Assembly (NCBI GenBank): GCA_030429235.1
Contig: JAUIDB010000021.1
Coordinates: 1-64,000 of the forward strand
Direction of reading: 5' to 3'
Source of the DNA: Thermoanaerobaculia bacterium
GTDB lineage: Bacteria > Acidobacteriota > Thermoanaerobaculia > Multivoradales > JAIOJS01
DNA: 64,000 nt
Part shown: positions 1 through 64,000 of the stretch, one piece after another
Numbering within the stretch: position 1 is the stretch's first letter
How the letters are laid out: each line of letters starts with the position of its first letter
Notes under the pieces: generated by a model
The model's database searches: none
Told to the model about the DNA's origin: nothing
The model's input: only the letters and a program-made list of their open reading frames with translations
Translations under genes and position numbers: made by a program

Positions 1-230
1 ACGAGTTGAGAGATCCCGACGAGCAGGCACACCGCTTCCGCTGCGACCTCGAGGCCAGGGGAGCTCACGGTCTGCCCCGAGTCGAGCCGGACCAGCATCT
101 GCTGGCGGCGCTGCGAGCCGGCCTCCCCGCGTGTGCCGGAGTGGCCCTGGGAGTCGATCGCCTCCTGCTCCTGCGCGTGGGAGCCGACCACCTCGACCAG
201 GTTCTCGCCTTCCCCACGGCCAGAGCCTGA
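1..230 (+). CDS. epmA: EF-P--(R)-beta-lysine ligase EpmA, C-terminal end (5' truncated)
   Basis: This is the 3' end of a gene entering from the left edge; the reading frame is open from base 3 and stops with TGA at 228-230. The residues match the end of the EpmA/GenX/PoxA family, a class II lysyl-tRNA-synthetase-like enzyme that attaches beta-lysine to elongation factor P. The diagnostic stretch is the class II motif 3 region CAGVALGVDRLLLL, followed by the typical ending VLAFPTARA. An upstream stretch resembling the family's 'F(H)EL-D--EQ--RF' segment is also visible. A true lysyl-tRNA synthetase would have a similar motif 3, but the short end just after it fits EpmA better. The N-terminal two thirds lie outside the window. 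Confidence 0.82.
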   Translation, partial: ELRDPDEQAHRFRCDLEARGAHGLPRVEPDQHLLAALRAGLPACAGVALGVDRLLLLRVGADHLDQVLAFPTARA

Positions 231-280
231 AGCCAATCGACACCAGCCGCACCGAGGTCGCACCGCGACCGGGGATCCGG

Positions 281-286
281 TAGCAT
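281..286 (+). promoter_or_regulatory. Candidate -10 element (TAGCAT) for a leaderless DUF1015 mRNA
   Basis: TAGCAT lies exactly 6 nt before the ATG at 293, where a -10 hexamer would place transcription start on the A of the start codon. No Shine-Dalgarno sequence is visible in the pyrimidine-rich gap. No convincing -35 was found. It belongs to a recurring TANNNT-N6-start pattern in this window. Confidence 0.4.
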
Positions 287-292
287 TCCCCC

Positions 293-1522
293 ATGGCTAC
301 GCTACGCCCCTTCCGTGCCGTCCGCCCTACGCCAGAGTGTGCCGAGAGGGTGGCTTCCGTCCCCTACGACGTCGTCGGCACCTCGGAAGCGGCGGCGCTC
401 GCGGCGGGCAACCCCTTCAGTTTCTTGCGCGTGATCCGTCCCGAGATTCAGCTACCGCCCGGAGCCGACCCTCACTCGGACGAAGCCTACGCCGAAGCGG
501 CCAGATCCCTCGGCCGCCTGCTCACCGAAGGTGCCATGCTGCGGGATCCGCGCCCTGCGCTCTACCTCTACCGCCAGACCATGGGTTCGCATCAGCAGAT
601 CGGCGTCGTCGGGTGCTGCTCGGTCGACGAGTACGACCGAGACCTGATCAAGAAACACGAGAAGACCCGGCCCGACAAGGAAGAGGACCGGATGCGCCAC
701 ATCCTGGCCATCAACGCGCAACCGGGGCCGGTGTTCCTGACCTACCGCGACGATGCGAGGATCAACGCCCTGGTTCGTAGTTTCGTCGAGCGCGAGGATC
801 CACTCTACGACTTCGTGGCCGAAGACGGAGTCGGTCATACCGTCTGGCGAGTCCTGCAGACCGATGAACTCACCGCAGCGTTCGCCACCGTGCCGGCGTT
901 GTACGTCGCCGACGGCCACCATCGCTCGGCTTCGGCCAGCCGAGCCCGGGCCCATCGCCACCACTCGACCCCGAACCCGACGGGTCAGGAAGAGTTCAAC
1001 TTCTTCCTCTCGGTCCTGTTCCCCGCCAGCCAACTCCAGATCCTGCCCTACAACCGAGTGGTTCACGACCTCAACGGTTCCACCGCAGAGCAACTCCTGA
1101 CCGATCTGGGGTACGTGCTGGACGTTCGGGCGGGAGCCGAGCCGACGCCTCCCGGACCGGGTCACTTCTCGATGTACCTGGCCGGCCAGTGGTACGACAT
1201 CGCGGCACCCCAGGAAGCGATCGACGATCCCGATCCCGTACAGTCGCTGGACGCCTCGATCCTCCAGGGTCTGATCCTCGGACCGCATCTCGGAATCGAC
1301 GATCCCCGTACCTCGAGCCGGATCGACTTCGTCGGAGGGATCCGGGGGACTGACGAACTGGTGCGGCGGGTGGAAGAGCGCGGAGATGGAGTGGCGTTCT
1401 CGCTCCATGCCGTCACCATCGAGCAGCTGATCGCGGTGTCCGACGCCGGCCTGGTCCTGCCTCCCAAGTCGACCTGGTTCGAACCGAAGCTGCGCTCTGG
1501 CCTCTTCGTGCACGAGATCTGA
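293..1522 (+). CDS. DUF1015 family protein
   Basis: A 409-residue protein matching the DUF1015 family in length and motifs: the N-terminal RPFRAVRPTPE segment, VPYDVV near residue 25, NPFSFLRVIRPE, and the central ADGHHRSASA motif with its Asp near residue 207. The family is cytoplasmic and to my knowledge has no firmly established biochemical role. It often sits beside serine-biosynthesis genes, as here, where serC follows after 32 bp on the same strand. The DGHHR motif resembles the Gly-x-x-Arg signature of the ParB/sulfiredoxin fold, which also includes free-serine kinases; a serine-related phosphotransfer role is inference only. The ATG at 293 has no ribosome binding site and is probably translated leaderless. 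Confidence 0.85.
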   Translation: MATLRPFRAVRPTPECAERVASVPYDVVGTSEAAALAAGNPFSFLRVIRPEIQLPPGADPHSDEAYAEAARSLGRLLTEGAMLRDPRPALYLYRQTMGSHQQIGVVGCCSVDEYDRDLIKKHEKTRPDKEEDRMRHILAINAQPGPVFLTYRDDARINALVRSFVEREDPLYDFVAEDGVGHTVWRVLQTDELTAAFATVPALYVADGHHRSASASRARAHRHHSTPNPTGQEEFNFFLSVLFPASQLQILPYNRVVHDLNGSTAEQLLTDLGYVLDVRAGAEPTPPGPGHFSMYLAGQWYDIAAPQEAIDDPDPVQSLDASILQGLILGPHLGIDDPRTSSRIDFVGGIRGTDELVRRVEERGDGVAFSLHAVTIEQLIAVSDAGLVLPPKSTWFEPKLRSGLFVHEI

Positions 1523-1554
1523 CTCCAGCCCACTACTCCGGAGCGCCACCCCCG

Positions 1555-2646
1555 ATGCCTGATTCTTCCGCGATCCGCCGCGTCCACAACTTCAGCGCTG
1601 GCCCGGCCACCCTACCCAAATCAGTACTCGAGCGAGCCCAAGCCGAGCTGCTCGACTACCGCGGATCCGGCCAGAGCGTCATGGAGATGAGCCACCGCTC
1701 GCCGGTGTACGACGGCATCCACCGGGGCCTGATCGACTCCCTGCGACGTCTGCTCGGCCTGTCCGCAGAGTACGAAGTCCTGCTCCTCCAAGGTGGGGCA
1801 AGTCTGCAGTTCTCGATGGTGCCGATGAACCTGCTTCCCGCGGGCCAATCGGCCGACTACGTGATCACCGGAACCTGGTCCAAGAAGGCTCTGGCCGAGG
1901 CGGAGAAGGTCGGCTCGGTTCGGGTAGCAGGGACCTCGGCTCCGACGTCCTTCGACCGCATCCCGAACGCGCTCGATCCCGACCCGGAGGCGGCCTACTT
2001 CCACCTCACGACCAACAACACCATCGCCGGAACCCAGTGGGCGCGCCTCCCATCGGGAACCGCGCCGCTGATTCTCGACGCTTCCTCAGACATTCTGTCG
2101 CGGCCCCTCGATCTCACCAACGTAGGCATGATCTACGCCGGGGCACAGAAGAACCTGGGTCCAGCGGGCCTGACCCTGGCCATCGTCCGACGCGACCTGC
2201 TGGACCGAATTCCCGACGGCCTCCCGACCATGCTCGACTACCGGACGCAGGCTGGCAAGGGATCGCTCTACAACACTCCACCCTGCTGGGCCATCTACGT
2301 GGCCGGCCTGGCCTGTGAGTGGATCGAAGGCCTGGGTGGGCTCGAAGCGATGGAGACCCGCAACCGAGGCAAAGCCGATCTCATCTACTCCCGCCTCGAC
2401 CGCGGCGGAATCTACCGCGGCACGGTGCAAACCGAGAGTCGCTCCCTCATGAACATCACCTTCCGACTGACCGACACCACGCTCGAGCCCCGCTTCCTGG
2501 AAGAGGCGGCCGACGCGGACCTCGTCAACCTGAAGGGGCATCGCTCGGTGGGCGGTATCCGCGCCTCGCTGTACAACGCCATGCCGAACTCCAGCGTCAA
2601 AGAACTAGCCTCCTTTATGGACGATTTCGAACGGAGCCACGGCTGA
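1555..2646 (+). CDS. serC: Phosphoserine aminotransferase SerC
   Basis: A 363-residue class V aminotransferase of normal SerC length. It converts 3-phosphohydroxypyruvate and glutamate to phosphoserine and 2-oxoglutarate in cytosolic serine synthesis. The start region VHNFSAGPATLP is the family hallmark. The PLP lysine is K199 in IYAGAQKNLGPAG, and MEMSHRSP and the C-terminal KGHRSVGGIRASLYNA substrate region are intact. The start at 1555 is set by the position of the NFSAGP motif. The stop overlaps the next start by one base (TGATG), so translation is probably coupled to the downstream cytochrome. serA and serB are not in the window. Confidence 0.96.
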   Translation: MPDSSAIRRVHNFSAGPATLPKSVLERAQAELLDYRGSGQSVMEMSHRSPVYDGIHRGLIDSLRRLLGLSAEYEVLLLQGGASLQFSMVPMNLLPAGQSADYVITGTWSKKALAEAEKVGSVRVAGTSAPTSFDRIPNALDPDPEAAYFHLTTNNTIAGTQWARLPSGTAPLILDASSDILSRPLDLTNVGMIYAGAQKNLGPAGLTLAIVRRDLLDRIPDGLPTMLDYRTQAGKGSLYNTPPCWAIYVAGLACEWIEGLGGLEAMETRNRGKADLIYSRLDRGGIYRGTVQTESRSLMNITFRLTDTTLEPRFLEEAADADLVNLKGHRSVGGIRASLYNAMPNSSVKELASFMDDFERSHG

Positions 2647-5510
2647 TGGGTGAAGAGTCCCCTCCATCCAACCCCGCGCCCAAGCGGCGCAAGCGCTACG
2701 TTCCCGTCGTCGGACCCCGGCTCAAGAAGCTCCTCTTCGTGGTGCTGGGGCTGTTCGCGCTTCTGACCGTCAACTCGGTCTACCTACTCGCGGTCCGTGG
2801 GTTCGAGGCCTTTACAGGTCACACCTACCAGAACTGGTTCTACCTGGTGATGTTCCTGGGACATCTGATCCTGGGACTCTTGATTGTGGTGCCGGTCATC
2901 GTCTTCGGCCTGATCCACATCCGCAACGCCTCCAATCGACCAAACCGTCGAGCCGTGAGAGCCGGCTACGCCCTGTTCGCTACCGCCCTCGTCTTGCTGG
3001 CGTCTGGCCTGGTCCTGACGCGGATCGAAGGACTCATCGTGGTGAAGGATCCGGGCATCCGCAGCGTAGCCTGGTGGCTCCACGTCATCACCCCGCTGCT
3101 CGCCGCCTGGCTGTTCGTCCTCCACCGCCTCGCGGGCCGGCGCATCCGTTGGGGAATCGGCCTGCGTTGGGCCACGGTCTCCGCCGTGTTCGCCTTGATC
3201 ATGGTAGCCCTGCACTCGCAAGACCCCCGCTCCTGGGAGGTGGTCGGTCCCGCTTCCGGCGAGCAGTACTTCTTTCCCTCGCTGGCTCGCACGGCGGATG
3301 GCAACTTCATCCCGGAGCGCGTCCTGATGAACGACGGCTATTGCCAGGAGTGCCACGAAGACGTCCACGCGCGGTGGCAGAACAGTGTGCACCGTTTCAG
3401 TTCGTTCAACAACCCGCCCTACCTGACCTCGGTCCGGGAGACTCGGCAAGTGTCCTTGGAGAGAGACGGTAACCTCCAGGCGGCTCGTTGGTGTGCCGGC
3501 TGCCACGATCCGGCAGTCTTCTTCACCGGCAAGTTCGACGATCCAGACTTCGACGACGTCAACGATCCGACCGGTCAAGCGGGGTTGACTTGTACCGCGT
3601 GTCACGCCATCACCAATATCAACAGCGTGCGCGGCAACGCCGACTACACCATCGAAGAGCCGATCCACTACCCGTTTGCCTTCAGTGACAACCAGAGCCT
3701 GCAGTGGGTAAACCGGCAACTCGTCAAGGCCAAACCGGAGTTCCACAAACGGACCTTCCTGAAGCCGCTGCACCGCAGCAACGAATTCTGCGGCTCCTGC
3801 CACAAGGTCCACCTCCCCGTCGAACTCAACAACTACAAGTTCCTGCGCGGCCAGAACCACTACGACGCGTTCCTGCTTTCCGGCGTTTCGGGGCATGGAA
3901 TCACCAGCTTCTACTACCCGCCCAAGGCGACCGCTACCTGCGCTGAGTGCCACATGAAACTCCGGACCTCCGACGACTTCGGAGCCCAGCACTTCGACGA
4001 CCGGGGAGAGCGAACGGTACACGACCATCAGTTCCCGTCCGCCAACACCGGGATTCCCCACTTGCTCGGCTTTCCGCCGTCGGTCAATCAGGAGCACCAG
4101 GACTTCAACGAAGGCGTCATGCGCGTCGACCTCTTCGGCCTCAAGCAGGGGGGCACCATCGAAGGAGAACTCGTCGCGCCCTTGCGGCCGGTGATCCCTG
4201 CCCTCGAGCCCGGCGAGACCTACCTGATCGAGGCGGTGATCCGCACCCTGAAGATGGGACACCTGTTCACCCAAGGAACCGCCGACTCGAACGAAGTTTG
4301 GCTCGACGTCACCGTGCGTTCTGGCGAACGGGTTCTCGGTCGCAGTGGCGGATTCGGTCCCGACCACGCCGTCGATCCGTGGTCGCACTTCGTCAACGCC
4401 TACGTGCTCGATCGGTACGGTAACCGGATCGACCGGCGCAATGCCCAGGACATCTTCGTCCCCCTCTACAATCACCAGATCCCCCCCGGCGCCGCCGACG
4501 TGGTGCACTACAAGCTGCAGGTACCAGCCGACGTAGTCGAACCGATTACCGTCGAAGCGGTCCTCCGCTACCGCAAGTTCGACACCACCTACCTGAAGTA
4601 CGTCTACGGCGAGGACTACGTCAACGACCTTCCGATCATGACCTTGGCGCGGGACTCGATCACCTTCCCGCTCGATTCCTCTGCCGAGGTCGAGAGCCCC
4701 GAGTTTCCACTGTGGCAGCGCTGGAACGACTACGGCATTGGTCTCCTGCGCAAGGCCGGCAAGAGTCCTGGCGAACTGCGCGGCGCCGAGGAGGCCTTCC
4801 ATCAGGTCGAAGCCCTCGGCCGCCCCGACGGCCCGCTCAACCTGGCCCGGGTCTACATCGCCCAGGGCACGGTCCGCGACCAGGCCATCGCTGCCCTCGA
4901 GCGTGCCGCCAACTTCGACCCACCGGCCCCACCCTGGTCCATCGCCTGGTTCACCGGTCAGGTCAACGAACAGAACGGCAACCTCGACGCCGCGATCGCG
5001 AGCTTTCGCAGCATCGTCGAAGCGGATACCGCCGAGACCCGGGAACGTGGTTTCGACTTCAGCCTCGACTACCGCTTGCTGAACCGACTGGGTTTGGCGC
5101 TCTTCGAGCGGTCCAACCTCGAACGTGGCGACGCGCGGCAGGCCCAGCGAAACCACTTCCTGCAGGAAGCCCTCGCGGTCTTCCAACAGGCCCTGATCAT
5201 CGACCCGGAGAACGTGACGGCTCACTACAACCTGTCGCGCTTGCACCAACGACTCGGCAACCCCACCAAGGCCGATGAACACCTGGCGCTCTATCAGGAG
5301 TACAAGCCAGACGACAACGCCCGCGACCGGGCGATCGCGATCCATCGCGCCGCCAACCCGGCGGCCGACCACGCCGCCCAGGCCATCGTCATCTACGATC
5401 TTCAGCGCCCAGGGGCATTCGAACTCGATGGCCAAGGGCTCGGCCGAGCCGAGACGTTTGCCCTACGAAGTTCGACCGAAACGGTCCCGGCCAAGGCTGC
5501 CGCACCCTAA
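2646..5510 (+). CDS. Membrane-anchored pentaheme cytochrome c with cytochrome b-like N-terminus and TPR C-terminus
   Basis: A 954-residue protein starting at the ATG that overlaps the serC stop; the frame is open upstream but only as read-through of serC. Residues about 30-190 form four to five hydrophobic helices with histidines (GHLILG, LIHI, LHVITPLLAAWLFVLH) that could ligate b-type heme. Five CXXCH heme c motifs follow, with first cysteines near 233 (CQECH), 283 (CAGCH), 316 (CTACH), 382 (CGSCH) and 432 (CAECH). A beta-rich region comes next, then TPR-like helices from about 700 to 930. The heme domain resembles the cytochrome c554-like multiheme family. The likely role is transfer of electrons between the quinone pool and periplasmic partners; the substrate is unknown. 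It converges on a glycosyltransferase, and an ASPIC/UnbV protein lies beyond. Confidence 0.85.
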   Translation: MGEESPPSNPAPKRRKRYVPVVGPRLKKLLFVVLGLFALLTVNSVYLLAVRGFEAFTGHTYQNWFYLVMFLGHLILGLLIVVPVIVFGLIHIRNASNRPNRRAVRAGYALFATALVLLASGLVLTRIEGLIVVKDPGIRSVAWWLHVITPLLAAWLFVLHRLAGRRIRWGIGLRWATVSAVFALIMVALHSQDPRSWEVVGPASGEQYFFPSLARTADGNFIPERVLMNDGYCQECHEDVHARWQNSVHRFSSFNNPPYLTSVRETRQVSLERDGNLQAARWCAGCHDPAVFFTGKFDDPDFDDVNDPTGQAGLTCTACHAITNINSVRGNADYTIEEPIHYPFAFSDNQSLQWVNRQLVKAKPEFHKRTFLKPLHRSNEFCGSCHKVHLPVELNNYKFLRGQNHYDAFLLSGVSGHGITSFYYPPKATATCAECHMKLRTSDDFGAQHFDDRGERTVHDHQFPSANTGIPHLLGFPPSVNQEHQDFNEGVMRVDLFGLKQGGTIEGELVAPLRPVIPALEPGETYLIEAVIRTLKMGHLFTQGTADSNEVWLDVTVRSGERVLGRSGGFGPDHAVDPWSHFVNAYVLDRYGNRIDRRNAQDIFVPLYNHQIPPGAADVVHYKLQVPADVVEPITVEAVLRYRKFDTTYLKYVYGEDYVNDLPIMTLARDSITFPLDSSAEVESPEFPLWQRWNDYGIGLLRKAGKSPGELRGAEEAFHQVEALGRPDGPLNLARVYIAQGTVRDQAIAALERAANFDPPAPPWSIAWFTGQVNEQNGNLDAAIASFRSIVEADTAETRERGFDFSLDYRLLNRLGLALFERSNLERGDARQAQRNHFLQEALAVFQQALIIDPENVTAHYNLSRLHQRLGNPTKADEHLALYQEYKPDDNARDRAIAIHRAANPAADHAAQAIVIYDLQRPGAFELDGQGLGRAETFALRSSTETVPAKAAAP

Positions 5511-5541
5511 AGCCGGAGCTCGGATTCGAGCGTCGACGCAG

Positions 5542-7314
5542 TCAGTCCGCCCGAACGCGGAAGAGATGAAAGGTCCCAGCCACCCAGCCGTGGTCCTCGC
5601 CCGCACGGATCTCCTCCCAGGCCGGTCGCCAGAGTTCCGCCGCCGAAGTCAGTGTCTCGAAGTCGTAGAGGTCGGCGGGCTCGGCCGCGAGTATCGCCGG
5701 CACGAACTGCTCGACCGTGACACTGACGGCATACCAACCGGGAGTCACGGCCTGGGCCGGGTCGTACCGGCGAGCTTGCGGGAGATAGGCCGAAACCACC
5801 TCGGAGGGCAGCGTTGGATACACCACCTGCAACGGCTCGGACTCGAGGTCGGCCTCTGCGGCCCACGCAGCCAACTGCACAAAGTTCTGGCGGAACTCCA
5901 GGTTGCCCGCCCCCAGTGCATGCCGCGTCGGATTGTGCTGCCCCAACCACCAGGTATTGGTCGCGCCGAGCCAGAACGGGGCCAGTAGGACCGACTCCAC
6001 TGCCAGGAGCGTAACGATCGTGACCGCCCACCGAGGCCGCCGCACCAACCAGCTCGCCACGGGGAGCGCCAGAATCGGTACCACCGGCAGCAAGTGGCGA
6101 ATCCCCAGGTTGTAGTTCGACGTGCTCGAAGCCAGTAGATAGATCGCCAGCGTCGACAGCAGCGGCAAACGCAGGTCGCGGCTCGTCCCGTCGCGCATCG
6201 CATTTCCGCCCGCGAACCAGCCCCCGACAACCAGAGCGAGCACGAAGAGGAGCACCAGCGGTGTCTTCAGCAGGAGGAGAGCCGGAAAGTACCACCACCT
6301 TCCGGTCGAACTCACCGAACCCAGGGCATAGGAGGTGTACACCCCGATCGAGTTCTGTGCCTGGACCCCGAGAAAACCCGTCAGCCATTGAGCTAACCAG
6401 GGATCGAACCGCTCCAGCGTCAACAGCCGCGACTCCCAGGGCTGGAGACGGTCCTCCACGATCACCGTGCCTTCTCCTCGGCAGTACTCTGCGATGACCG
6501 ATTGTCCCGTCTCCGAGTCGTAGTTCCAGTTGGCTCCCGCGTAGACGAGATGCAAGACCACCACTGCACTCAGCAGGGCCACCACGCCCTCTCGCCAGCG
6601 ACGACCACGCTCTCCCGGCGGGGATCGCCAGAGCACTCGCAGCCAGACCAGAGCCACCACCGGCAGGAGGAGTACCGCCGAGTACTTGGCGGCCAGACTG
6701 CCTCCGAGGGCGGCACCGATGGCCAGGGCCCACGGCATCGAGGGCCGCCGGGAGAAAGAAGCCAGACCCCACAGCGTGACCGCAAATCCCAGGGCGACGG
6801 CACTGTCGGTCTGCAGAATCGTGGCATTGCCCACCACCGGGAAGGACAACCCCAGCACCAGCACGAGGAGCAGGCCAGCCCCTCGACTCTGTGACCGGCT
6901 GCCTCCCCGCTCGCGCTCCCACCGACACCCCAGCGCGTAGCAAACCAGAAACCAGGGCACCACAAAGCAAGCCAGAAGCCAGACCCGGGAGCGCTCTGTC
7001 CGCTGCACCAGATCGGACCGCAGGAAGAGTTGATCGGCCCCTCGATGCGCCTCCCGAGCCGTGATCTCGGGGAGGGGCGGGTCGGCGCCGAGCATCCCCA
7101 GGCCCATCATCAGCTTCGCCAGCGGGGGATGCTCCAGGTTGACACTGTTGCGGCCGTAGTGCAACGCCTGGTAGCCGGCGACCAGATGGTGCGCTCCGTC
7201 TCCTGATAGCGAATGCGCCCGGAGCGCCCAGAGCTGGAGCACTAGACAGAGCAGGAGCCCGCTGGCTCCCAGCGCTCTCCCTACGAACGCTGCCGACGGA
7301 CGGTCACGCTCCAC
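5542..7314 (-). CDS. Membrane glycosyltransferase of the PMT/ArnT (GT39/GT83-like) type
   Basis: A 590-residue polytopic membrane protein starting with GTG. The first extracytoplasmic loop carries the acidic SGDGAHHLVAGYQAL element followed by NLEHPPLAKL, the pattern of dolichyl/polyprenyl-phosphate-sugar glycosyltransferases (PMT_2-like GT-C fold). About ten to twelve hydrophobic segments alternate with loops, and a soluble domain of about 130 residues closes the protein. Members transfer sugars from lipid-linked donors to proteins or lipid A outside the inner membrane; the acceptor here is unknown. The gene converges on the multiheme cytochrome and is divergent from the FG-GAP protein, so it may be a stand-alone unit. 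Confidence 0.82.
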   Translation of the reverse strand: MERDRPSAAFVGRALGASGLLLCLVLQLWALRAHSLSGDGAHHLVAGYQALHYGRNSVNLEHPPLAKLMMGLGMLGADPPLPEITAREAHRGADQLFLRSDLVQRTERSRVWLLACFVVPWFLVCYALGCRWERERGGSRSQSRGAGLLLVLVLGLSFPVVGNATILQTDSAVALGFAVTLWGLASFSRRPSMPWALAIGAALGGSLAAKYSAVLLLPVVALVWLRVLWRSPPGERGRRWREGVVALLSAVVVLHLVYAGANWNYDSETGQSVIAEYCRGEGTVIVEDRLQPWESRLLTLERFDPWLAQWLTGFLGVQAQNSIGVYTSYALGSVSSTGRWWYFPALLLLKTPLVLLFVLALVVGGWFAGGNAMRDGTSRDLRLPLLSTLAIYLLASSTSNYNLGIRHLLPVVPILALPVASWLVRRPRWAVTIVTLLAVESVLLAPFWLGATNTWWLGQHNPTRHALGAGNLEFRQNFVQLAAWAAEADLESEPLQVVYPTLPSEVVSAYLPQARRYDPAQAVTPGWYAVSVTVEQFVPAILAAEPADLYDFETLTSAAELWRPAWEEIRAGEDHGWVAGTFHLFRVRAD

Positions 7315-7486
7315 CGGAGGTCTCCGACGCGGTCGCGGGTTCTCGAAGGACCTCGAATGACGGCCCTGCGATGGCGGCTTTCATCGCCGAGACGATATCA
7401 TCGGCACTGGCCGGCACCGAGCCCGCTCAGCGACACCGCGACCCCATCCTTCGCGATTGTCGCTTCCCCCGGCTATCCCTCTGTGG

Positions 7487-7492
7487 TATAAA
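7487..7492 (+). promoter_or_regulatory. Candidate extended -10 (TGG-TATAAA) upstream of the FG-GAP protein
   Basis: TATAAA preceded by TGG gives an extended -10 in the 257-bp region between two divergent genes. No clear -35 lies 17-18 bp upstream. Transcription from here would leave a leader of about 73 nt before the ATG at 7572. A second AT element, TATCAT at 7562-7567, lies only 4 nt before that ATG. The rest of this gap shows no gene. Confidence 0.4.
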
Positions 7493-7571
7493 GCGCTTGC
7501 CTCCGCTGGGAGGATCCCTGGGCTCGACGCCCACCCGATCCCCGCCCCGAACTCGAGTCCCTATCATCCGT

Positions 7572-9464
7572 ATGCCGAACACTCTGGAAGATCCGCGCCC
7601 CGACGGCGATCCGTCCGACGACCGTCCCGCTCCGACGGCCCTCCCCTCACGTGCCACCGACCACGGCGACGAGCCGGAGTTGGTACCGGAGGACGACCAG
7701 ATCATCGGGGTGGTCTTTCGGCGTTCGCTGTGGGTCCTCCTGGTAATCGCAGTGTGTGTCGCGGCTTCCCTTCTACTCTCCCGCGAGGGCGAGGAATCGG
7801 CGGTCGAACAGGCAGTCGATGCAGCGCCACCGGTGGCGGTCGATACGGCTCCCATCGTGGCTCCGCAGGTAACGTTTCGCGAGATCACCCTCGAGGCAGG
7901 AGTCGACTTCGAGCACCGGAACGGAGCGGTTGGCGACAAGCTCCTTCCCGAGACCATGGGAGGCGGAGGAGGCTTCTTCGACCTCGATGGCGACGATGAT
8001 CAGGACCTCGTCCTGATCGACGGCACCGCCTGGCCCCATGACGGGGTCGCGACCAACCCGGCCGTGGTCCTCTATCGCAATGATGGAAGCGGCAACTTCA
8101 CACGGGTGGACGACGCCCCCAAAGATGCCTTCTATGGCATGGGAGTGGCAACTGGCGACTACGACGGCGACGGAGCCACCGATCTCTTCGTGACTGCGGT
8201 GGGACGAAACCATCTCTACCGCAACCTCGACGGCATGCTGGTCGACGTCACGCAGCAGGCCGGGGTGGCGGGTGCCGAAAACGAGTGGAGCACGGGAGCA
8301 GCCTTCTTCGATCTCGAAGGGGACGGCGACCTCGACCTCTTCGTGGCCAACTACGTACGGTGGTCCAAGGAGATCGACTTCGAGTTGGGCTACCAACTCA
8401 CCGGAGTTGGTAGAGCCTACGGACCGCCCTTGAATTACGAGGGGACCTACCCCTACCTGTATCGCAACAACGGCGACGGCACGTTCACCGAAGTATCGGC
8501 CACGGCGGGGATTCGAGTCTCCAATCCGGCGACCGACCTTCCGGTGGCAAAGTCGCTTGCCGTCTCCCCCGTCGACGTAGATCGTGATGGTCTCGTCGAC
8601 CTCTTCGTGGCCAACGACACGGTACGGAACTTCCTGTTCCACAACCTGGGCGACGGCACGTTCGAGGAAACGGCGGAGTCGTGGGGCCTTGCCTACGACA
8701 GAGACGGCAGCGCCACCGGCGCCATGGGAGTCGACTTCGGCTCCTTCCGCAATGACGACGAGATCGGCTTTCTGGTTGGCAACTTCGCCAACGAAATGAC
8801 CTCGGTCTTCGTCAGCCAGGGAGATCCCACGCTGTTCGCCGACGAAGCGATCACCGAGGGGGTCGGAGCGCCCACGCGCACCGTTCTCTCCTTCGGCCTC
8901 AACCTTTTCGACTACGACCTGGACGGGCGGTTGGACCTCGTACAGAACAACGGTCATCTCGAGGAGGAGATCGGCAGCGTCGATCCCTCGCAGAGCTACC
9001 GCCAGGTCCCCCAGCTCTTCTGGAACGCCGGGCCTCGATCCCAGCGGACCTTCCTTCCCGCCGAGGTAGATCTTGGAGGGCCCATCGTTGGTCGGGGTTC
9101 GGCATTCGCCGATCTCGACGCCGACGGTGACCTCGACCTTCTCCTCCTTCAGATCGACGATCGTCCTCGCCTGCTGCGCAACGAGCAGCAGACGGGACAC
9201 CACTTCGTGCGTCTGAAGCTGCGAGGAAGAGCACCCAACGTCGACGCCCTGGGCGCCACCGTCGAGCTTTCGGCCGGTGGTACCACGCAGAGACGCCAGG
9301 TCGTAACCGCTCGGAGCTACCTCTCTGCCGTCGAGCTACCTTTGACTCTGGGTCTCGGTGAACACACCGAGATCGAGTCGCTGGTGGTGACGTGGCCGGA
9401 CGGGTCGGTCCAGCCGGTCCAGCAGGTCGAAATCGATGGCCTCACGGTCATCGAACAGAACTGA
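7572..9464 (+). CDS. CRTAC1-like FG-GAP/ASPIC-UnbV repeat protein, membrane-anchored
   Basis: A 630-residue protein. The ATG at 7572 is preferred because the frame upstream codes for an unlikely basic extension. After a roughly 50-residue acidic cytoplasmic N-terminus comes one helix (LWVLLVIAVCVAASLLL), so the bulk is periplasmic or extracellular. It contains multiple FG-GAP/VCBS-type calcium-binding loops of the form D-x-D-x-D-G (for example DLDGDDDQDL, DYDGDGATDL, DLEGDGDLDL, DLDADGDLDL) that should build a beta-propeller. The C-terminal 90 residues form an ASPIC/UnbV domain ending in VVTWPDGSVQ. Such proteins often occur near multiheme cytochromes and TPR proteins in Acidobacteria and Planctomycetes; the ligand is unknown. 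Confidence 0.88.
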   Translation: MPNTLEDPRPDGDPSDDRPAPTALPSRATDHGDEPELVPEDDQIIGVVFRRSLWVLLVIAVCVAASLLLSREGEESAVEQAVDAAPPVAVDTAPIVAPQVTFREITLEAGVDFEHRNGAVGDKLLPETMGGGGGFFDLDGDDDQDLVLIDGTAWPHDGVATNPAVVLYRNDGSGNFTRVDDAPKDAFYGMGVATGDYDGDGATDLFVTAVGRNHLYRNLDGMLVDVTQQAGVAGAENEWSTGAAFFDLEGDGDLDLFVANYVRWSKEIDFELGYQLTGVGRAYGPPLNYEGTYPYLYRNNGDGTFTEVSATAGIRVSNPATDLPVAKSLAVSPVDVDRDGLVDLFVANDTVRNFLFHNLGDGTFEETAESWGLAYDRDGSATGAMGVDFGSFRNDDEIGFLVGNFANEMTSVFVSQGDPTLFADEAITEGVGAPTRTVLSFGLNLFDYDLDGRLDLVQNNGHLEEEIGSVDPSQSYRQVPQLFWNAGPRSQRTFLPAEVDLGGPIVGRGSAFADLDADGDLDLLLLQIDDRPRLLRNEQQTGHHFVRLKLRGRAPNVDALGATVELSAGGTTQRRQVVTARSYLSAVELPLTLGLGEHTEIESLVVTWPDGSVQPVQQVEIDGLTVIEQN

Positions 9465-9664
9465 TCGATGAGAGTGGCTTCCACGCCCTCGCTCCGCGAT
9501 CTCGCCCTCGAGGCGGGTTGTCGGGAGCGTCCTACCTCGCAGACCTTTCGCTCTGGCCTCGTCAGGGTGCAGATCGACTTACAACCGTACCGACACCGCC
9601 GAGGTGGAGTCCCGAGACTCCTGCGGCGACGCCGTCGTACGCCAGAACAACGAACGGAGAACCC

Positions 9665-12037
9665 GTGACCCGAAGAATGCTGATCAACGCGCAGTCGCCC
9701 GAAGAACTGCGAATCGCCGTCGTCGACGGCCCCACCCTGGAAGAGCTTCAGGTCGAGGTGGCCGAACGAGGACTGACCCGCGGCAACATCTACCGCGGAC
9801 GCATCGCCAACATTCAGCCGAGCCTCAACGCCGCTTTTATCGACTATGGAGCCGAGCGGCACGGCTTCCTCGCCTTGCAAGATCTGGTGCCGGAAGCCTG
9901 GTATCGCCAGCCGAAGGGAAACGGCCGGCCCAAGATCGAAGATGTCCTCGACCGGGGCAAACCGATCGTGGTCCAGGTCACCAAGGAGCCCGAAGGACAG
10001 AAGGGCGCGGCGCTGACCACCAACCTCTCACTGGCCGGCCGCTACCTGGTCCTGACTCCTTTCGACTCCTCGATCGGCGTCTCCCGCAAGGTGAACGACG
10101 ACGAGACCAGAAAGTCCCTCAAGCAACTCGTCAAGAAACTCGAGGTCCCCGACGGCTGTGGCGCCATCGTCCGCACCAACGCTTTCGGACAGAACAAGAC
10201 GACGCTGACTCGTGACCTGAACGCCCTATTGCGCCTCTGGAAGAGGATCGGCGCCGAGGCCCGCACGGGCAAGGAGATCAAGCTCCTCTACTCCGACCAG
10301 GACATCATCCTGCAGTCCCTTCGCGACTACCTCGACACCAGCATCGAAGAGGTCGTCGTCGACGATGCGTTCGCCTACGCGAAGGCAGAGCAGTACATGA
10401 AGGCCTTCATGCCGCGCAGCAAGACCCAGCTGCTGCGCTACGACGAGCGGACCCCGATCTTCTCGAAATACCACCTCGAGACCCAGATCGACCGCATTTA
10501 CCAGCGGTCGGTCGAACTCCCGAGTGGCGGTTCGATCGTCATCGACCGGGCGGAAGCCCTCACCGCCATCGATATCAACTCGGGTCGCTCGACCAAGGCC
10601 AAATCGCAGGAAGAGACAGCACTGCACACCAACCTCGAATCGGCCCGTGAGGTCGCGCGCCAGCTGCGGCTGCGCGACATCGGTGGGCTCATCGTGGTCG
10701 ATTTCATCGACATGCGTACCCAGAAGAATCGTCGCAAGGTCGAGAAGACGCTGCGGGACGCGATGAAGCCCGACAAGGCTCGTTTCGAGGTCGGGCGGAT
10801 CAGTAGCAACGGGCTCCTCGAGATCAACCGCCAGCGCATTAAGCAGGCCCTCCTGATGCGCACACACCACGCGTGCCCTACCTGCGGTGGCACCGGTCGT
10901 CTCGCCAGTCCCGAACTGGTCGGACTCAACCTGGTGCGACGGATCGAAGCCCGGGCAGCATCGGGCGCCATCAGCGAGGTGACGATCACCTTGCACGCTG
11001 AGGTGGCCGATGCCGTCCAGAACCAGCGACGACGAGAACTCGCCGCCATCGAGCAGGAGTTCGGGATCGCCATCGAGATCGTCTCCTCGAGCCGGTTCCA
11101 TCCCTCCGAACAGAAGATCGACTGGACGGCTCGGCCAGCCGAGGAGCGCAACGAAGTGCCCCGTGAGCCGCTCCCGACGCGCGGTCAGGCCGCCACACTG
11201 AGCGAGGCTACCGCCAATCTCGAGGCCGCCGACGAGGAAGAAGAGGCCGAGGGTTCGCGCAGCCGGCGACGCCGACGCCGTGGCGGTCGCCGACGACGCC
11301 GCAACGGCGAGGGCGAGAGTTCCGACTCGCGCCGCTCCGACAGCTCCGACCAAAGCGACGCGGCGGCCGTTTCCCCCCAGGCCGACGAGGGCGCGTCCGA
11401 AGACGGCGACGACAGCGACGAGCGCAGCGGCTCCCGACGCCGCCGGGGCCGACGGGGTGGCCGTGGTCGCCGACGGCGCTCCGCTGAAGGATCCGACTCC
11501 ACCACCGAGACCCGCGACACCGCTGGGCAGCCCACCACGGAGTCAGAGCCCACGCCCGAGGTAGCCGCCACCGGCGACGAGGCACCGGAGGAGGGTCCCC
11601 GCCGCAGGGGCCGTCGCCGTGGTCGCTCGGGTCGGTCGGCGGAGGCCTCGGGTACCCCCGAGTCGAACCGCTCCGAACCGGCGACGACCAGCGAAGCGGC
11701 CGCGCCACCGGAGACTCCGCCCGCATCGGGCGAAGAAACCAAGACCCGACCCCGTCGCGGTCGGAGCCGACGCAGTGCCCGTGCTGGCGCGGACGAAAGC
11801 ACCGAGGCTCCCTCCAACGGAGCGACTCCGACGTCGAAACCGGCGAGGGACGACTCGGTGGATCAACAGGTCGAGGCTCTGATGACGGACCTCGAGGCCC
11901 CCGTGCGGACACGGCGAGGACGTGGCCGGCGCGCCGAGTCCCCCGACGATGCCACGCCCTCCGCCGGCACCGCCACGGTGGCTCCCGAGCCGGTGGCGGT
12001 GCCGAGCCGAGACGAGGGCGGATCACCGACCACCTGA
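9665..12037 (+). CDS. rng: Ribonuclease E/G family endoribonuclease with Arg-rich C-terminal tail
   Basis: A 790-residue protein. The GTG at 9665 gives the family start TRRMLINAQSPEELRIAV and has a GGAG upstream; the frame runs further upstream without homology. Residues 1-490 hold the catalytic half: the S1-like RNA-binding domain (GNIYRGRIANIQPSLNAAFIDYG), the DNase I-like domain with metal-binding aspartates in EALTAIDINSG and GLIVVDFIDM, and the Zn-link CPTCGGTGR. From about residue 520 the tail is a disordered mix of Glu/Ser/Thr-rich stretches and at least five Arg/Gly-rich clusters, probably RNA-binding and a scaffold for degradosome-like partners. About 200 bp upstream is noncoding. 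It processes rRNA and decays mRNA. Confidence 0.94.
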   Translation: MTRRMLINAQSPEELRIAVVDGPTLEELQVEVAERGLTRGNIYRGRIANIQPSLNAAFIDYGAERHGFLALQDLVPEAWYRQPKGNGRPKIEDVLDRGKPIVVQVTKEPEGQKGAALTTNLSLAGRYLVLTPFDSSIGVSRKVNDDETRKSLKQLVKKLEVPDGCGAIVRTNAFGQNKTTLTRDLNALLRLWKRIGAEARTGKEIKLLYSDQDIILQSLRDYLDTSIEEVVVDDAFAYAKAEQYMKAFMPRSKTQLLRYDERTPIFSKYHLETQIDRIYQRSVELPSGGSIVIDRAEALTAIDINSGRSTKAKSQEETALHTNLESAREVARQLRLRDIGGLIVVDFIDMRTQKNRRKVEKTLRDAMKPDKARFEVGRISSNGLLEINRQRIKQALLMRTHHACPTCGGTGRLASPELVGLNLVRRIEARAASGAISEVTITLHAEVADAVQNQRRRELAAIEQEFGIAIEIVSSSRFHPSEQKIDWTARPAEERNEVPREPLPTRGQAATLSEATANLEAADEEEEAEGSRSRRRRRRGGRRRRRNGEGESSDSRRSDSSDQSDAAAVSPQADEGASEDGDDSDERSGSRRRRGRRGGRGRRRRSAEGSDSTTETRDTAGQPTTESEPTPEVAATGDEAPEEGPRRRGRRRGRSGRSAEASGTPESNRSEPATTSEAAAPPETPPASGEETKTRPRRGRSRRSARAGADESTEAPSNGATPTSKPARDDSVDQQVEALMTDLEAPVRTRRGRGRRAESPDDATPSAGTATVAPEPVAVPSRDEGGSPTT

Positions 12038-12054
12038 CCGTCGACTGAGCCAAC

Positions 12055-12084
12055 GCTCGTCCCGACGCGCCCGCCGGGACGAGC
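12055..12084 (+). terminator. Perfect 10-bp inverted repeat after the RNase gene
   Basis: The arms GCTCGTCCCG (12055-12064) and CGGGACGAGC (12075-12084) pair perfectly across a 10-nt loop, 17 nt after the RNase E/G stop. There is no U-tract, so it may act with Rho or as a 3' stabilising stem rather than as a classical intrinsic terminator. Confidence 0.5.
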
Positions 12085-12122
12085 CGCTTACCCTTACTCG
12101 GTCCCGAGCCGCTCGTGTCCGA

Positions 12123-12152
12123 TTGACCCGATTGGCTCCGGTCGACTAATCT
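12123..12152 (+). promoter_or_regulatory. Promoter TTGACC-N18-TAATCT, leaderless start for PilT-like gene 1
   Basis: The -35 TTGACC is at 12123-12128 and the -10 TAATCT at 12147-12152, separated by 18 bp. The -10 ends 6 nt before the GTG at 12159, so transcription should begin on or next to the start codon. No Shine-Dalgarno sequence is present. Confidence 0.6.
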
Positions 12153-12158
12153 GCTGGG

Positions 12159-13490
12159 GTGAGTCGGGACAACCTGCTCGGCCGACTGGCCGTCCACTAC
12201 AAGCTGATCAGCAAGGATCAGCTCGTCGATGCCCTGGGTCAGCAGAGCCGGGATGGCGGTACGCAGCGCCTGGGTGAGATCCTGATCGAACGGGGATGGC
12301 TCAGCGAAGCGCGCTTCGCGCAGCTGTTGGACATTCAGGAGAAGTACCAGGAACAGTTGCAGGCCAAGGCCCCGGTACAGCCGGAGGGCGCCGCGGCGAC
12401 CTCCGAGAAACCTGCTCCTCCCCCACCGCCTCCGACCTTCGACCCCGAGCAGATCGAGTCGCTCCTGGCCTACGCTGCCGCCGTCGGCGCCAGCGATCTC
12501 CACGTGCATGCGGCGTCGCCGCTGCGGATTCGTCGCAATGGAGTCCTCGAGGTCCTGTCCGAGACTCCGCTGCCAGCGGCGAACACCGAACGTCTGATCG
12601 AGGCCGTGCTCACGCCCGGCCAGCGGCAGCAGTTGGCAGAGATCGGCGAGATCGACTTCTCCTACACCCTGGCCGGTACCGGACGCTTTCGGGTCAACGC
12701 GTACGCTCAACAGAACGGCCTCGATGCGGTGTTCCGCGTCATTCCACCGCAGCCCCCGAGTCTCACCGAACTGGGACTCCCCCTGGACCTCGCTCGCTTC
12801 TGCAACCACCACCAGGGCCTGGTGCTGATCACCGGTCCGGCCGGGTGCGGCAAGTCGTCGACCCTGGCCGCCCTGATTCGAATTCTGAACGAAGAACGCC
12901 GCGACCACGTCATCACCATCGAAGATCCGGTCGAGCACGTACACCTCTCGCAGCGATCCGTGGTCAATCAACGGCAAGTCGGTGCCCACACCGAGTCGTT
13001 CTCCCGCGCCCTGCGCGCCGCGCTCCGGGAAGATCCGGACATCATCGCGGTCGGAGAGCTTCGCGATCTCGAGACGATCTCCCTGGCCCTGACGGCGGCC
13101 GAAACTGGCCATCTCGTCCTCGCCACCCTGCACACGACCAACGCCACCGCTACCATCAACCGATTGATCGGCGTTTTTCCCCCCGACCAACAAAACCAGG
13201 TTCGCACGATGGTCTCCGAATCGCTGCGAGCGATCGTGTCGCAGAGGTTGGTCCCGCGTGCCGACGATGAAGGGCGGGTGCCGGCCCTCGAGGTACTGGT
13301 GTGCAACCGCGCCGTCGGCAACCTCATTCGCGAGAAGAAGACCTTCCAGATCCGCTCGATCCTGCAAACCGGGTCGAGTCAGGGAATGCGACTGTTGGAC
13401 TCCTCGCTGAAGGAACTGGTCGACGCCGGTACCATCACCAGAGAAGCCGCCGCTCACGTGGCCGAGAACCCGTCCCTCTTCACCCCTTGA
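12159..13490 (+). CDS. PilT-family ATPase with an N-terminal MshEN-like domain
   Basis: A 443-residue secretion-superfamily ATPase. Residues 1-65 look like the short helical GspE/MshE N-terminal domain (LISKDQLVDAL, LGEILIERGWLSEARFAQLL), which binds c-di-GMP in some relatives. A proline-rich linker follows. Residues from about 105 form a PilT-type motor: VGASDLHVHAAS, Walker A GPAGCGKSS at about 226-234, VTIEDPVEHVH-like Asp box, DPDIIAVGELRD Walker B, and LATLHTTNA His box. It lacks the tetracysteine zinc motif of PilB, so a retraction-type or regulatory ATPase is more likely than an extension motor. The next gene is a second PilT-like ATPase 44 bp downstream. Confidence 0.9.
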   Translation: MSRDNLLGRLAVHYKLISKDQLVDALGQQSRDGGTQRLGEILIERGWLSEARFAQLLDIQEKYQEQLQAKAPVQPEGAAATSEKPAPPPPPPTFDPEQIESLLAYAAAVGASDLHVHAASPLRIRRNGVLEVLSETPLPAANTERLIEAVLTPGQRQQLAEIGEIDFSYTLAGTGRFRVNAYAQQNGLDAVFRVIPPQPPSLTELGLPLDLARFCNHHQGLVLITGPAGCGKSSTLAALIRILNEERRDHVITIEDPVEHVHLSQRSVVNQRQVGAHTESFSRALRAALREDPDIIAVGELRDLETISLALTAAETGHLVLATLHTTNATATINRLIGVFPPDQQNQVRTMVSESLRAIVSQRLVPRADDEGRVPALEVLVCNRAVGNLIREKKTFQIRSILQTGSSQGMRLLDSSLKELVDAGTITREAAAHVAENPSLFTP

Positions 13491-13534
13491 TCCGGTCAGA
13501 GACTCAGCAACCCTAGCTCCCCCACCTACACCTC

Positions 13535-14599
13535 ATGGCCCGACTCCACGAACTCTTCCGTTACCTCCGAGACGAGAAGGGCAGCGATCTCCACCTGGTC
13601 AGCGGCCTCGAACCACGGATGCGGCGCCACGGCCATCTGGAGGCGATTCCGAACTGGGAGCGCCTGACGACCGAGGGTCTCGCCGGTATGCTGCGGGAAC
13701 TCGTCAGCGACGAACGCTGGCAGGAATTCGAGCGGGATGGCGACCTGGACTTCGCCTACGGTCTTGATGGCGTGGCCCGATTCCGCGGCAACTACCTCCG
13801 CCAGGAGCATGGAATCTCGGCCGTCTTCCGGATCATCCCCCAGAAGATCCTGACCCTCGAAGAGCTGCGAGTCGCACCTGCGATCGAGACCCTCTCCGAC
13901 CTGCGGCAGGGGCTGGTGCTGGTCACCGGGCCGACGGGCTCAGGAAAATCGACCACGCTGGCCGCGATCATCGATCGGATCAACCGCAAGCACGCCCGCC
14001 ACATCGTGACCATCGAGGACCCGATCGAGTTCGTTCACCCCGAGATTCGCTCGGTGTTCTCGCAACGCGAGGTCGGACGAGATACTCCATCCTTTGGCCA
14101 TGCCCTGAAGTCGGCGATCCGTCAGGATGCCGATGTCATCCTGGTCGGCGAGATGCGCGACCAGGAGACGATCGCTCTCGCCATCACTGCCGCCGAGATG
14201 GGCGCCCTCGTCTTTGGAACGCTCCACACCAACAGCGCCACCAACACCATCGACCGCCTGATCGACGCCTTCCCCGCCGACCAACAGGCCCAGATCCGCA
14301 CGACACTGGCCGAATCACTGGCCGCCATCGTGGCTCAGTTGCTCCTGCGCACCGCGGACGGGCAAGGGCGCGTCGCCGCCAACGAAATCCTGCTCCGTAC
14401 CAGCGGGTTACCCAACGTGATTCGCGAAGGCAACACACCGATGATCCGTTCCATCATTCAGGGCGGTCGCAAGGAGGGGATGCAGATGATGGACGACGCC
14501 CTGGCCGACCTCCTCGAACGCAAGGTCATCTCTCCGCGCGATGCACACCAGAAGGCGGCCGAGAAGGCACGCTTCGAGGAGTTCCTCGACGAAGAGTGA
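13535..14599 (+). CDS. pilT: Type IV pilus retraction ATPase, PilT/PilU-like
   Basis: A 354-residue PilT family protein of normal length. It has GSDLHLVSG at the N-terminus, Walker A GPTGSGKST at about residues 132-140, VTIEDPIEFVH, the Walker B region DADVILVGEMRD, and the FGTLHTNSA His box. The C-terminal tail is acidic and lacks an obvious AIRNLIRE-type motif apart from GLPNVIREGN. PilT hexamers at the inner-membrane base of type IV pili retract the fibre for twitching motility and DNA uptake; PilU is the accessory paralogue and cannot be excluded. Two adjacent paralogues suggest a PilT-PilU-like pair. Pilin and assembly genes are not in this window. Confidence 0.9.
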   Translation: MARLHELFRYLRDEKGSDLHLVSGLEPRMRRHGHLEAIPNWERLTTEGLAGMLRELVSDERWQEFERDGDLDFAYGLDGVARFRGNYLRQEHGISAVFRIIPQKILTLEELRVAPAIETLSDLRQGLVLVTGPTGSGKSTTLAAIIDRINRKHARHIVTIEDPIEFVHPEIRSVFSQREVGRDTPSFGHALKSAIRQDADVILVGEMRDQETIALAITAAEMGALVFGTLHTNSATNTIDRLIDAFPADQQAQIRTTLAESLAAIVAQLLLRTADGQGRVAANEILLRTSGLPNVIREGNTPMIRSIIQGGRKEGMQMMDDALADLLERKVISPRDAHQKAAEKARFEEFLDEE

Positions 14600-14663
14600 C
14601 CTCCTCGGTCCCCACCGGCCGACTTCCGCCTCGCCGCTCCTAGTGCTCGGCGCCGCGAGGCTT

Positions 14664-14669
14664 TAGAAT
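14664..14669 (+). promoter_or_regulatory. Candidate -10 (TAGAAT) for speA
   Basis: TAGAAT matches the -10 consensus in five of six positions and ends 10 nt before the speA ATG. The predicted transcript would have only about 3-4 untranslated bases. No -35 is evident. Confidence 0.4.
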
Positions 14670-14679
14670 CCGGCTCGCC

Positions 14680-16623
14680 ATGAACGCCGACGCTCGCCAG
14701 ACCCGCACGACCTTCGATGACCTGTACCGCATCGCCGAGTGGGGAGGCGACTACTTCGCCGTCAACCCCGCTGGCAACGTCTCGGTGCAACCGAGACAGA
14801 GTCCAGAAGGCAGCATCGACCTGCTCGAAGTCGTCCAGGGGCTCGAGGCGCGTGGGATCTCGACCCCGGTTCTGGTTCGGTTTCCCGACCTGCTCTCTCA
14901 CCGTCTCGCCGAAATCCACGGTGCCTTTCAGCAGGCGATCGAGGAACACGAGTACCGGGGTGGGCATGTCGGGATCTACCCCATCAAGGTCAATCAACAG
15001 CGTCAGGTCGTCGAGACCATCCACCAGCGAGGAGTCGCCCTCGGATTCGGCCTCGAAGTCGGCTCCAAGCCGGAACTGGTGGCGGTGCTCGGCATCACCT
15101 CCAGCGAGGATGACCGCCTCATTCTCTGCAACGGGTTCAAGGACGACGAGTACATCGAGAACGCCATCCTGGCGCGCAAGCTGGGTCGCAACGTCCTGCC
15201 GATCGTCGAAAACTCCTCCGAAATGCGGCTCATTCTGAAACACGCCGATCGCTACGGCGTCGAGCCCCAGTTCGGAATGCGGGTCAAGATCGCCTCGACC
15301 GGAACCGGCCGCTGGAGCCAGTCGGCGGGGAGCCGCAGCAAGTTCGGGCTGACCGTGCCCCAGGTCGTGGCTGCCGTCGAGGAACTCAACCAGTTGGGCC
15401 TGGCACACTGCCTGGTTCTCCTCCACTGCCACATGGGCAGCCAGATCCACGACATTCGTCGCATCAAAGACGGCATCAACGAACTCGCCCAGGTTTACGT
15501 GGGCCTCCACAAACTGGGAGCCGGACTGCGCTACCTCGACGTCGGCGGGGGGCTCGGTGTCGACTACGACGGAAGCCAGACCAACGTCGAGTCCTCGATC
15601 AACTACACCCTCGAGGAGTACGCCACCGACATCGTGCACCGTATCCTCCACGTCTGCGACAACGCCGACGTACCCCACCCGGACGTCATCACCGAGTGCG
15701 GTCGTGCCATGGTTGCCCACCATAGCGTGCTTCTCTTCGACGTACTGGGCTCGACCACCCGCGAGGAGACCGAGTCGTTCCCGGGGGACCTCGAAGCGAC
15801 CTTGGACGACGAAGTCCCTCAACCGATTTTCGACCTTCTCGAGGCCTACCGCTGCCTCGAGCCCGACAGCAACCTCGTCGCCACGTACCACGATGCGATC
15901 CAGGCCCGGGACGAGGCGATGCACCTGTTCAACCTCGGCTATCTCGAACTGCCGCTTCGAGCGCTGGCCGAGCGACTCTTCTGGGCGACCTGTACCCGGA
16001 TTCGGAACCTCAGCCGAGAACTGGAGGAGCGACCGGAGGAACTCCTCGATCTCGAAGAGAAGCTCCGCGACATCTACTTCTGCAACTTCTCGCTCTTTCA
16101 ATCCCTCCCCGATAGCTGGGCCCTGCGACAGGTCTTCCCGGTGATGCCGATCCATCGGCTGGACGAGACTCCGACTCGGCTCGGAATCCTCGCCGACATC
16201 ACCTGCGATTCCGACGGCAAGATCGACCTCTTTCCCGAACACCGGGAGATGAAACGAACGTTGGAACTCCATCCCCTGCGCGAGGGGGAGCCCTACTACC
16301 TCGGCGTATTCCTGGTCGGGGCCTACCAGGAAACGCTGGGAGATCTCCACAACCTGTTCGGCGACGCCCACGTCGTCCACGTCGAGTCCTCCCCCGACCG
16401 GACGCGAGGCTGGCGGATCCGCGACGTCATCGAAGGCGATACCGTGCGGGAGGTTCTCACCTACTTCCAGTATTCGCCGGACGCCCTGCTCGAACGGGTG
16501 CGGGACGACTGCGAACAAGCGGTCGCAAGCGGACGCATGCGCGTCGAGGAGAGTCGCGCTCTGCTCACGTTTTACCGCCAGGGCCTGGATGGCTACACCT
16601 ATCTGGAAGCGGAAGAAGAGTAG
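14680..16623 (+). CDS. speA: Biosynthetic arginine decarboxylase SpeA
   Basis: A 647-residue fold III PLP enzyme with typical SpeA length (about 630-660). It converts arginine to agmatine, the first step of the agmatine route to putrescine. The N-terminus has the family DLYRIAEWGGDYFAVN. The PLP lysine is K103 in GIYPIKVNQQ. VLLHCHMGSQIHD, the glycine-rich LDVGGGLGVDYDG, ECGRAMVAHHSV and the C-terminal DALLERVRDDCE region are present. It also fits the active-site role of CDSDGKID near residue 507. No agmatinase or agmatine deiminase is adjacent. The 80-bp gap upstream has an AT-rich -10-like element but no ribosome binding site. Confidence 0.96.
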   Translation: MNADARQTRTTFDDLYRIAEWGGDYFAVNPAGNVSVQPRQSPEGSIDLLEVVQGLEARGISTPVLVRFPDLLSHRLAEIHGAFQQAIEEHEYRGGHVGIYPIKVNQQRQVVETIHQRGVALGFGLEVGSKPELVAVLGITSSEDDRLILCNGFKDDEYIENAILARKLGRNVLPIVENSSEMRLILKHADRYGVEPQFGMRVKIASTGTGRWSQSAGSRSKFGLTVPQVVAAVEELNQLGLAHCLVLLHCHMGSQIHDIRRIKDGINELAQVYVGLHKLGAGLRYLDVGGGLGVDYDGSQTNVESSINYTLEEYATDIVHRILHVCDNADVPHPDVITECGRAMVAHHSVLLFDVLGSTTREETESFPGDLEATLDDEVPQPIFDLLEAYRCLEPDSNLVATYHDAIQARDEAMHLFNLGYLELPLRALAERLFWATCTRIRNLSRELEERPEELLDLEEKLRDIYFCNFSLFQSLPDSWALRQVFPVMPIHRLDETPTRLGILADITCDSDGKIDLFPEHREMKRTLELHPLREGEPYYLGVFLVGAYQETLGDLHNLFGDAHVVHVESSPDRTRGWRIRDVIEGDTVREVLTYFQYSPDALLERVRDDCEQAVASGRMRVEESRALLTFYRQGLDGYTYLEAEEE

Positions 16624-16654
16624 GCACACCGCATCGGAACCCTTGGTGGTCCGG

Positions 16655-16660
16655 TAGACT
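16655..16660 (+). promoter_or_regulatory. Candidate -10 (TAGACT) for leaderless flavoprotein mRNA
   Basis: TAGACT sits exactly 6 nt before the ATG at 16667. No ribosome binding site and no clear -35 are visible in the 43-bp gap after speA. Confidence 0.4.
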
Positions 16661-16666
16661 CGCGGG

Positions 16667-17998
16667 ATGGCAGAACGGCGCGAAATCCTCGTGATCGGTG
16701 GGGGACCGGGCGGGAGTACGGTGGCCAACTTCCTGGCCCAGGCTGGTCGCGATGTTCTGCTCTGCGAGCGCGACCGGTTTCCTCGCTTCCACGTCGGAGA
16801 GTCGCTTCTTCCCTACTCGGTTCCCATCTTCGAGCGGCTCGGCGTCTGGAACGAACTGGTCGACTACGGATTCCAGCGCAAGTACGGAGGGGACTTGATC
16901 TTCGAACCCGGGGGTCAACGAGTCTCGATCGACTTCGCGGCCGGCGTCGAACCTCAGTACGACATGGCGCTCCAGGTGCGGCGCGCCGAGTTCGACGATA
17001 TCCTGTTGCGGCGCGCCGCAACGGTGGGCGTCGAGGTGCGCCAGGAAACGCCGGTAGCCCGTGTCCTCTTCGACGGCGACCGCGCCGTCGGGGCCGAACT
17101 CGCCAGCGGTCAGCGGATCGAAGCCAAGGTCGTGATCGACGCCAGTGGGCGCGATACCCTCCTCGGCTCGCAGCTCGGAACCCGCCGACGGGATCCCCGA
17201 CTCCGCCAGGTGGCGCTCTTTGCCCCCTGGAAGGGAGCCAGAATGGGGGTGGGTCGCGACGGTGGCAACGTCCTGATCGTCGGCGGACCCACCGGTTGGT
17301 TCTGGATGATCCCGCTCGACCAGGAGCAGACCTCCGTCGGAGTCGTGTGCCCCCGGTCGACGATGCAGCAACGAGCAGGGAGGAGCCTCGACGAGTTCTT
17401 CGACGAACTCGCGGCCACCTCGAGCGAGGTGTCGAGGCGCCTCGTCGGAGCCACGCGACTGAAGCCCGTCCAACCGACTGCGGACTTCTCCTACCAGTTG
17501 GACCAGTTCGGCGGCGACGGCTGGGTGGTGGTGGGAGATGCCGCCGCGTTTCTCGACCCGGTGTTCTCCTCCGGTATCCACATCGCCGTTGACGCCGCGG
17601 AGCGAGCCGCCCGCGCGATCCGGCGTGCACTCGATCACAAGGACCGATTCGACGCCGCCGACTGCCGCCGCTTCGAGCGCGATGTCCGACGCGGTTTGAC
17701 GCGATTTCGCCGGTACATTCTCGGCTACTACGACCCGGGGTTCGCTTCCCTCTTCTCGTCCGAGAACCCGCCGCCATTTCTCTTCCCACCGATCGTCTCG
17801 ATCATCGCCGGCAAGGTGCAAGACTGGACGCCCCGAGTCTGGCTGTCGGACCGCATCCTCTTCCTGCAGTCCGCCCGCTTCCGGCGCGCCATGGAGAGGG
17901 GGCGCATGCCGCAGTTCGTCGCACCGGCCCACGAAGATGGAAGGATCGTCGTCGACAGATCCGGCGCCGCCGACGACCGTGCGACCACCGCGTCGTGA
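16667..17998 (+). CDS. FAD-dependent oxidoreductase of the halogenase/geranylgeranyl-reductase superfamily
   Basis: A 443-residue flavoprotein. The Rossmann FAD motif VIGGGPGGS is at about residues 9-17, the second FAD contact is GDAAAFLDP near 289-298, and the RFPRFHVGESLLPYS segment is typical of the tryptophan-halogenase-like branch. It also carries W211-F-W-M-I-P216, which fits the WxWxIP signature that blocks monooxygenation in flavin halogenases, and F295-L-D-P-V-F-S-S-G303, which fits their FxPxxSxG motif. The catalytic lysine cannot be assigned by eye. Similar motifs occur in uncharacterised oxidoreductases, so halogenation is a hypothesis. The msrA gene follows closely on the same strand. 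Confidence 0.78.
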   Translation: MAERREILVIGGGPGGSTVANFLAQAGRDVLLCERDRFPRFHVGESLLPYSVPIFERLGVWNELVDYGFQRKYGGDLIFEPGGQRVSIDFAAGVEPQYDMALQVRRAEFDDILLRRAATVGVEVRQETPVARVLFDGDRAVGAELASGQRIEAKVVIDASGRDTLLGSQLGTRRRDPRLRQVALFAPWKGARMGVGRDGGNVLIVGGPTGWFWMIPLDQEQTSVGVVCPRSTMQQRAGRSLDEFFDELAATSSEVSRRLVGATRLKPVQPTADFSYQLDQFGGDGWVVVGDAAAFLDPVFSSGIHIAVDAAERAARAIRRALDHKDRFDAADCRRFERDVRRGLTRFRRYILGYYDPGFASLFSSENPPPFLFPPIVSIIAGKVQDWTPRVWLSDRILFLQSARFRRAMERGRMPQFVAPAHEDGRIVVDRSGAADDRATTAS

Positions 17999-18078
17999 AC
18001 CGCTCGCAGCTCGCCTGCGTAGCGCCTATGACGGCGGGATCCACCGCCGCTGCTTCCGACCTCAGGAGACTACCGATC

Positions 18079-18726
18079 ATGAAGACCCGTTCCTTGATTG
18101 CCTCGCTTGCTCTCTGGACCACCGTCGCCTGTGGAGCTGAGCCTCCCGCCCCCCGAGCCACGGTGGCTCCCCTCGACCCTGATCCATCGGCTGCCACGTC
18201 GGTTGCGACCTTCGCGGGTGGCTGCTTCTGGTGCATGGAGCCGCCCTTCGACCGACTCGAGGGGGTCGTGTCGACCACCTCCGGGTACATGGGTGGAGAG
18301 GAAGACAACCCCACGTACAAGCAGGTTGCGGCCGGAATCACCGGACACGCCGAGGTCGTCCAGGTGGCCTACGACCCCGACGTAGTCTCCTACCAGCGCC
18401 TACTGGAGGTCTTCTGGCACAACATCGACCCCACGGTGAAAGACCGCCAGTTCTGCGACTGGGGAACCCAGTATCGAACGGTGATCTTCACCCACGACGA
18501 TGAGCAGGCCCGACTGGCCCGTGCGTCCCTCGCCGCGCTCGAGGCCGAGCCCCCCTTCGACGCTCCGATCGTGACTCCGATCGAACCGGCCGGCGACTTC
18601 TGGCCGGCAGAGGAGTACCACCAGGACTTCTATCTCAAGGATCCATCGCACTACAAGCGCTACCGCCGAGGCTGTGGGCGGGATGCACGACTCGAGGAAC
18701 TCTGGGGAGACCTGGCCGGACACTGA
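18079..18726 (+). CDS. msrA: Peptide-methionine (S)-S-oxide reductase MsrA, exported
   Basis: A 215-residue MsrA that reduces S-methionine sulfoxide in proteins. The catalytic cysteine is about C49 in AGGCFWCMEPPF. VSTTSGYMGG, HAEVVQVAYDP and the Tyr/Glu-rich YHQDFYLKDP segment are intact. The ATG at 18079 is preferred over a GTG at 17995 that overlaps the previous stop. It has an AGGAG 11 bp upstream and yields a short signal sequence ending LWTTVACGAE, which could be a lipoprotein signal with an imperfect lipobox. The enzyme would then work in the periplasm. It may be cotranscribed with the upstream flavoprotein. Confidence 0.93.
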   Translation: MKTRSLIASLALWTTVACGAEPPAPRATVAPLDPDPSAATSVATFAGGCFWCMEPPFDRLEGVVSTTSGYMGGEEDNPTYKQVAAGITGHAEVVQVAYDPDVVSYQRLLEVFWHNIDPTVKDRQFCDWGTQYRTVIFTHDDEQARLARASLAALEAEPPFDAPIVTPIEPAGDFWPAEEYHQDFYLKDPSHYKRYRRGCGRDARLEELWGDLAGH

Positions 18727-18750
18727 GGCGTCGACAGGCCCCAAACAGAA

Positions 18751-18777
18751 AGAGCCCCCTCACCGAGGGGGCTCTTT
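18751..18777. terminator. Bidirectional intrinsic terminator between msrA and the TonB receptor
   Basis: The stem AGAGCCCCCT / AGGGGGCTCT (18751-18760 and 18766-18775) has a 5-nt loop, with T residues following on the plus strand (to 18777) and a T-rich stretch on the minus side. It lies between two convergent genes and can end both transcripts. Confidence 0.88.
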
Positions 18778-18795
18778 TGCGTTCGACGCCTTGGA

Positions 18796-21369
18796 TCAGC
18801 CGCCGAAGCGGAACTTCACCCGGGCGTACCAGAACGCCCCGTTGAAACCGAAGGGCGAGAACTGACTGTAGCGGTTCCCCACGCCGTCCGCTGCTCCGGG
18901 ATTGTCATCCGGAGTCGTGTCGAAGACGTTGTTGCCACCGACGATCAGCTGCATGCTGTCGGTCAGATCGATGCTACCTTCGAGATCGAGAAGGGTCTTT
19001 CCACTGTAGACGTTACCGTCTTCGGAATCGAACCAACCGTCGTAGTAGCTCGCCCGAGCCATGCCCGAGAGCCGATCGGTGAAGTTGTGGTTGAGCGAGG
19101 CCGTGGCCCGGTTCTCGGGCAGTGCTTCCTGGAGTTCCCGAATTCGCGTTGCGTCGAGGGTGGCCGGGTTGAACTTCGTCACGTCGGTCTCGGTGTGGTT
19201 GAACAACACACTGAAGACCGTATCGACGCTCGGCGTGTAGGTCGCCACGATGTCGATTCCCGAAGTCTCGGTATCGAAATCATTGGTGAAGAATCGGAAG
19301 TTCTGCAGGTTGGCCGCACTGGTGATCCCCTCGGCAATGAGGGAATCGACCTCGTCCTGGGTCAAGCTAAAGAGCTGAGTTACCGCCAGACGATCGGACA
19401 GATCGATCTGGAAGTAGTCGGCCGTCAGAGTGAACGGACCGTTGTCCCAGACCATACCCAGAGCGATGTTCACCGACTCCTCGGCCACCAGTGGCTCACC
19501 ACCTCGCAGCTGCGCTACGCGGGACGACGAGGGAATGGTGCCGTTGTTGACCAACTCCTGCTGCACCAGGTCGAACTCGGTCGAAACGTTGAACGCATTC
19601 GACTGGCCCGGCGTGGGCGCCCGGAAACCGGTGCTCACGCTACCGCGCAGCTGGAAGCTGTCGGTCAGATTGAAGCGACCGGAGACCTTGCCGTTGGTGG
19701 TGGTTCCGAAGTCTTCGAAGTCCTCGAAGCGCAGCGCCAGACCGACGGTCCAACGGCCGTCATCGGCCGACTTCTCGAGGTCGCCGTAGACCGCCCAGTT
19801 CGAGCGACTCCAGGATCCTGCCGCGATGTCGCCGAAGCCGGGGAAGCCGTTCGAAGCCGCACTGAATCCCTGGGTGGCCAGAGGACCAATCTGGTAGGAC
19901 TCGAGCTGACCGATTCCGATCGTGAACTCCTCGTCGCGCCACTCGAGACCACCCGCCAGGTTGAGAGTCGGCGAGATGGCGTAGGAGACATCGAAGTTGA
20001 AGTTCAGCTCGGTCTGGCCGTAGAGACCCGGGTCGAAATCGGTCGGCGTGTTCGGGCCGAGCGAGGCGTTGACCGTGTTGCGGATGAAGAAATCGACCTC
20101 GTTGTCGCCGTAGCTGATGCTGGCGTCCCAATTGAGGCCACCACCCGTGGTACCGCGGAGGCCAGCCGTGATCGCCTGGTCCACCACGTCGCCACCGAAG
20201 CTCGGGGTGAACCCGCCCGGAAACAGCTCTTGGAAGGAGAAGCAGTTCGGATCGGCGAAGACCTGACTCAGCGCCGTCGGATCCGGCACGTTGTTGGTAA
20301 TGGTGACCGTCGGACAGTTGGCCGAGCCATCGTTGACTCCGTCGGCCGCATCGAGCATGTCACCGATCAGAAGCGTGGCCCCACCGTCGCCAGAGAACAC
20401 CGCGCTCCGAGTGTTGGGGTTACGGAAGTAGAACCCACCCGTTACCGTCTTGGTGGCGTAGTTGGCATGGCCGTAGAACTGGCTCGTGTCACCGACCAGA
20501 CTACCGAAGTTGAACCAGAGCTTCATATCGTCCTCGATCTCGGGTGAACCCCAGATCTGAGCCGGGTTGGCGACGTTGGTGTTGCCCGCCGCGATGAGCG
20601 CGGCCGCATCGTTCCGCTGGACCGACCGGCTGGTCGCGTCGGAGAAGCCGTACTCCAAACTGGTGTTGAAGTAGCCGTTCGGACCCATCGGAAGACCGAA
20701 GTTCGCAGCCACGGAGCCCGCGTTGCCATCGCCCTCCTGGTAGCCGCCGTAGCGGAGCTCGACCGATCCACCGCTGGCATCGTCCTTGAGCATGAAATTC
20801 ATGACACCGGCGATCGCATCGGACCCGTACTGCGCCGAGGCACCGTCGCGCAAAACCTCGACCTGCCGCAGGGCGATCGAGGGGATCACCGAGATGTCCG
20901 GACCCTGGGCCCCGTCGGCCACACCATTGCCGAGCCAGTAGATGACGGAGGCCCGGTGGCGGCGCTTGTTGTTGATCAAGACCAACGTGTGGTCTGGGGC
21001 CAAGTTCCGTAGATTAGCCGGCCGCACGACGGTCGCCGCATCGCTGATCGGCTGCGTGTTGACGTTGTAGGAAGGAGCCAGCGTCCGCAGCATGTTGCTG
21101 ACGTCCGTATCTCCCTGGCGCTCGAAGTCAGCCGCCGAGATGACGTCGATCGGTACCATCGACTCGGTCACCGAACGAGGCTCCGAACGACTTCCGGTCA
21201 CCACGATCTCTTCGCCGAAGGGTGTCGTTTCCTCCTCCATCTCTTCGGAGGACGTTTCCTCCTCGTCCATGGCAGCTTCGTCCTGTGCATAGGCTGGAAC
21301 CAGGCCCACCGAAACCAGTAGGGCTACCGCCCCCACCGTCCCCAACGACCAATGTCTCATTCTCTTCAT
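18796..21369 (-). CDS. TonB-dependent outer-membrane receptor
   Basis: An 857-residue outer-membrane receptor. The ATG at 21369 follows AAGGAGT and gives a clean signal peptide (basic KRMRHW, hydrophobic core, cleavage near AYA-QDE). A strongly acidic linker leads to a TonB-box-like EIVVTGSR. The plug domain (VPIDVISAADFERQGDTDVSNML and LRDGASAQYGSDAIAGVMNF) follows, then a 22-strand-type barrel rich in aromatic/glycine alternation, ending FWYARVKFRFGG. The terminal residue is not Phe/Tyr, a small departure from the usual ending. It resembles receptors with TonB-box 'VVTGSR' that import oligosaccharides, siderophores or peptides; the ligand is unknown. It has its own promoter and operator-like palindrome. 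Confidence 0.93.
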   Translation of the reverse strand: MKRMRHWSLGTVGAVALLVSVGLVPAYAQDEAAMDEEETSSEEMEEETTPFGEEIVVTGSRSEPRSVTESMVPIDVISAADFERQGDTDVSNMLRTLAPSYNVNTQPISDAATVVRPANLRNLAPDHTLVLINNKRRHRASVIYWLGNGVADGAQGPDISVIPSIALRQVEVLRDGASAQYGSDAIAGVMNFMLKDDASGGSVELRYGGYQEGDGNAGSVAANFGLPMGPNGYFNTSLEYGFSDATSRSVQRNDAAALIAAGNTNVANPAQIWGSPEIEDDMKLWFNFGSLVGDTSQFYGHANYATKTVTGGFYFRNPNTRSAVFSGDGGATLLIGDMLDAADGVNDGSANCPTVTITNNVPDPTALSQVFADPNCFSFQELFPGGFTPSFGGDVVDQAITAGLRGTTGGGLNWDASISYGDNEVDFFIRNTVNASLGPNTPTDFDPGLYGQTELNFNFDVSYAISPTLNLAGGLEWRDEEFTIGIGQLESYQIGPLATQGFSAASNGFPGFGDIAAGSWSRSNWAVYGDLEKSADDGRWTVGLALRFEDFEDFGTTTNGKVSGRFNLTDSFQLRGSVSTGFRAPTPGQSNAFNVSTEFDLVQQELVNNGTIPSSSRVAQLRGGEPLVAEESVNIALGMVWDNGPFTLTADYFQIDLSDRLAVTQLFSLTQDEVDSLIAEGITSAANLQNFRFFTNDFDTETSGIDIVATYTPSVDTVFSVLFNHTETDVTKFNPATLDATRIRELQEALPENRATASLNHNFTDRLSGMARASYYDGWFDSEDGNVYSGKTLLDLEGSIDLTDSMQLIVGGNNVFDTTPDDNPGAADGVGNRYSQFSPFGFNGAFWYARVKFRFGG

Positions 21370-21481
21370 TCCCGACTCCTTCGATGCGGTTTGCGATCGA
21401 TGCTGCAATGGGTACGGCTAGAGACTCGGTTGCGAAACCGAACTCCAATCGAACCTGCAGACACCACGTTGTGTAGTTGTT

Positions 21482-21523
21482 ACAACGTTGTGAACCCTAG
21501 CAGGGTTTCATTCGCAAGGTCAA
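21482..21523 (-). promoter_or_regulatory. Promoter TTGACC-N18-TAGGGT with a palindrome at the start site
   Basis: Read on the minus strand, TTGACC (21523-21518) and TAGGGT (21499-21494) are spaced by 18 bp. The perfect palindrome ACAACGTTGT (21482-21491) lies immediately downstream of the -10, over the predicted start site. ACGTTGTG also occurs twice on the plus strand (21466-21473 and 21485-21492). AACCCT/AGGGTT forms a second small dyad over the -10. This layout fits a repressor operator. The leader to the ATG at 21369 would be about 118 nt. Confidence 0.5.
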
Positions 21524-21568
21524 AGGAGAATCGCGAGCCTTCGTCGCCGAATGGCTAGGATGGCCCTT

Positions 21569-23542
21569 CTACGCCGGATGGGTGCCGACGACCACGGCCG
21601 GCAGTTTCACCGTCGGACGCTGTTCCCAACGGAACGACCGCCCCTCGCTCTGGATGAGATCGACGCTTCCCCATCGGCGGACCAGGCCCTCGAGAACCCG
21701 CACGACCTCCTGGGCCGGCCCTAGACGTTCTTCCGGCGTTGGCTGCATCAGACCGAAGACGAGGTGGTCGAGTTCTCGTGGAATGTCCGCTGCGGCCTGC
21801 GCCAGCGACGGAACTGGCCGGCGCAGCGTGTCGAGCAGCAACGCCCGCACCGAACGACCCCGGAACGGCATCGTCCCGGTGGCGGCTTGATAGAGGATGA
21901 CGCCGAGCGCGAACAGGTCCGCCTCCGGACCGTAACCGAGCCCGCGAATGGCCTCGGGAGCCAGGTAGCCCGGAGTGCCGACCACAAACCCGCGGTTCTG
22001 GTCAGGTCCAGAGAGGGCCTGGGAGACGCCGAAGTCGGCGATCTTGAGTCCTCCGCTTCCCGCCAACAGGACATTGCCTGGTTTGACGTCGTGGTGCACG
22101 ATCCCACGTTCGTGGGCGGCCGAAAGCCCGCGGGCGATTCCCAGTCCGACCTGTACGACGGCCGGCACGGAAAGTGGAGCGAACCGGTCCAGGTACGAAG
22201 CGAGATCGATGCCGTCGACGTACTCCATCGCCAAGAATGCGACCTCGTCGGCCTCCACGACGTCGTGCACGGCCACGATGTTCGGATCGCTGAGCTGAGC
22301 GACGTGGGAGGCCTCGTGCAAGAGCTGCGCGGTGGGAGCCCCCGGCTCGACCTCACCGCGATCCAGCCGAATGGTCTTCAGCGCGACGTCGCGCCGCAAT
22401 ACCGGGTCCCAGCCACGGAACACGCTTCCCATCGAACCCTGGCCTACGAGTTCCATGACCTGGTAGCGTCCCAGAAAGACCTCCCCGAGATCCTGTCGGG
22501 CCTGGATCCGGTCCGCCAGCGCACGAAACGACAGCCGAAGCCGCTCGATCTCACTGCCGCGCGCGTCCGGTGGAATCGCCAGCAGGGAACGCTGGTCTTC
22601 GAGAAGACCCCGAATCGGTCGCACCAAGGTCCGATAGGCGATCGTCGCCGTCAAGAGGAGTAACACCGCGGCCATCGCTACGGCCGCGAGCGACCGCGTC
22701 CTCAACGTCCTGGCGGTAGTTTCCGCCACGGAGGCCGGCTGACGCGACAGCACCGTCCAGTCGGTACCCGCAACCCCAGACCAGGCCCCGACCACCGAGG
22801 CCGAGCCTCGGCCGTAGCACCCAGCGCCAAACACGCGATCGACCGCTGCGAGGGCCAGCATCTCCGGCGGAAACTCCCGAAGGTCGGCAGCTCCCAGCAG
22901 CGCCGTGCCCTCTCGGGACGCCAGAACCAGGGAGGCCTGGTTGCCCAACTCCCGAGGCTCGAGCAGATCGAGCAGGGTCGCCCCCTCGAAGACAGCCCGG
23001 AGTGCCGCCGCTCCTCCCACCGTCACCTGGTAGCTCAGGTAGGGCCCTCGACTCGGTTCCCTCGCCGGCGGTGAGACCCTCCACCCCGCCGTTCCCCTAC
23101 GATCCTCCAGGATCTCGTCGAGCACAGCCCCCGCACCTCGCCTCTGAACCCTCAGCACGGGTCGGCCCTCCCGGTCCTGGACGATCACTCCCAGGATACC
23201 CAGGTCGGACCGCAGCAGCGCGCTGAGGACATCCTGGCCCGAGGGCCCCGTTCCCTGCTCGGAGAGGATCTGGGCCGCTCCTTCGAGCGCTACTCGCCGC
23301 GACTGTAGAAACGACTCCACCCTCCCCCCGACCCCTCGCGCCGCGACGCTGTGGGTCCGGAGCACCTGTTCGGTCATCGCGTCCCGATTGAGGCTGACCA
23401 GACCAGCGGACGAAACGACGAGCGGGAGGACTCCTACCACCACCAGAGCCAATAGGATCCCCGGCAGAAGGCCGATCGGAAGAAGGCGTCGGCGGCACTC
23501 CGCCAGGAGTGATGTCCACGACGGCACCGTCCTCGGGCTCAT
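21569..23542 (-). CDS. Transmembrane sensor Ser/Thr protein kinase (periplasmic sensor-HAMP-kinase)
   Basis: A 657-residue protein starting at the ATG that overlaps the receptor stop by 4 bp. Helix 1 is at about residues 20-45. A roughly 235-residue extracytoplasmic region resembles a Cache-type sensor (GRVESFLQSRRVALEGAA, ILGVIVQDREGRPVLRV). Helix 2 is at about 283-306, then a HAMP-like segment with LVRPI. The cytoplasmic Hanks-type kinase spans about 360-625: Gly loop VGQGSMGSVF, VALKTI lysine, DFG, TPGYLAPEA. The catalytic loop reads HHDVKPGN instead of HRDxKxxN, making it a non-RD kinase. Sensor plus HAMP in front of a Ser/Thr kinase copies histidine-kinase architecture. It probably relays the state of the coupled receptor. 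Confidence 0.9.
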   Translation of the reverse strand: MSPRTVPSWTSLLAECRRRLLPIGLLPGILLALVVVGVLPLVVSSAGLVSLNRDAMTEQVLRTHSVAARGVGGRVESFLQSRRVALEGAAQILSEQGTGPSGQDVLSALLRSDLGILGVIVQDREGRPVLRVQRRGAGAVLDEILEDRRGTAGWRVSPPAREPSRGPYLSYQVTVGGAAALRAVFEGATLLDLLEPRELGNQASLVLASREGTALLGAADLREFPPEMLALAAVDRVFGAGCYGRGSASVVGAWSGVAGTDWTVLSRQPASVAETTARTLRTRSLAAVAMAAVLLLLTATIAYRTLVRPIRGLLEDQRSLLAIPPDARGSEIERLRLSFRALADRIQARQDLGEVFLGRYQVMELVGQGSMGSVFRGWDPVLRRDVALKTIRLDRGEVEPGAPTAQLLHEASHVAQLSDPNIVAVHDVVEADEVAFLAMEYVDGIDLASYLDRFAPLSVPAVVQVGLGIARGLSAAHERGIVHHDVKPGNVLLAGSGGLKIADFGVSQALSGPDQNRGFVVGTPGYLAPEAIRGLGYGPEADLFALGVILYQAATGTMPFRGRSVRALLLDTLRRPVPSLAQAAADIPRELDHLVFGLMQPTPEERLGPAQEVVRVLEGLVRRWGSVDLIQSEGRSFRWEQRPTVKLPAVVVGTHPA

Positions 23543-26500
23543 AGTTTCCAGCTCACACCGAGACTGGGAACGATCCCCGGCCAGAACTCCGAAACCTGGG
23601 TCGCGGCTCTGGCTTCGTCGTCGAAGTCGAAGTCGAAACCAGCCAGGTTTCGGCGGTCGTAGAGGTTCTGTACGTCGAGCCAAAGCTCGAGGCGTCCCGC
23701 ATTCCGGAGTCGGACCTGACGACTGAGCCGAAGATCGAGTCGATGGTAATCATTCAACCGCAGGCTCCTCGGCGAACCGAGAACCGGAGTCCATTCGACC
23801 TCTCCGTCACTCCCGAGTTCGAGCTCGAAGTCGATCGGCGTCGACGGCCAACCCGTGTGATAGCGCCAGGCGAGACTGGCTTGCCACTTCCCCAGAGCGA
23901 AGCCCAGTCCGAGGTTGACGGCGTGGGTCTGATCGATCGCGCGAAGCACCCATTGCCCCTCGAGAAGGTCCTCGCTACGGGACCAGGAGTAGTTTCCCCA
24001 GAGATCGAAGGGACCTGGCAAGTCGGTGCGGAGAAACAGCTCGGCCCCCTTGGCTCGAGCTGAGGTCGGTGCAATCCGCACCCGCTCGGGCTCGAGTTCC
24101 GGGAAGTTGTTGTACGGCTCGAACAGATTCTCGAATCGCGGCCGAGGATCCTCGATGCGACGGTCCCACACTTCGAGTCGTGCCGCCAGCTGACGCCCCG
24201 AACTTCGACTGAGACGCGTGTGCTCGAGGCTCAGGATTCTCTGCTCCGAGCGTTCAGCGGTCGCGAATCGACGCTCACCGTCGGTCACCGCGAGCTCATG
24301 GGGGCGGTGGCTCTGCCGGAAGACTCCCCAAGACGCTCGAACGACGGTCCCCCGCCCCGCCACCCAGGCCAGATTGAGCCGGGGACTGAGAAGGGTCTCG
24401 TCGGTGAGCGAGTGTCGATCGTAGCGTCCACCGACCTCGACCGTGATCGTGCTGCGTGGCCGCCACTGGTCGGTCACGTACCCCGCGAGGTGATGAGCCT
24501 CGAAGTCTCTTCGGTATTCCTCCACCGACTCCGGAGCAAAGGACCGAAGGGCGGCCAACGGTGTCTCGAAATCCAGCACCACCGAACTCTGGTAGTTGGC
24601 CTCGTACTGTCGCAGACTCCAACCCCAGCCGAGGAAGTGATCGGGCCGTGCCTGGGCGCTCCAGTCCTGGCGCAGTTCGGCGATCTCCACCCGACGCTCG
24701 TCCCCCAGAAAGAACCGCTGCTCCTCCTCGTCCTCGAAGGCGAGGCGCGCCTTGTCGATCGTGCTCCAGGAGACCATCGTGTCGACGAACAGTCGGTCCG
24801 TCAGGATGGCCTGGTGGGTTCCCCAGTAGTAGGCAGTCCGATGCTCGGTTCGATGCTCCTTGAACTCCCCGTCGATCTCCTCCTGAAAGTCGAGCCGATC
24901 CTCCGCCAGCAGACCTCGAACGGTGAACGACTGCCGGGGACCGACGGCGTAGGACCCCTTGACCAGGAGATCCCAGAACGCGGGAGCAGGTCCCGACAAG
25001 AACTCGCCGGCCAGTTCGGTCGAACCGGCCCGTCCGACCGCCAACCAGCGGCCCTTCTGATTCGCCGAAACCCCGCGGGTACCGATGCGCGAACTGAGTA
25101 GGCCGAGTCCGAACTCCAACTCGGGCTCGCTGACCGGTTCGGCGCTGTACATCTCGAGTACCGCCGACAAACGATCGCCGAATCGCACCGGGTAGCCACC
25201 CGTGTGGAGGTCGACGGACCCAATCGCACTGGGGGCCAGAAGACTCAGCGCACCATCGAAGTCGCGGAGATGATGTGCCTCGTACAACTCTTGACCGTCG
25301 AACCGAATCTCGACCTGGTCGCGACGTCCTCCTCGGACATGAAACTCCGCACTGATGTCGTTGGCAGTTGCTCCCGGCAACAGTGGCAGAGCCCGGAACA
25401 GGTCATCAGCGAGATGCGGCAGCGTCTCGAGCTCCCGCCGGCTGAGTGCCGCTGGCCGGCTGGCAACCGGCTCACCCAGGGAGACCTGACTGGGGGTGAC
25501 CACGACCTCGGCGTAGGCCGTCGGCAAGCTGTCCAGCCAGACTTCCAAGGCCGTCGACCTTCCGGGCCGAGCCGTGATCCTCTCGAGCCTTCCCGGCAGG
25601 TACCCTTCGACCTCGGCTTCGAGGGTCACGACACCATCTGGCAGCCCCTCGAACCGGAATCCACCCTGATGGTCGGTCCAGACTTCCTGGCCAGTCTCTG
25701 GGATTCTGACCACCGCCCCCGCCAACGGGGCGTTAGCCAGTCGATCCCGGACCGTCCCCACCAAGGTCGCAGTTGCGACCCCCTCGGGGGGACTCGACCG
25801 CGCGGTCAACCAGAGTGAACGGCCCGCTGAGGGATACCCGTCGAGACCACTCGGCGCCACCGCTGTCACTCGCCAGTAGTACCGCCCCTGCGCCAACGGA
25901 GCCAGCGGCAGCACTCCCTGCGTCAGATCGAGAATCCGCAGGGCCAGAGATCCGCAGTCCACGTCGTAGCACACCTCGACGGTGTAGGAGGAGGCCCCCG
26001 AGACCGGGGCCCAGGAGAGCACCGCCCGGTCGAGGGCGACCGTCGTCCCGACCGCCGGTCCGAGGAGGCGAGGTGCGACCAGCAGGGGTTCGGGACTCGG
26101 AATCGGTCCACTCGTGGGCAGTACCAACCCTGAGCCCTCTGGCACTCCCTGCGTTTGCCCGGCCTGGGTCACAAAAGACCGCCCGCGGAACACCATGACC
26201 TGGCCCGCGCCCTGCTCCCGGCGACGGACCCTGGTACGCAGTTCGCCGGCCTGGTTCTCCGCGGCGGCGAGCCGCGTCGCGCCGAGAATGACCTCGATCT
26301 CGCTTTCGTCCTCGCGGGATCGCGACCCCTGCAGATCCACCTGACCGACCACGATCTCCAGATCGGCCGAAGGCGTCGGCTCGGCCGGTGGAGCCTCGGA
26401 TGCCCCGGCCAAGAAGACCAGGCTCTCCTCCCCGATCAGCAGCTGCGACAACCCGTCGAAAACCAACACCGCCGACGAGCGGCGGCCCGTTCGGAAGCCA

Positions 26501-26913
26501 TCCCCCGGCTGCAGCAGATCGAACCTTCGCCCCTTGGTCCAATCGACCGGCGTCGGATAGGCGTGAGCATCACCCGTCAGATTGGTGACCAACGATCCTC
26601 CCTGCGGTAGCCCACGAGTGAGCACGACCCGGATGCGGTCGCCGGCAGCCAAGAGCCGCATTCCAGAGAACGAAGGGTTCAACTCCACCAGCGAATGCCA
26701 GGAACCATCTTCTCCCAAGTACAGCCGACTGAGTTCTTCCAGACTCTGGCCCGGGCGCACGATGTGCCAACCGGCGGTTTCTCGAACGAACGGATCCTCG
26801 GACCGACCGGCCGCCGCTAGCGACAGCAGCAAGAGCACCAACAACGGCACCACGGACCGGCTGCCGCTCGGTCCTCGTTTGAATCTACGAATCCCATCGG
26901 TCGACGCCAGCAT
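23539..26913 (-). CDS. TonB-dependent receptor with N-terminal LysM and FecR-like domains
   Basis: A 1124-residue fusion. The ATG at 26913 has GGGAGGA upstream and yields a signal sequence (VVPLLVLLLLSLAAAG). Then come a LysM-like peptidoglycan-binding domain (about 48-98, WHIVRPGQSLEELS), a FecR-like domain (about 106-265), a fibronectin-III-like module (about 290-375), a carboxypeptidase-regulatory-like domain (about 385-465, TVRDRLANAPLAGAVV), a TonB-box-like AEVVVTP, a plug (about 480-600) and the barrel. FecR-type domains normally belong to anti-sigma regulators that contact receptors such as FecA; here one is part of the receptor. The gene starts 37 bp after an EamA gene and overlaps a kinase gene by 4 bp. 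Ligand unknown. Confidence 0.9.
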   Translation of the reverse strand: MLASTDGIRRFKRGPSGSRSVVPLLVLLLLSLAAAGRSEDPFVRETAGWHIVRPGQSLEELSRLYLGEDGSWHSLVELNPSFSGMRLLAAGDRIRVVLTRGLPQGGSLVTNLTGDAHAYPTPVDWTKGRRFDLLQPGDGFRTGRRSSAVLVFDGLSQLLIGEESLVFLAGASEAPPAEPTPSADLEIVVGQVDLQGSRSREDESEIEVILGATRLAAAENQAGELRTRVRRREQGAGQVMVFRGRSFVTQAGQTQGVPEGSGLVLPTSGPIPSPEPLLVAPRLLGPAVGTTVALDRAVLSWAPVSGASSYTVEVCYDVDCGSLALRILDLTQGVLPLAPLAQGRYYWRVTAVAPSGLDGYPSAGRSLWLTARSSPPEGVATATLVGTVRDRLANAPLAGAVVRIPETGQEVWTDHQGGFRFEGLPDGVVTLEAEVEGYLPGRLERITARPGRSTALEVWLDSLPTAYAEVVVTPSQVSLGEPVASRPAALSRRELETLPHLADDLFRALPLLPGATANDISAEFHVRGGRRDQVEIRFDGQELYEAHHLRDFDGALSLLAPSAIGSVDLHTGGYPVRFGDRLSAVLEMYSAEPVSEPELEFGLGLLSSRIGTRGVSANQKGRWLAVGRAGSTELAGEFLSGPAPAFWDLLVKGSYAVGPRQSFTVRGLLAEDRLDFQEEIDGEFKEHRTEHRTAYYWGTHQAILTDRLFVDTMVSWSTIDKARLAFEDEEEQRFFLGDERRVEIAELRQDWSAQARPDHFLGWGWSLRQYEANYQSSVVLDFETPLAALRSFAPESVEEYRRDFEAHHLAGYVTDQWRPRSTITVEVGGRYDRHSLTDETLLSPRLNLAWVAGRGTVVRASWGVFRQSHRPHELAVTDGERRFATAERSEQRILSLEHTRLSRSSGRQLAARLEVWDRRIEDPRPRFENLFEPYNNFPELEPERVRIAPTSARAKGAELFLRTDLPGPFDLWGNYSWSRSEDLLEGQWVLRAIDQTHAVNLGLGFALGKWQASLAWRYHTGWPSTPIDFELELGSDGEVEWTPVLGSPRSLRLNDYHRLDLRLSRQVRLRNAGRLELWLDVQNLYDRRNLAGFDFDFDDEARAATQVSEFWPGIVPSLGVSWKL

Positions 26914-26950
26914 CTGGTTCCTCCCGCTCCTGCCGTGGAGCTTTGGGAGG

Positions 26951-27904
26951 TTAGATGCGCGTCGCGGCGTTTTCCTTCGCGAGACAGGGAGGGACCACTG
27001 CGGCCCGAGTGGCCACACGGCGACTCTGCGTGATCAGACCGACCGCCACCAGCACGATAGCCCCCGCGACCACCGTTCTGCCGGTGATCACTTCGCCCGC
27101 CAGCAGCCAACCGAGCAGCACCGCGATCACCGGATTGACGTAGGCGTAGGTCGAGACCAGCGTCGAGTCGGCGTTGCGCATCAGCCAGGAGTACGCCACG
27201 AATCCCACCAGCGAGCCGAAGAGGATCAGATACGCCAATCCCCAGGCCGAAGTGGCCGACACCACGGCCAAATCGAACCCCGTCAGTTCTCCCCTCACCA
27301 CGGCGGCCACCAACAGCCAGAACCCACCGGAGAGCATGTAGATCGCCGCTCCCATCAGGTCCGAAGCGGGTAAGTCGGCGTGGCGGGCGTACACGGTTCC
27401 GGCCGACCAGGAAGCCGCCGCGAGGAGCAGGAGGGTACCTCCCAGCAGATCCGCGGCACCCTCGCCCCCCACCGTCCCAGGATCGATCAGCAACGCGATC
27501 CCGACAAAGCCGAGCACCAATCCCACCCCGACGACCCAGGAAGGACGCCGACCCTGCGGACGGAGCCAATCGAAGAGAGCGACGAACAGGGGCACGGTCG
27601 CGACCAGAAGCGCGGCCAGTCCCGAAGCAATCCAGGTCTGGGCGATCACCACGCAGCCGTTGCCCCCCAACAGCAGCAGGGCTCCGACCAGGTTGGCGTT
27701 GCGGAACTGACGGAGGGTGGGAAGAGCATCTCCCCGCCACCGACGCCAGGACAGCAACAACCCGCCGGCCACGACGAAGCGCACCCCCGCCATGAGCAGG
27801 GGCGGCATGGTCTCGACCGCGAAGCGGATCGCCAGGTAGGTCGATCCCCAGACGACGTAGACCAGCCCGAGGGCGATCACCAAACGCCATTGGCTGCGCG
27901 CCAT
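26951..27904 (-). CDS. EamA (DMT superfamily) transporter
   Basis: A 317-residue membrane protein with ten hydrophobic segments arranged as two EamA repeats. The first repeat begins VVWGSTYLAIRFAVETMPPLLMAGVRF, here quoted only in part as VVWGSTYLAIRF, and the second begins near WSAGTVYARH. The ending SRRVATRA plus a basic tail is typical. The ATG at 27904 is chosen because it lies 1 bp after the stop of the Lrp-type regulator. Relatives export amino acids and other metabolites (RhtA/YddG-like). An adjacent Lrp/AsnC regulator supports an amino-acid or amino-acid-derivative exporter. The substrate is unknown. Confidence 0.9.
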   Translation of the reverse strand: MARSQWRLVIALGLVYVVWGSTYLAIRFAVETMPPLLMAGVRFVVAGGLLLSWRRWRGDALPTLRQFRNANLVGALLLLGGNGCVVIAQTWIASGLAALLVATVPLFVALFDWLRPQGRRPSWVVGVGLVLGFVGIALLIDPGTVGGEGAADLLGGTLLLLAAASWSAGTVYARHADLPASDLMGAAIYMLSGGFWLLVAAVVRGELTGFDLAVVSATSAWGLAYLILFGSLVGFVAYSWLMRNADSTLVSTYAYVNPVIAVLLGWLLAGEVITGRTVVAGAIVLVAVGLITQSRRVATRAAVVPPCLAKENAATRI

Positions 27905-27905
27905 G

Positions 27906-28379
27906 TCAGTCCTCCTCGCTCGCCTCGGTCGGGAGTCTGCCGCGCTCGACGACCGTGTCCAATACGATGGTGCTTCGGGTCCCCATGACCGAATCGATCT
28001 CTCCCAACTGCTCCCGAAGGAAACGCCCCAGCGCGGCCGGGCTGGCCGCCCGGACCTTGACCAGGAAACAGTCGTCACCGGCGATGTGGTGCACCTCCTG
28101 CACCTCTTCGAACTCGGACAATCGAGTCGCCAGTGTCAGATCGCCCGGACGCTCGTCACCCCGTACCGCCACGAAAGCGAGGAGCCCCATTCCCACCGCG
28201 GCGGGAGCCACCCGCGCCTCGTAGCCGAGCACGATACCGTCCCGCTCCAGGCGTCGGATTCGTTCGCTGACCGCCGACGGCGCCAGACCCACCGTACGAG
28301 CGATCTGCGAGTTGCTGGTTCTGGCGTTGTCCTGCAGGAGGGCCAGAATCTGACGGTCGGTTGCGTCGAGCTGCCTCAT
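27906..28379 (-). CDS. Lrp/AsnC family transcriptional regulator
   Basis: A 157-residue regulator. The ATG at 28379 gives the canonical start QLDATDRQILALLQ. An N-terminal winged helix-turn-helix (NSQIARTVGLAPSAVSERIRRLE) is quoted here as SQIARTVGLAPSAVSERI; it is followed by the RAM ligand-binding domain with VHHIAGDDCFLVKV. The family binds amino acids and controls their transport or metabolism. It is 1 bp from an EamA exporter gene, so it probably controls that exporter and itself. A promoter just upstream contains repeated ACAGTCAA elements. Confidence 0.95.
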   Translation of the reverse strand: MRQLDATDRQILALLQDNARTSNSQIARTVGLAPSAVSERIRRLERDGIVLGYEARVAPAAVGMGLLAFVAVRGDERPGDLTLATRLSEFEEVQEVHHIAGDDCFLVKVRAASPAALGRFLREQLGEIDSVMGTRSTIVLDTVVERGRLPTEASEED

Positions 28380-28386
28380 GAACCGG

Positions 28387-28462
28387 AGAATAACAGTCAA
28401 TCCGACTGCCGGTCAAGAAATCCAGAGTCAGATTTTCTGCTGACCGTCGAAAAGACAGTCAA
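28387..28462 (-). promoter_or_regulatory. lrp promoter TTGACC-N18-TATTCT with ACAGTCAA repeats
   Basis: On the minus strand the -35 TTGACC (28416-28411) and -10 TATTCT (28392-28387) are 18 bp apart. The -10 ends 7 nt before the lrp ATG, predicting a leaderless transcript. ACAGTCAA occurs at 28393-28400 and 28455-28462 on the plus strand, 62 bp apart (about six helical turns), with other GTCA/GTCAG partial copies between. This fits autoregulation by a looping Lrp-type protein, by inference. Confidence 0.5.
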
Positions 28463-28470
28463 ATCAGCAC

Positions 28471-29538
28471 CTAGTCGATAAGCGGTCCCCAGTGGCTCTC
28501 GAACTGGCTCCGGGCCGCCCCGACCAGTTCGTCGACCCAGCGTGCCGCCGTCGCTTCGACTTCGGCGGGGAACGACCCCGCCAGACCCCGCACCGTGGCC
28601 GTAACGCCCTCCGCCAGCCCCTGTAGATCGTAGCCACCTTCCAGGATGGCCGCGCACGGAACCTCGAGCGACCGTAGGCGCTGGGTCATCAGACCGAAAC
28701 CCACTCCAGTCAACGCCAGGCTCGCCAGGGGATCGCGGACGTGGGCGTCGTAGCCCGCCGAGATGATCACGAGGTCGGGATCCACGCGATGCAGCACCGG
28801 CACGACCACGCGGTCGAACAGCTCGATGACATCGGCATCGCGTGCGCCGGAGGGAAGCGGTAGATTCAGGTTCCAACCCTCGCCTTCTCCACTCCCCGTG
28901 TCGCCCAGAGCGCCAGTGCCGGGATACAAGGGATGCTGGTGCAACGAGAGAAAGAAGAGGTCGGGCTCCTCCCACAGCACGTGCTCGGTCCCGTTGCCGT
29001 GGTGTACGTCCCAGTCGACGACGGCGACCCGCTCGACGAGCCCTCGACGACGCATCTCCAGCGCCGCCAACGCCACGTTGGAAAACAGGCAAAAACCCAT
29101 GGCCCGGGAGCGCTCCGCATGATGACCCGGCGGGCGCACGGCCGCAAATCCGACTTCTGGACTACCCCTCTCCAACACCGCCGCACAGAGGTCGATCGAC
29201 GCGCCGACCGCGAGGCGAGCCACTTCTTCACTCGTGTCGCAGGTGTAGGTGTCTTCGTCGAGGAAGGCGTTGGCTGCCACCGCAGCCGTCACTCGCTCGA
29301 GATGCTCCTCGGTGTGACCGAGGAGAAGCTCCTCGTCCGTGGCGACGTGACTGGCCAGCCGCCGGTACTCGACGAGATCACCGGCCGCTGACAAACCTCG
29401 CTGCACGGCCGGGTACCGGCCAGGGCGTTCGGCGTGCTCGCCGGGCGGGGCGTGCGCGAGAAACCGGTCCTCTTCGACCAGCCAAACCTCCCGCTTCGTG
29501 CCCGGTTCGATTCTCACCCCGTCCGCTGTCCCGGCCAT
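28471..29538 (-). CDS. Histone deacetylase-like amidohydrolase
   Basis: A 355-residue protein of the class II HDAC/acetoin-utilisation (AcuC)/acetylpolyamine amidohydrolase superfamily, with zinc-dependent deacetylation chemistry. The motifs are RPPGHHAE (active-site His pair), VDWDVHHGNGT (zinc Asp and His), SLHQHPLYPGTG, and SAGYDAHVRDPL (zinc Asp). All zinc ligands appear intact. Substrates in bacteria include acetylpolyamines and acetylated proteins. The presence of speA and an H1-like protein elsewhere in the window makes either possible. The ATG at 29538 has GGAGGGA upstream. The lrp gene follows after 91 bp. Confidence 0.93.
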   Translation of the reverse strand: MAGTADGVRIEPGTKREVWLVEEDRFLAHAPPGEHAERPGRYPAVQRGLSAAGDLVEYRRLASHVATDEELLLGHTEEHLERVTAAVAANAFLDEDTYTCDTSEEVARLAVGASIDLCAAVLERGSPEVGFAAVRPPGHHAERSRAMGFCLFSNVALAALEMRRRGLVERVAVVDWDVHHGNGTEHVLWEEPDLFFLSLHQHPLYPGTGALGDTGSGEGEGWNLNLPLPSGARDADVIELFDRVVVPVLHRVDPDLVIISAGYDAHVRDPLASLALTGVGFGLMTQRLRSLEVPCAAILEGGYDLQGLAEGVTATVRGLAGSFPAEVEATAARWVDELVGAARSQFESHWGPLID

Positions 29539-29611
29539 GGCTCGTCCCTCCGGGCGCCAGACTATCCCAAAGGAAGCGACCGCGACACCTCAGCCAAGGC
29601 TCCGGCGCGAG

Positions 29612-30547
29612 CTAGGCCGCCTGGTCGTGAGGGGAACCGGACGCTTTGCGGCCGAGCAGAGCGTGGTCGGCGCGCTTGAGAGGATCCCGCAGCCCCGAGT
29701 GTTCGTCGACGCTCTCGTGGTCCTCGAGAACCTTGCGCGGCGGCTCCTTGAGATCCCAGACCACCCCAAACCAGGAGAGCGCCTTCAGCACGTAGTAGGT
29801 GGGATCGATCTCGTACCAATAGAACCCCTGGCGGGTAGAGGCCTTGAAGTAGTGGTGGTTGTTGTGCCAGCCCTCGCCCATGGTCAGCAGTGCCAGGATC
29901 AAGCTGTTGCGGCTGTCATCTTTGGTCATGTAGCGCCGACGTCCGAACATGTGGGTGAAGCTATTGATCGCAAAGGTGGCGTGCCAGGTCAGGACCAGGC
30001 TGACGAAGATCCCCCAGACCAGAGCTGGAAGTCCCCCGAGGAAGAACACCGCGGCCCCGAAGACCACACCGGGAACCCAGTGGTGCCGGTCGAGCCAGCG
30101 CAACTCAGGGTACTTGGTGAAGTCGGCGATCTTGTCGTACTCCGCCTCCCGGTAGTCGCTCACCAGAACCCAGCCGACGTGAGCCCAGAGAAACCCTTCC
30201 AGCCCGGGCGAGTGGAGATCGCCATGCCGATCGCTGTGCCGATGGTGGTGTCGGTGGTGCGCCCCCCACCAGAGCGGACCCTTCTGGTGCGCCAGGAGTC
30301 CGAGGATCGCGAGAACCGACTGAAAGAATCGGCTCGTCTTGTAGGAACGGTGCGAGAAGTATCGATGATACCCGCCGGTGATCCCGAACATTCGCAGCGC
30401 GTAGAAGGCGAGGCAAAGCCCGACCATTCCCCACGAGAAGGGAACGACAAAGACCAGGAGCGCCAGCGCATGGACCGCGAAAAACGCGATCGTCGACCCG
30501 CTCCACTGAATCACAATCTTCCTCGGCTCGCCCATCGGTTCGATCAT
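29612..30547 (-). CDS. Fatty acid desaturase (acyl-CoA delta-9 type)
   Basis: A 311-residue membrane di-iron desaturase. The three histidine boxes are HRYFSH, HHRHHH and HNNHH, in the spacing of acyl-CoA/acyl-lipid delta-9 desaturases, between four hydrophobic segments. It introduces a cis double bond into saturated acyl chains with O2, adjusting membrane fluidity, which implies an aerobic lifestyle. The ATG at 30547 is preferred over one at 30622 because AAGGAG sits about 10 nt upstream. It is divergent from the two-component operon, and the shared 130-bp region holds the tandem 11-bp repeats, so both may respond to the same regulator. Confidence 0.94.
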   Translation of the reverse strand: MIEPMGEPRKIVIQWSGSTIAFFAVHALALLVFVVPFSWGMVGLCLAFYALRMFGITGGYHRYFSHRSYKTSRFFQSVLAILGLLAHQKGPLWWGAHHRHHHRHSDRHGDLHSPGLEGFLWAHVGWVLVSDYREAEYDKIADFTKYPELRWLDRHHWVPGVVFGAAVFFLGGLPALVWGIFVSLVLTWHATFAINSFTHMFGRRRYMTKDDSRNSLILALLTMGEGWHNNHHYFKASTRQGFYWYEIDPTYYVLKALSWFGVVWDLKEPPRKVLEDHESVDEHSGLRDPLKRADHALLGRKASGSPHDQAA

Positions 30548-30600
30548 TCGTCCGGTCTCCTTTCCGTCGCCAGCATTATGAAAGTGCCCACGACGCAACG

Positions 30601-30644
30601 GGGTCAGACGTGGGTCAGACATCTGTCAAGCCACTGTCAAAGGG
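30601..30644 (+). promoter_or_regulatory. Four tandem 11-bp Pho-box-like half-sites
   Basis: Four consecutive 11-bp units are gggTCAgacgt (30601), gggTCAgacat (30612), ctgTCAagcca (30623) and ctgTCAaaggg (30634). Units 3 and 4 form CTGTCAA-N4-CTGTCAA, the 7-bp direct repeat and 4-bp spacer layout of a PhoB box. The array ends 1 bp before a TTGACC -35, where an OmpR/PhoB regulator would activate. The response regulator encoded just downstream is the obvious candidate ligand. Confidence 0.68.
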
Positions 30645-30645
30645 T

Positions 30646-30674
30646 TTGACCCCTTCTGACGAAGCTGCTCTACT
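30646..30674 (+). promoter_or_regulatory. Promoter TTGACC-N17-TCTACT for the two-component operon
   Basis: TTGACC (30646-30651) and TCTACT (30669-30674) are 17 bp apart, and the -10 ends 6 nt before the GTG at 30681. The predicted mRNA therefore begins at the start codon. No Shine-Dalgarno sequence is visible. Confidence 0.5.
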
Positions 30675-30680
30675 GCGCGC

Positions 30681-31628
30681 GTGGAGAAGAAGCGTTCCTC
30701 GGCTCTGCTGATCACCACCTACGTCCTTTCGGTGGTCGCGACAGTGGCCATCCTGGTCCTGTGGGTCCTCTACGTCGTCCAGTCAGTCAGTCAGATCCGA
30801 GAGGTCGCCGGACGGGTCGGCCTGTCGAACTCGAATACGCATTGGGTGATCCTCGGCGTGGGCTCAGCCCTTCTCTGCCTGGTAATCGGTGGCCTGTCGT
30901 ATCAGCTGGCCCAGGCCATCGCCGCCAACCGCTACGCCAGGAAGCAGGAGGAGTTCCTGTCCAACATCACCCACGAGATGAAGTCGCCCCTGGCGGCGAT
31001 CAAGCTGCACGCCCAGACGCTCGAAGAACGAAGCCTCGAAGCCGAGATCCACGACCGATCCGTAGCCTTCATCCTGGAGCAAGCGGAGCGGCTGGGGCAC
31101 TTGATCGACGATGTGCTGGAAAGCAGCCGGCTACTGGCCCGCAAGAGCGCTCTACCGCTCGAACCGATCGAACTGGCTCCCTTCTTCGCCGACTACCTCC
31201 CCCCTATGATCGAGCGCTCACGGGTCCGCTACGAGGTCCGGCTCGTGCCTCAGATCACGACCTCCGCTACCATCATGGGCTCCCGCCATGCCCTCGAGCG
31301 CATCATGAACAACCTCCTGGAGAACGCCCAACGATTCTCGCACCGCGACAGCGAGGTGCGCGTCAAGGTCTCGGATCGCAGCCGCTCGATCCGCATCGCC
31401 ATCGAAGACGATGGCATCGGCATCCCCAAGTCTGAGCTGGCTCGAGTCTTCGACCGCTTCTACCAACTGGGACGAGAGATCGATGGCCGACGCCGCGGCT
31501 CTGGCCTCGGCCTCTCGATCGTATCGGGACTGGTTCGCGAGATGGGAGGCACCGTCCGCGCCTTCTCTCACGAAGGACGTCCCGGAACCCGCTTCGTCGT
31601 CGAACTGCCGGTCCTGGGGGCGTCGTGA
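30681..31628 (+). CDS. Sensor histidine kinase, PhoR/CreC-like
   Basis: A 315-residue membrane kinase beginning with GTG. Two helices (about 9-33 and 55-75) bracket a very short loop of some 20 residues, so it has no real periplasmic sensor and no PAS domain. The dimerisation/phosphoacceptor helix has ITHEMKSPLAAIKLH with H98. The ATPase domain has N box NNLLENAQRFS, G1 EDDGIGIP, F box FDRFYQ and G2 GSGLGLSIV. It may sense through the membrane or through a partner protein, as PhoR-type kinases do. Its stop overlaps the response-regulator start by 4 bp. Confidence 0.93.
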   Translation: MEKKRSSALLITTYVLSVVATVAILVLWVLYVVQSVSQIREVAGRVGLSNSNTHWVILGVGSALLCLVIGGLSYQLAQAIAANRYARKQEEFLSNITHEMKSPLAAIKLHAQTLEERSLEAEIHDRSVAFILEQAERLGHLIDDVLESSRLLARKSALPLEPIELAPFFADYLPPMIERSRVRYEVRLVPQITTSATIMGSRHALERIMNNLLENAQRFSHRDSEVRVKVSDRSRSIRIAIEDDGIGIPKSELARVFDRFYQLGREIDGRRRGSGLGLSIVSGLVREMGGTVRAFSHEGRPGTRFVVELPVLGAS

Positions 31629-32344
31629 AGCCACGGCCACGCATCCTGGTCGTCGAAGACGAAGACGCGATCGCTCAAGGCCTGGTACTGAACCTGCAGC
31701 GCAAGGAGTACGACGTCGACCTGGCCACCGACGGAGCACAGGCTCTGACGCGCGCCGAAGAGGAGAACTACGATCTGATCCTCCTCGACGTTCGACTGCC
31801 CGAGGTCGATGGCTTCGAGGTCTGCCGCCGCCTCCGGGAACGCAACGACTTCACGCCGGTCGTCATGCTCACGGCTCGGTCGCAACCCGACGACATCGTC
31901 TTCGGGCTCAAGGTTGGCGCCGACGACTACCTGAACAAACCCTTCGACCTGGCGGAGCTGCTCGCCCGCATCGAGGTTCGGTTGCGTCGGCAGACCTGGG
32001 GCAGTGCCACCGACGACGACTCGCGCGACACTCCCAAGCTTCCCACGCGGGTCGAATTCGGCGACTACTGGATCGACTTCTCCACCTTCCAGGCCAAAAC
32101 TCGCTCCGGCGTCGTCGAGCTGTCGCACAAGGAACTCTCGGTCATGCGGGTCTTTCTCTCACGTCCCAATCAGGTCGTCACTCGGCGTGAGCTTCTCACC
32201 GAAGTCTGGGAGCTGCCCAATCATCCGAACACTCGGGTCGTCGACAACGTCATCGTCGCCCTGCGCAAGTCGTTCGAAGAGAACTCCTGGCGGCCTCAGC
32301 ACATCCACAGCGTTCGAGGCGTGGGGTACCGGTTCACCCCGTGA
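31625..32344 (+). CDS. OmpR/PhoB-family response regulator
   Basis: A 239-residue regulator. The receiver has the acidic pair ED at 11-12, phosphoacceptor D55 in LILLDVRLPE, and the conserved Lys in LNKPFD. The C-terminal winged-helix domain (about 135-239) has the OmpR-type ending HIHSVRGVGYRF. GTG at 31625 overlaps the kinase stop (GTGA), so the two are coupled. The 11-bp spaced direct repeats upstream of the operon are a natural binding site for this subfamily, which suggests autoregulation. Its own stop overlaps the hrpB start, giving a three-gene operon. Confidence 0.94.
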   Translation: MKPRPRILVVEDEDAIAQGLVLNLQRKEYDVDLATDGAQALTRAEEENYDLILLDVRLPEVDGFEVCRRLRERNDFTPVVMLTARSQPDDIVFGLKVGADDYLNKPFDLAELLARIEVRLRRQTWGSATDDDSRDTPKLPTRVEFGDYWIDFSTFQAKTRSGVVELSHKELSVMRVFLSRPNQVVTRRELLTEVWELPNHPNTRVVDNVIVALRKSFEENSWRPQHIHSVRGVGYRFTP

Positions 32345-34887
32345 GGCCTCCCGCGCTCACCGCGCCAGGCAGTACTTCCCTTCCCATCGATGAGCTGCTG
32401 CCCGACGTCGTAGAGTCCCTCCGAAACCAGCCGACCCTCGTACTCCAGGCTCCACCCGGGGCCGGCAAGACGACCCGAGTTCCCCCGGCCCTGCTGGCTT
32501 CCGGCTCGTTTCCCGGGAGGATTCTGATGCTGGAGCCCCGACGGGTCGCGGCGCGGGCTGCGGCACGTCGGATCGCCGCCGAGTGGCAATGGAAGGTTGG
32601 CCAGGAGGTCGGCTACCGCATGCGGTTCGACCGGCGCGAGTCCGCCGACACCAAGATCCTGGTGATGACGGAGGGAACGCTGCTCGCCTGGCTCCAGGCC
32701 GACCCGTTTCTGGAGGGTGTCGGCGCTGTTCTCTTCGACGAGATCCACGAACGCTCTCTCGAAGCCGACCTCGGCCTGGCCCTCTGTCGCAGGATCCAGG
32801 ACGACGCCCGACCGGATCTCCGGTTGGTGGCGATGTCGGCCACCCTCTCGACGGCCGTTCTCGGACGCGCCCTGGGCCACTGCCCTACGCTCGAGAGCAC
32901 GGGGCGCTGCTTCCCAGTCACCGTGGAGTACTCGCCGAGAGGCCGACCGGACGCGGGTAGATCCTCCCTGGCCAGCGAGGTTGCGCGTGGGGTGCGCAGG
33001 GCCCTGGCGGCCTCGGCTGCACGCTCTCCCGGCCACGTTCTGGTCTTCCTGCCAGGGGTCGGCGAGATCCACCGGGCCGCCGACGCTCTGGCACCGTTGG
33101 CCTCGGAGACCGGAGTAGAGATCCAGCCACTGTACGGCGGCCTCGACGCGCGGGCCCAGGACGCCGTGCTGCGCCCGACGACCCGACGCAAAGTCGTCCT
33201 GGCCACCAACGTGGCCGAGACTTCGGTCACGATCCCGGGCGTGGCCGCGGTAGTCGATACAGGCCTGGCCCGAGTCCTCCGCTTCGATCCGGGGCGAGGC
33301 CTCGACCGGTTGGAACTGCAGCCGATCGCACGCGATGCCGCGGACCAACGCACCGGGCGCGCCGGACGAGACGCGCCAGGCTACTGCCTCCGACTGTGGA
33401 CCGAAGCCGAGCAATCCGGCCGCCTCGACGAGCTGCCGCCTGCGATCCAACGGGTCGATCTCTCCGGCGCCGTCTTGCAACTCCTCGCCTGGGGCGAGAC
33501 CGACCCCACCACCTTCCCCTGGATCGAATCTCCACCCGCCGGTTCCCTGGCGCAGGCTCTCGAACTCCTCACCCTGCTCGGCGCCCGCGACGCACGGGGG
33601 CTGACGTCCCGGGGGCGTCGCATGGCGGCGATGCCACTACCCCCCCGGCTCGCCGTCCTGGTCCTCGAAGGCGCCGACCGTGGCGTGGCCGACGCCGCCT
33701 GCCTGACCGCCGCCCTGCTGGCAGAACGCGACCCCTTTCCTCGCCGCGATCGCGACGCACCTCCACCGGCGCCAGGCGATTCGGACCTCGAGCCGCGACT
33801 CGAAGCGCTCGACAGACTCCAACGCCAGAAGGTCGCGTCAACGACCCCCTACGGCCGGCTGCAATCGGGTCCAGCCCGCCAAGTCCTTCGCGTGGCCCAG
33901 AGTCTACGGCGGCACCTCGGCGGCGGGACGAAGTCCTCGGACGACCCGGAAGAATCCCTGGCCCGAGCCCTCTTGACGGCCTTTCCGGACCGGGTGGCCA
34001 AGCGGCGGCACCAGAGCGACCGTGCCCTCATGGTGGGCGGTCAGGGACTCCGTCTCGGCTCGAGGACTGCCGTTCGCAACCACGAGATTCTCCTCGCCCT
34101 GGCGGTGCGTGCCGGTCGTCGCGGCCACCGTTCCGAAGCCACCGTCGAACTGGCGATCGCCCTCGACCCGGCCTGGCTGAACACCACCCGATCCGAAGAA
34201 GCCGAAGTCGACGATTCGGGTCGAGTGCGGAGCATTCGTCGGCTGCGCTACCGTGATCTGGTCCTCGAGGAAGCGGAGGTCCCGCTGACCGACTCTGGCA
34301 CGGCCGAGGCTGCTCTTCTCGCGCACGTCCACGAGCGACCCGAGAGCTTCCTCGCTCTCACCGATCCGGCGGTGGCCGCTTTCTTGGCTCGCTTGCACTC
34401 CCTCGCCGGCTGGCGGCCAGAGCTCGATCTGCCGCTCGTCGATGCGACCTTCCTGCGGAGAGTGCTCCCGAGTCTCGTTCTCGGCTGCCGCTCGCTCTCC
34501 GATCTCGAACGAGCGCCGCTGCTCGAAGTCCTCCGCGGTTCGCTCCTACCAACTCAACTCCAAGCCCTGAAGAACGACGCTCCCACGCATGTGGTTCTGC
34601 CCTCAGGGCGACGGCAACGGCTCGAATACCAACCGGGACAACCCCCGGTCCTCGCCGCTCGGATCCAACAGCTCTTCGGACTGCGGGAAACCCCGACCGT
34701 CGCCGGGGGCCGCGTGCGCGTCCTCGTCCACCTGCTGGCCCCGAACGGACGGCCGCAGCAGATCACCGAGGATCTCGGCAACTTCTGGCGTACGACCTAC
34801 GCCGAGGTCCGCAAGGAACTCCGCGGTCGCTATCCGAAACACGCCTGGCCTGAGGACCCGACGGCGGCCTTCGACTCGCAAAGCTAG
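32341..34887 (+). CDS. hrpB: ATP-dependent helicase HrpB
   Basis: An 848-residue DEAH/RHA-type helicase with HrpB length and layout. Motif I is APPGAGKTT, motif II DEIHER, motif III SATL, motif V TNVAETSVTIPGV and motif VI QRTGRAGR. The C-terminal third has the HrpB-specific LGCRSLSDLERAP-type region and the ending VRKELRGRYPKHAWPEDP. It is an RNA/DNA-stimulated ATPase of poorly defined role in bacteria. GTG at 32341 overlaps the response-regulator stop by 4 bp. It converges on creD with no obvious terminator. Confidence 0.95.
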   Translation: MRPPALTAPGSTSLPIDELLPDVVESLRNQPTLVLQAPPGAGKTTRVPPALLASGSFPGRILMLEPRRVAARAAARRIAAEWQWKVGQEVGYRMRFDRRESADTKILVMTEGTLLAWLQADPFLEGVGAVLFDEIHERSLEADLGLALCRRIQDDARPDLRLVAMSATLSTAVLGRALGHCPTLESTGRCFPVTVEYSPRGRPDAGRSSLASEVARGVRRALAASAARSPGHVLVFLPGVGEIHRAADALAPLASETGVEIQPLYGGLDARAQDAVLRPTTRRKVVLATNVAETSVTIPGVAAVVDTGLARVLRFDPGRGLDRLELQPIARDAADQRTGRAGRDAPGYCLRLWTEAEQSGRLDELPPAIQRVDLSGAVLQLLAWGETDPTTFPWIESPPAGSLAQALELLTLLGARDARGLTSRGRRMAAMPLPPRLAVLVLEGADRGVADAACLTAALLAERDPFPRRDRDAPPPAPGDSDLEPRLEALDRLQRQKVASTTPYGRLQSGPARQVLRVAQSLRRHLGGGTKSSDDPEESLARALLTAFPDRVAKRRHQSDRALMVGGQGLRLGSRTAVRNHEILLALAVRAGRRGHRSEATVELAIALDPAWLNTTRSEEAEVDDSGRVRSIRRLRYRDLVLEEAEVPLTDSGTAEAALLAHVHERPESFLALTDPAVAAFLARLHSLAGWRPELDLPLVDATFLRRVLPSLVLGCRSLSDLERAPLLEVLRGSLLPTQLQALKNDAPTHVVLPSGRRQRLEYQPGQPPVLAARIQQLFGLRETPTVAGGRVRVLVHLLAPNGRPQQITEDLGNFWRTTYAEVRKELRGRYPKHAWPEDPTAAFDSQS

Positions 34888-34926
34888 CCAGGACGCCGTC
34901 GGGGACTCCTCGCTCGACGCCAACCG

Positions 34927-36441
34927 TCACCGCCCTCCGTCGGCGGCCAACTCCTCACCATAGGGAGGAGTGGGCTCGCCGCGGCCGTCGTCCGGCGACT
35001 CGAGCTGGCCCAGATCGCGGGTCGCCACCATCAACAGCGCGAGCACGAGGGTCAAGAGGCCGGTTCCCATCAACAGGGCAAAGTCGGTCAGATGCAGAAT
35101 GGTGTAGAGCAGGCCGTAGAGCGCCATGAGCATGGCGGCGATCGAGGCAGCGGCTCCACGACTCCTGAGCGCCGAACCCGTATAACCGGTGATCAACACG
35201 ATCGCGATCAGCGCTGCCCCGAGATAGGCCCGTGCGAACCCCACATGTTCGGCCAGCGATAGCAACGTGAGGAAGAAGAGGGCGAGCGCGGCTCCGATCA
35301 GACCGTACTGGATGTAGTGCAGACGGGACCCCAGATGCAGCTCGAACACCAGGAACGTCATGAAGGTGAGGGCCACGAACAGGATGCCGTACTTGGCCGA
35401 GCGTTCGATCAGAGAGTAGAGCGAGACCCGCTCCAGCAGTCGCACTCCGGTCAGCAGCGCTCCCTCCGTACAGTCGAGAGACTGGCCACTGAACAGGCCA
35501 CTCTGACCGTAGTCACGAGCGAGCTGAGGAATCTCCCAACGAGCCACGAAACCCTGTTCTGTCACCTCATGTTCCCAGGGCAGTACCGCTCCCTGAAAAC
35601 TGGGATCGGGCCAGGCCGACCGCACCTCGGCTCTCGTAGTGCGCCCCCAGGGTGCGAAGAAAAAACCCGAACTGCCACGCACGTCCAGGCTCACCTCGAA
35701 GGGAAAGGTCGTCGAGGCTTCTGACTCGACCTCCGACGAGCCCACGACTGGGCTCAGGTCGACTCGAGCGTGGAACCCGGGCCGAGAGAGGGCCTCCAGC
35801 CCCGTTCCCGACTCCCAATCGAGCGTCTGACCCGCAAACTCGAGGGGAGCAGCCTGGTCGAGGGACTGCAGGTCCGAGAGCAGCACTACCAGTCGAGCCT
35901 GATCCCACTCGACGCTGTCGATCGCCTCGGAATGCAGCGAGGCGTCCGGCCGCTCGAAGAACCCCGACAGCCGCAACTCGCCCGAGTAGACCAGCGCCTC
36001 GTAGATCCCACGCCGCTTGGTGTCGGGCTCCAGAGCAGCATCGATCTCCAGGACCTCGGGAAGCGCCCAGAGAAAACGTCGGGTGTAGGTCGGAATCTCG
36101 GTCGTCACGGTTCCGCCGAGATCGTTGGTCACGGTTCGGCGTTCGAGCCGGCGTTCGACCACGGGAACCAAGAGAATCGGACCCTGAAGCTCCTGGCGAG
36201 CCCCCCAGCTCTCGGCGATCTCCTGCACCACCAACTGGTGGTTCCACTGGCGCTCGTTGATGACCCCTTCGACGAGCGCCAGCGGCACCAGCATGCCACC
36301 ACCGATCAGGAGTACCGCCAAGGCTCGCACCGTAAGGCGCTGCGAAACCCCCGGAACGGTCCCTCGACGCCGGTGGTTGCGTTGGATGAGCACGAGGGCC
36401 AGGCCAATGGCCAGAACGAAGACTGTCAGTACGAACGTCAT
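34927..36441 (-). CDS. creD: CreD family inner-membrane protein
   Basis: A 504-residue protein. It has N-terminal helices, a roughly 250-residue extracytoplasmic beta-rich domain, and a C-terminal bundle of about five helices with the CreD-specific segments ERSAKYGILFVALTF, HYIQYGLIG and ALYGLLYTILHLTDFALLMG. CreD (CET) in enterobacteria and Aeromonas/Pseudomonas is controlled by CreBC and affects colicin E2 tolerance, envelope stress and beta-lactam responses; its molecular activity is unknown. GGAGGAG precedes the ATG. No creA, creB or creC is adjacent, but a PhoR/CreC-like two-component pair lies 2.6 kb away on the other strand. Confidence 0.92.
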   Translation of the reverse strand: MTFVLTVFVLAIGLALVLIQRNHRRRGTVPGVSQRLTVRALAVLLIGGGMLVPLALVEGVINERQWNHQLVVQEIAESWGARQELQGPILLVPVVERRLERRTVTNDLGGTVTTEIPTYTRRFLWALPEVLEIDAALEPDTKRRGIYEALVYSGELRLSGFFERPDASLHSEAIDSVEWDQARLVVLLSDLQSLDQAAPLEFAGQTLDWESGTGLEALSRPGFHARVDLSPVVGSSEVESEASTTFPFEVSLDVRGSSGFFFAPWGRTTRAEVRSAWPDPSFQGAVLPWEHEVTEQGFVARWEIPQLARDYGQSGLFSGQSLDCTEGALLTGVRLLERVSLYSLIERSAKYGILFVALTFMTFLVFELHLGSRLHYIQYGLIGAALALFFLTLLSLAEHVGFARAYLGAALIAIVLITGYTGSALRSRGAAASIAAMLMALYGLLYTILHLTDFALLMGTGLLTLVLALLMVATRDLGQLESPDDGRGEPTPPYGEELAADGGR

Positions 36442-36603
36442 GGTCTCTCCTCCGAGATCTGATCGGGCGGTAGGTCGCCCGTTCCCAGATGATCCAGTTT
36501 GGAAGAGGCTGCTTGATGGCTGCGCGATGGCAGCGTGTGAAGTTGTCGCGGAGTCTCGGGGCGTTTCGAGCTCGGCCGGCGAGAGGAAGAGCCTCGGCTC
36601 GAG

Positions 36604-37134
36604 TCAGAGTGGAATGGTGACCCAGACGGGAGCCTGGCTGGGATCGGAAGCAACCCCGGGCTTCGGAAAAGGGGTACCGGGACCGAGCTCCCCGTCCGCC
36701 TCCTGCGCTGCCCGCACCTGCTCCGCTTCCCGCCGGCCCAGCGGACGAGCGACCGACTCGCTGACGAAACACCAGGGATCCAGCCGCCACGTCTCCTCCT
36801 GACAAGGGCGTGCCAACGAGTCCTCGAGAAAAGTGCGGACGCACCGACTGCGGACCGTGTAGCGCAGATCATCCTCGTAGTTGAGCTCCGTCGCCCGCTG
36901 GTAGAGCGCATCACACCGCGCCTCGAAATCCGGATGCGAACAGCAGACGACTTCGAGTTCGACCCCGTCGGGGTCTAGCAACGCCACCGACCGACGTTCG
37001 ATCTCGACCGGATCGGTCGGCGGGGGATCCTGGTTGAGGGCTCGCCACTGTGCCGCGACCTTGGGACCACAGCAGCGCTTGAACTTGCGCCCCGACGAAC
37101 AGGGGCAGGGAGAGTTACGACCGATTCGGGACAT
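36604..37134 (-). CDS. SEC-C motif (zinc-binding) protein of unknown function
   Basis: A 176-residue soluble protein. The ATG at 37134 follows GGAGG and places the SEC-C zinc motif (NSPCPCSSGRKFKRCCG) at residues 5-21, the usual location for stand-alone SEC-C proteins. The remaining 150 residues include further cysteines (VVCCSHPDF, RCD) and an ending rich in Pro and Val; I do not recognise a catalytic domain. SEC-C motifs in SecA mediate zinc and SecB/ribosome contacts, and small SEC-C proteins are often of unknown function. It is upstream of and on the same strand as creD, separated by 162 bp that show nothing else clear. Confidence 0.85.
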   Translation of the reverse strand: MSRIGRNSPCPCSSGRKFKRCCGPKVAAQWRALNQDPPPTDPVEIERRSVALLDPDGVELEVVCCSHPDFEARCDALYQRATELNYEDDLRYTVRSRCVRTFLEDSLARPCQEETWRLDPWCFVSESVARPLGRREAEQVRAAQEADGELGPGTPFPKPGVASDPSQAPVWVTIPL

Positions 37135-37213
37135 GAGAGCCTCCAGGTGGTGAGTAGTGGTTCGACTACTCCTCCATACGGAAGCTCGACGGTGGGCCTT
37201 ACACGGAACCGGG

Positions 37214-37219
37214 TAGGGT
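37214..37219 (+). promoter_or_regulatory. Candidate -10 (TAGGGT) for a leaderless small membrane protein mRNA
   Basis: TAGGGT ends exactly 6 nt before the ATG at 37226, and no ribosome binding site is present. No -35 was recognised. Confidence 0.4.
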
Positions 37220-37225
37220 TCGGAT

Positions 37226-37459
37226 ATGACGACCGCAGACTGGATCGGATCGATCGGTGTGACCCTTCTCCTGGGAGCCTTCTTCCTGAATCTCTTCGGA
37301 CGACTCCGCTCGGAGTCGGCCTGGTACCCGGCGATCAACGCCGTGGGGGCAGGGCTCGCCTGCTACGCCTCGGTCCTGTTGGCCTACCCGCCGTTCGTGG
37401 TGCTCGAGGGAACCTGGAGCCTGTGCGCGATCGTGGCGCTGTACCGACGACTGCGGTAG
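37226..37459 (+). CDS. Small membrane protein, CBU_0592-like
   Basis: A 77-residue protein with three hydrophobic helices (WIGSIGVTLLLGAFFLNLFG, NAVGAGLACYASVLLA and VVLEGTWSLCAIVALY). The pattern of a first helix with FLNLFGRL, a polar SAWYPAINAVGA turn and a final WSLCAIVALY fits the small CBU_0592 domain family of unknown function. It ends 6 bp before the convergent glnS stop and is transcribed alone. A TANNNT element predicts a leaderless transcript. Confidence 0.75.
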   Translation: MTTADWIGSIGVTLLLGAFFLNLFGRLRSESAWYPAINAVGAGLACYASVLLAYPPFVVLEGTWSLCAIVALYRRLR

Positions 37460-37465
37460 CTCTCC

Positions 37466-39802
37466 TCAGGTCTCCTCGTCGAGGCGCTGTCGCAGAGCCT
37501 CGCTGACCTCCTGCGGATTCGCGCGGCCGCGGCTGGCCTTCATCACCTGACCGACGAAGAAGCCGAAAAGAGCGCTCTTCCCGGCGCGGTACGCCGCCAC
37601 CTGGGGCGCCGCCTCGGCGAGGACTCCGTCGACGATCCGGGCCAGCTCCTCCCCGTCCTCGAGTCGAGCCAGACCACGGTCCCGCACGATCTCAGCCGCC
37701 GTACCCTCGCCAGCCAACAGACCGGAGAACACCCGCTTCGCCGCCGCACTGGTCACCTGACCCTGATCGATGAGATCGACCAGGTGCCCCAACTCCTCAG
37801 CTGCGAACGGCAGTGCCTCCAGGTCGCGCTCCTTGAGCTCGCGGCGCAGTTCGTTGATTACCCAGTTGGCGATACCGACCGGATTGGGGTGGTCGGCCGC
37901 CGCCCGCCCAAAGAAGGCTCCCAGGGGCGCGTCGTCGAGCAGAATCCTGGCGTCGGCGTCGCTGAGCCCGTACCGGGCGACCCAGCGGTCGAGTTCGGCC
38001 AACTGCTCCGGCCCGAGACCGGCGCGCGGATCGTGGACCACGACTTCGAGCGGCTCCACCGACCGGGTGCGACGCTCGACCGGCTCCGGTTCGTTCAGTT
38101 TCGCCCAGGTATCGCGCAGGGTCACGATACGATTGAATACCGGCCGGTCGGGCCGCGAGTCCTCCGGTTCGAGGTAGAAGTAACCAAGCCGCTCGAACTG
38201 GAAGCGGTCTCCGGGCGCGGCAGAACCCAGACTGGGTTCGACTCGAGCCTCGGTCAGCACCTCGAGGGAATCCGGGTTGAGGAAGGTCTTGAAGTCCTCG
38301 CCCGCCTTGCCGCGGTCGGGATTCTCGTCGGCGAACAGCCGATCGTAGAGGCGAACCTCGGCCGGCCGCGAGCGGGAGGCTTCGACCCAGTGGATCGTCC
38401 CGCGAACCTTACGACCGTCGGCGGCGGTTCCCCCACGCGACTCCGGATCGTAGGTACACCGCAACTCGGTCACCTCCCCGGTCGAATCCTTGACGACCTC
38501 CTGGCAGCGGATGATGTAGCCGTAGCGCAGGCGCACTTCGCGGCCGGGGGCCAACCGCTTGAAACGGGCCGGTGGATCCTCCCGGAAGTCGTCGCGATCG
38601 ATGAAGAGAGTGCGGGAGAAGGGAACCGATCGACTCCCCTCGCGGGGTACGTCGTGCGGCCAGTAGGACGCCTCCAGTTCCTCGACCTGGCCTTCTGGGT
38701 AGTTCTGTAGCGTCACCTTCAACGGTCGGAGCACCGCCATCACCCGGGGGGCTACTCGATTCAGGTCATCCCGAATCGCGTGTTCCAGCAAGCCGACGTC
38801 GACGGTGCTGTTGGCCTTGGCCACACCGATCCGATCGCAGAAGCTCCGGATCGCAGACGGAGTGTATCCGCGGCGACGCAACCCCGAGATCGTCGGCATC
38901 CGGGGATCATCCCATCCGGCGACGTGGTCGTCCTCCACCAGTTCCTTCAGCTTGCGCTTGGAAAGTACGGTGTAGTTGATCTTGAGACGCGCGAACTCGG
39001 TCTGCCGCGGTTGCGGCTGCGGCACCTCGAGGTGATCGAGGACCCAGTCGTAGATCTCGCGATTGTTCTCGAACTCCAGGGTGCAGAGCGAATGGGTGAT
39101 CTGCTCGATCGAATCCGAGAGACAGTGGGTGAAGTCGTAGAGTGGGTAGATGCACCAGGCGTCGCCCGATCGGTAGTGGTCGGCGTGGCGAATCCGGTAC
39201 AGCAGCGGGTCACGCATCTTCATGTTGGGCGAGGCCATATCGGCCTTGGCCCGCAGCACGTGCTCACCGTCGGCGAACTCTCCGGCTCGCATACGGCGGA
39301 AGAGGTCGAGGTTCTCCTCCACCGAGCGGCCCCGGTAGGGACTGTCGACTCCCGCCTCCGTCACCGTGCCCCGATGCGTCCGGATCTCCTGCTCGGTCTG
39401 ACTATCGACGTAGGCCACCCCCCCTTCGATCAGGTCGACGGCGTAGCCGTAAAGCCGCTCGAAGTAGTCCGAGGCATGGTAGAGCCGATCCTCCCAGTCG
39501 AAACCGAGCCACCTGACGTCGTGTTGGATCGACTCGACGTACTCCGGATCCTCGGTGAGCGGGTTGCTGTCGTCGAACCGCAGGTTGCAGGTACCGTCGA
39601 ACTGTTCGGCCAGACCGAAGTTCAGGCAGATCGACTTGGCGTGTCCGATGTGGAGGTAGCCATTGGGTTCCGGTGGAAACCGCGTCCTCACCGTTTGATG
39701 CTTCCCGGACGCGAGATCGCGCCGGATCATCTCCTGGATGAAATTCGACGGGCGGTCGGAGTCGGTATCGGGGGAGTTGGGGGTAGGTCCGGGCTCGGTC
39801 AT
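37466..39802 (-). CDS. glnS: Glutaminyl-tRNA synthetase with C-terminal YqeY domain
   Basis: A 778-residue class I synthetase that charges tRNA-Gln. The HIGH motif is [12 protein letters not shown] (H51-H54) and the KMSKS loop is the GlnRS variant [15 protein letters not shown] and the two anticodon-binding beta-barrels follow. About 150 extra residues at the C-terminus (from about 625, [16 protein letters not shown] to [10 protein letters not shown]) match the YqeY/GatB-tail tRNA-binding domain, as in Deinococcus GlnRS. That appendage improves tRNA-Gln binding there. A dedicated GlnRS means glutamine is not made only by transamidation. AGGAAAA precedes the start. Confidence 0.96.
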
Positions 39803-39974
39803 CGCTTTTCCTGGGTTGCATCGATCGTGGGCGTGACGAACGAGAAGCCGCAGCCTACCGGAAGAGAGATTCCGGGGCTACCCGGGGCGGAGCTGACCTG
39901 CCCATCGCCAAGGCTCTGGTGACAACTCCGAGTCGGTCGAGCGTCGCCTCCTCCAAGACCACCGGGTTTTCCCT

Positions 39975-39980
39975 TATGAT
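39975..39980 (+). promoter_or_regulatory. Candidate -10 (TATGAT) for the lamin-tail gene
   Basis: TATGAT matches the -10 consensus in five of six positions within the 255-bp region between glnS and the lamin-tail gene. No good -35 is seen. The leader would be about 70 nt and contains AAAGGA before the ATG at 40058. Nothing else was recognised in this region. Confidence 0.35.
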
Positions 39981-40057
39981 TCGGGGTCCGAGCCAGGGTG
40001 AGCAGTTTCCATCTCATCCATCACTCCTGTCTTGCCATCCCTTCAAAGGAGATCACC

Positions 40058-40762
40058 ATGTTTCGCACTCGCACCACACTCTGTCTTACGACTCTGGTCC
40101 TTCTCGCGCTACCGATACACGCTGCGGATACCACCAACGTGCTCGAGGGCGGGATCGCAATCAACGAGATCCTCGCCGATCCCAACAGCGGAGGGGACAA
40201 CTGCGATGCCGACAGCAATGGAACCGCCAATACCGAGGATGAGTACGTCGAGCTGTACAACCTCTCGGGGGGGTCGATCGACATCAGTGGCTGGGAGCTT
40301 TGGGACGCTGGTCAGGGCCTTTGGTTTACCTTCCCACCGGCCACCGTCGTGGCCTCGGGTGGCTTCGCCGTGGTGCTGGTAGATGTTCAGACGGGAGGAA
40401 CGCTCCCGACCGTCGCCGCCGGAAGTTTCGCATTTGATGCCAATGTGAGCGGCACGATCAACAACGGAGGCGACAACGTCGTCCTCTACGACCCCAACAA
40501 CGACGAGTTCATCCAGGCTCGCTACAACGGAGACGCGGCGGACGATCCCACCACGTACGCCGGTTTCTCGGGAACGGCCACGCTCGTCGGCAGCGTCGAA
40601 GACTTCGGCAACGATGCCGACGGCAACTCGATGGCCCGGAATCCCGACGGGGACACCAACATCGAGATCCATGGCAACATCACCTCCTGCACCGTGTGCA
40701 GTCCCGGTACGGCGGTGTGCGGCCCGGTACCCGTCGAGCTCCAGACCTTCTCGATCGAATAG
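40058..40762 (+). CDS. Secreted lamin-tail domain protein
   Basis: A 234-residue exported protein. The ATG at 40058, preceded by AAAGGA, gives a signal peptide (RTRTTLCLTTLVLLALPIHA, cleavage AHA/AAD-like). Residues about 30-190 match a lamin-tail (LTD) immunoglobulin-like domain: IAINEILADPN, DEYVELYNLSGGSIDISGW and NNGGDNVVLYDPN. The Asp/Asn-rich segment DNCDADSNGTANTEDE looks like a calcium loop. The C-terminus has four cysteines (CTVC, C) and ends PVELQTFSIE, a short conserved-looking tail; no known sorting signal follows. Bacterial LTDs are often in surface or extracellular nucleases and adhesins; this one has no enzyme domain. Confidence 0.85.
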   Translation: MFRTRTTLCLTTLVLLALPIHAADTTNVLEGGIAINEILADPNSGGDNCDADSNGTANTEDEYVELYNLSGGSIDISGWELWDAGQGLWFTFPPATVVASGGFAVVLVDVQTGGTLPTVAAGSFAFDANVSGTINNGGDNVVLYDPNNDEFIQARYNGDAADDPTTYAGFSGTATLVGSVEDFGNDADGNSMARNPDGDTNIEIHGNITSCTVCSPGTAVCGPVPVELQTFSIE

Positions 40763-40837
40763 GCTGCCACCGTATCTCGTAGCGGTAGCAGGCCTCGGTG
40801 CAACTCGTTGCCCCGTACGGAAGGCCGAGGGTAGGTC

Positions 40838-41710
<873 letters not shown>

Positions 41711-41786
41711 AGAAAAAGACTCCGTTCAGAAAGGTCGATAGTGAGGACGGGGCCCGATGACGAGGCGGCCCGGCCGGCAAGACTGG

Positions 41787-42446
41787 CTACGAAACTGGGA
41801 TCGGATGGAGTCCGGTCGACTTCTCGGCTAGCGTCCGGAGTTCGTCGGCGATCGCCAGGCTGTGCCGGGTGGCGCGAGTGGCTAGGTCCTGCGACTCGGC
41901 ATCGGTACAGAGCCGCTCGAGGACCCTCCGCCCCCCTTCGTGGTGGCGGATCTCCTCCGGATTGATCACCTGCTCGTACATGTCGGCCGTGCGGTCATCT
42001 CCCACCGACCGACAGAAGTCGATGAACTGAGCATTGCGCACCTTGGCAATCGCTTCGCGAGCGAAGGGGCCCGCCGCGATCCGCTCCACCGTCGTCCGCA
42101 GGCGCCGCAGGTGCTCGAAGTGGGGGCTGTAGCCGTCCGGTATCGGATCGAGCGTCTCGGGGTCCACGCCGAGTTCTGCCAAGCGAGCCGCGATCATCCG
42201 GTAGTGCTTCATCTCGTCGGCACATTGATCGGCGAGCAGCGACTTGGCGTCGATCTCGGGCGTCGTGGGCAACCAGAGACCGGCGAGGTCACTGGCCTCG
42301 AGTTCGCTGGCGAGCGCGAGTTTGAGCAGCGTGATCACCTCGACCCGACCATCGGATTCCGACTCCAGCGTCTCGAGTTCGCCGAGCTGCCCGAAGAGCT
42401 GCTCCATCTCGGCCACCAGGCCGGCCACGAACTCTCTAGCCTCCAT
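41787..42446 (-). CDS. Ferritin-like four-helix (putative di-iron) protein
   Basis: A 219-residue, mostly helical protein. Candidate di-iron ligands occur in the order expected for a ferritin-like bundle: ALASELEASDLAG (Glu), CADEMKHYRM (ExxH), an Asp/Glu helix around FIDFCRSVGDD, and NPEEIRHHEGG (ExxH). It resembles ferritin-like proteins near PaaA/PaaC and MiaE rather than iron-storage ferritin. Function is unknown; a di-iron oxygenase or oxidase is plausible. It lies 9 bp after the aminotransferase stop, so the two are probably cotranscribed. It could also start its own leaderless message. Confidence 0.75.
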   Translation of the reverse strand: MEAREFVAGLVAEMEQLFGQLGELETLESESDGRVEVITLLKLALASELEASDLAGLWLPTTPEIDAKSLLADQCADEMKHYRMIAARLAELGVDPETLDPIPDGYSPHFEHLRRLRTTVERIAAGPFAREAIAKVRNAQFIDFCRSVGDDRTADMYEQVINPEEIRHHEGGRRVLERLCTDAESQDLATRATRHSLAIADELRTLAEKSTGLHPIPVS

Positions 42447-42452
42447 GGTCCG

Positions 42453-42458
42453 ATCCTA
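42453..42458 (-). promoter_or_regulatory. TAGGAT element 6 nt before the ferritin-like start
   Basis: On the minus strand TAGGAT ends 6 nt before the ATG at 42446, matching the leaderless pattern. Its TAG is also the stop codon of the upstream aminotransferase gene, which weakens the case. No -35 is seen. Confidence 0.25.
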
Positions 42459-43766
42459 CCGCCGTAGCTCGCGGACCGCGAGTTCCACCCGCCGCACCAG
42501 TTCGGGCAGGGCGGCCGCCGACACCGAGCAGAACGCGATGCGCAGATAGCGCGGCGCGATCGCTACCAACCCGGTATCGTGTTCCGCCAGAAGGTGCAGC
42601 CGGACCTCCTCGGAGGTCAACCCGAGTTCCTCGGGCAGTTCCAGAAGCGCAAAGCACCCAGAGTTGAACGGCATTGGCGTGAGCAGTTCCCGCGAGGTCG
42701 TGGCGAGTGCTTGCTTCAGCACTTCGCAGCGATGACCGAGCGTCCGACGTAGTTCTTCGATCTCCGCCTCCAGCGTCTCCGACGTCAGGGCGGCCTCCAG
42801 CAACTGCTGGCTCACCGCCACGGGAGAACCGAGCGCCGCTCGCAACAGACACTGCAGCTTGCTTTCCAAAGCGGCGGCGATCTCGCTGTCGGGGGAGAAC
42901 GGGAAGGTGACGAACCCGACCCGACCACCGAAGAAGGAGACCTCCTTGGTCGCACCGTCGACCTTCGCTGGAATCAGGTTGGGATGTTGGTCGATCAGCT
43001 CCCAGAACAGCGACTCCCGGGGGACCCCTTCCTCGAAGACCAGGCCGGCATAGGCGTCGTCGCAGAGCACCAGCAGCGGACGATCGGCCGCGACCCCGAC
43101 CAACGAGGCGACGAGTTGCTGGCGCTCTCGCTGGGTGGGGCTGTAGCCACCCGGGTTCGAAGGGAAGTTGAGAATCACCATCGCCGGCTCCCCCGAGGGG
43201 AGGGATTCCAGGGCTCGGGCAAAGGTGTCCGGCGGGAACTTCCCGTCGACGATCGAAGGGGCGGGCACGAGATGCGCCCCGGTGCGCACCTCGAAACACT
43301 GTCGGTAGTTGCCCCAGTACGGCTCAGGGGTCACGACCGCTCGGCCCGGGCCCGCAAACAGGTCAGCCAGCAGAGACAAACCATGACTCAGGCCGACGGT
43401 AACGAAGGGCATCGTCGAGGGGACCTCCGCCGCAACCCCTCGCCGTTGGCGGCTCCGCCACGCAGTCCGCAGGCTGGGGAAACCCACGCCGGGGGAGTAG
43501 AGCACGGCGCGATTGCGCCGCTCTGGATCCATCGCCTCGAGTCCCGAGACCAGGCTGTGGAGCGGAAGGGCTCCCCCAGCGCCGTCGGTGATCTGCCCGA
43601 TCGTGGCGTTGAAGGTCTTGCCGCGAGCCTGAGCGGCCTGGAACGGAATGTCATTGGGAAAGACGACGCGGCGCCCCAACGGGGACAACAGGTCGCAGAG
43701 CGCCGGAGACGCCTGGCGGATGGCTTCGTTGGCGGCGGCGGCCGCAGCGGAGACGGGTTCGGTCAT
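42456..43766 (-). CDS. PLP-dependent aminotransferase, class I/II
   Basis: A 436-residue fold I aminotransferase. The ATG at 43766 is preferred; an in-frame ATG at 43841 adds 25 residues without homology. ILNFPSNPGGYSPT holds the cofactor Asn, VLCDDAYAGLVFEE the Asp/Tyr pair, the PLP lysine is in DGATKEVSFFGGRVG, and the C-terminal arginine is in PRYLRIAF. It resembles bacterial class I/II enzymes close to tyrosine/aromatic or alanine aminotransferases; substrate unknown. Ferritin-like and hydroxyacyl-CoA dehydrogenase genes follow on the same strand. Confidence 0.9.
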   Translation of the reverse strand: MTEPVSAAAAAANEAIRQASPALCDLLSPLGRRVVFPNDIPFQAAQARGKTFNATIGQITDGAGGALPLHSLVSGLEAMDPERRNRAVLYSPGVGFPSLRTAWRSRQRRGVAAEVPSTMPFVTVGLSHGLSLLADLFAGPGRAVVTPEPYWGNYRQCFEVRTGAHLVPAPSIVDGKFPPDTFARALESLPSGEPAMVILNFPSNPGGYSPTQRERQQLVASLVGVAADRPLLVLCDDAYAGLVFEEGVPRESLFWELIDQHPNLIPAKVDGATKEVSFFGGRVGFVTFPFSPDSEIAAALESKLQCLLRAALGSPVAVSQQLLEAALTSETLEAEIEELRRTLGHRCEVLKQALATTSRELLTPMPFNSGCFALLELPEELGLTSEEVRLHLLAEHDTGLVAIAPRYLRIAFCSVSAAALPELVRRVELAVRELRR

Positions 43767-43896
43767 ATCGAAACTCTCGGAGGTTCTCGGGATGGGATTC
43801 TGCCCGGCCTCCGAAATCGGTTCGGCCGGGATCGGCCGCAATCATAGCCGCGAGCGCACCGCTGACGAGACGGGGCGATTCGCTGCGGCGACCCTG

Positions 43897-44088
43897 TCAG
43901 GGCAACCACTCGGTGATGCGTTCGAGGAGCCAGCGGCCGCAGAAGGCACCGAACAGCACACCGATGGCTCCCCCGATCGCGGTCCGGCCCAGCGCTTCGG
44001 CGAGACTCGTCGCCTCGAGAGACCAGGCTAGAAAGCCCCAGCCAGCCCCCACCAGGAGACAGAGAAGTACGCAGCCCCAATCCCTCAT
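43897..44088 (-). CDS. Small hypothetical membrane protein
   Basis: A 63-residue protein with two hydrophobic helices (VLLCLLVGAGWGFLAW and AIGGAIGVLFGAFCG) separated by a short polar loop, ending LERITEWLP. The ATG at 44088 is preferred over an earlier one because a GAG-rich stretch precedes it. It has three cysteines. I do not recognise a family. It lies in the gap between the aminotransferase and tldE genes on the same strand. The surrounding 214 bp up to tldE show no other gene. Coding status is moderately supported by the helix pattern only. Confidence 0.5.
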   Translation of the reverse strand: MRDWGCVLLCLLVGAGWGFLAWSLEATSLAEALGRTAIGGAIGVLFGAFCGRWLLERITEWLP

Positions 44089-44302
44089 CGCTCTCTCACC
44101 GCTCCTCGCTCCCACCGACGCGAAGCGACCAGGGTTGAACTTCTAGAGGAAGACCCGGAACTCGACCCGCGACCGAATCGACCGCTCGACAGCCCAAGAC
44201 CAACTCGCTCACGGTAGCGCTCCCTGCCCCACCGCTGCGCGATTCCGGGGCGTACGTTCAGGCAAACTGAGCGAGCATCGTACCCCGGCCGATTCCTCGG
44301 AC

Positions 44303-45601
44303 TCAACCGGAGGAGCGCAGTTCGAGACCACCGACCACCAGAGTGGGCGCCCCGAGCAGGCCGCCGAGCGGAAGGAACGCCAGGTCTCGTCCAATGGCAT
44401 TGATGCCTCGCAGAAAGGCACCGATCGCGCCGTGGAGATAGGCCCCCGCCACCGGCTGGACTGCTCGTCCGGCCTCGAGAGAGAACCCACTCACCGGGAG
44501 CGCGAAGCGGCCCGCCTGCCAGTCGACGGATGCCGGCGACGGCGCCTCGACCAGATAGTAGCCTCGCGCTACTGCCGCCACCAGGTCAGCGACCCGAGGC
44601 GCTTCGGGCGGTGGTTCGATGTAGAGGTGACTCGGTCCGACGCTCGGTAGATCGCGCCAGCCTGGACGCTGCATCGAACCCAATCCCAGACCGGCCGGGT
44701 CGTCCCGCCAGTCGCCCAAGGGGGGTCCGGCGGTACCATCCTGCAGCAGGACCCGGCGCCCGGTCGGAACCCCCTCACCATCGACCGGTGAAGCCAGCAG
44801 CCCACCGACGAGTCGGCCGTCGTCCACGATCGTCAGTTGCGAGCTGGCCAGGACTCCCCTGCGATCCACCAAACCACGGCAGCGTTCCGACGCCGAGGGA
44901 CCGACGAAGAGCGGTAGCAGGGAAGCCAGGAGCTGCGCCGAAACCGCAGGTCCGAGGACCATCTCACACCGGTCCTTGGCCGGGACGCGACCCTGCACCC
45001 GCACGACGAGCCGATCGATCAACTGCTGTGCCAACCGTAGCGGTTCGAAGAGTCCCACCGCTCGGGCCGCTCCTTCGAGCGTGACCTGAGCGCCCTTCCA
45101 GCTCGCCTCCAGCCTGAGACGGGCCAGGCGCTGACGCCACTCGACCTCGATCCCGGTCGACGAGATGAGAAGCGACTCCGAGGAGCCGTCGTCCAGTCGG
45201 GCCGACTCGATCCGGGATCCGGAGAGTTCGGCCGCCAGAGCCCGCTCGACGCCGGCCACGAGTTCCCGCGCCTCGACTTCTCCGACCAGCGGAGCGTCGA
45301 GTCCCTCCGGCCGGGTCCAGGTGGGGGGAACCCGCAGTTCCGGCAGCACGAGCGCGTAGCCATCGGGCGTGGGCCATTCCAGATCGGGAGTCGGGCGCCC
45401 GATCCCGGCCGAGAAAAACGAGCACCGTGCGTCGCCCGCACGGACGGCCCATCCGAGCTCTCGCCGCGTCTGGGTCGAGTGGGAGCCGATCTCGCGCCGG
45501 TAGCTCCGGCCTCGACCCTGTTTGCAATAGACCTCTACCGTGCTCAACCCACTGTCGCGCAGCGCATCGAGGACGTCGAACGCCGCGACCAGCTCACTCA
45601 T
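44303..45601 (-). CDS. tldE: TldE/PmbA-like subunit of the TldD-TldE protease
   Basis: A 432-residue TldE-family protein. The start at 45601 overlaps the tldD stop by 8 bp; a 15-residue longer form is possible. It lacks HExxxH as TldE subunits do. It has the domain pattern of an N-terminal alpha/beta region followed by a beta-barrel, with LLISSTGIEVEWRQ, the family ASSQLTIVDDGR stretch, and the C-terminal glycine-rich GAIGAFLRGINAIGRDL. With TldD it forms a heterodimeric metalloprotease that trims unfolded or small peptides. TldE contributes structure and part of the active site. No RiPP precursor gene was seen nearby. Confidence 0.85.
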   Translation of the reverse strand: MSELVAAFDVLDALRDSGLSTVEVYCKQGRGRSYRREIGSHSTQTRRELGWAVRAGDARCSFFSAGIGRPTPDLEWPTPDGYALVLPELRVPPTWTRPEGLDAPLVGEVEARELVAGVERALAAELSGSRIESARLDDGSSESLLISSTGIEVEWRQRLARLRLEASWKGAQVTLEGAARAVGLFEPLRLAQQLIDRLVVRVQGRVPAKDRCEMVLGPAVSAQLLASLLPLFVGPSASERCRGLVDRRGVLASSQLTIVDDGRLVGGLLASPVDGEGVPTGRRVLLQDGTAGPPLGDWRDDPAGLGLGSMQRPGWRDLPSVGPSHLYIEPPPEAPRVADLVAAVARGYYLVEAPSPASVDWQAGRFALPVSGFSLEAGRAVQPVAGAYLHGAIGAFLRGINAIGRDLAFLPLGGLLGAPTLVVGGLELRSSG

Positions 45602-46979
45602 CGGAGCCACCTCGACGATCGCTGCCACTCCCACTTGCGCTCGCAATCGGAGCGGCCTCGATCAGAATCGGCGGAGCGGAGGCCCAGACCGGGAGCCGCT
45701 GGCCACCCTTGGCGCACCAACCCGCCCCCGCCGAAGTGGACTCGCCACCGACCGCGACCACGCGCGCCAGAAGGTCGGCGACCCGGGCCCGCACCGAGAA
45801 TCGCCCCACCGGTTCACCGAACCGTCCGTCATCGATCCTGCGCCCAAAGGGGAAGGAGACCTCGAAGACCCCGGTGTGGGGGTCCAGCTGTCCGCGGTCC
45901 GCCTCGGCCGCAAACAGTCCACTCTCCACCGAGCCCACGAGGTCCTCGAGGCTCCCCTCTCCCGGCAAGAGTTCGAGGTAGGTCGACCGTGGACCGGGCG
46001 ACTGGTGGCGATCCGACCGTCGGCCGGCTCCCGGTTCGAGCCGCTCGAACCGTTCGGCTGCCGCCCGATCGGCCAGGAGCTGCTCGACGACTCCATCCCG
46101 CAGGAGCCATCGCCGAACGACCGGAGTTCCTTCGTCATCGACCTCGCGCCGCACCCCCTCCGGAGCCGCCGAGGGATCGTCGACCACGGAGACCAACGAC
46201 GCCGCCAACTCGATCCCCAACGCCGCTTCGGGCGTCCCGGTCAGAGCCAGGGTATCGGCCTCGAGGGCGTGAGCGACGGCTTCGTGGAGCACCACTGCGG
46301 CGGCATGACTACCGAGCAGCAGCGTGCAGCGGCCAGCCGAAGGCGGCGGCGCCTCGCGAGCCCGAAACCCCGCCACCAACCGGTCCGCGATGCCGGACAC
46401 GGCTTCGGCGAGCGGACCACAGTGTAGAGCCCCCAGGCGATGCCAAGGGGTCTCGAGCCGGAGGCTGGCAAAATCTTCCCGCTGGACCGGCGCCACCACC
46501 CGTGGCCCGACCACCAGCGAGTCCCGCCGGTGCCGCCGCACCGTGAGGTGCAGCGGAAAAGCCACCCGCCGCTGACGCAACGCCGCACCGAGCCAGGATG
46601 GGAAGCGCACCAGATCCTCGAGCATCTCCTCGTCCACCTCGGTCTCGGTGCGGCGTGCGAGGTCGAGGTCCGGCAGCGGAAAGGCGGTTCGTGGATAGGC
46701 TCGCGCGACGCGCCGGATCGCGTCGCGCAGACCTTCCCGGGGAAAACCATCACGGGTCGCCGACCATTCCTCGCCGTCCCGCAGGAGCCGCACCGCTAAG
46801 CCGCTCTCGCGCCAGCAGCGCACTCCCGGAGGCTCCCCTTCGGGAGGAATCTCCCACAGCGTAGACCGCTCGAAGAGGGCATCTACGACATCGTGGGGGC
46901 GCTCGGCGAGCAGCGACAGGGCTCGGGAGACGGAGGCGGCATCGAGCCCAGAGAACGGCATGGTGGTCGATTCTGACAT
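45594..46979 (-). CDS. tldD: TldD-like metalloprotease subunit
   Basis: A 461-residue protein whose HExxxH zinc motif reads [12 protein letters not shown], the TldD hallmark. The surrounding [10 protein letters not shown], an upstream [11 protein letters not shown] segment, and a C-terminal [14 protein letters not shown] region fit the family, though several TldD signature stretches are less conserved than in enterobacterial TldD. The start at 46979 is one of two close ATGs (the other is 46961). It overlaps tldE by 8 bp, supporting a heterodimer. It is divergent from the pccB-type carboxylase gene. No RiPP precursor or cyclodehydratase is nearby. Confidence 0.85.
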
Positions 46980-47076
46980 AGAGTACAGGGCCTCCGACGG
47001 CCGGGCGCGCCACCCTCTCTGGCCCCGGCCAATCGAGCGGCGCGTAGCTCGCCCTCCCACTCTCGAGGAGAATCAG

Positions 47077-48636
<1,560 letters not shown>

Positions 48637-48655
48637 GCCACGATCGGGCTCGGAT

Positions 48656-48661
48656 TTGACA
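48656..48661 (+). promoter_or_regulatory. Candidate -35 (TTGACA) upstream of the H1-like gene
   Basis: A perfect TTGACA -35 lies in the 83-bp gap after pccB, with GATGCT 17 bp downstream as a weak -10. GAGCC/GGCTC forms a small hairpin just upstream. The leader of about 29 nt contains AGAGGAAAGGA before the GTG at 48720. Confidence 0.4.
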
Positions 48662-48719
48662 GGATTCACGGCCTGAGCGATGCTCCGAGGACGAATCTTC
48701 AAAGAGGAAAGGACCGAGT

Positions 48720-49016
48720 GTGCGCGAGCGAGACCGAGAACTACGACGACGACGGCACCGTCGCAAGAAGGCTCTGAAACGCCGGCGCCGCGAGGAGATC
48801 GCCGCCGCCCAGAAGCCCGCCCGGAAACGTGCTCCGGCCAAGAAGACGGCCTCCCGAAAGCCGGCTGCCAAGAAGGCAACGACCAAGACCAAGGCCCCCG
48901 CCAAGAAGGCCGCAACCACGAAGGCCCCCGCCAAGAAGACGACGGCCAAGAAGGCACCGGCTAAGAAGGCACCGGCCAAGAAGACCGCCGCCGGAGAGAG
49001 TACTGACGAGACCTGA
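48720..49016 (+). CDS. Histone H1-like Lys/Ala/Pro-rich DNA-binding protein
   Basis: A 98-residue highly basic protein from GTG at 48720, preceded by AGAGGAAAGGA. The N-terminal 35 residues are Arg-rich (RERDRELRRRRHRRKK); the rest consists of Ala-Pro-Ala-Lys-Lys units (APAKK, AAKKA, TTAKKAPAKK), like the C-terminal domain of eukaryotic histone H1 and bacterial H1-like proteins such as HctA/HctB and AlgP. It is expected to be disordered and to bind DNA or RNA electrostatically. The repeats come with matching nucleotide repetition around AAGAAGGC. It ends with an acidic GESTDET tail. Its role is unknown. Confidence 0.75.
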   Translation: MRERDRELRRRRHRRKKALKRRRREEIAAAQKPARKRAPAKKTASRKPAAKKATTKTKAPAKKAATTKAPAKKTTAKKAPAKKAPAKKTAAGESTDET

Positions 49017-49045
49017 CGGGCTCCTTCGCGACCTCTAGACCGATC

Positions 49046-49501
49046 ATGCACATCGCTCTTGCTGCCGACCACGCTGGCTTCGCCCTGAAGGAAGAAGTGC
49101 GTCGCGGCCTCGAAAAAGCAGGGCACCGGGTCGAGGACTTCGGCCCGGCGAGCGAGCAGAGGGTGGACTATCCAGACTTCGCGAGCGCGGTAGCCCGCGC
49201 CGTCGCCGGTCGAGAGGTCGAGCGGGGCATTCTCGTCTGCGGCACCGGGATCGGCATGGCCATCGCTGCCAACAAGGTCGCCGGAGTTCGAGCCGCCAAC
49301 TGCAACGACCTCTTCATGGCGGAGATGGCCCGCCGCCACAACGATGCGAACGTCCTCACGCTCGGAGCGCGAGTCATCGGTTCGGCCTTGGCCGAAGCGA
49401 TCGTGCAGGCATTCGTCGCAACCCCGTACGACGGTGGTCGCCACCAGGACCGCCTCGACAAGATCACTGCTCTCGAGGACTCTCCTTCGACCTGCAGTTG
49501 A
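49046..49501 (+). CDS. rpiB: Ribose-5-phosphate isomerase B
   Basis: A 151-residue LacAB/RpiB protein of standard length. It interconverts ribose-5-phosphate and ribulose-5-phosphate in the pentose phosphate pathway. ALAADHAGFALKEEV and the phosphate-binding GILVCGTGIGMAIAANKV (with catalytic Cys) are present. The adenine/ribose contact ARRHNDANVLTLGARV is also intact. The start at 49046 is 29 bp after the H1-like gene stop with no strong ribosome binding site. glyA follows 32 bp downstream, an arrangement common in bacteria (rpiB-glyA). Confidence 0.96.
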   Translation: MHIALAADHAGFALKEEVRRGLEKAGHRVEDFGPASEQRVDYPDFASAVARAVAGREVERGILVCGTGIGMAIAANKVAGVRAANCNDLFMAEMARRHNDANVLTLGARVIGSALAEAIVQAFVATPYDGGRHQDRLDKITALEDSPSTCS

Positions 49502-49533
49502 GGCCGACCGTTCTCGAGTGAAGGAGCACCCCG

Positions 49534-50775
49534 ATGGATCTGCGCCCCCTGTCTGTTGTCGACCCTGAGATTCAAGCCGTTCTCGATCAGGAGAAACGGC
49601 GGCAGAACGAGGGGATCGAGCTGATCGCTTCCGAGAACTTCGTCTCCGCCGCCGTACTCGAAGCCGCTGGGAGCGTGTTGACCAACAAGTACGCCGAGGG
49701 ATACCCAGGGAAACGCTACTACGGTGGTTGCGAGGTCGTCGATGTCGCCGAGCAACTAGCCATCGATCGGGCCCAGGCTCTGTTCGGAGCCGAACACGTC
49801 AACGTCCAGCCCCACTCGGGCACCCAGGCCAACACCGCGGTGTACTTCGGGTTCCTGAAACCCGGCGACAGACTGATGGGAATGGATCTGTCGTCAGGAG
49901 GGCATCTGACGCACGGGCATCGGCTGTCGTACTCGGGCCGCGACTTCGAGGTCGTCTCCTACGGCGTCGATCCGGAGACCGAGACCATCGACTACGACGC
50001 TCTCGAGGCCCGTGCCCGCGAGACCCGACCGCGCCTGATCATCGCTGGGGCTAGCGCCTACTCGCGCACCATCGATTTCGCCCGCTTTCGGGCGATCGCC
50101 GACACCGTCGATGCGCTCCTCATGGCCGACATGGCGCACATCGCCGGTCTGGTGGCGGCCGGCCTGCATCCCTCGCCGGTCCCACACTGTGACTTCGTGA
50201 CCACGACGACCCACAAGACCCTGCGGGGTCCGCGAGGCGGGTTGATCCTCTGTCGAGAGGAACACGCCAAGGCGATCGACCGGGCGGTGTTCCCCGGGCT
50301 CCAGGGCGGCCCGTTGATGCACATCATCGCCGCCAAGGCCGTCGCCCTCAAAGAGGCGGCGTCCGACGCGTTCCGCCACGACCAGCAGCGAGTGATCGAC
50401 AACGCGGCCGCCCTGGCCTCCGCCCTCGGCCAACGGGGCTGGCGAATCGTCTCGGGCGGCACCGACAATCACGTGTTCCTCGTCGACGTGTCATCGCGCG
50501 ACCTGACCGGCAAGATCGTCGAGAAGCGGCTCGACGAGGCGGGAATCACGGTCAACAAGAACACGATCCCCTACGACACCAAGTCACCGATGGTGGCTTC
50601 GGGAGTGCGCATCGGCACGGCCGCCGTCACGACCCGCGGCATGGACCCGGCCACGATGGACACGGTGGCCGACCTGATCGATCGGGCGCTGGAGATTCCC
50701 GAAGATCGACCGATCCCCAGTGCACTGCGCCAGGAGGTCAGAGACCTCTGTCAGCGGTTCCCGCTCTACGATTGA
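49534..50775 (+). CDS. glyA: Serine hydroxymethyltransferase
   Basis: A 413-residue PLP enzyme of normal SHMT length. It interconverts serine plus tetrahydrofolate with glycine plus 5,10-methylene-THF. [17 protein letters not shown] and [17 protein letters not shown] are the N-terminal signatures. The PLP lysine is in [14 protein letters not shown], and [14 protein letters not shown] and [12 protein letters not shown] follow. GAAGGAG precedes the ATG at 49534. It converges on folC, which makes polyglutamyl folate, linking one-carbon enzymes across the junction. serC is also in this window. Confidence 0.97.
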
Positions 50776-50803
50776 CGAACGACAGCGTGGGCTGACGCGG
50801 GAA

Positions 50804-52089
50804 CTAGCCTTCCGCCACTGGGTCTTCCGTTCCCCAGGTCGAGAGTTCCACCGCGCGCGGCGGAACTCCGTAGAGCTGGGTCAGGAGAGGGCGTACGCAT
50901 CCCACCAGAAAGAGGGAACCCGCCACCACGAGGAGAGAGTCCTCTGCACCCGCGTCGGACTCCAGCATGCGCTTCAAGGCGATCCCGGGATCGTTCTCGA
51001 CCAGGAAGACCCTGGCCACCGAGGCGGCCAGAGCGTCCGGTGCCAGGGCCCGCGGCGAGGGAGGCTCCGTCAGTCCGACTCGACCAGCCCTCGAGGCCAG
51101 CGGAGCCAGAAGGTTCCCGACGTCCTTGTCTGCCAGCGCCCCGAACAGCAGGTCGTAGCGTTCCCCTGCGAGAGCCGCGGCCAGCGCCTCGGCGGCGGCC
51201 GGATTGTGAGCGCCGTCCAGGAGTACGGTCCGACCGGTGGGCAGTCGCACCCGTTCGAGACGCCCTGGATGACGGCAGTGCGACCAGGCAAGCACAGCAG
51301 AGTCGAGGTCGGGACTGTCCAGCCCCAGGGCAGGCAATCGCCGTGAGGCGGCCCAGGCCAAAGCGGCATTCTCCCGTTGGTGCCGCCCTTCGAAGGGGCT
51401 GTCCAGACCCCGCGGTAGGTCCTCGGCCACGACCAGCGTGGTACCCCGACGCCGCGCCTGATCCTCTAGGGTCCCCAGGGCTCCGACCTTCTGTCGAGCC
51501 GTCACCGCGGGGCGACCGGCTCTGAAGACTCCGGCCTTCTCGGCGGCGATCTCCTCCAGGGTCGAGCCTAGCCACTGGGTGTGGTCCAGGTCGATGGCCG
51601 AGACCACACTGAGGGAGCCGTCCACCGCGTTGGTGGCGTCGAGCCGTCCACCGAGACCCACCTCCAACACGACCAGGTCGACCGATTCCTGGTGAAACCA
51701 CCCCAGGGCCGCCGCGGTCATCGCCTCGAAGTAGGTGACCCGGGTATCAGAAGCCGCCAAGATCCCCTGCAGCAACTCGGTGAGCCGGGATGCGGCGATC
51801 GCGCGACCGTCGATCCGCAGCCGTTCCCGAGCCGACTCGAGATGGGGCGAGGTATAGAGCCCGACCCTGCTCCCGCCGGCCGAGGCGAGGGCCGCCAACA
51901 ACAGAGCCGTGGAACCCTTCCCGTTGGTGCCGGCGACGTGCACGACGGGAGCCGACGGCGTATCCCAACCGAGCTGGGCGAGAAGCCGTCGCATGGGCCC
52001 GAGACCGAGCCGCATATCGGACGGGGAGAGCGTCGCGAGCAGCCGGTCGAGAGCGGCCTCGGATTCCGTCGGCGACTCCGCCGAGCGGT

Positions 52090-52093
<4 letters not shown>
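50804..52093 (-). CDS. folC: Folylpolyglutamate synthase / dihydrofolate synthase FolC
   Basis: A 429-residue Mur-ligase-type ATPase. The GTG at 52093 is chosen because it overlaps the accD stop (GTGA); a TTG at 52114 would extend seven residues. The P-loop is HVAGTNGKGSTALLL. The family YTSPHLESARERLRIDG, EVGLGGRLDATNAV, IDLDHTQWLGSTLEEIAAEKAG and LDGAHNPAA segments are intact. It adds glutamate to dihydropteroate and to folates. The accD-folC order and overlap are common in bacteria. Confidence 0.96.
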
Positions 52094-52938
<845 letters not shown>

Positions 52939-52998
52939 GATTCAAGAAGCGAGCCGACCTGCGAGGGCGACCCGCCTGGGTTCGAGAGTCCGGCGACT

Positions 52999-53232
52999 CT
53001 AGACTTCGGCCTCGTCCTCGTCCTCTTCTGCGAGGTCGTTCGGGATATCGAGCCGCAGGCAGGCTGCGTCGTACATCTGGCGAGCCGCCTTCTTGGCGTT
53101 CTGAAGATCGGCGAGCGCCTCCTTCACCTTGGCGAGTTCCTCTTCGATCTGCCGATCGAGGTCCGCAATCTCCTGCTTGGTTACCTGTAGGGTGTTCTCG
53201 TAGAACTTGCGTTGCTGATCATTCAAGGCCAT
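52999..53232 (-). CDS. Small acidic coiled-coil protein of unknown function
   Basis: A 77-residue protein. The ATG at 53232 follows GGAGGA. Residues 5-55 form one long amphipathic helix with heptad spacing (TKQEIADLDRQIEEELAKV), then a cysteine-containing AACLRLDIPND turn and an acidic tail EEDEDEAEV. I recognise no family. It lies between accD and the kinase-TonB gene on the same strand; the 124 bp upstream to the kinase stop hold no gene. It may be a small scaffold or adaptor, by inference only. Confidence 0.75.
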   Translation of the reverse strand: MALNDQQRKFYENTLQVTKQEIADLDRQIEEELAKVKEALADLQNAKKAARQMYDAACLRLDIPNDLAEEDEDEAEV

Positions 53233-53355
53233 TCTCTCCTCCACTGACTCCTCGCGGGAGCATGTTGGTTATCCGGCCGGGTCGATTCGGGACGAGCCTC
53301 TCGGCGCGGACCACCAGAGGTCCGTCCACTCGGCCGGGGACACAGTTTGTAACAA

Positions 53356-56300
53356 TCAAAGCCTGAAAGGAATACTCAGGTTGAACCAGGTCTTTACCCG
53401 AACCCCTTCGATGGTGGCCGGTTGGAACCTCGCTCCTTCGGCCGCTCGCTGCGCCGCCTCATTGAGGCCGACGTTCTGCCGCACGCCCTGGACGATGCGA
53501 GTCTCCCGGACCGAACCGCTCTCGTCGACCAGTACGGCGACGACGACCGTTCCCTGGACCTTCATCCGTCGGGCCATCGGTGGGTACTCGGGCGTCTTGA
53601 TATTGAGCAGTCGCGGCGCCACCAGCCCCGGAGTCCCCATCTCGACCATCTGCCCCGTCGTGTACTTGGGAGCCTCCGGCTCCGGTTCCGGCTCGGGCTG
53701 GGGTGGAGGCTGTCGCACCGGTTCGGGCTCGGGCTCTGGTTCTGGCGTGGTTTCGGCGACCGCTTCGGAAGCCTCATCTGCCTCGGTCGGCTCCTCGACC
53801 TCCGGGGTCGGTTCCTCGGCCGCGGGCTGCGGGTCGGCAGCTGGTTCGAGCTCGGCATCGCCGGCGGCGGCCGCGGCGGCCTGTTGCTCTGCCTGCTCGG
53901 CGTTGCGGCGAGCCTCTTCGAGTTGTCGTTCGAGTTCCTGGCGCTCTTCGTCCAGGGCGGCATCCCGCTCCCTCACCTGCTCTTCGACGAGATCCTCGAG
54001 CGAAGCTTCCGGCGCCGTTTCAGGTTCCGCGGCGGCGGCTTCGTCTCCCTCGTCCCCTGTGGCCGGCGTCTCCGCATCGGCCTCCCCGTCGCCAGCGGAA
54101 GCATCGACTTCGCCGCCTTCGCTGGCTTCGGAAGTGGGAGTCACCGCCGGGGCAGGTGTCGTTACCGGTGCCTGCACAGGTGGAGTGACCGACTCGCCCC
54201 CCTCGGTCGTTCCTCGATTCATGGCGAACCAGACCACACCGGCAATCACCAGGAGGGCGGCCGCCAGGCCGAGCCACAAGCCAAGCGGCTTGCCGGTCTC
54301 GTCGTCCGCCACGGCTCCCCCCTTGGGCGGTACCGCCGGCACCGCTGCCGCCTTGGAACCGGTGCCCTCGACTGCGGCCGCCACGGGCGAAAGGTCCTGG
54401 GAGTCGTCCTCCGTCGCGAGTTCCCCGTAGACCGCCCGCATGTAGTCGGTGAGCGTCGCTTCGTTCGGGGTGGGCTTGAGCGAGTAGAGGATCGCCTCGA
54501 GTTCCTGCTGCATCTCGCCCGCGGTCTGATAGCGCTCGTCGGGATCCTTCGCCAGTGCCTTCGCCACCACGGCATCGAGTTCGGCCGAAACCTGGCCAGC
54601 GATGTCGCGTACTGCCCGCACGCGGCCTTCCCGAACCGATTCGAGAACGGAGATTTCACTCGCCCCGGAGAACAAGCGCTCGCCGGTGAGCATCTCGAAC
54701 AGCACCGCTCCCAACGAGAAGATGTCGGAGCGAGCGTCAACGACGCGTCCCCACGCCTGCTCGGGGGACATGTACTGGAGTTTCCCCTTGAGGGCGCCCA
54801 TCTGCGTCTTGCTCGCCTTGGCCACCGCCTTGGCGATGCCGAAGTCGCACAACTTGATGTCGCCGTCGAAGCTGACCAGCACGTTTTGGGGTGAAACGTC
54901 GCGGTGCACGAGGCCGAGATCACGATTGTCGAAGTCTCGCTTCCGATGGGCGTGGTCGAGCCCACTCGCCAAGCGAGAGGCAATCAGTACCGCCAGTCCC
55001 AAGGGCAGCGGTTTTCCTGCACTTCGACCATCGTTGAGGATCGAGCGCAAGTCCTTCCCCGCGATGTACTCCATCGCGATGTAGTAGTCCTCTTCGATCT
55101 TGCCGAGGTCGTAGATATGGACGATGTTCGGATGATTGAGCTGGGCGGCCAGTTTGGCCTCGTCGATGAACATGGTCAAGAAGTCCGGGCTATCCGTGAG
55201 ATGCGGCAGGATCCGTTTGATCGCCACGTTCTTCTGGAAGCCTTCGACGCCCTGCATCCGCGCCTTCCAGACCTCGGCCATGCCACCGACTGCAACCCGG
55301 TCGAGCAGGGTGTACTGGCCGAACTGCTGCCGTTCGGTCTGATCCTCCGCCTCGTCGGCGTCGGCGGCGACGTCGGGCTTGGCTGCCGGTTCCTTCCTCT
55401 CGGCCTCCTCGACCACGGCCTTCAGGGCCTCGCGGTCCAGCTTCTCGGTCGCGTCGAGTGAGGCGTCGGCGGCAGCAGACTTGGGCTTCGCGACCATGGT
55501 GGGAATATCCACCGCGGGCAGTTCCGGGGGTTTTTCCGGCAACTCGACGATCGGCATCCGCATGGTGCTGTAGACGTCGGCCTCGGACGGCACATCGCTC
55601 TTGGCGGCGGCGGGCGGCACCACCGGCTGGGGGGGCGGAGCGGGTTTCTTGGCCTTGGGCCGAGACGATCGACGCGGGGTCAGTCCGTCGACCAACGCAT
55701 CGACATCGGCGACCGAAGGTCGTGGCTTGCGCCGGGGGCGGGAAGCTAACTTCGGCGGTTCGACGACCGGTTCGGGCACAACCTCGATCTCGGGTTCCTG
55801 GGCCTTCGGCGGCGAAGCGGGCGACTTCGAAGGGGTTCGTACGACGCCGGAGAGCGTCTTGCTGATCAACGCGTCGACATCGCCACCCGCGGCGGGACGG
55901 CGCGGCTTCCGCCGCGGCTTCGGCGTGTCGAGCACGCCGGACAGAGTCTGTTCGAGTTTTCGATCGAGGTCCGAAGAGCCGCTCGACGCGGCAGGTCGGG
56001 GAGCTGCTGGAGCCGGAGGAGCCGGGGACGGGCTAGGGGGAGCCGGCTGACTGGGTTGGACTTCTCGCGCTGGGCCGGCGGCCTCGACCTCCTCCTCGAC
56101 CTCGGCGAGCATGTCTCCGAAGATGTCCTGGGACGTGAACTGGCCACCTTCCGAAGCGGCCTCAGCGGCCGCCTTCTCGACCGCCGCCCGAGACAGCCCC
56201 GACAGAATCCGCCGCACTCCGACTCTGATCTCCTCGTCGGATCCCGATGGATCGACCTGACCATCCGAACCGGCCACCTGCGCGCCGAGCACGACCACAC

Positions 56301-56514
56301 CTGGCCCTCCCGCGGCGCTCGAGAAACGACGCACCGCCGTAGCGTCTTCGCTACCCTCGGCCACGACAACCAGATCAGGAGAAGATTGGTCGGCCAGGAT
56401 TGCAGCCTCGTTGACCCCGCGACGGGTCTCGACGATCCACCCTTCCGCCTCGAGTGCGCTCGCCACGCGGCGGGCCCGCTCCTCCCTGCTATCGATGAGA
56501 ATGATCAAAGACAT
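53356..56514 (-). CDS. Ser/Thr protein kinase fused to a TonB C-terminal domain
   Basis: A 1052-residue inner-membrane protein. The ATG at 56514 follows AAGGGA. Residues 1-115 resemble a receiver (SLIILIDSREERARRVAS) but the phosphoacceptor site reads DLVVVAEG, so it is a pseudo-receiver. A Pro/Ala/Lys-rich linker carries repeated LSGV-TP motifs. An apparently active Hanks kinase spans about 405-680: VAVGGMAEVWKA, VAIKRI, HRDVSPQN (H about 537), CDFGIAKA, YMSPEQ. One helix is at about 743-764. A periplasmic Glu/Pro-rich, partly coiled-coil linker (about 765-945) leads to a TonB C-terminal domain (about 960-1052: TPEYPPMARRMKVQGTVVV, ending NLSIPFRL). TonB domains bind receptor TonB boxes. The pairing with a kinase suggests signalling or gated energy transfer. 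No ExbB-contacting SHLS-type helix was identified. Confidence 0.93.
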   Translation of the reverse strand: MSLIILIDSREERARRVASALEAEGWIVETRRGVNEAAILADQSSPDLVVVAEGSEDATAVRRFSSAAGGPGVVVLGAQVAGSDGQVDPSGSDEEIRVGVRRILSGLSRAAVEKAAAEAASEGGQFTSQDIFGDMLAEVEEEVEAAGPAREVQPSQPAPPSPSPAPPAPAAPRPAASSGSSDLDRKLEQTLSGVLDTPKPRRKPRRPAAGGDVDALISKTLSGVVRTPSKSPASPPKAQEPEIEVVPEPVVEPPKLASRPRRKPRPSVADVDALVDGLTPRRSSRPKAKKPAPPPQPVVPPAAAKSDVPSEADVYSTMRMPIVELPEKPPELPAVDIPTMVAKPKSAAADASLDATEKLDREALKAVVEEAERKEPAAKPDVAADADEAEDQTERQQFGQYTLLDRVAVGGMAEVWKARMQGVEGFQKNVAIKRILPHLTDSPDFLTMFIDEAKLAAQLNHPNIVHIYDLGKIEEDYYIAMEYIAGKDLRSILNDGRSAGKPLPLGLAVLIASRLASGLDHAHRKRDFDNRDLGLVHRDVSPQNVLVSFDGDIKLCDFGIAKAVAKASKTQMGALKGKLQYMSPEQAWGRVVDARSDIFSLGAVLFEMLTGERLFSGASEISVLESVREGRVRAVRDIAGQVSAELDAVVAKALAKDPDERYQTAGEMQQELEAILYSLKPTPNEATLTDYMRAVYGELATEDDSQDLSPVAAAVEGTGSKAAAVPAVPPKGGAVADDETGKPLGLWLGLAAALLVIAGVVWFAMNRGTTEGGESVTPPVQAPVTTPAPAVTPTSEASEGGEVDASAGDGEADAETPATGDEGDEAAAAEPETAPEASLEDLVEEQVRERDAALDEERQELERQLEEARRNAEQAEQQAAAAAAGDAELEPAADPQPAAEEPTPEVEEPTEADEASEAVAETTPEPEPEPEPVRQPPPQPEPEPEPEAPKYTTGQMVEMGTPGLVAPRLLNIKTPEYPPMARRMKVQGTVVVAVLVDESGSVRETRIVQGVRQNVGLNEAAQRAAEGARFQPATIEGVRVKTWFNLSIPFRL

Positions 56515-56594
56515 CGGATTCCCTTGCGACGGCACCGGTGGGGAGTCCCGGAATGTCCCCTAAGGTCTATTGAATAAAGCGCATTCACGATTCG

Positions 56595-56623
56595 ATTATG
56601 CCCTCCACACCAGTCGGCGGCAA
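56595..56623 (-). promoter_or_regulatory. Promoter TTGCCG-N17-CATAAT for the kinase-TonB gene
   Basis: On the minus strand TTGCCG (56623-56618) and CATAAT (56600-56595) are 17 bp apart, a good match to a sigma-70 promoter. The leader of about 74 nt includes AAGGGA before the ATG at 56514. It lies in the 255-bp region shared with the divergent ruvC start. Confidence 0.55.
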
Positions 56624-56757
56624 AGCCGCGGCCCAGTGCCTCGATTGGACGACCGCCCGATCCGGCGGCCCGGCTCATCAGAGTTGACTCCTGACCGCTG
56701 CATCTTAGCAGGCTCCCAAGGGGGGCGACACGCCTTGGAGGGCCCTCCCGCCTGGAG

Positions 56758-56763
56758 TAACCT
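56758..56763 (+). promoter_or_regulatory. Candidate -10 (TAACCT) for leaderless ruvC mRNA
   Basis: TAACCT ends exactly 6 nt before the ruvC ATG at 56770. GCGACA at 56735-56740, 17 bp upstream, matches the last four bases of the -35 consensus. A GGAG lies 12 nt before the ATG, too far to be convincing. Confidence 0.45.
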
Positions 56764-56769
56764 CCGACC

Positions 56770-57267
56770 ATGAGAGTTCTCGGAATCGACCCCGGGAGTC
56801 GACACACCGGGTACGGCATCGTCGACGCCGTGGGGTCCCGTACGGTGCTGGTCGACCAGGGCCGGTTCAGCTGCCGCTCGAATCACCCCCTTCCCGACCG
56901 GCTCGCCTTTCTCGCGGACCAGACACGCCAACTGGTCGATCGGTGGTCGCCAGAGGTCGCCGTCCTCGAAAAGCCGTTCCAAGGTGTCAACCCGCGCTCT
57001 CTCATCGTACTGTCGCAGGCTCGAGGAGCGCTGATCGTCACCCTGGCCCAACTCGGCCTCGCCATCGAAGAATACGCTCCCGCCGAGATCAAGAGCGCAG
57101 TAGCGGGCAACGGCCGGGCGGACAAAGCACAGATCGAACGAATGGTGACGATCCTGCTTTCGATCCGTGAACAACCACTGACCCCGGACGCGGCGGATGC
57201 GCTCGCGGTCGCACTCTGCTACGCCGCTCGCCGACCCTGGGCAAAGGCCGCCAAAAGAGGCACCTAA
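56770..57267 (+). CDS. ruvC: Holliday junction resolvase RuvC
   Basis: A 165-residue RNase H-fold endonuclease of normal RuvC length. It cuts Holliday junctions made during recombination, working with RuvAB. The four acidic metal ligands are D7 (GIDPGSRHTGYG), E67 (VLEKPF), D140 and D143 (TPDAADALAVAL). The RGALIV and EYAPAEIKSAVAGNGRADKAQI segments are characteristic. ruvA and ruvB are not next to it. It sits between the kinase-TonB gene and the exb operon, separating two TonB loci. Confidence 0.96.
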   Translation: MRVLGIDPGSRHTGYGIVDAVGSRTVLVDQGRFSCRSNHPLPDRLAFLADQTRQLVDRWSPEVAVLEKPFQGVNPRSLIVLSQARGALIVTLAQLGLAIEEYAPAEIKSAVAGNGRADKAQIERMVTILLSIREQPLTPDAADALAVALCYAARRPWAKAAKRGT

Positions 57268-57307
57268 ATCACTGCCACGAAAGCCTTTATGACCCACCCA
57301 GGGTTGC

Positions 57308-57337
57308 TTGACCGGTTTTTCAGCACTGTGCTAACAT
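57308..57337 (+). promoter_or_regulatory. Promoter TTGACC-N18-TAACAT for the exbB-exbD-tonB operon
   Basis: The -35 TTGACC is at 57308-57313 and the -10 TAACAT at 57332-57337, preceded by TGC (extended -10), with an 18-bp spacer. Transcription from about 57344 gives a leader of about 150 nt with several GC-rich hairpins (for example CCCGCC...GGCGGG near 57450). A strong GAGGAGG lies before the GTG at 57497. Confidence 0.65.
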
Positions 57338-57496
57338 CCCGGCTGCCCTATCGCAGTTTGCGGTAAATCGAGTCACCAAGAACACCGCCCGATCGGGTGT
57401 CCCGCTGCTCGTCCTGAGCCGTGAGGTACCCTGACCGGGAACTCGGCCCGCCCTTGGCGGGTCCAATCATTCAGAAGTCTTTCTAGAGGAGGCAAC

Positions 57497-58189
57497 GTGG
57501 AAAACCTTAGCGGAAACGTAATGAAGCTCATGAACCAGGGCGGCTGGGTCATGTGGGTCCTGCTTCTCTTCTCGATCGTTGCCCTGGCGGTAATCTTCGA
57601 GCGCTGGTGGGTTCTCCACAAGGCCCGCATCAATGTCAACGAGTTCCTCGCCAAGATCCGCAAGGCTCTGATCGTCAACCGGTCGATCCGCGACGCCGTC
57701 AAGATCTGTGAGCAGTACCAGGGCCCCGTCGCTTCCGTAATGAAGGCCGGCCTTCTCAAGTACGGTCAGCCGAAAGAGGACGTCGAGAAGACGATCGAGA
57801 ACGCAGCGCTCTACGAACTCGGACGCCTCGAACAACGTCTGGTCATCCTGGCCACCACCGCCAACGTCGCTCCTCTCCTCGGATTCTTCGGAACCGTAAC
57901 CGGAATGATGAAGTCGTTCGACGCCCTCGCCGCGGCCGGTCTCTCCAACCCTGGCCTCGTCGCGATCGGTATCAAGGAAGCCCTGACCACCACCGCGGCG
58001 GGTCTCTTCGTCGCAATCCCGGTCCAGATCGCCTACAACTTCTTCATGAGCAAGGTCAACAAGTTCGTCCGCGACATCGAGACCTCGGCCAACATGCTCC
58101 TGGAGACCTTCGGCGAAATGGATCGTAGCGGCGTCAGCGCCGACCGAGGCGGTGCTTCCGCTCCGGCCTCCTCTGGAAACGCTTCCTGA
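57497..58189 (+). CDS. exbB: ExbB/TolQ family proton channel subunit
   Basis: A 230-residue MotA/TolQ/ExbB protein from GTG behind GAGGAGG. It has three helices: one at 15-35 and two closer together in the C-terminal half. The family core GRLEQRLVILATTANVAPLLGFFGTVTGMM and KEALTTTAAGLFVAIPVQIAYN are present in part as APLLGFFGTVTGMM and EALTTTAAGLFVAIP. Family members form pentamers that, with an ExbD dimer, convert proton-motive force into work on TonB. It is first in a six-gene operon. The tail is Ser/Ala/Gly-rich. Confidence 0.94.
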   Translation: MENLSGNVMKLMNQGGWVMWVLLLFSIVALAVIFERWWVLHKARINVNEFLAKIRKALIVNRSIRDAVKICEQYQGPVASVMKAGLLKYGQPKEDVEKTIENAALYELGRLEQRLVILATTANVAPLLGFFGTVTGMMKSFDALAAAGLSNPGLVAIGIKEALTTTAAGLFVAIPVQIAYNFFMSKVNKFVRDIETSANMLLETFGEMDRSGVSADRGGASAPASSGNAS

Positions 58190-58211
58190 GCCAGTCGAGG
58201 GTCCATCCCCG

Positions 58212-58643
58212 ATGAAGCTGCAGAAATCACAGCAATTCACGCCGATGATTCCTACCGCCTCGATGGCGGACATCGCGTTCTTGCTCATCATCTTCTTCAT
58301 GGTGACGATCACCTTCGAGGTCGACAAGACCCAGGTGCTCCTACCGAAGACGGTGATCCGGCTCGAGGTGCCGAAGAAGGCTGCCTACGTATCGGTAACC
58401 GAGCAAGGACTGATCAAGGTATCGGACGGTGAAGAGCTCTCGAACCAGGTCAACGGGGTAGAGGACGTGCTGTCCTTCGCTTCGACCGTGGTCGCCTCGA
58501 ATCCGAGCAAGCCGTTTGTACTGAAGGCGGACTCGAACGTGGCCTACGACCATATCGACAAGGTTCTCGATGCTCTGAAACAGGCCAAGGTCGAGGTCAT
58601 CTACCTGCTATCCGAGCAGCAGACGGTCCCCGTCGACGGATAG
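58212..58643 (+). CDS. exbD: ExbD/TolR family protein 1
   Basis: A 143-residue protein. The ATG at 58212 is used; longer upstream frames run into exbB. One N-terminal helix (MADIAFLLIIFFMVTITF) contains the essential proton-carrying Asp (MADIAF). The periplasmic part is the compact TolR/ExbD domain with LKADSNVAYDHIDKVLDALKQA. It is the first of two ExbD copies following exbB, 22 bp after its stop. The motor probably uses a heterodimer of the two. Confidence 0.93.
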   Translation: MKLQKSQQFTPMIPTASMADIAFLLIIFFMVTITFEVDKTQVLLPKTVIRLEVPKKAAYVSVTEQGLIKVSDGEELSNQVNGVEDVLSFASTVVASNPSKPFVLKADSNVAYDHIDKVLDALKQAKVEVIYLLSEQQTVPVDG

Positions 58644-58654
58644 GGAGGACACTG

Positions 58655-59095
58655 ATGAAGATCAACCGCGACAACAAGATCAGCGACGAGATTCCCGCCT
58701 CATCGATGGCGGACATCGCCTTTCTGCTGATCATCTACTTCATGGTCACCACCACCTTCACCGCCACTCGCGGACTGGATTTCGGTCTTCCCAAGGAAGA
58801 TGACAATCCACCCGAGATCGAGAAGGAGGATTCGGTGCACATCCAAGTGCAGCCTGGTGGCAACATCGTCGTCGACAGCAAGCCGATGCCACTCGACAAC
58901 CTCTTGACCCATTTGGAAGGGATCCTCAAGGACAACCCGACCAAGCCGGTGATCATCCAGACTGACCCGCAGGCCTCCTACGTGCACATGGTGACGGTGC
59001 TCGACGAACTGCGGCAGAGCGAGGACAAGATCGGCATGGAGGTCAAGAACATCTCGATCCCGACTCGTCGGGAAATCGAGAGTTTCTGGTACTAA
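58655..59095 (+). CDS. exbD: ExbD/TolR family protein 2
   Basis: A 146-residue paralogue of the preceding gene. It has the same helix with its Asp (SMADIAFLLIIYFMVTTTF) and the periplasmic IQTDPQASYVHMVTVLDELRQ domain. It begins 11 bp after the first exbD, behind GGGAGG. An ExbB-ExbD-ExbD-TonB order, with two ExbD copies, is common in Acidobacteria, Bacteroidetes and Myxococcota. The C-terminus ends REIESFWY. Confidence 0.93.
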   Translation: MKINRDNKISDEIPASSMADIAFLLIIYFMVTTTFTATRGLDFGLPKEDDNPPEIEKEDSVHIQVQPGGNIVVDSKPMPLDNLLTHLEGILKDNPTKPVIIQTDPQASYVHMVTVLDELRQSEDKIGMEVKNISIPTRREIESFWY

Positions 59096-59119
59096 GTGGC
59101 GGACGACGGAAAGGGAACC

Positions 59120-59875
59120 ATGGCAGACTCCAAACAGCCCCCCAAGAAGCAGCCCGCAGCGAAGAAGCCGGCGCAGGCGTCTTCGGCCAAGATGAGCGAA
59201 GCCGATCTGGCCGTAGCCGATCTGCAGATGTTCGCCCGCGAGTACGAAGACGACAATCGCCTCCTCAAACGAGCTTTGATCGTTGCTGCCGTCTTCCATC
59301 TGATCGTGGGCGTCATCAACTTCCCGACCCTCAACTCCAACGTGAACGCCGAGGAGAAGAAGGCGAAGGTCTACGTCGTGCAGCAGGTGCGCTTCAAGCC
59401 GCCGCCACCGAAGCAGGAACAGCAGATCCCCGAGCGCAAGAAGAAGAAGGTTCCGATTCCGGACCCGACTCCCGATGAGCCCGAGCCGATCCGCATGCCC
59501 GAAGAAGAGCAACCGGAGATCGATCTCCCAGATACCGATCTGGTCTTCGACATCCCCGAGGGTCCTCCTCCGGCCGAACCCGAGGGACCGATCCTGGTCG
59601 CCGGTGACGTGGTCGCCCCCGAAAAGATCTCGGCTCCACAGCCGGTCTACACGGAGATGGCCCGCAAGGCCCGTATCCAGGGCGTCGTGATCGTCCAGGC
59701 GATCATCGACAAGTCGGGTGATGTCACCAACGTCAAGGTACTCAAGGGCTTGCCCATGGGGCTCGACGTGGCCGCGGCCGACGCGGTGAAAAAGTGGAAG
59801 TTCAAGCCGGCAACCCTCAACGGCAAGCCGGTGGACGTGTACTACAATCTGACGGTGAACTTCCGCATCCAATAA
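59120..59875 (+). CDS. tonB: TonB energy transducer
   Basis: A 251-residue protein. The ATG at 59120 is preferred because GGAAAGGGA precedes it; a GTG at 59096 adds eight residues. A cytoplasmic Lys-rich N-terminus (AAKKPAQASSAK) of about 60 residues precedes one helix (ALIVAAVFHLIVGVINF). A periplasmic Pro/Glu/Lys linker (KKKKVPIPDPTPDEPEPI) and a TonB C-terminal domain follow: PVYTEMARKARIQGVVIVQAIIDKSG (quoted in part) and WKFKPATLNGKPVDV. It couples the ExbB/D motor to outer-membrane receptors such as those at 18.8-26.9 kb. The cytoplasmic part is longer than in E. coli TonB. Confidence 0.94.
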   Translation: MADSKQPPKKQPAAKKPAQASSAKMSEADLAVADLQMFAREYEDDNRLLKRALIVAAVFHLIVGVINFPTLNSNVNAEEKKAKVYVVQQVRFKPPPPKQEQQIPERKKKKVPIPDPTPDEPEPIRMPEEEQPEIDLPDTDLVFDIPEGPPPAEPEGPILVAGDVVAPEKISAPQPVYTEMARKARIQGVVIVQAIIDKSGDVTNVKVLKGLPMGLDVAAADAVKKWKFKPATLNGKPVDVYYNLTVNFRIQ

Positions 59876-59897
59876 CCGCTCGGCTCTCCAGAACTCG

Positions 59898-60719
59898 ATG
59901 GCGTTTCAGGGCTCGCTCAAAGAGCTTCCACTACCCGACATCATTCAGCTGGTTTCGGTCTCCGGCAAGACCGGAGCCTTCCAGCTGACCAATGGGAACG
60001 AGAAGGGCGCCATCTATCTGGCCGACGGCCAGATCGTCCACGCCACGGTGGGCGATCTGGAGGGCGAGGAGGCGGTCTACGACCTGGCCATCTGGCCGCA
60101 GGGTGACTTCGTGTTCACCCCGGGCGAGGCCGCCTCTCATACCTCCGTTCAGAAGTCCAACACCAACCTCCTCATGGAGGCGGCGCGCCGCATCGACGAG
60201 TGGCAGATTCTCTCGAAGCGGATTCCATCCACGCGGTTGGTCCCGGTCTTCACGGCCAACAGCTCCAACAGTTCGGTCTCCTTCACCCCGAAGGAGTGGT
60301 CCCTGATTCGTCGGGTCGACGAACGGCGCTCGATCGACGAGATCGCCGTCGGCCTCGGTCTGAGTCCCTTCGAAGCCTGCAAGACCCTGTACGGCCTGAT
60401 CACCTCCGGTTTGATCGAACTGAAAGAGGATCTGCGGCGACTGGACACCGAGCGTCTCCGCACGATGACACCTCAGCAGCTCCGCCAACTCGCCCAGGGC
60501 ATTCACGAACAGGCCCGCGAACTGCTGCAGAACCACCCCCGACAGAGCGAACTCGATGGTGCCTACCGCCAGAGCGCGGTAGAGGTCGACGCTGATCGCG
60601 GCGCCGACGCCATCCTCGACCTGGTTCGCGACGAGGAGAAGATCCTCTCCGCTGCCCTCGGTCCCAACCAGGCCAAGACCTTCCTCAACCGCGTCCACTC
60701 TCTTCTCGGAGCTTCCTAA
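59898..60719 (+). CDS. PATAN (DUF4388) domain protein
   Basis: A 273-residue soluble protein. Residues 1-95 match DUF4388/PATAN: FQGSLKELPLPDIIQLVSVSGKTG, quoted as ELPLPDIIQLVSVSGKTG, then GAIYLADGQIVHATVGDLEGEEAVYDL. A winged-helix-like middle region (SFTPKEWSLIRRVDERRSIDEIA) and a helical C-terminus follow. PATAN proteins in cyanobacteria and Myxobacteria link to two-component signalling, type IV pili and motility. Its position between tonB and the TPR gene suggests a cytoplasmic adaptor of this envelope machine. The 22-bp gap before it has no strong ribosome binding site. Confidence 0.85.
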   Translation: MAFQGSLKELPLPDIIQLVSVSGKTGAFQLTNGNEKGAIYLADGQIVHATVGDLEGEEAVYDLAIWPQGDFVFTPGEAASHTSVQKSNTNLLMEAARRIDEWQILSKRIPSTRLVPVFTANSSNSSVSFTPKEWSLIRRVDERRSIDEIAVGLGLSPFEACKTLYGLITSGLIELKEDLRRLDTERLRTMTPQQLRQLAQGIHEQARELLQNHPRQSELDGAYRQSAVEVDADRGADAILDLVRDEEKILSAALGPNQAKTFLNRVHSLLGAS

Positions 60720-60814
60720 TCAACACCAAGCCTCTGGCACGGTGTCTGCAAGTGAACCTTGTAGATGGCGAAACCGAACGCAACCGTCTCCGCATACCCA
60801 AGGAGTCACCCAGC

Positions 60815-61966
60815 ATGCGCAAGATACTGACCCGAACCCTTCTCCTTTCCAGCCTGGCCACTCTGGTCCCCGCCCTCTCCTTCGCTGGTTGGGAGGAAGG
60901 CGTCGCGGCATTCCAGGCCGGAGACTACGCCACGGCCACCAAGGAGTTTCAGGCTCTGGTGGACTCTCGCAGTGATTGCGCCCAGTGCTACCAGATGCTC
61001 GGTCAAGCTCTCTTGAAGACGAAGCGGGCCCAGGAGGCGGTCACTCAGCTGCGCAAAGGCTATGACCTGGAGCCGCAGAATGACGGCATTCGCCTACCGC
61101 TGGCGCAGGCCTACCTCGAGTCCAAGCGCTACAACGATGCGGTCAAGTTGCTCCGAACCATGAATCCGGGCAACCTCTCCCAAGCACGCCAGGGCGTGTA
61201 CCACCAGATGCTCGCGGTGGCTCTCGACCGCAGTGGACAGGGTGCAGAAGTTCTCAGCAGCCTCCGCTCCGCCGCCCAGGCCAGTCCGAACGACGCAGAA
61301 GCTCAGTATCGCTACGGTCAGGCCTGCCTGGCCGAGCGTGACAGCTGCGCCGTTCCGGCACTTCAAAAAGCCGTACAGCTCGACTCCAGAGACACGGACA
61401 AGAAGCGGTCTCTGCTCAAGGCTCATCTGTTGGCTGGACGCTCGGCCCGCGGTTCGGCCAAGGACAGCGCCTATCGCTCTGCGGCTCAGGTCGCCGAGCA
61501 GTTGGTCGCTTCCTCAGCCAGTGGCGACAATCTCCTTCTGCTAGGTGAAGCCCAGCTGGGAGCAAAGCAGTACAGCGCCGCCGCCAGCTCGTTCGAGCGG
61601 GCGCGCTCCGCGGGAGCCAACACCTGGTTGACCGACTACTACCTCGGCCAGGCCCAGACCGCAACGAAAAACTACAGTGCGGCGGAAACGAGCCTCAACG
61701 CCGCGCTCGGCAAGACCTCCAACTCCAATGACGAGAAGCTGGTCTGGCGCCAGCTCGGCTTCGTCTACGAAAAGGCGAAGAAGCTCGCCGAAGCCAAGCA
61801 GGCCTACACCCGCGTCGGCGACAGCGCCGCCCTCGCCCGGGTGGAGGAAAACATCCGCATCGCCGAAGAGAACCGAGAGGCCGAGGAGTTCAACGAGGCG
61901 CTAGAGGAGCTCGAGGCGCAGCAGAAGGCTCTTCAGGAGCAGATGGAAGACCTGCCTCCCAGCTGA
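60815..61966 (+). CDS. Exported TPR repeat protein
   Basis: A 383-residue periplasmic protein. The ATG at 60815 follows AAGGAG and gives a signal peptide (ILTRTLLLSSLATLVPALSFA, cleavage SFA/GWE). At least six tetratricopeptide repeats follow (for example GDYATATKEFQALVDSRSD, AQYRYGQACLAERDSCAVPAL, KYSAAASSFERARSAGANT as similar units). A Glu-rich coiled coil ends the protein. It is the last gene of the exb-tonB operon and is followed by a terminator. TPR proteins of this type can organise periplasmic complexes with TonB-like motors, by inference. The upstream 95 bp show no gene. Confidence 0.88.
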   Translation: MRKILTRTLLLSSLATLVPALSFAGWEEGVAAFQAGDYATATKEFQALVDSRSDCAQCYQMLGQALLKTKRAQEAVTQLRKGYDLEPQNDGIRLPLAQAYLESKRYNDAVKLLRTMNPGNLSQARQGVYHQMLAVALDRSGQGAEVLSSLRSAAQASPNDAEAQYRYGQACLAERDSCAVPALQKAVQLDSRDTDKKRSLLKAHLLAGRSARGSAKDSAYRSAAQVAEQLVASSASGDNLLLLGEAQLGAKQYSAAASSFERARSAGANTWLTDYYLGQAQTATKNYSAAETSLNAALGKTSNSNDEKLVWRQLGFVYEKAKKLAEAKQAYTRVGDSAALARVEENIRIAEENREAEEFNEALEELEAQQKALQEQMEDLPPS

Positions 61967-62007
61967 GTTCGGTTCCGCCACCCGAGGCGGTTTCACGGTT
62001 CCCTATC

Positions 62008-62037
62008 GAGAGCGCTACCTCATCGGGTAGCGCTCTC
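62008..62037. terminator. Bidirectional hairpin terminator after the TPR gene
   Basis: GAGAGCGCTACC (62008-62019) pairs perfectly with GGTAGCGCTCTC (62026-62037) around a 6-nt loop. T-rich sequence follows on the plus strand. It lies between the convergent TPR and ftsX genes. Confidence 0.82.
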
Positions 62038-62135
62038 TCTCGTTTGGCGGCACTCCGAATTGGCTCGGCTCGTCACCGCCGCCGTGGCAACCCGAAGCGA
62101 TCCGGTCCGGCGTCGCGGAGAGGCGGCCAGGTCCG

Positions 62136-63029
62136 CTAGATCGCCTCGCGTCGTAGGGAGAAGATCGCACCCAGCAGACCAGCCACCGCCCCCACGCCGA
62201 CCAGGAGTACCTGCTGCGGCCAGGCCAGGAAGGTGGTCCCCATCGTGCCGAGAAGCAGGCTGCCTTCGGCCATCGGTTGCACCGCAACAAAGCCTCCGAA
62301 CAGCGCCCCCAGCGCGACGAGCCCACCGAGCAAACCCTGCCACAGCCCCTCGACGTAGAAGGGGCCCCTGAGGTAGAACTCGGTCGCCCCGACCAGGCGC
62401 ATGACGTCGATCTCGTCCTGATACAGAATCGCCGTGAGCCGGATCACGCTGGCGATAGTGAGAATCGCCGCCCCGAGCAGAACCGCTCCCAAGGCCAAAC
62501 CGAGACCGAGCACGAGCTGCAGTGCGAGCTCGAGCTGGTCCACCCAGTCCCGGTCGTCGTCGACGAGTTCGACCTCGGGCAGCTCCTCCAACTCCCCGAG
62601 CCAGGCCTCGAAGGCGTGGTCCTCGACGAGCAGGGGATCGAAGCTGACCTCGAGGGATGCCGGAAGGGGTTCCTCCTCCCACCCCTCGACCAGGGTCGCG
62701 ACACTGGGAAAGCTCGCTCGGAAACGCTCCCGCGCCTGGGGGGCCGTGACCTCGTCGACCCCCTCCACCCAGGCTGGCGAGCCGGCCAACGAACGCGCCG
62801 CGTCGACCTCGTTCAAGTCGGTCGTCGGGGCGAAGTAGACGACCACCATCGCCTCACTCTTCCAGTCTTCGATCAGGCGAGAGGCATTGGCGGCCAACAT
62901 CAGGAAGAAGCCGCCGATGAAGAGCGACACGGCGATAGTGGTGACCGCCAGCAGACTCGTCTTCCAACTCCGGAACAGGTTCAGGAGCGCCTCGCGAGCG
63001 AAGTAGTAGAGCGCCTTGCCGAGCGTCAT
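62136..63029 (-). CDS. ftsX: Cell division protein FtsX
   Basis: A 297-residue permease-like protein with four helices: one near the N-terminus (TSLLAVTTIAVSLFIGGFF), then a periplasmic domain, then three C-terminal ones (including AVLLGAAILTIASVIRLTAI and the DEIDVMRLVGAT loop typical of FtsX). It works with FtsE to activate peptidoglycan hydrolases at the septum. It overlaps ftsE by 4 bp. The periplasmic loop is acidic, with a GELEELPEVELVDDDRDW stretch. Confidence 0.94.
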   Translation of the reverse strand: MTLGKALYYFAREALLNLFRSWKTSLLAVTTIAVSLFIGGFFLMLAANASRLIEDWKSEAMVVVYFAPTTDLNEVDAARSLAGSPAWVEGVDEVTAPQARERFRASFPSVATLVEGWEEEPLPASLEVSFDPLLVEDHAFEAWLGELEELPEVELVDDDRDWVDQLELALQLVLGLGLALGAVLLGAAILTIASVIRLTAILYQDEIDVMRLVGATEFYLRGPFYVEGLWQGLLGGLVALGALFGGFVAVQPMAEGSLLLGTMGTTFLAWPQQVLLVGVGAVAGLLGAIFSLRREAI

Positions 63030-63745
63030 CCGCCGTTCTCGCCTCGGGACAAGACCGGTTCGAGCTCCGAGTTCTCCACTGGAGCATCACCGTCTCGCAC
63101 CAGCCGCCCCCCGTGGAGCACGAGGACCCGCTGCCCCGCTCGACGGATCCGGTCGCGGTCGTGGGTGGCGACGATGACGGTGGTTCCTCGGAGGTGGATC
63201 TCGCGAAACAGCTCGAAGATCTCGTCCGAAAGATCCTCGTCCAGGTTTCCGGTCGGCTCGTCAGCCACCAGGATCGCCGGGTCGTTGACCAGGGCACGTG
63301 CGATCGCTACGCGCTGCTGTTCCCCTCCCGACAGCTCGAGGGGGAAGGCATTCGCCTTGTGGGCCAGACCCACCCGTCGCAAGGTCTCGTAACCCAGCGT
63401 CCGCTGCTTCTCGCTCCCCAGTCCGAGGATTCTGGGCAAGTAGGTCACGTTCTCGAACACCGTCTTGCGGGGAATCAGCCGGAAGTCCTGGAATACGACG
63501 CCGATGCTCCGCCGTAGAAAAGGAATCTTGGTTCGGGGGAGCGAGACGACATTCCGTCCGTTGACGAGAATCCGGCCATGGGTGGGCAGGTCCTGGCGCA
63601 GGATCAAACTCAACAGGGTCGTCTTGCCCGCTCCACTTGGTCCCGTCAGGAAGACGAACTCCCCGGCACCAATCTCAAAGGACACCCGATCGAGAGCGAC
63701 CTGGCCTCCCGGAAACCGCTTGGTCACATCGAAGAAGCTGATCAC
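63026..63745 (-). CDS. ftsE: Cell division ATP-binding protein FtsE
   Basis: A 239-residue ABC ATPase. It starts with GTG at 63745. Walker A is GPSGAGKTT, Q-loop VFQDFRLI, signature LSGGEQQR, Walker B ILVADEP, and the H-loop VATHDRD. Length is slightly above E. coli FtsE because of a Glu/Gly-rich tail. It forms FtsEX with the overlapping downstream ftsX. A possible 14-codon leader ORF overlaps its start codon. Confidence 0.95.
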   Translation of the reverse strand: MISFFDVTKRFPGGQVALDRVSFEIGAGEFVFLTGPSGAGKTTLLSLILRQDLPTHGRILVNGRNVVSLPRTKIPFLRRSIGVVFQDFRLIPRKTVFENVTYLPRILGLGSEKQRTLGYETLRRVGLAHKANAFPLELSGGEQQRVAIARALVNDPAILVADEPTGNLDEDLSDEIFELFREIHLRGTTVIVATHDRDRIRRAGQRVLVLHGGRLVRDGDAPVENSELEPVLSRGENGG

Positions 63746-63786
63746 CAGGCGACTCCAGCGCCGTCGCTGCCATCCGTCGGATTCAC
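63742..63786 (-). CDS. Possible 14-codon leader ORF coupled to ftsE
   Basis: On the minus strand TAGACT (63798-63793) lies exactly 6 nt before GTG at 63786, which opens a 14-codon frame (M-N-P-T-D-G-S-D-G-A-G-V-A-W). Its TGA overlaps the ftsE GTG (GTGA). The layout fits leaderless translation of a short peptide followed by termination-reinitiation on ftsE. The alternative is an untranslated 41-nt leader with the GGAG before ftsE. No homology is claimed. Confidence 0.3.
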   Translation of the reverse strand: MNPTDGSDGAGVAW

Positions 63787-63900
63787 CAGCCTAGTCTACC
63801 GCCTCGGCACGATCAGCGACCGGACAGAGTTCACCCTGCCCTCCTTCTTGGAGGCGCGTGGGCTTGCGCTGGGGCTGCCCTGCCGGAGACACTACCGGAC

Positions 63901-64000
63901 ATGTCCCCTCCTGCCCGGCTCATCCCCTGGACTCTGCGCCGTCGACTCGCCGATGGCTCCGAGGTCGCATTCACTGGGAAAGGACCCGTCGACCGAGTCG
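63901..64000 (+). CDS. Possible N-terminal fragment running off the right edge
   Basis: An open frame starts at ATG 63901 and continues to the edge (33 codons: SPPARLIPWTLRRRLADG...). It is divergent from ftsE. I do not recognise a family, and no ribosome binding site or TANNNT element is clear. The interval 63799-63900 shows nothing definite. Confidence 0.3.
   Translation, partial: MSPPARLIPWTLRRRLADGSEVAFTGKGPVDRV

Follow-up and report, generated by a model that had tools for sequence, protein, structure and literature searches.

A TonB-dependent receptor carrying a LysM-FecR-like module beside a dCache Ser/Thr kinase in Thermoanaerobaculia: a putative trans-envelope signalling unit

Gene organization and domain architecture of the receptor

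The window (the whole stretch of 64,000 nt that was analysed) contains, on the reverse strand, a gene at 23539-26913 encoding a fused receptor of 1124 residues, in which a signal peptide is followed by LysM, FecR-like, Fn3-like and CarboxypepD_reg domains, a TonB box, a plug and a barrel. Its ATG lies at 26913, with a GGAGG Shine-Dalgarno sequence 5' of it, and its stop codon ends at 23539. The next gene on the same strand (21569-23542) encodes a sensor Ser/Thr kinase of 657 residues that begins with an ATG at 23542, so that the overlap described in the initial annotation is borne out as a 4-nt ATGA. A second TonB-dependent receptor, recognized by Pfam, is encoded at 18796-21408, also on the reverse strand. 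An EamA-type transporter gene (26951-28078, reverse strand) ends with a stop codon 37 nt ahead of the start of the receptor gene, with which it is possibly co-transcribed. Rfam searches gave no matches in the 64,000-nt window, and a promoter and terminator scan remained near chance.

Within the receptor, inspection of the sequence indicates a Sec-type signal peptide without a lipobox at about residues 1-38 (26800-26913) and a TonB-box-like stretch, EVVVTPSQ, at about residues 466-474 (25492-25518), lying between the periplasmic module and the plug as the TonB box likewise does in known transducers (PMC11637429). The plug and the TonB-dependent receptor barrel span 23542-25491. Pfam recognizes the barrel (3.3e-17) and the CarboxypepD_reg domain at residues 383-458 (25540-25767; 1.1e-13), while the plug (0.0011) and the LysM at residues 50-96 (26626-26766; 0.22) are found below the cut-off. 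The barrel and plug thus agree with those of a FecA-type transducer, and the genome encodes TonB proteins. Neither FecR nor STN was matched in the window receptor on its own at E<=1 (Pfam). The FecR-like, beta-rich domain (about residues 131-260; 26134-26523) was recognized from the family profile, the orthologue in the second genome of the genus (the congener, the MAG G001) and Foldseek, and the Fn3-like domain (about residues 281-370; 25804-26073) from the predicted structure and Foldseek matches to Fn3.

The proposal that LysM and FecR-like domains are built into the periplasmic N-terminus of the receptor withstands, through its homologues, the profile search suggested as a refuting check: at E<=0.05, LysM is found in 33 of the 35 aligned family members and FecR in 32, with a sub-threshold LysM and no FecR match in the window protein itself. 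The family profile also matches solved LysM proteins, the best of which is TsaP (4e-12). A paralogue in the window genome (contig C42), 622 residues long, lacking a barrel and 41% identical over receptor residues 23-439, scores above the Pfam cut-off for FecR and at 0.0027 for LysM, and the fused orthologue of the congener gives 5.5e-4 for FecR and 0.0096 for LysM. The structural model of the N-terminal module (pLDDT 88.6) begins with a LysM-like fold, continues with a beta-rich region and closes with an Fn3-like domain; Fn3 repeats dominate its Foldseek matches, which also include the putative anti-sigma factor 4m0h (TM-score by target 0.48, rmsd 4.5 Å). Based on the family profiles, the congener's orthologue and the module model with its match to 4m0h, the LysM and FecR-like domains of the receptor are genuine.

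We use LF for a secreted LysM-FecR-Fn3 protein and K for a kinase with the same dCache sensor as the window kinase. An hhalign comparison of LF with anti-sigma FecR proteins yielded a weak match (probability 11%, E 0.0027) whose alignment falls in the region where it would be expected. As judged from the family profiles and the signal peptide, LF resembles COG4254 in being secreted with LysM followed by FecR.

The sensor Ser/Thr kinase

The kinase comprises a transmembrane helix, a periplasmic domain, a second transmembrane helix, a helical linker and a C-terminal kinase domain. Its periplasmic domain, at about residues 49-280 (22703-23398), matches dCache_1 at 1.4e-4, below the Pfam cut-off, and in the AlphaFold model (pLDDT 87.9) it forms a double PAS-like extracytoplasmic domain between the two transmembrane helices, for which Foldseek retrieves many double-Cache ligand-binding domains of chemoreceptors and kinases. 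Such dCache domains usually bind small ligands directly. The kinase domain (21692-22474; Pkinase 2.4e-48) is of the Hanks type, with a Gly-rich loop (GQGSMGSVF), VALK, the catalytic Asp in HHDVKPGN, and DFG; the Arg of HRD is replaced by His, and the same HHD is seen in the congener's kinase and in some relatives. Of the sensor-HAMP-kinase arrangement first assigned to this protein, the periplasmic sensor and the Ser/Thr kinase domain therefore stand, whereas HAMP has no Pfam match and corresponds in the model merely to a helical linker. PknB-type kinases are likewise membrane Ser/Thr kinases with an extracytoplasmic sensor, but here the sensor is dCache and not PASTA, the kinase domain is C-terminal and HHD takes the place of HRD; against the NCBIfam model PknB_PASTA_kin the kinase domain scores 3.7e-70, below the cut-off of that model.

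Association of LF and K across Thermoanaerobaculia

LF is normally a separate secreted protein of ~600 residues (mostly about 400-1000) with a plain signal peptide. A survey of 59 genomes of the order yielded both LF and K in 34, LF without K in 2, K without LF in 3 and neither in 20, 14 of which belong to one genus; the Fisher p value for this co-occurrence, 1e-10, is overstated since the genomes are related. Of 44 LF matches, 32 share a contig with a K at most 2.6 kb away, and all four orientations (LF-K, K-LF, divergent and convergent) are seen; the other 12 lie on contigs without K, some of which are long. The adjacency recurs in 8 more loci belonging to other families (L242, L243, L245-L248, L250 and L251). 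Pairwise distances of LF and of the K sensor are correlated (r=0.64, p=2e-4, 33 pairs), corresponding subgroups appear in both trees, and in the two genomes of the genus the fused pair and the unfused pair each group as a matched set. Judged from these comparisons, LF and K appear to function together as a co-evolving pair, for which the main evidence is the gene-pair pattern rather than the fusion. The co-inheritance by which the initial annotation proposed to judge the gene pair is accordingly kept class-wide at the level of LF and K, in all orientations and with congruent distances, and its link between a FecR/LysM module and a sensor kinase is upheld by the same adjacency and correlation.

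The C-termini of LF proteins vary, being Ig-like, CarboxypepD with a right-handed beta-helix (L170, L180) or a TonB receptor; LysM-FecR proteins with long C-termini are paired with the same kinase type in L170, L180, L243 and L251. FHA-EAL proteins adjoin four LF-K pairs (L009:7181-8281, L141:4368-5741, L142:4023-5186 and L146:3850-5019) and are possibly phosphothreonine-controlled c-di-GMP phosphodiesterases, and five are adjoined by members of another protein family, represented in L117 by a sigma-54 activator. Because of these two kinds of neighbour, the surroundings of LF-K pairs suggest phosphothreonine-dependent and transcriptional outputs. A FecR-Fn3 relative that lacks LysM was observed near mreB-like genes across Acidobacteriota (L238 on contig C70 of the window genome G000, L239 and L240).

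Origin of the fused receptor

In samples of 148 genomes of the class and 396 of the phylum, the only genomes with the receptor fusion were the window genome and G001, both from one genus of uncultured Acidobacteriota. To speak of a 'new class' of outer-membrane-to-cytoplasm signalling, as was first suggested, is too strong, because only two genomes, both from this genus, are known to carry the fused form; moreover, the combination of LysM and FecR is that of an old family, COG4254. The congener keeps the order of fused receptor, kinase and second receptor (55%, 47% and 79% identity), followed by a convergent MsrA gene, with a gap of about 145 nt between the first two ORFs in place of the ATGA overlap. 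The second receptor of the window corresponds to L109:1075-3711 (79% identical, same position), and since the cluster order is conserved in the congener it is a candidate partner or output of the receptor and kinase.

Unfused LF and K are present in both genomes of the genus (L009, on C42, in the window genome; L110 and L111, on separate short contigs, in the congener), as are loci with a receptor, a sigma factor and FecR (L011, L198). Both source systems are thus present unfused in the window genome: LF-K on C42 and, on C40, an STN-like receptor accompanied by ECF sigma and FecR. Since both genomes keep both systems, the fusion joins one part from each of two persisting systems, with the CarboxypepD_reg domain as the probable seam between the LF and receptor parts. 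In the tree, the LF module of the fused receptor sits on a long branch, as expected after a change of role.

Among the relatives of the barrel, a FecR anti-sigma gene stands beside 17 of 22 loci, with an ECF sigma gene also detected in 13, and the five relatives without a FecR neighbour form one clade. An STN profile match was obtained in 8 of 16 N-termini of these relatives (Pfam); searched by sequence against the PDB, their STN region gave no match. On the window contig there is no separate FecR gene, nor is there an ECF sigma or FecR gene among the receptor's neighbours. The fused barrel likely descends from a sigma-linked ancestor. From these sequence comparisons we infer, rather than regard as established, that the fused receptor lost its sigma/FecR output, since an AU test leaves the barrel's branching outside all sigma-associated receptors possible (p=0.177). 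The initial picture of FecA/FecR/FecI parts joined in one receptor does not hold, as the module is a kinase-linked adaptor that mostly occurs as a free protein and the STN of related receptors is absent.

A putative trans-envelope signalling unit

We propose, with a probability of a little under 0.6, that a domain swap in an LF-K pair has produced a trans-envelope signalling unit running from the receptor through LF to the Ser/Thr kinase. In Thermoanaerobaculia, a secreted LF with a variable C-terminal module would be the periplasmic input partner of an inner-membrane dCache kinase. One LF would have been joined, at or near CarboxypepD_reg, to a TonB receptor of an STN-like group associated with FecR and ECF sigma factors, so that the barrel takes the place of the usual variable C-terminus as input. 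The LF module would then relay the binding of a ligand, or TonB-driven transport, at the barrel; LysM may keep this module near the peptidoglycan, between the membranes, and the module may pass its state to the dCache sensor of K by physical contact. K would in turn alter the phosphorylation of cytoplasmic targets, with the neighbouring TonB receptor as a possible output. The direction of the signal, the ligand and the targets in this scheme are conjectural, and several observations speak against it: dCache domains usually bind small ligands directly, LysM scores low in the window protein, the congener lacks the ATGA overlap, and 12 of the 44 LF matches lack a K on their contig.

It is conceivable, though considerably less probable, that the role of LF is confined to tethering the receptor to peptidoglycan or to placing it for transport, and that the kinase senses its own small ligand, coupling being a matter of co-expression only. 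The double-Cache fold of the sensor, a small-ligand fold by Foldseek, and the profile matches of LysM to wall-binding modules would suit such an arrangement; however, LF adjoins K in any orientation even where there is no receptor, the LF and K distances correlate, and mere co-expression would not favour convergent genes. Alternatively, the signal may originate in the envelope, LF reporting the state of the peptidoglycan or periplasm to the kinase, with the receptor as a regulated client or a new outer-membrane anchor. We consider this improbable: it would leave unexplained why the usual C-terminal module gave way to a transducer-type barrel, even though LysM, the free receptor-less LF proteins and the second receptor as the next gene all speak for this reading. 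A sigma-factor regulon as the output of the receptor is very improbable, for despite the sigma/FecR association of the barrel's relatives and the system kept on C40, STN is unmatched in the receptor, no sigma or FecR gene lies in its vicinity, a separate receptor belongs to the C40 system, and in the trees the fused LF goes with its kinase.

Returning to the relay from receptor through LF to kinase, we know of no well-characterised TonB-receptor signalling system that ends otherwise than in a sigma factor. Whether a TonB transducer was here rewired from a sigma output to a kinase output, its STN replaced by a modular LysM-FecR adaptor that plugs sensing modules into class-wide dCache kinases, appears to us evenly balanced.

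Comparison with known systems

In the FecA/FecR/FecI and FoxA/FoxR transducers (PMC11637429), too, the TonB box of the TonB receptor is preceded by a periplasmic module at the N-terminus. Compared with the FecA type, no STN was detected in the window receptor and no sigma or anti-sigma gene lies nearby; the receptor itself contains the FecR-like and LysM domains, and its partner gene encodes a Ser/Thr kinase. In characterised cell-surface signalling, it is an STN-like domain of the anti-sigma factor, rather than the FecR beta-solenoid, that the STN of the transducer contacts (PMC11637429), so that contact in the present pair might be made by a surface other than the FecR domain. In the BiofilmReg operon of Burkholderia, a LysM-FecR protein (COG4254) lies beside a CHASE2 histidine kinase (PMC5192318). 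There, as in the LF-K pairs, a secreted LysM-FecR protein adjoins a membrane kinase with an extracytoplasmic sensor; the kinase type differs, being a dCache Ser/Thr kinase here, and the LysM-FecR part of the window protein is joined to an outer-membrane receptor. In the open literature, which leaves most subscription journals outside, we found no TonB receptor fused to LysM/FecR or with a Ser/Thr kinase output; nor, within the same limits, a LysM-FecR protein beside a Ser/Thr kinase.

If the proposed relay is right, one gene fusion rewired a TonB receptor to a protein kinase in a lineage, and orphan LysM-FecR proteins beside sensor kinases would be interchangeable input adaptors. The presence of free and fused versions in one genome makes the adaptor idea testable by domain exchange.

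Other kinases in the window genome

About 60 Ser/Thr kinase matches were noted in the 4.8 Mb window genome (G000). One gene of the window, at 53356-56535 on the reverse strand, encodes 1059 residues with a Ser/Thr kinase domain, a transmembrane helix and a C-terminal TonB domain, the TonB_C (5.7e-17) and kinase matches being in the same frame; an ExbB/TonB-like locus (57497-59875) lies nearby. A frame of 667 residues on contig C21 may be another such kinase-TonB fusion.
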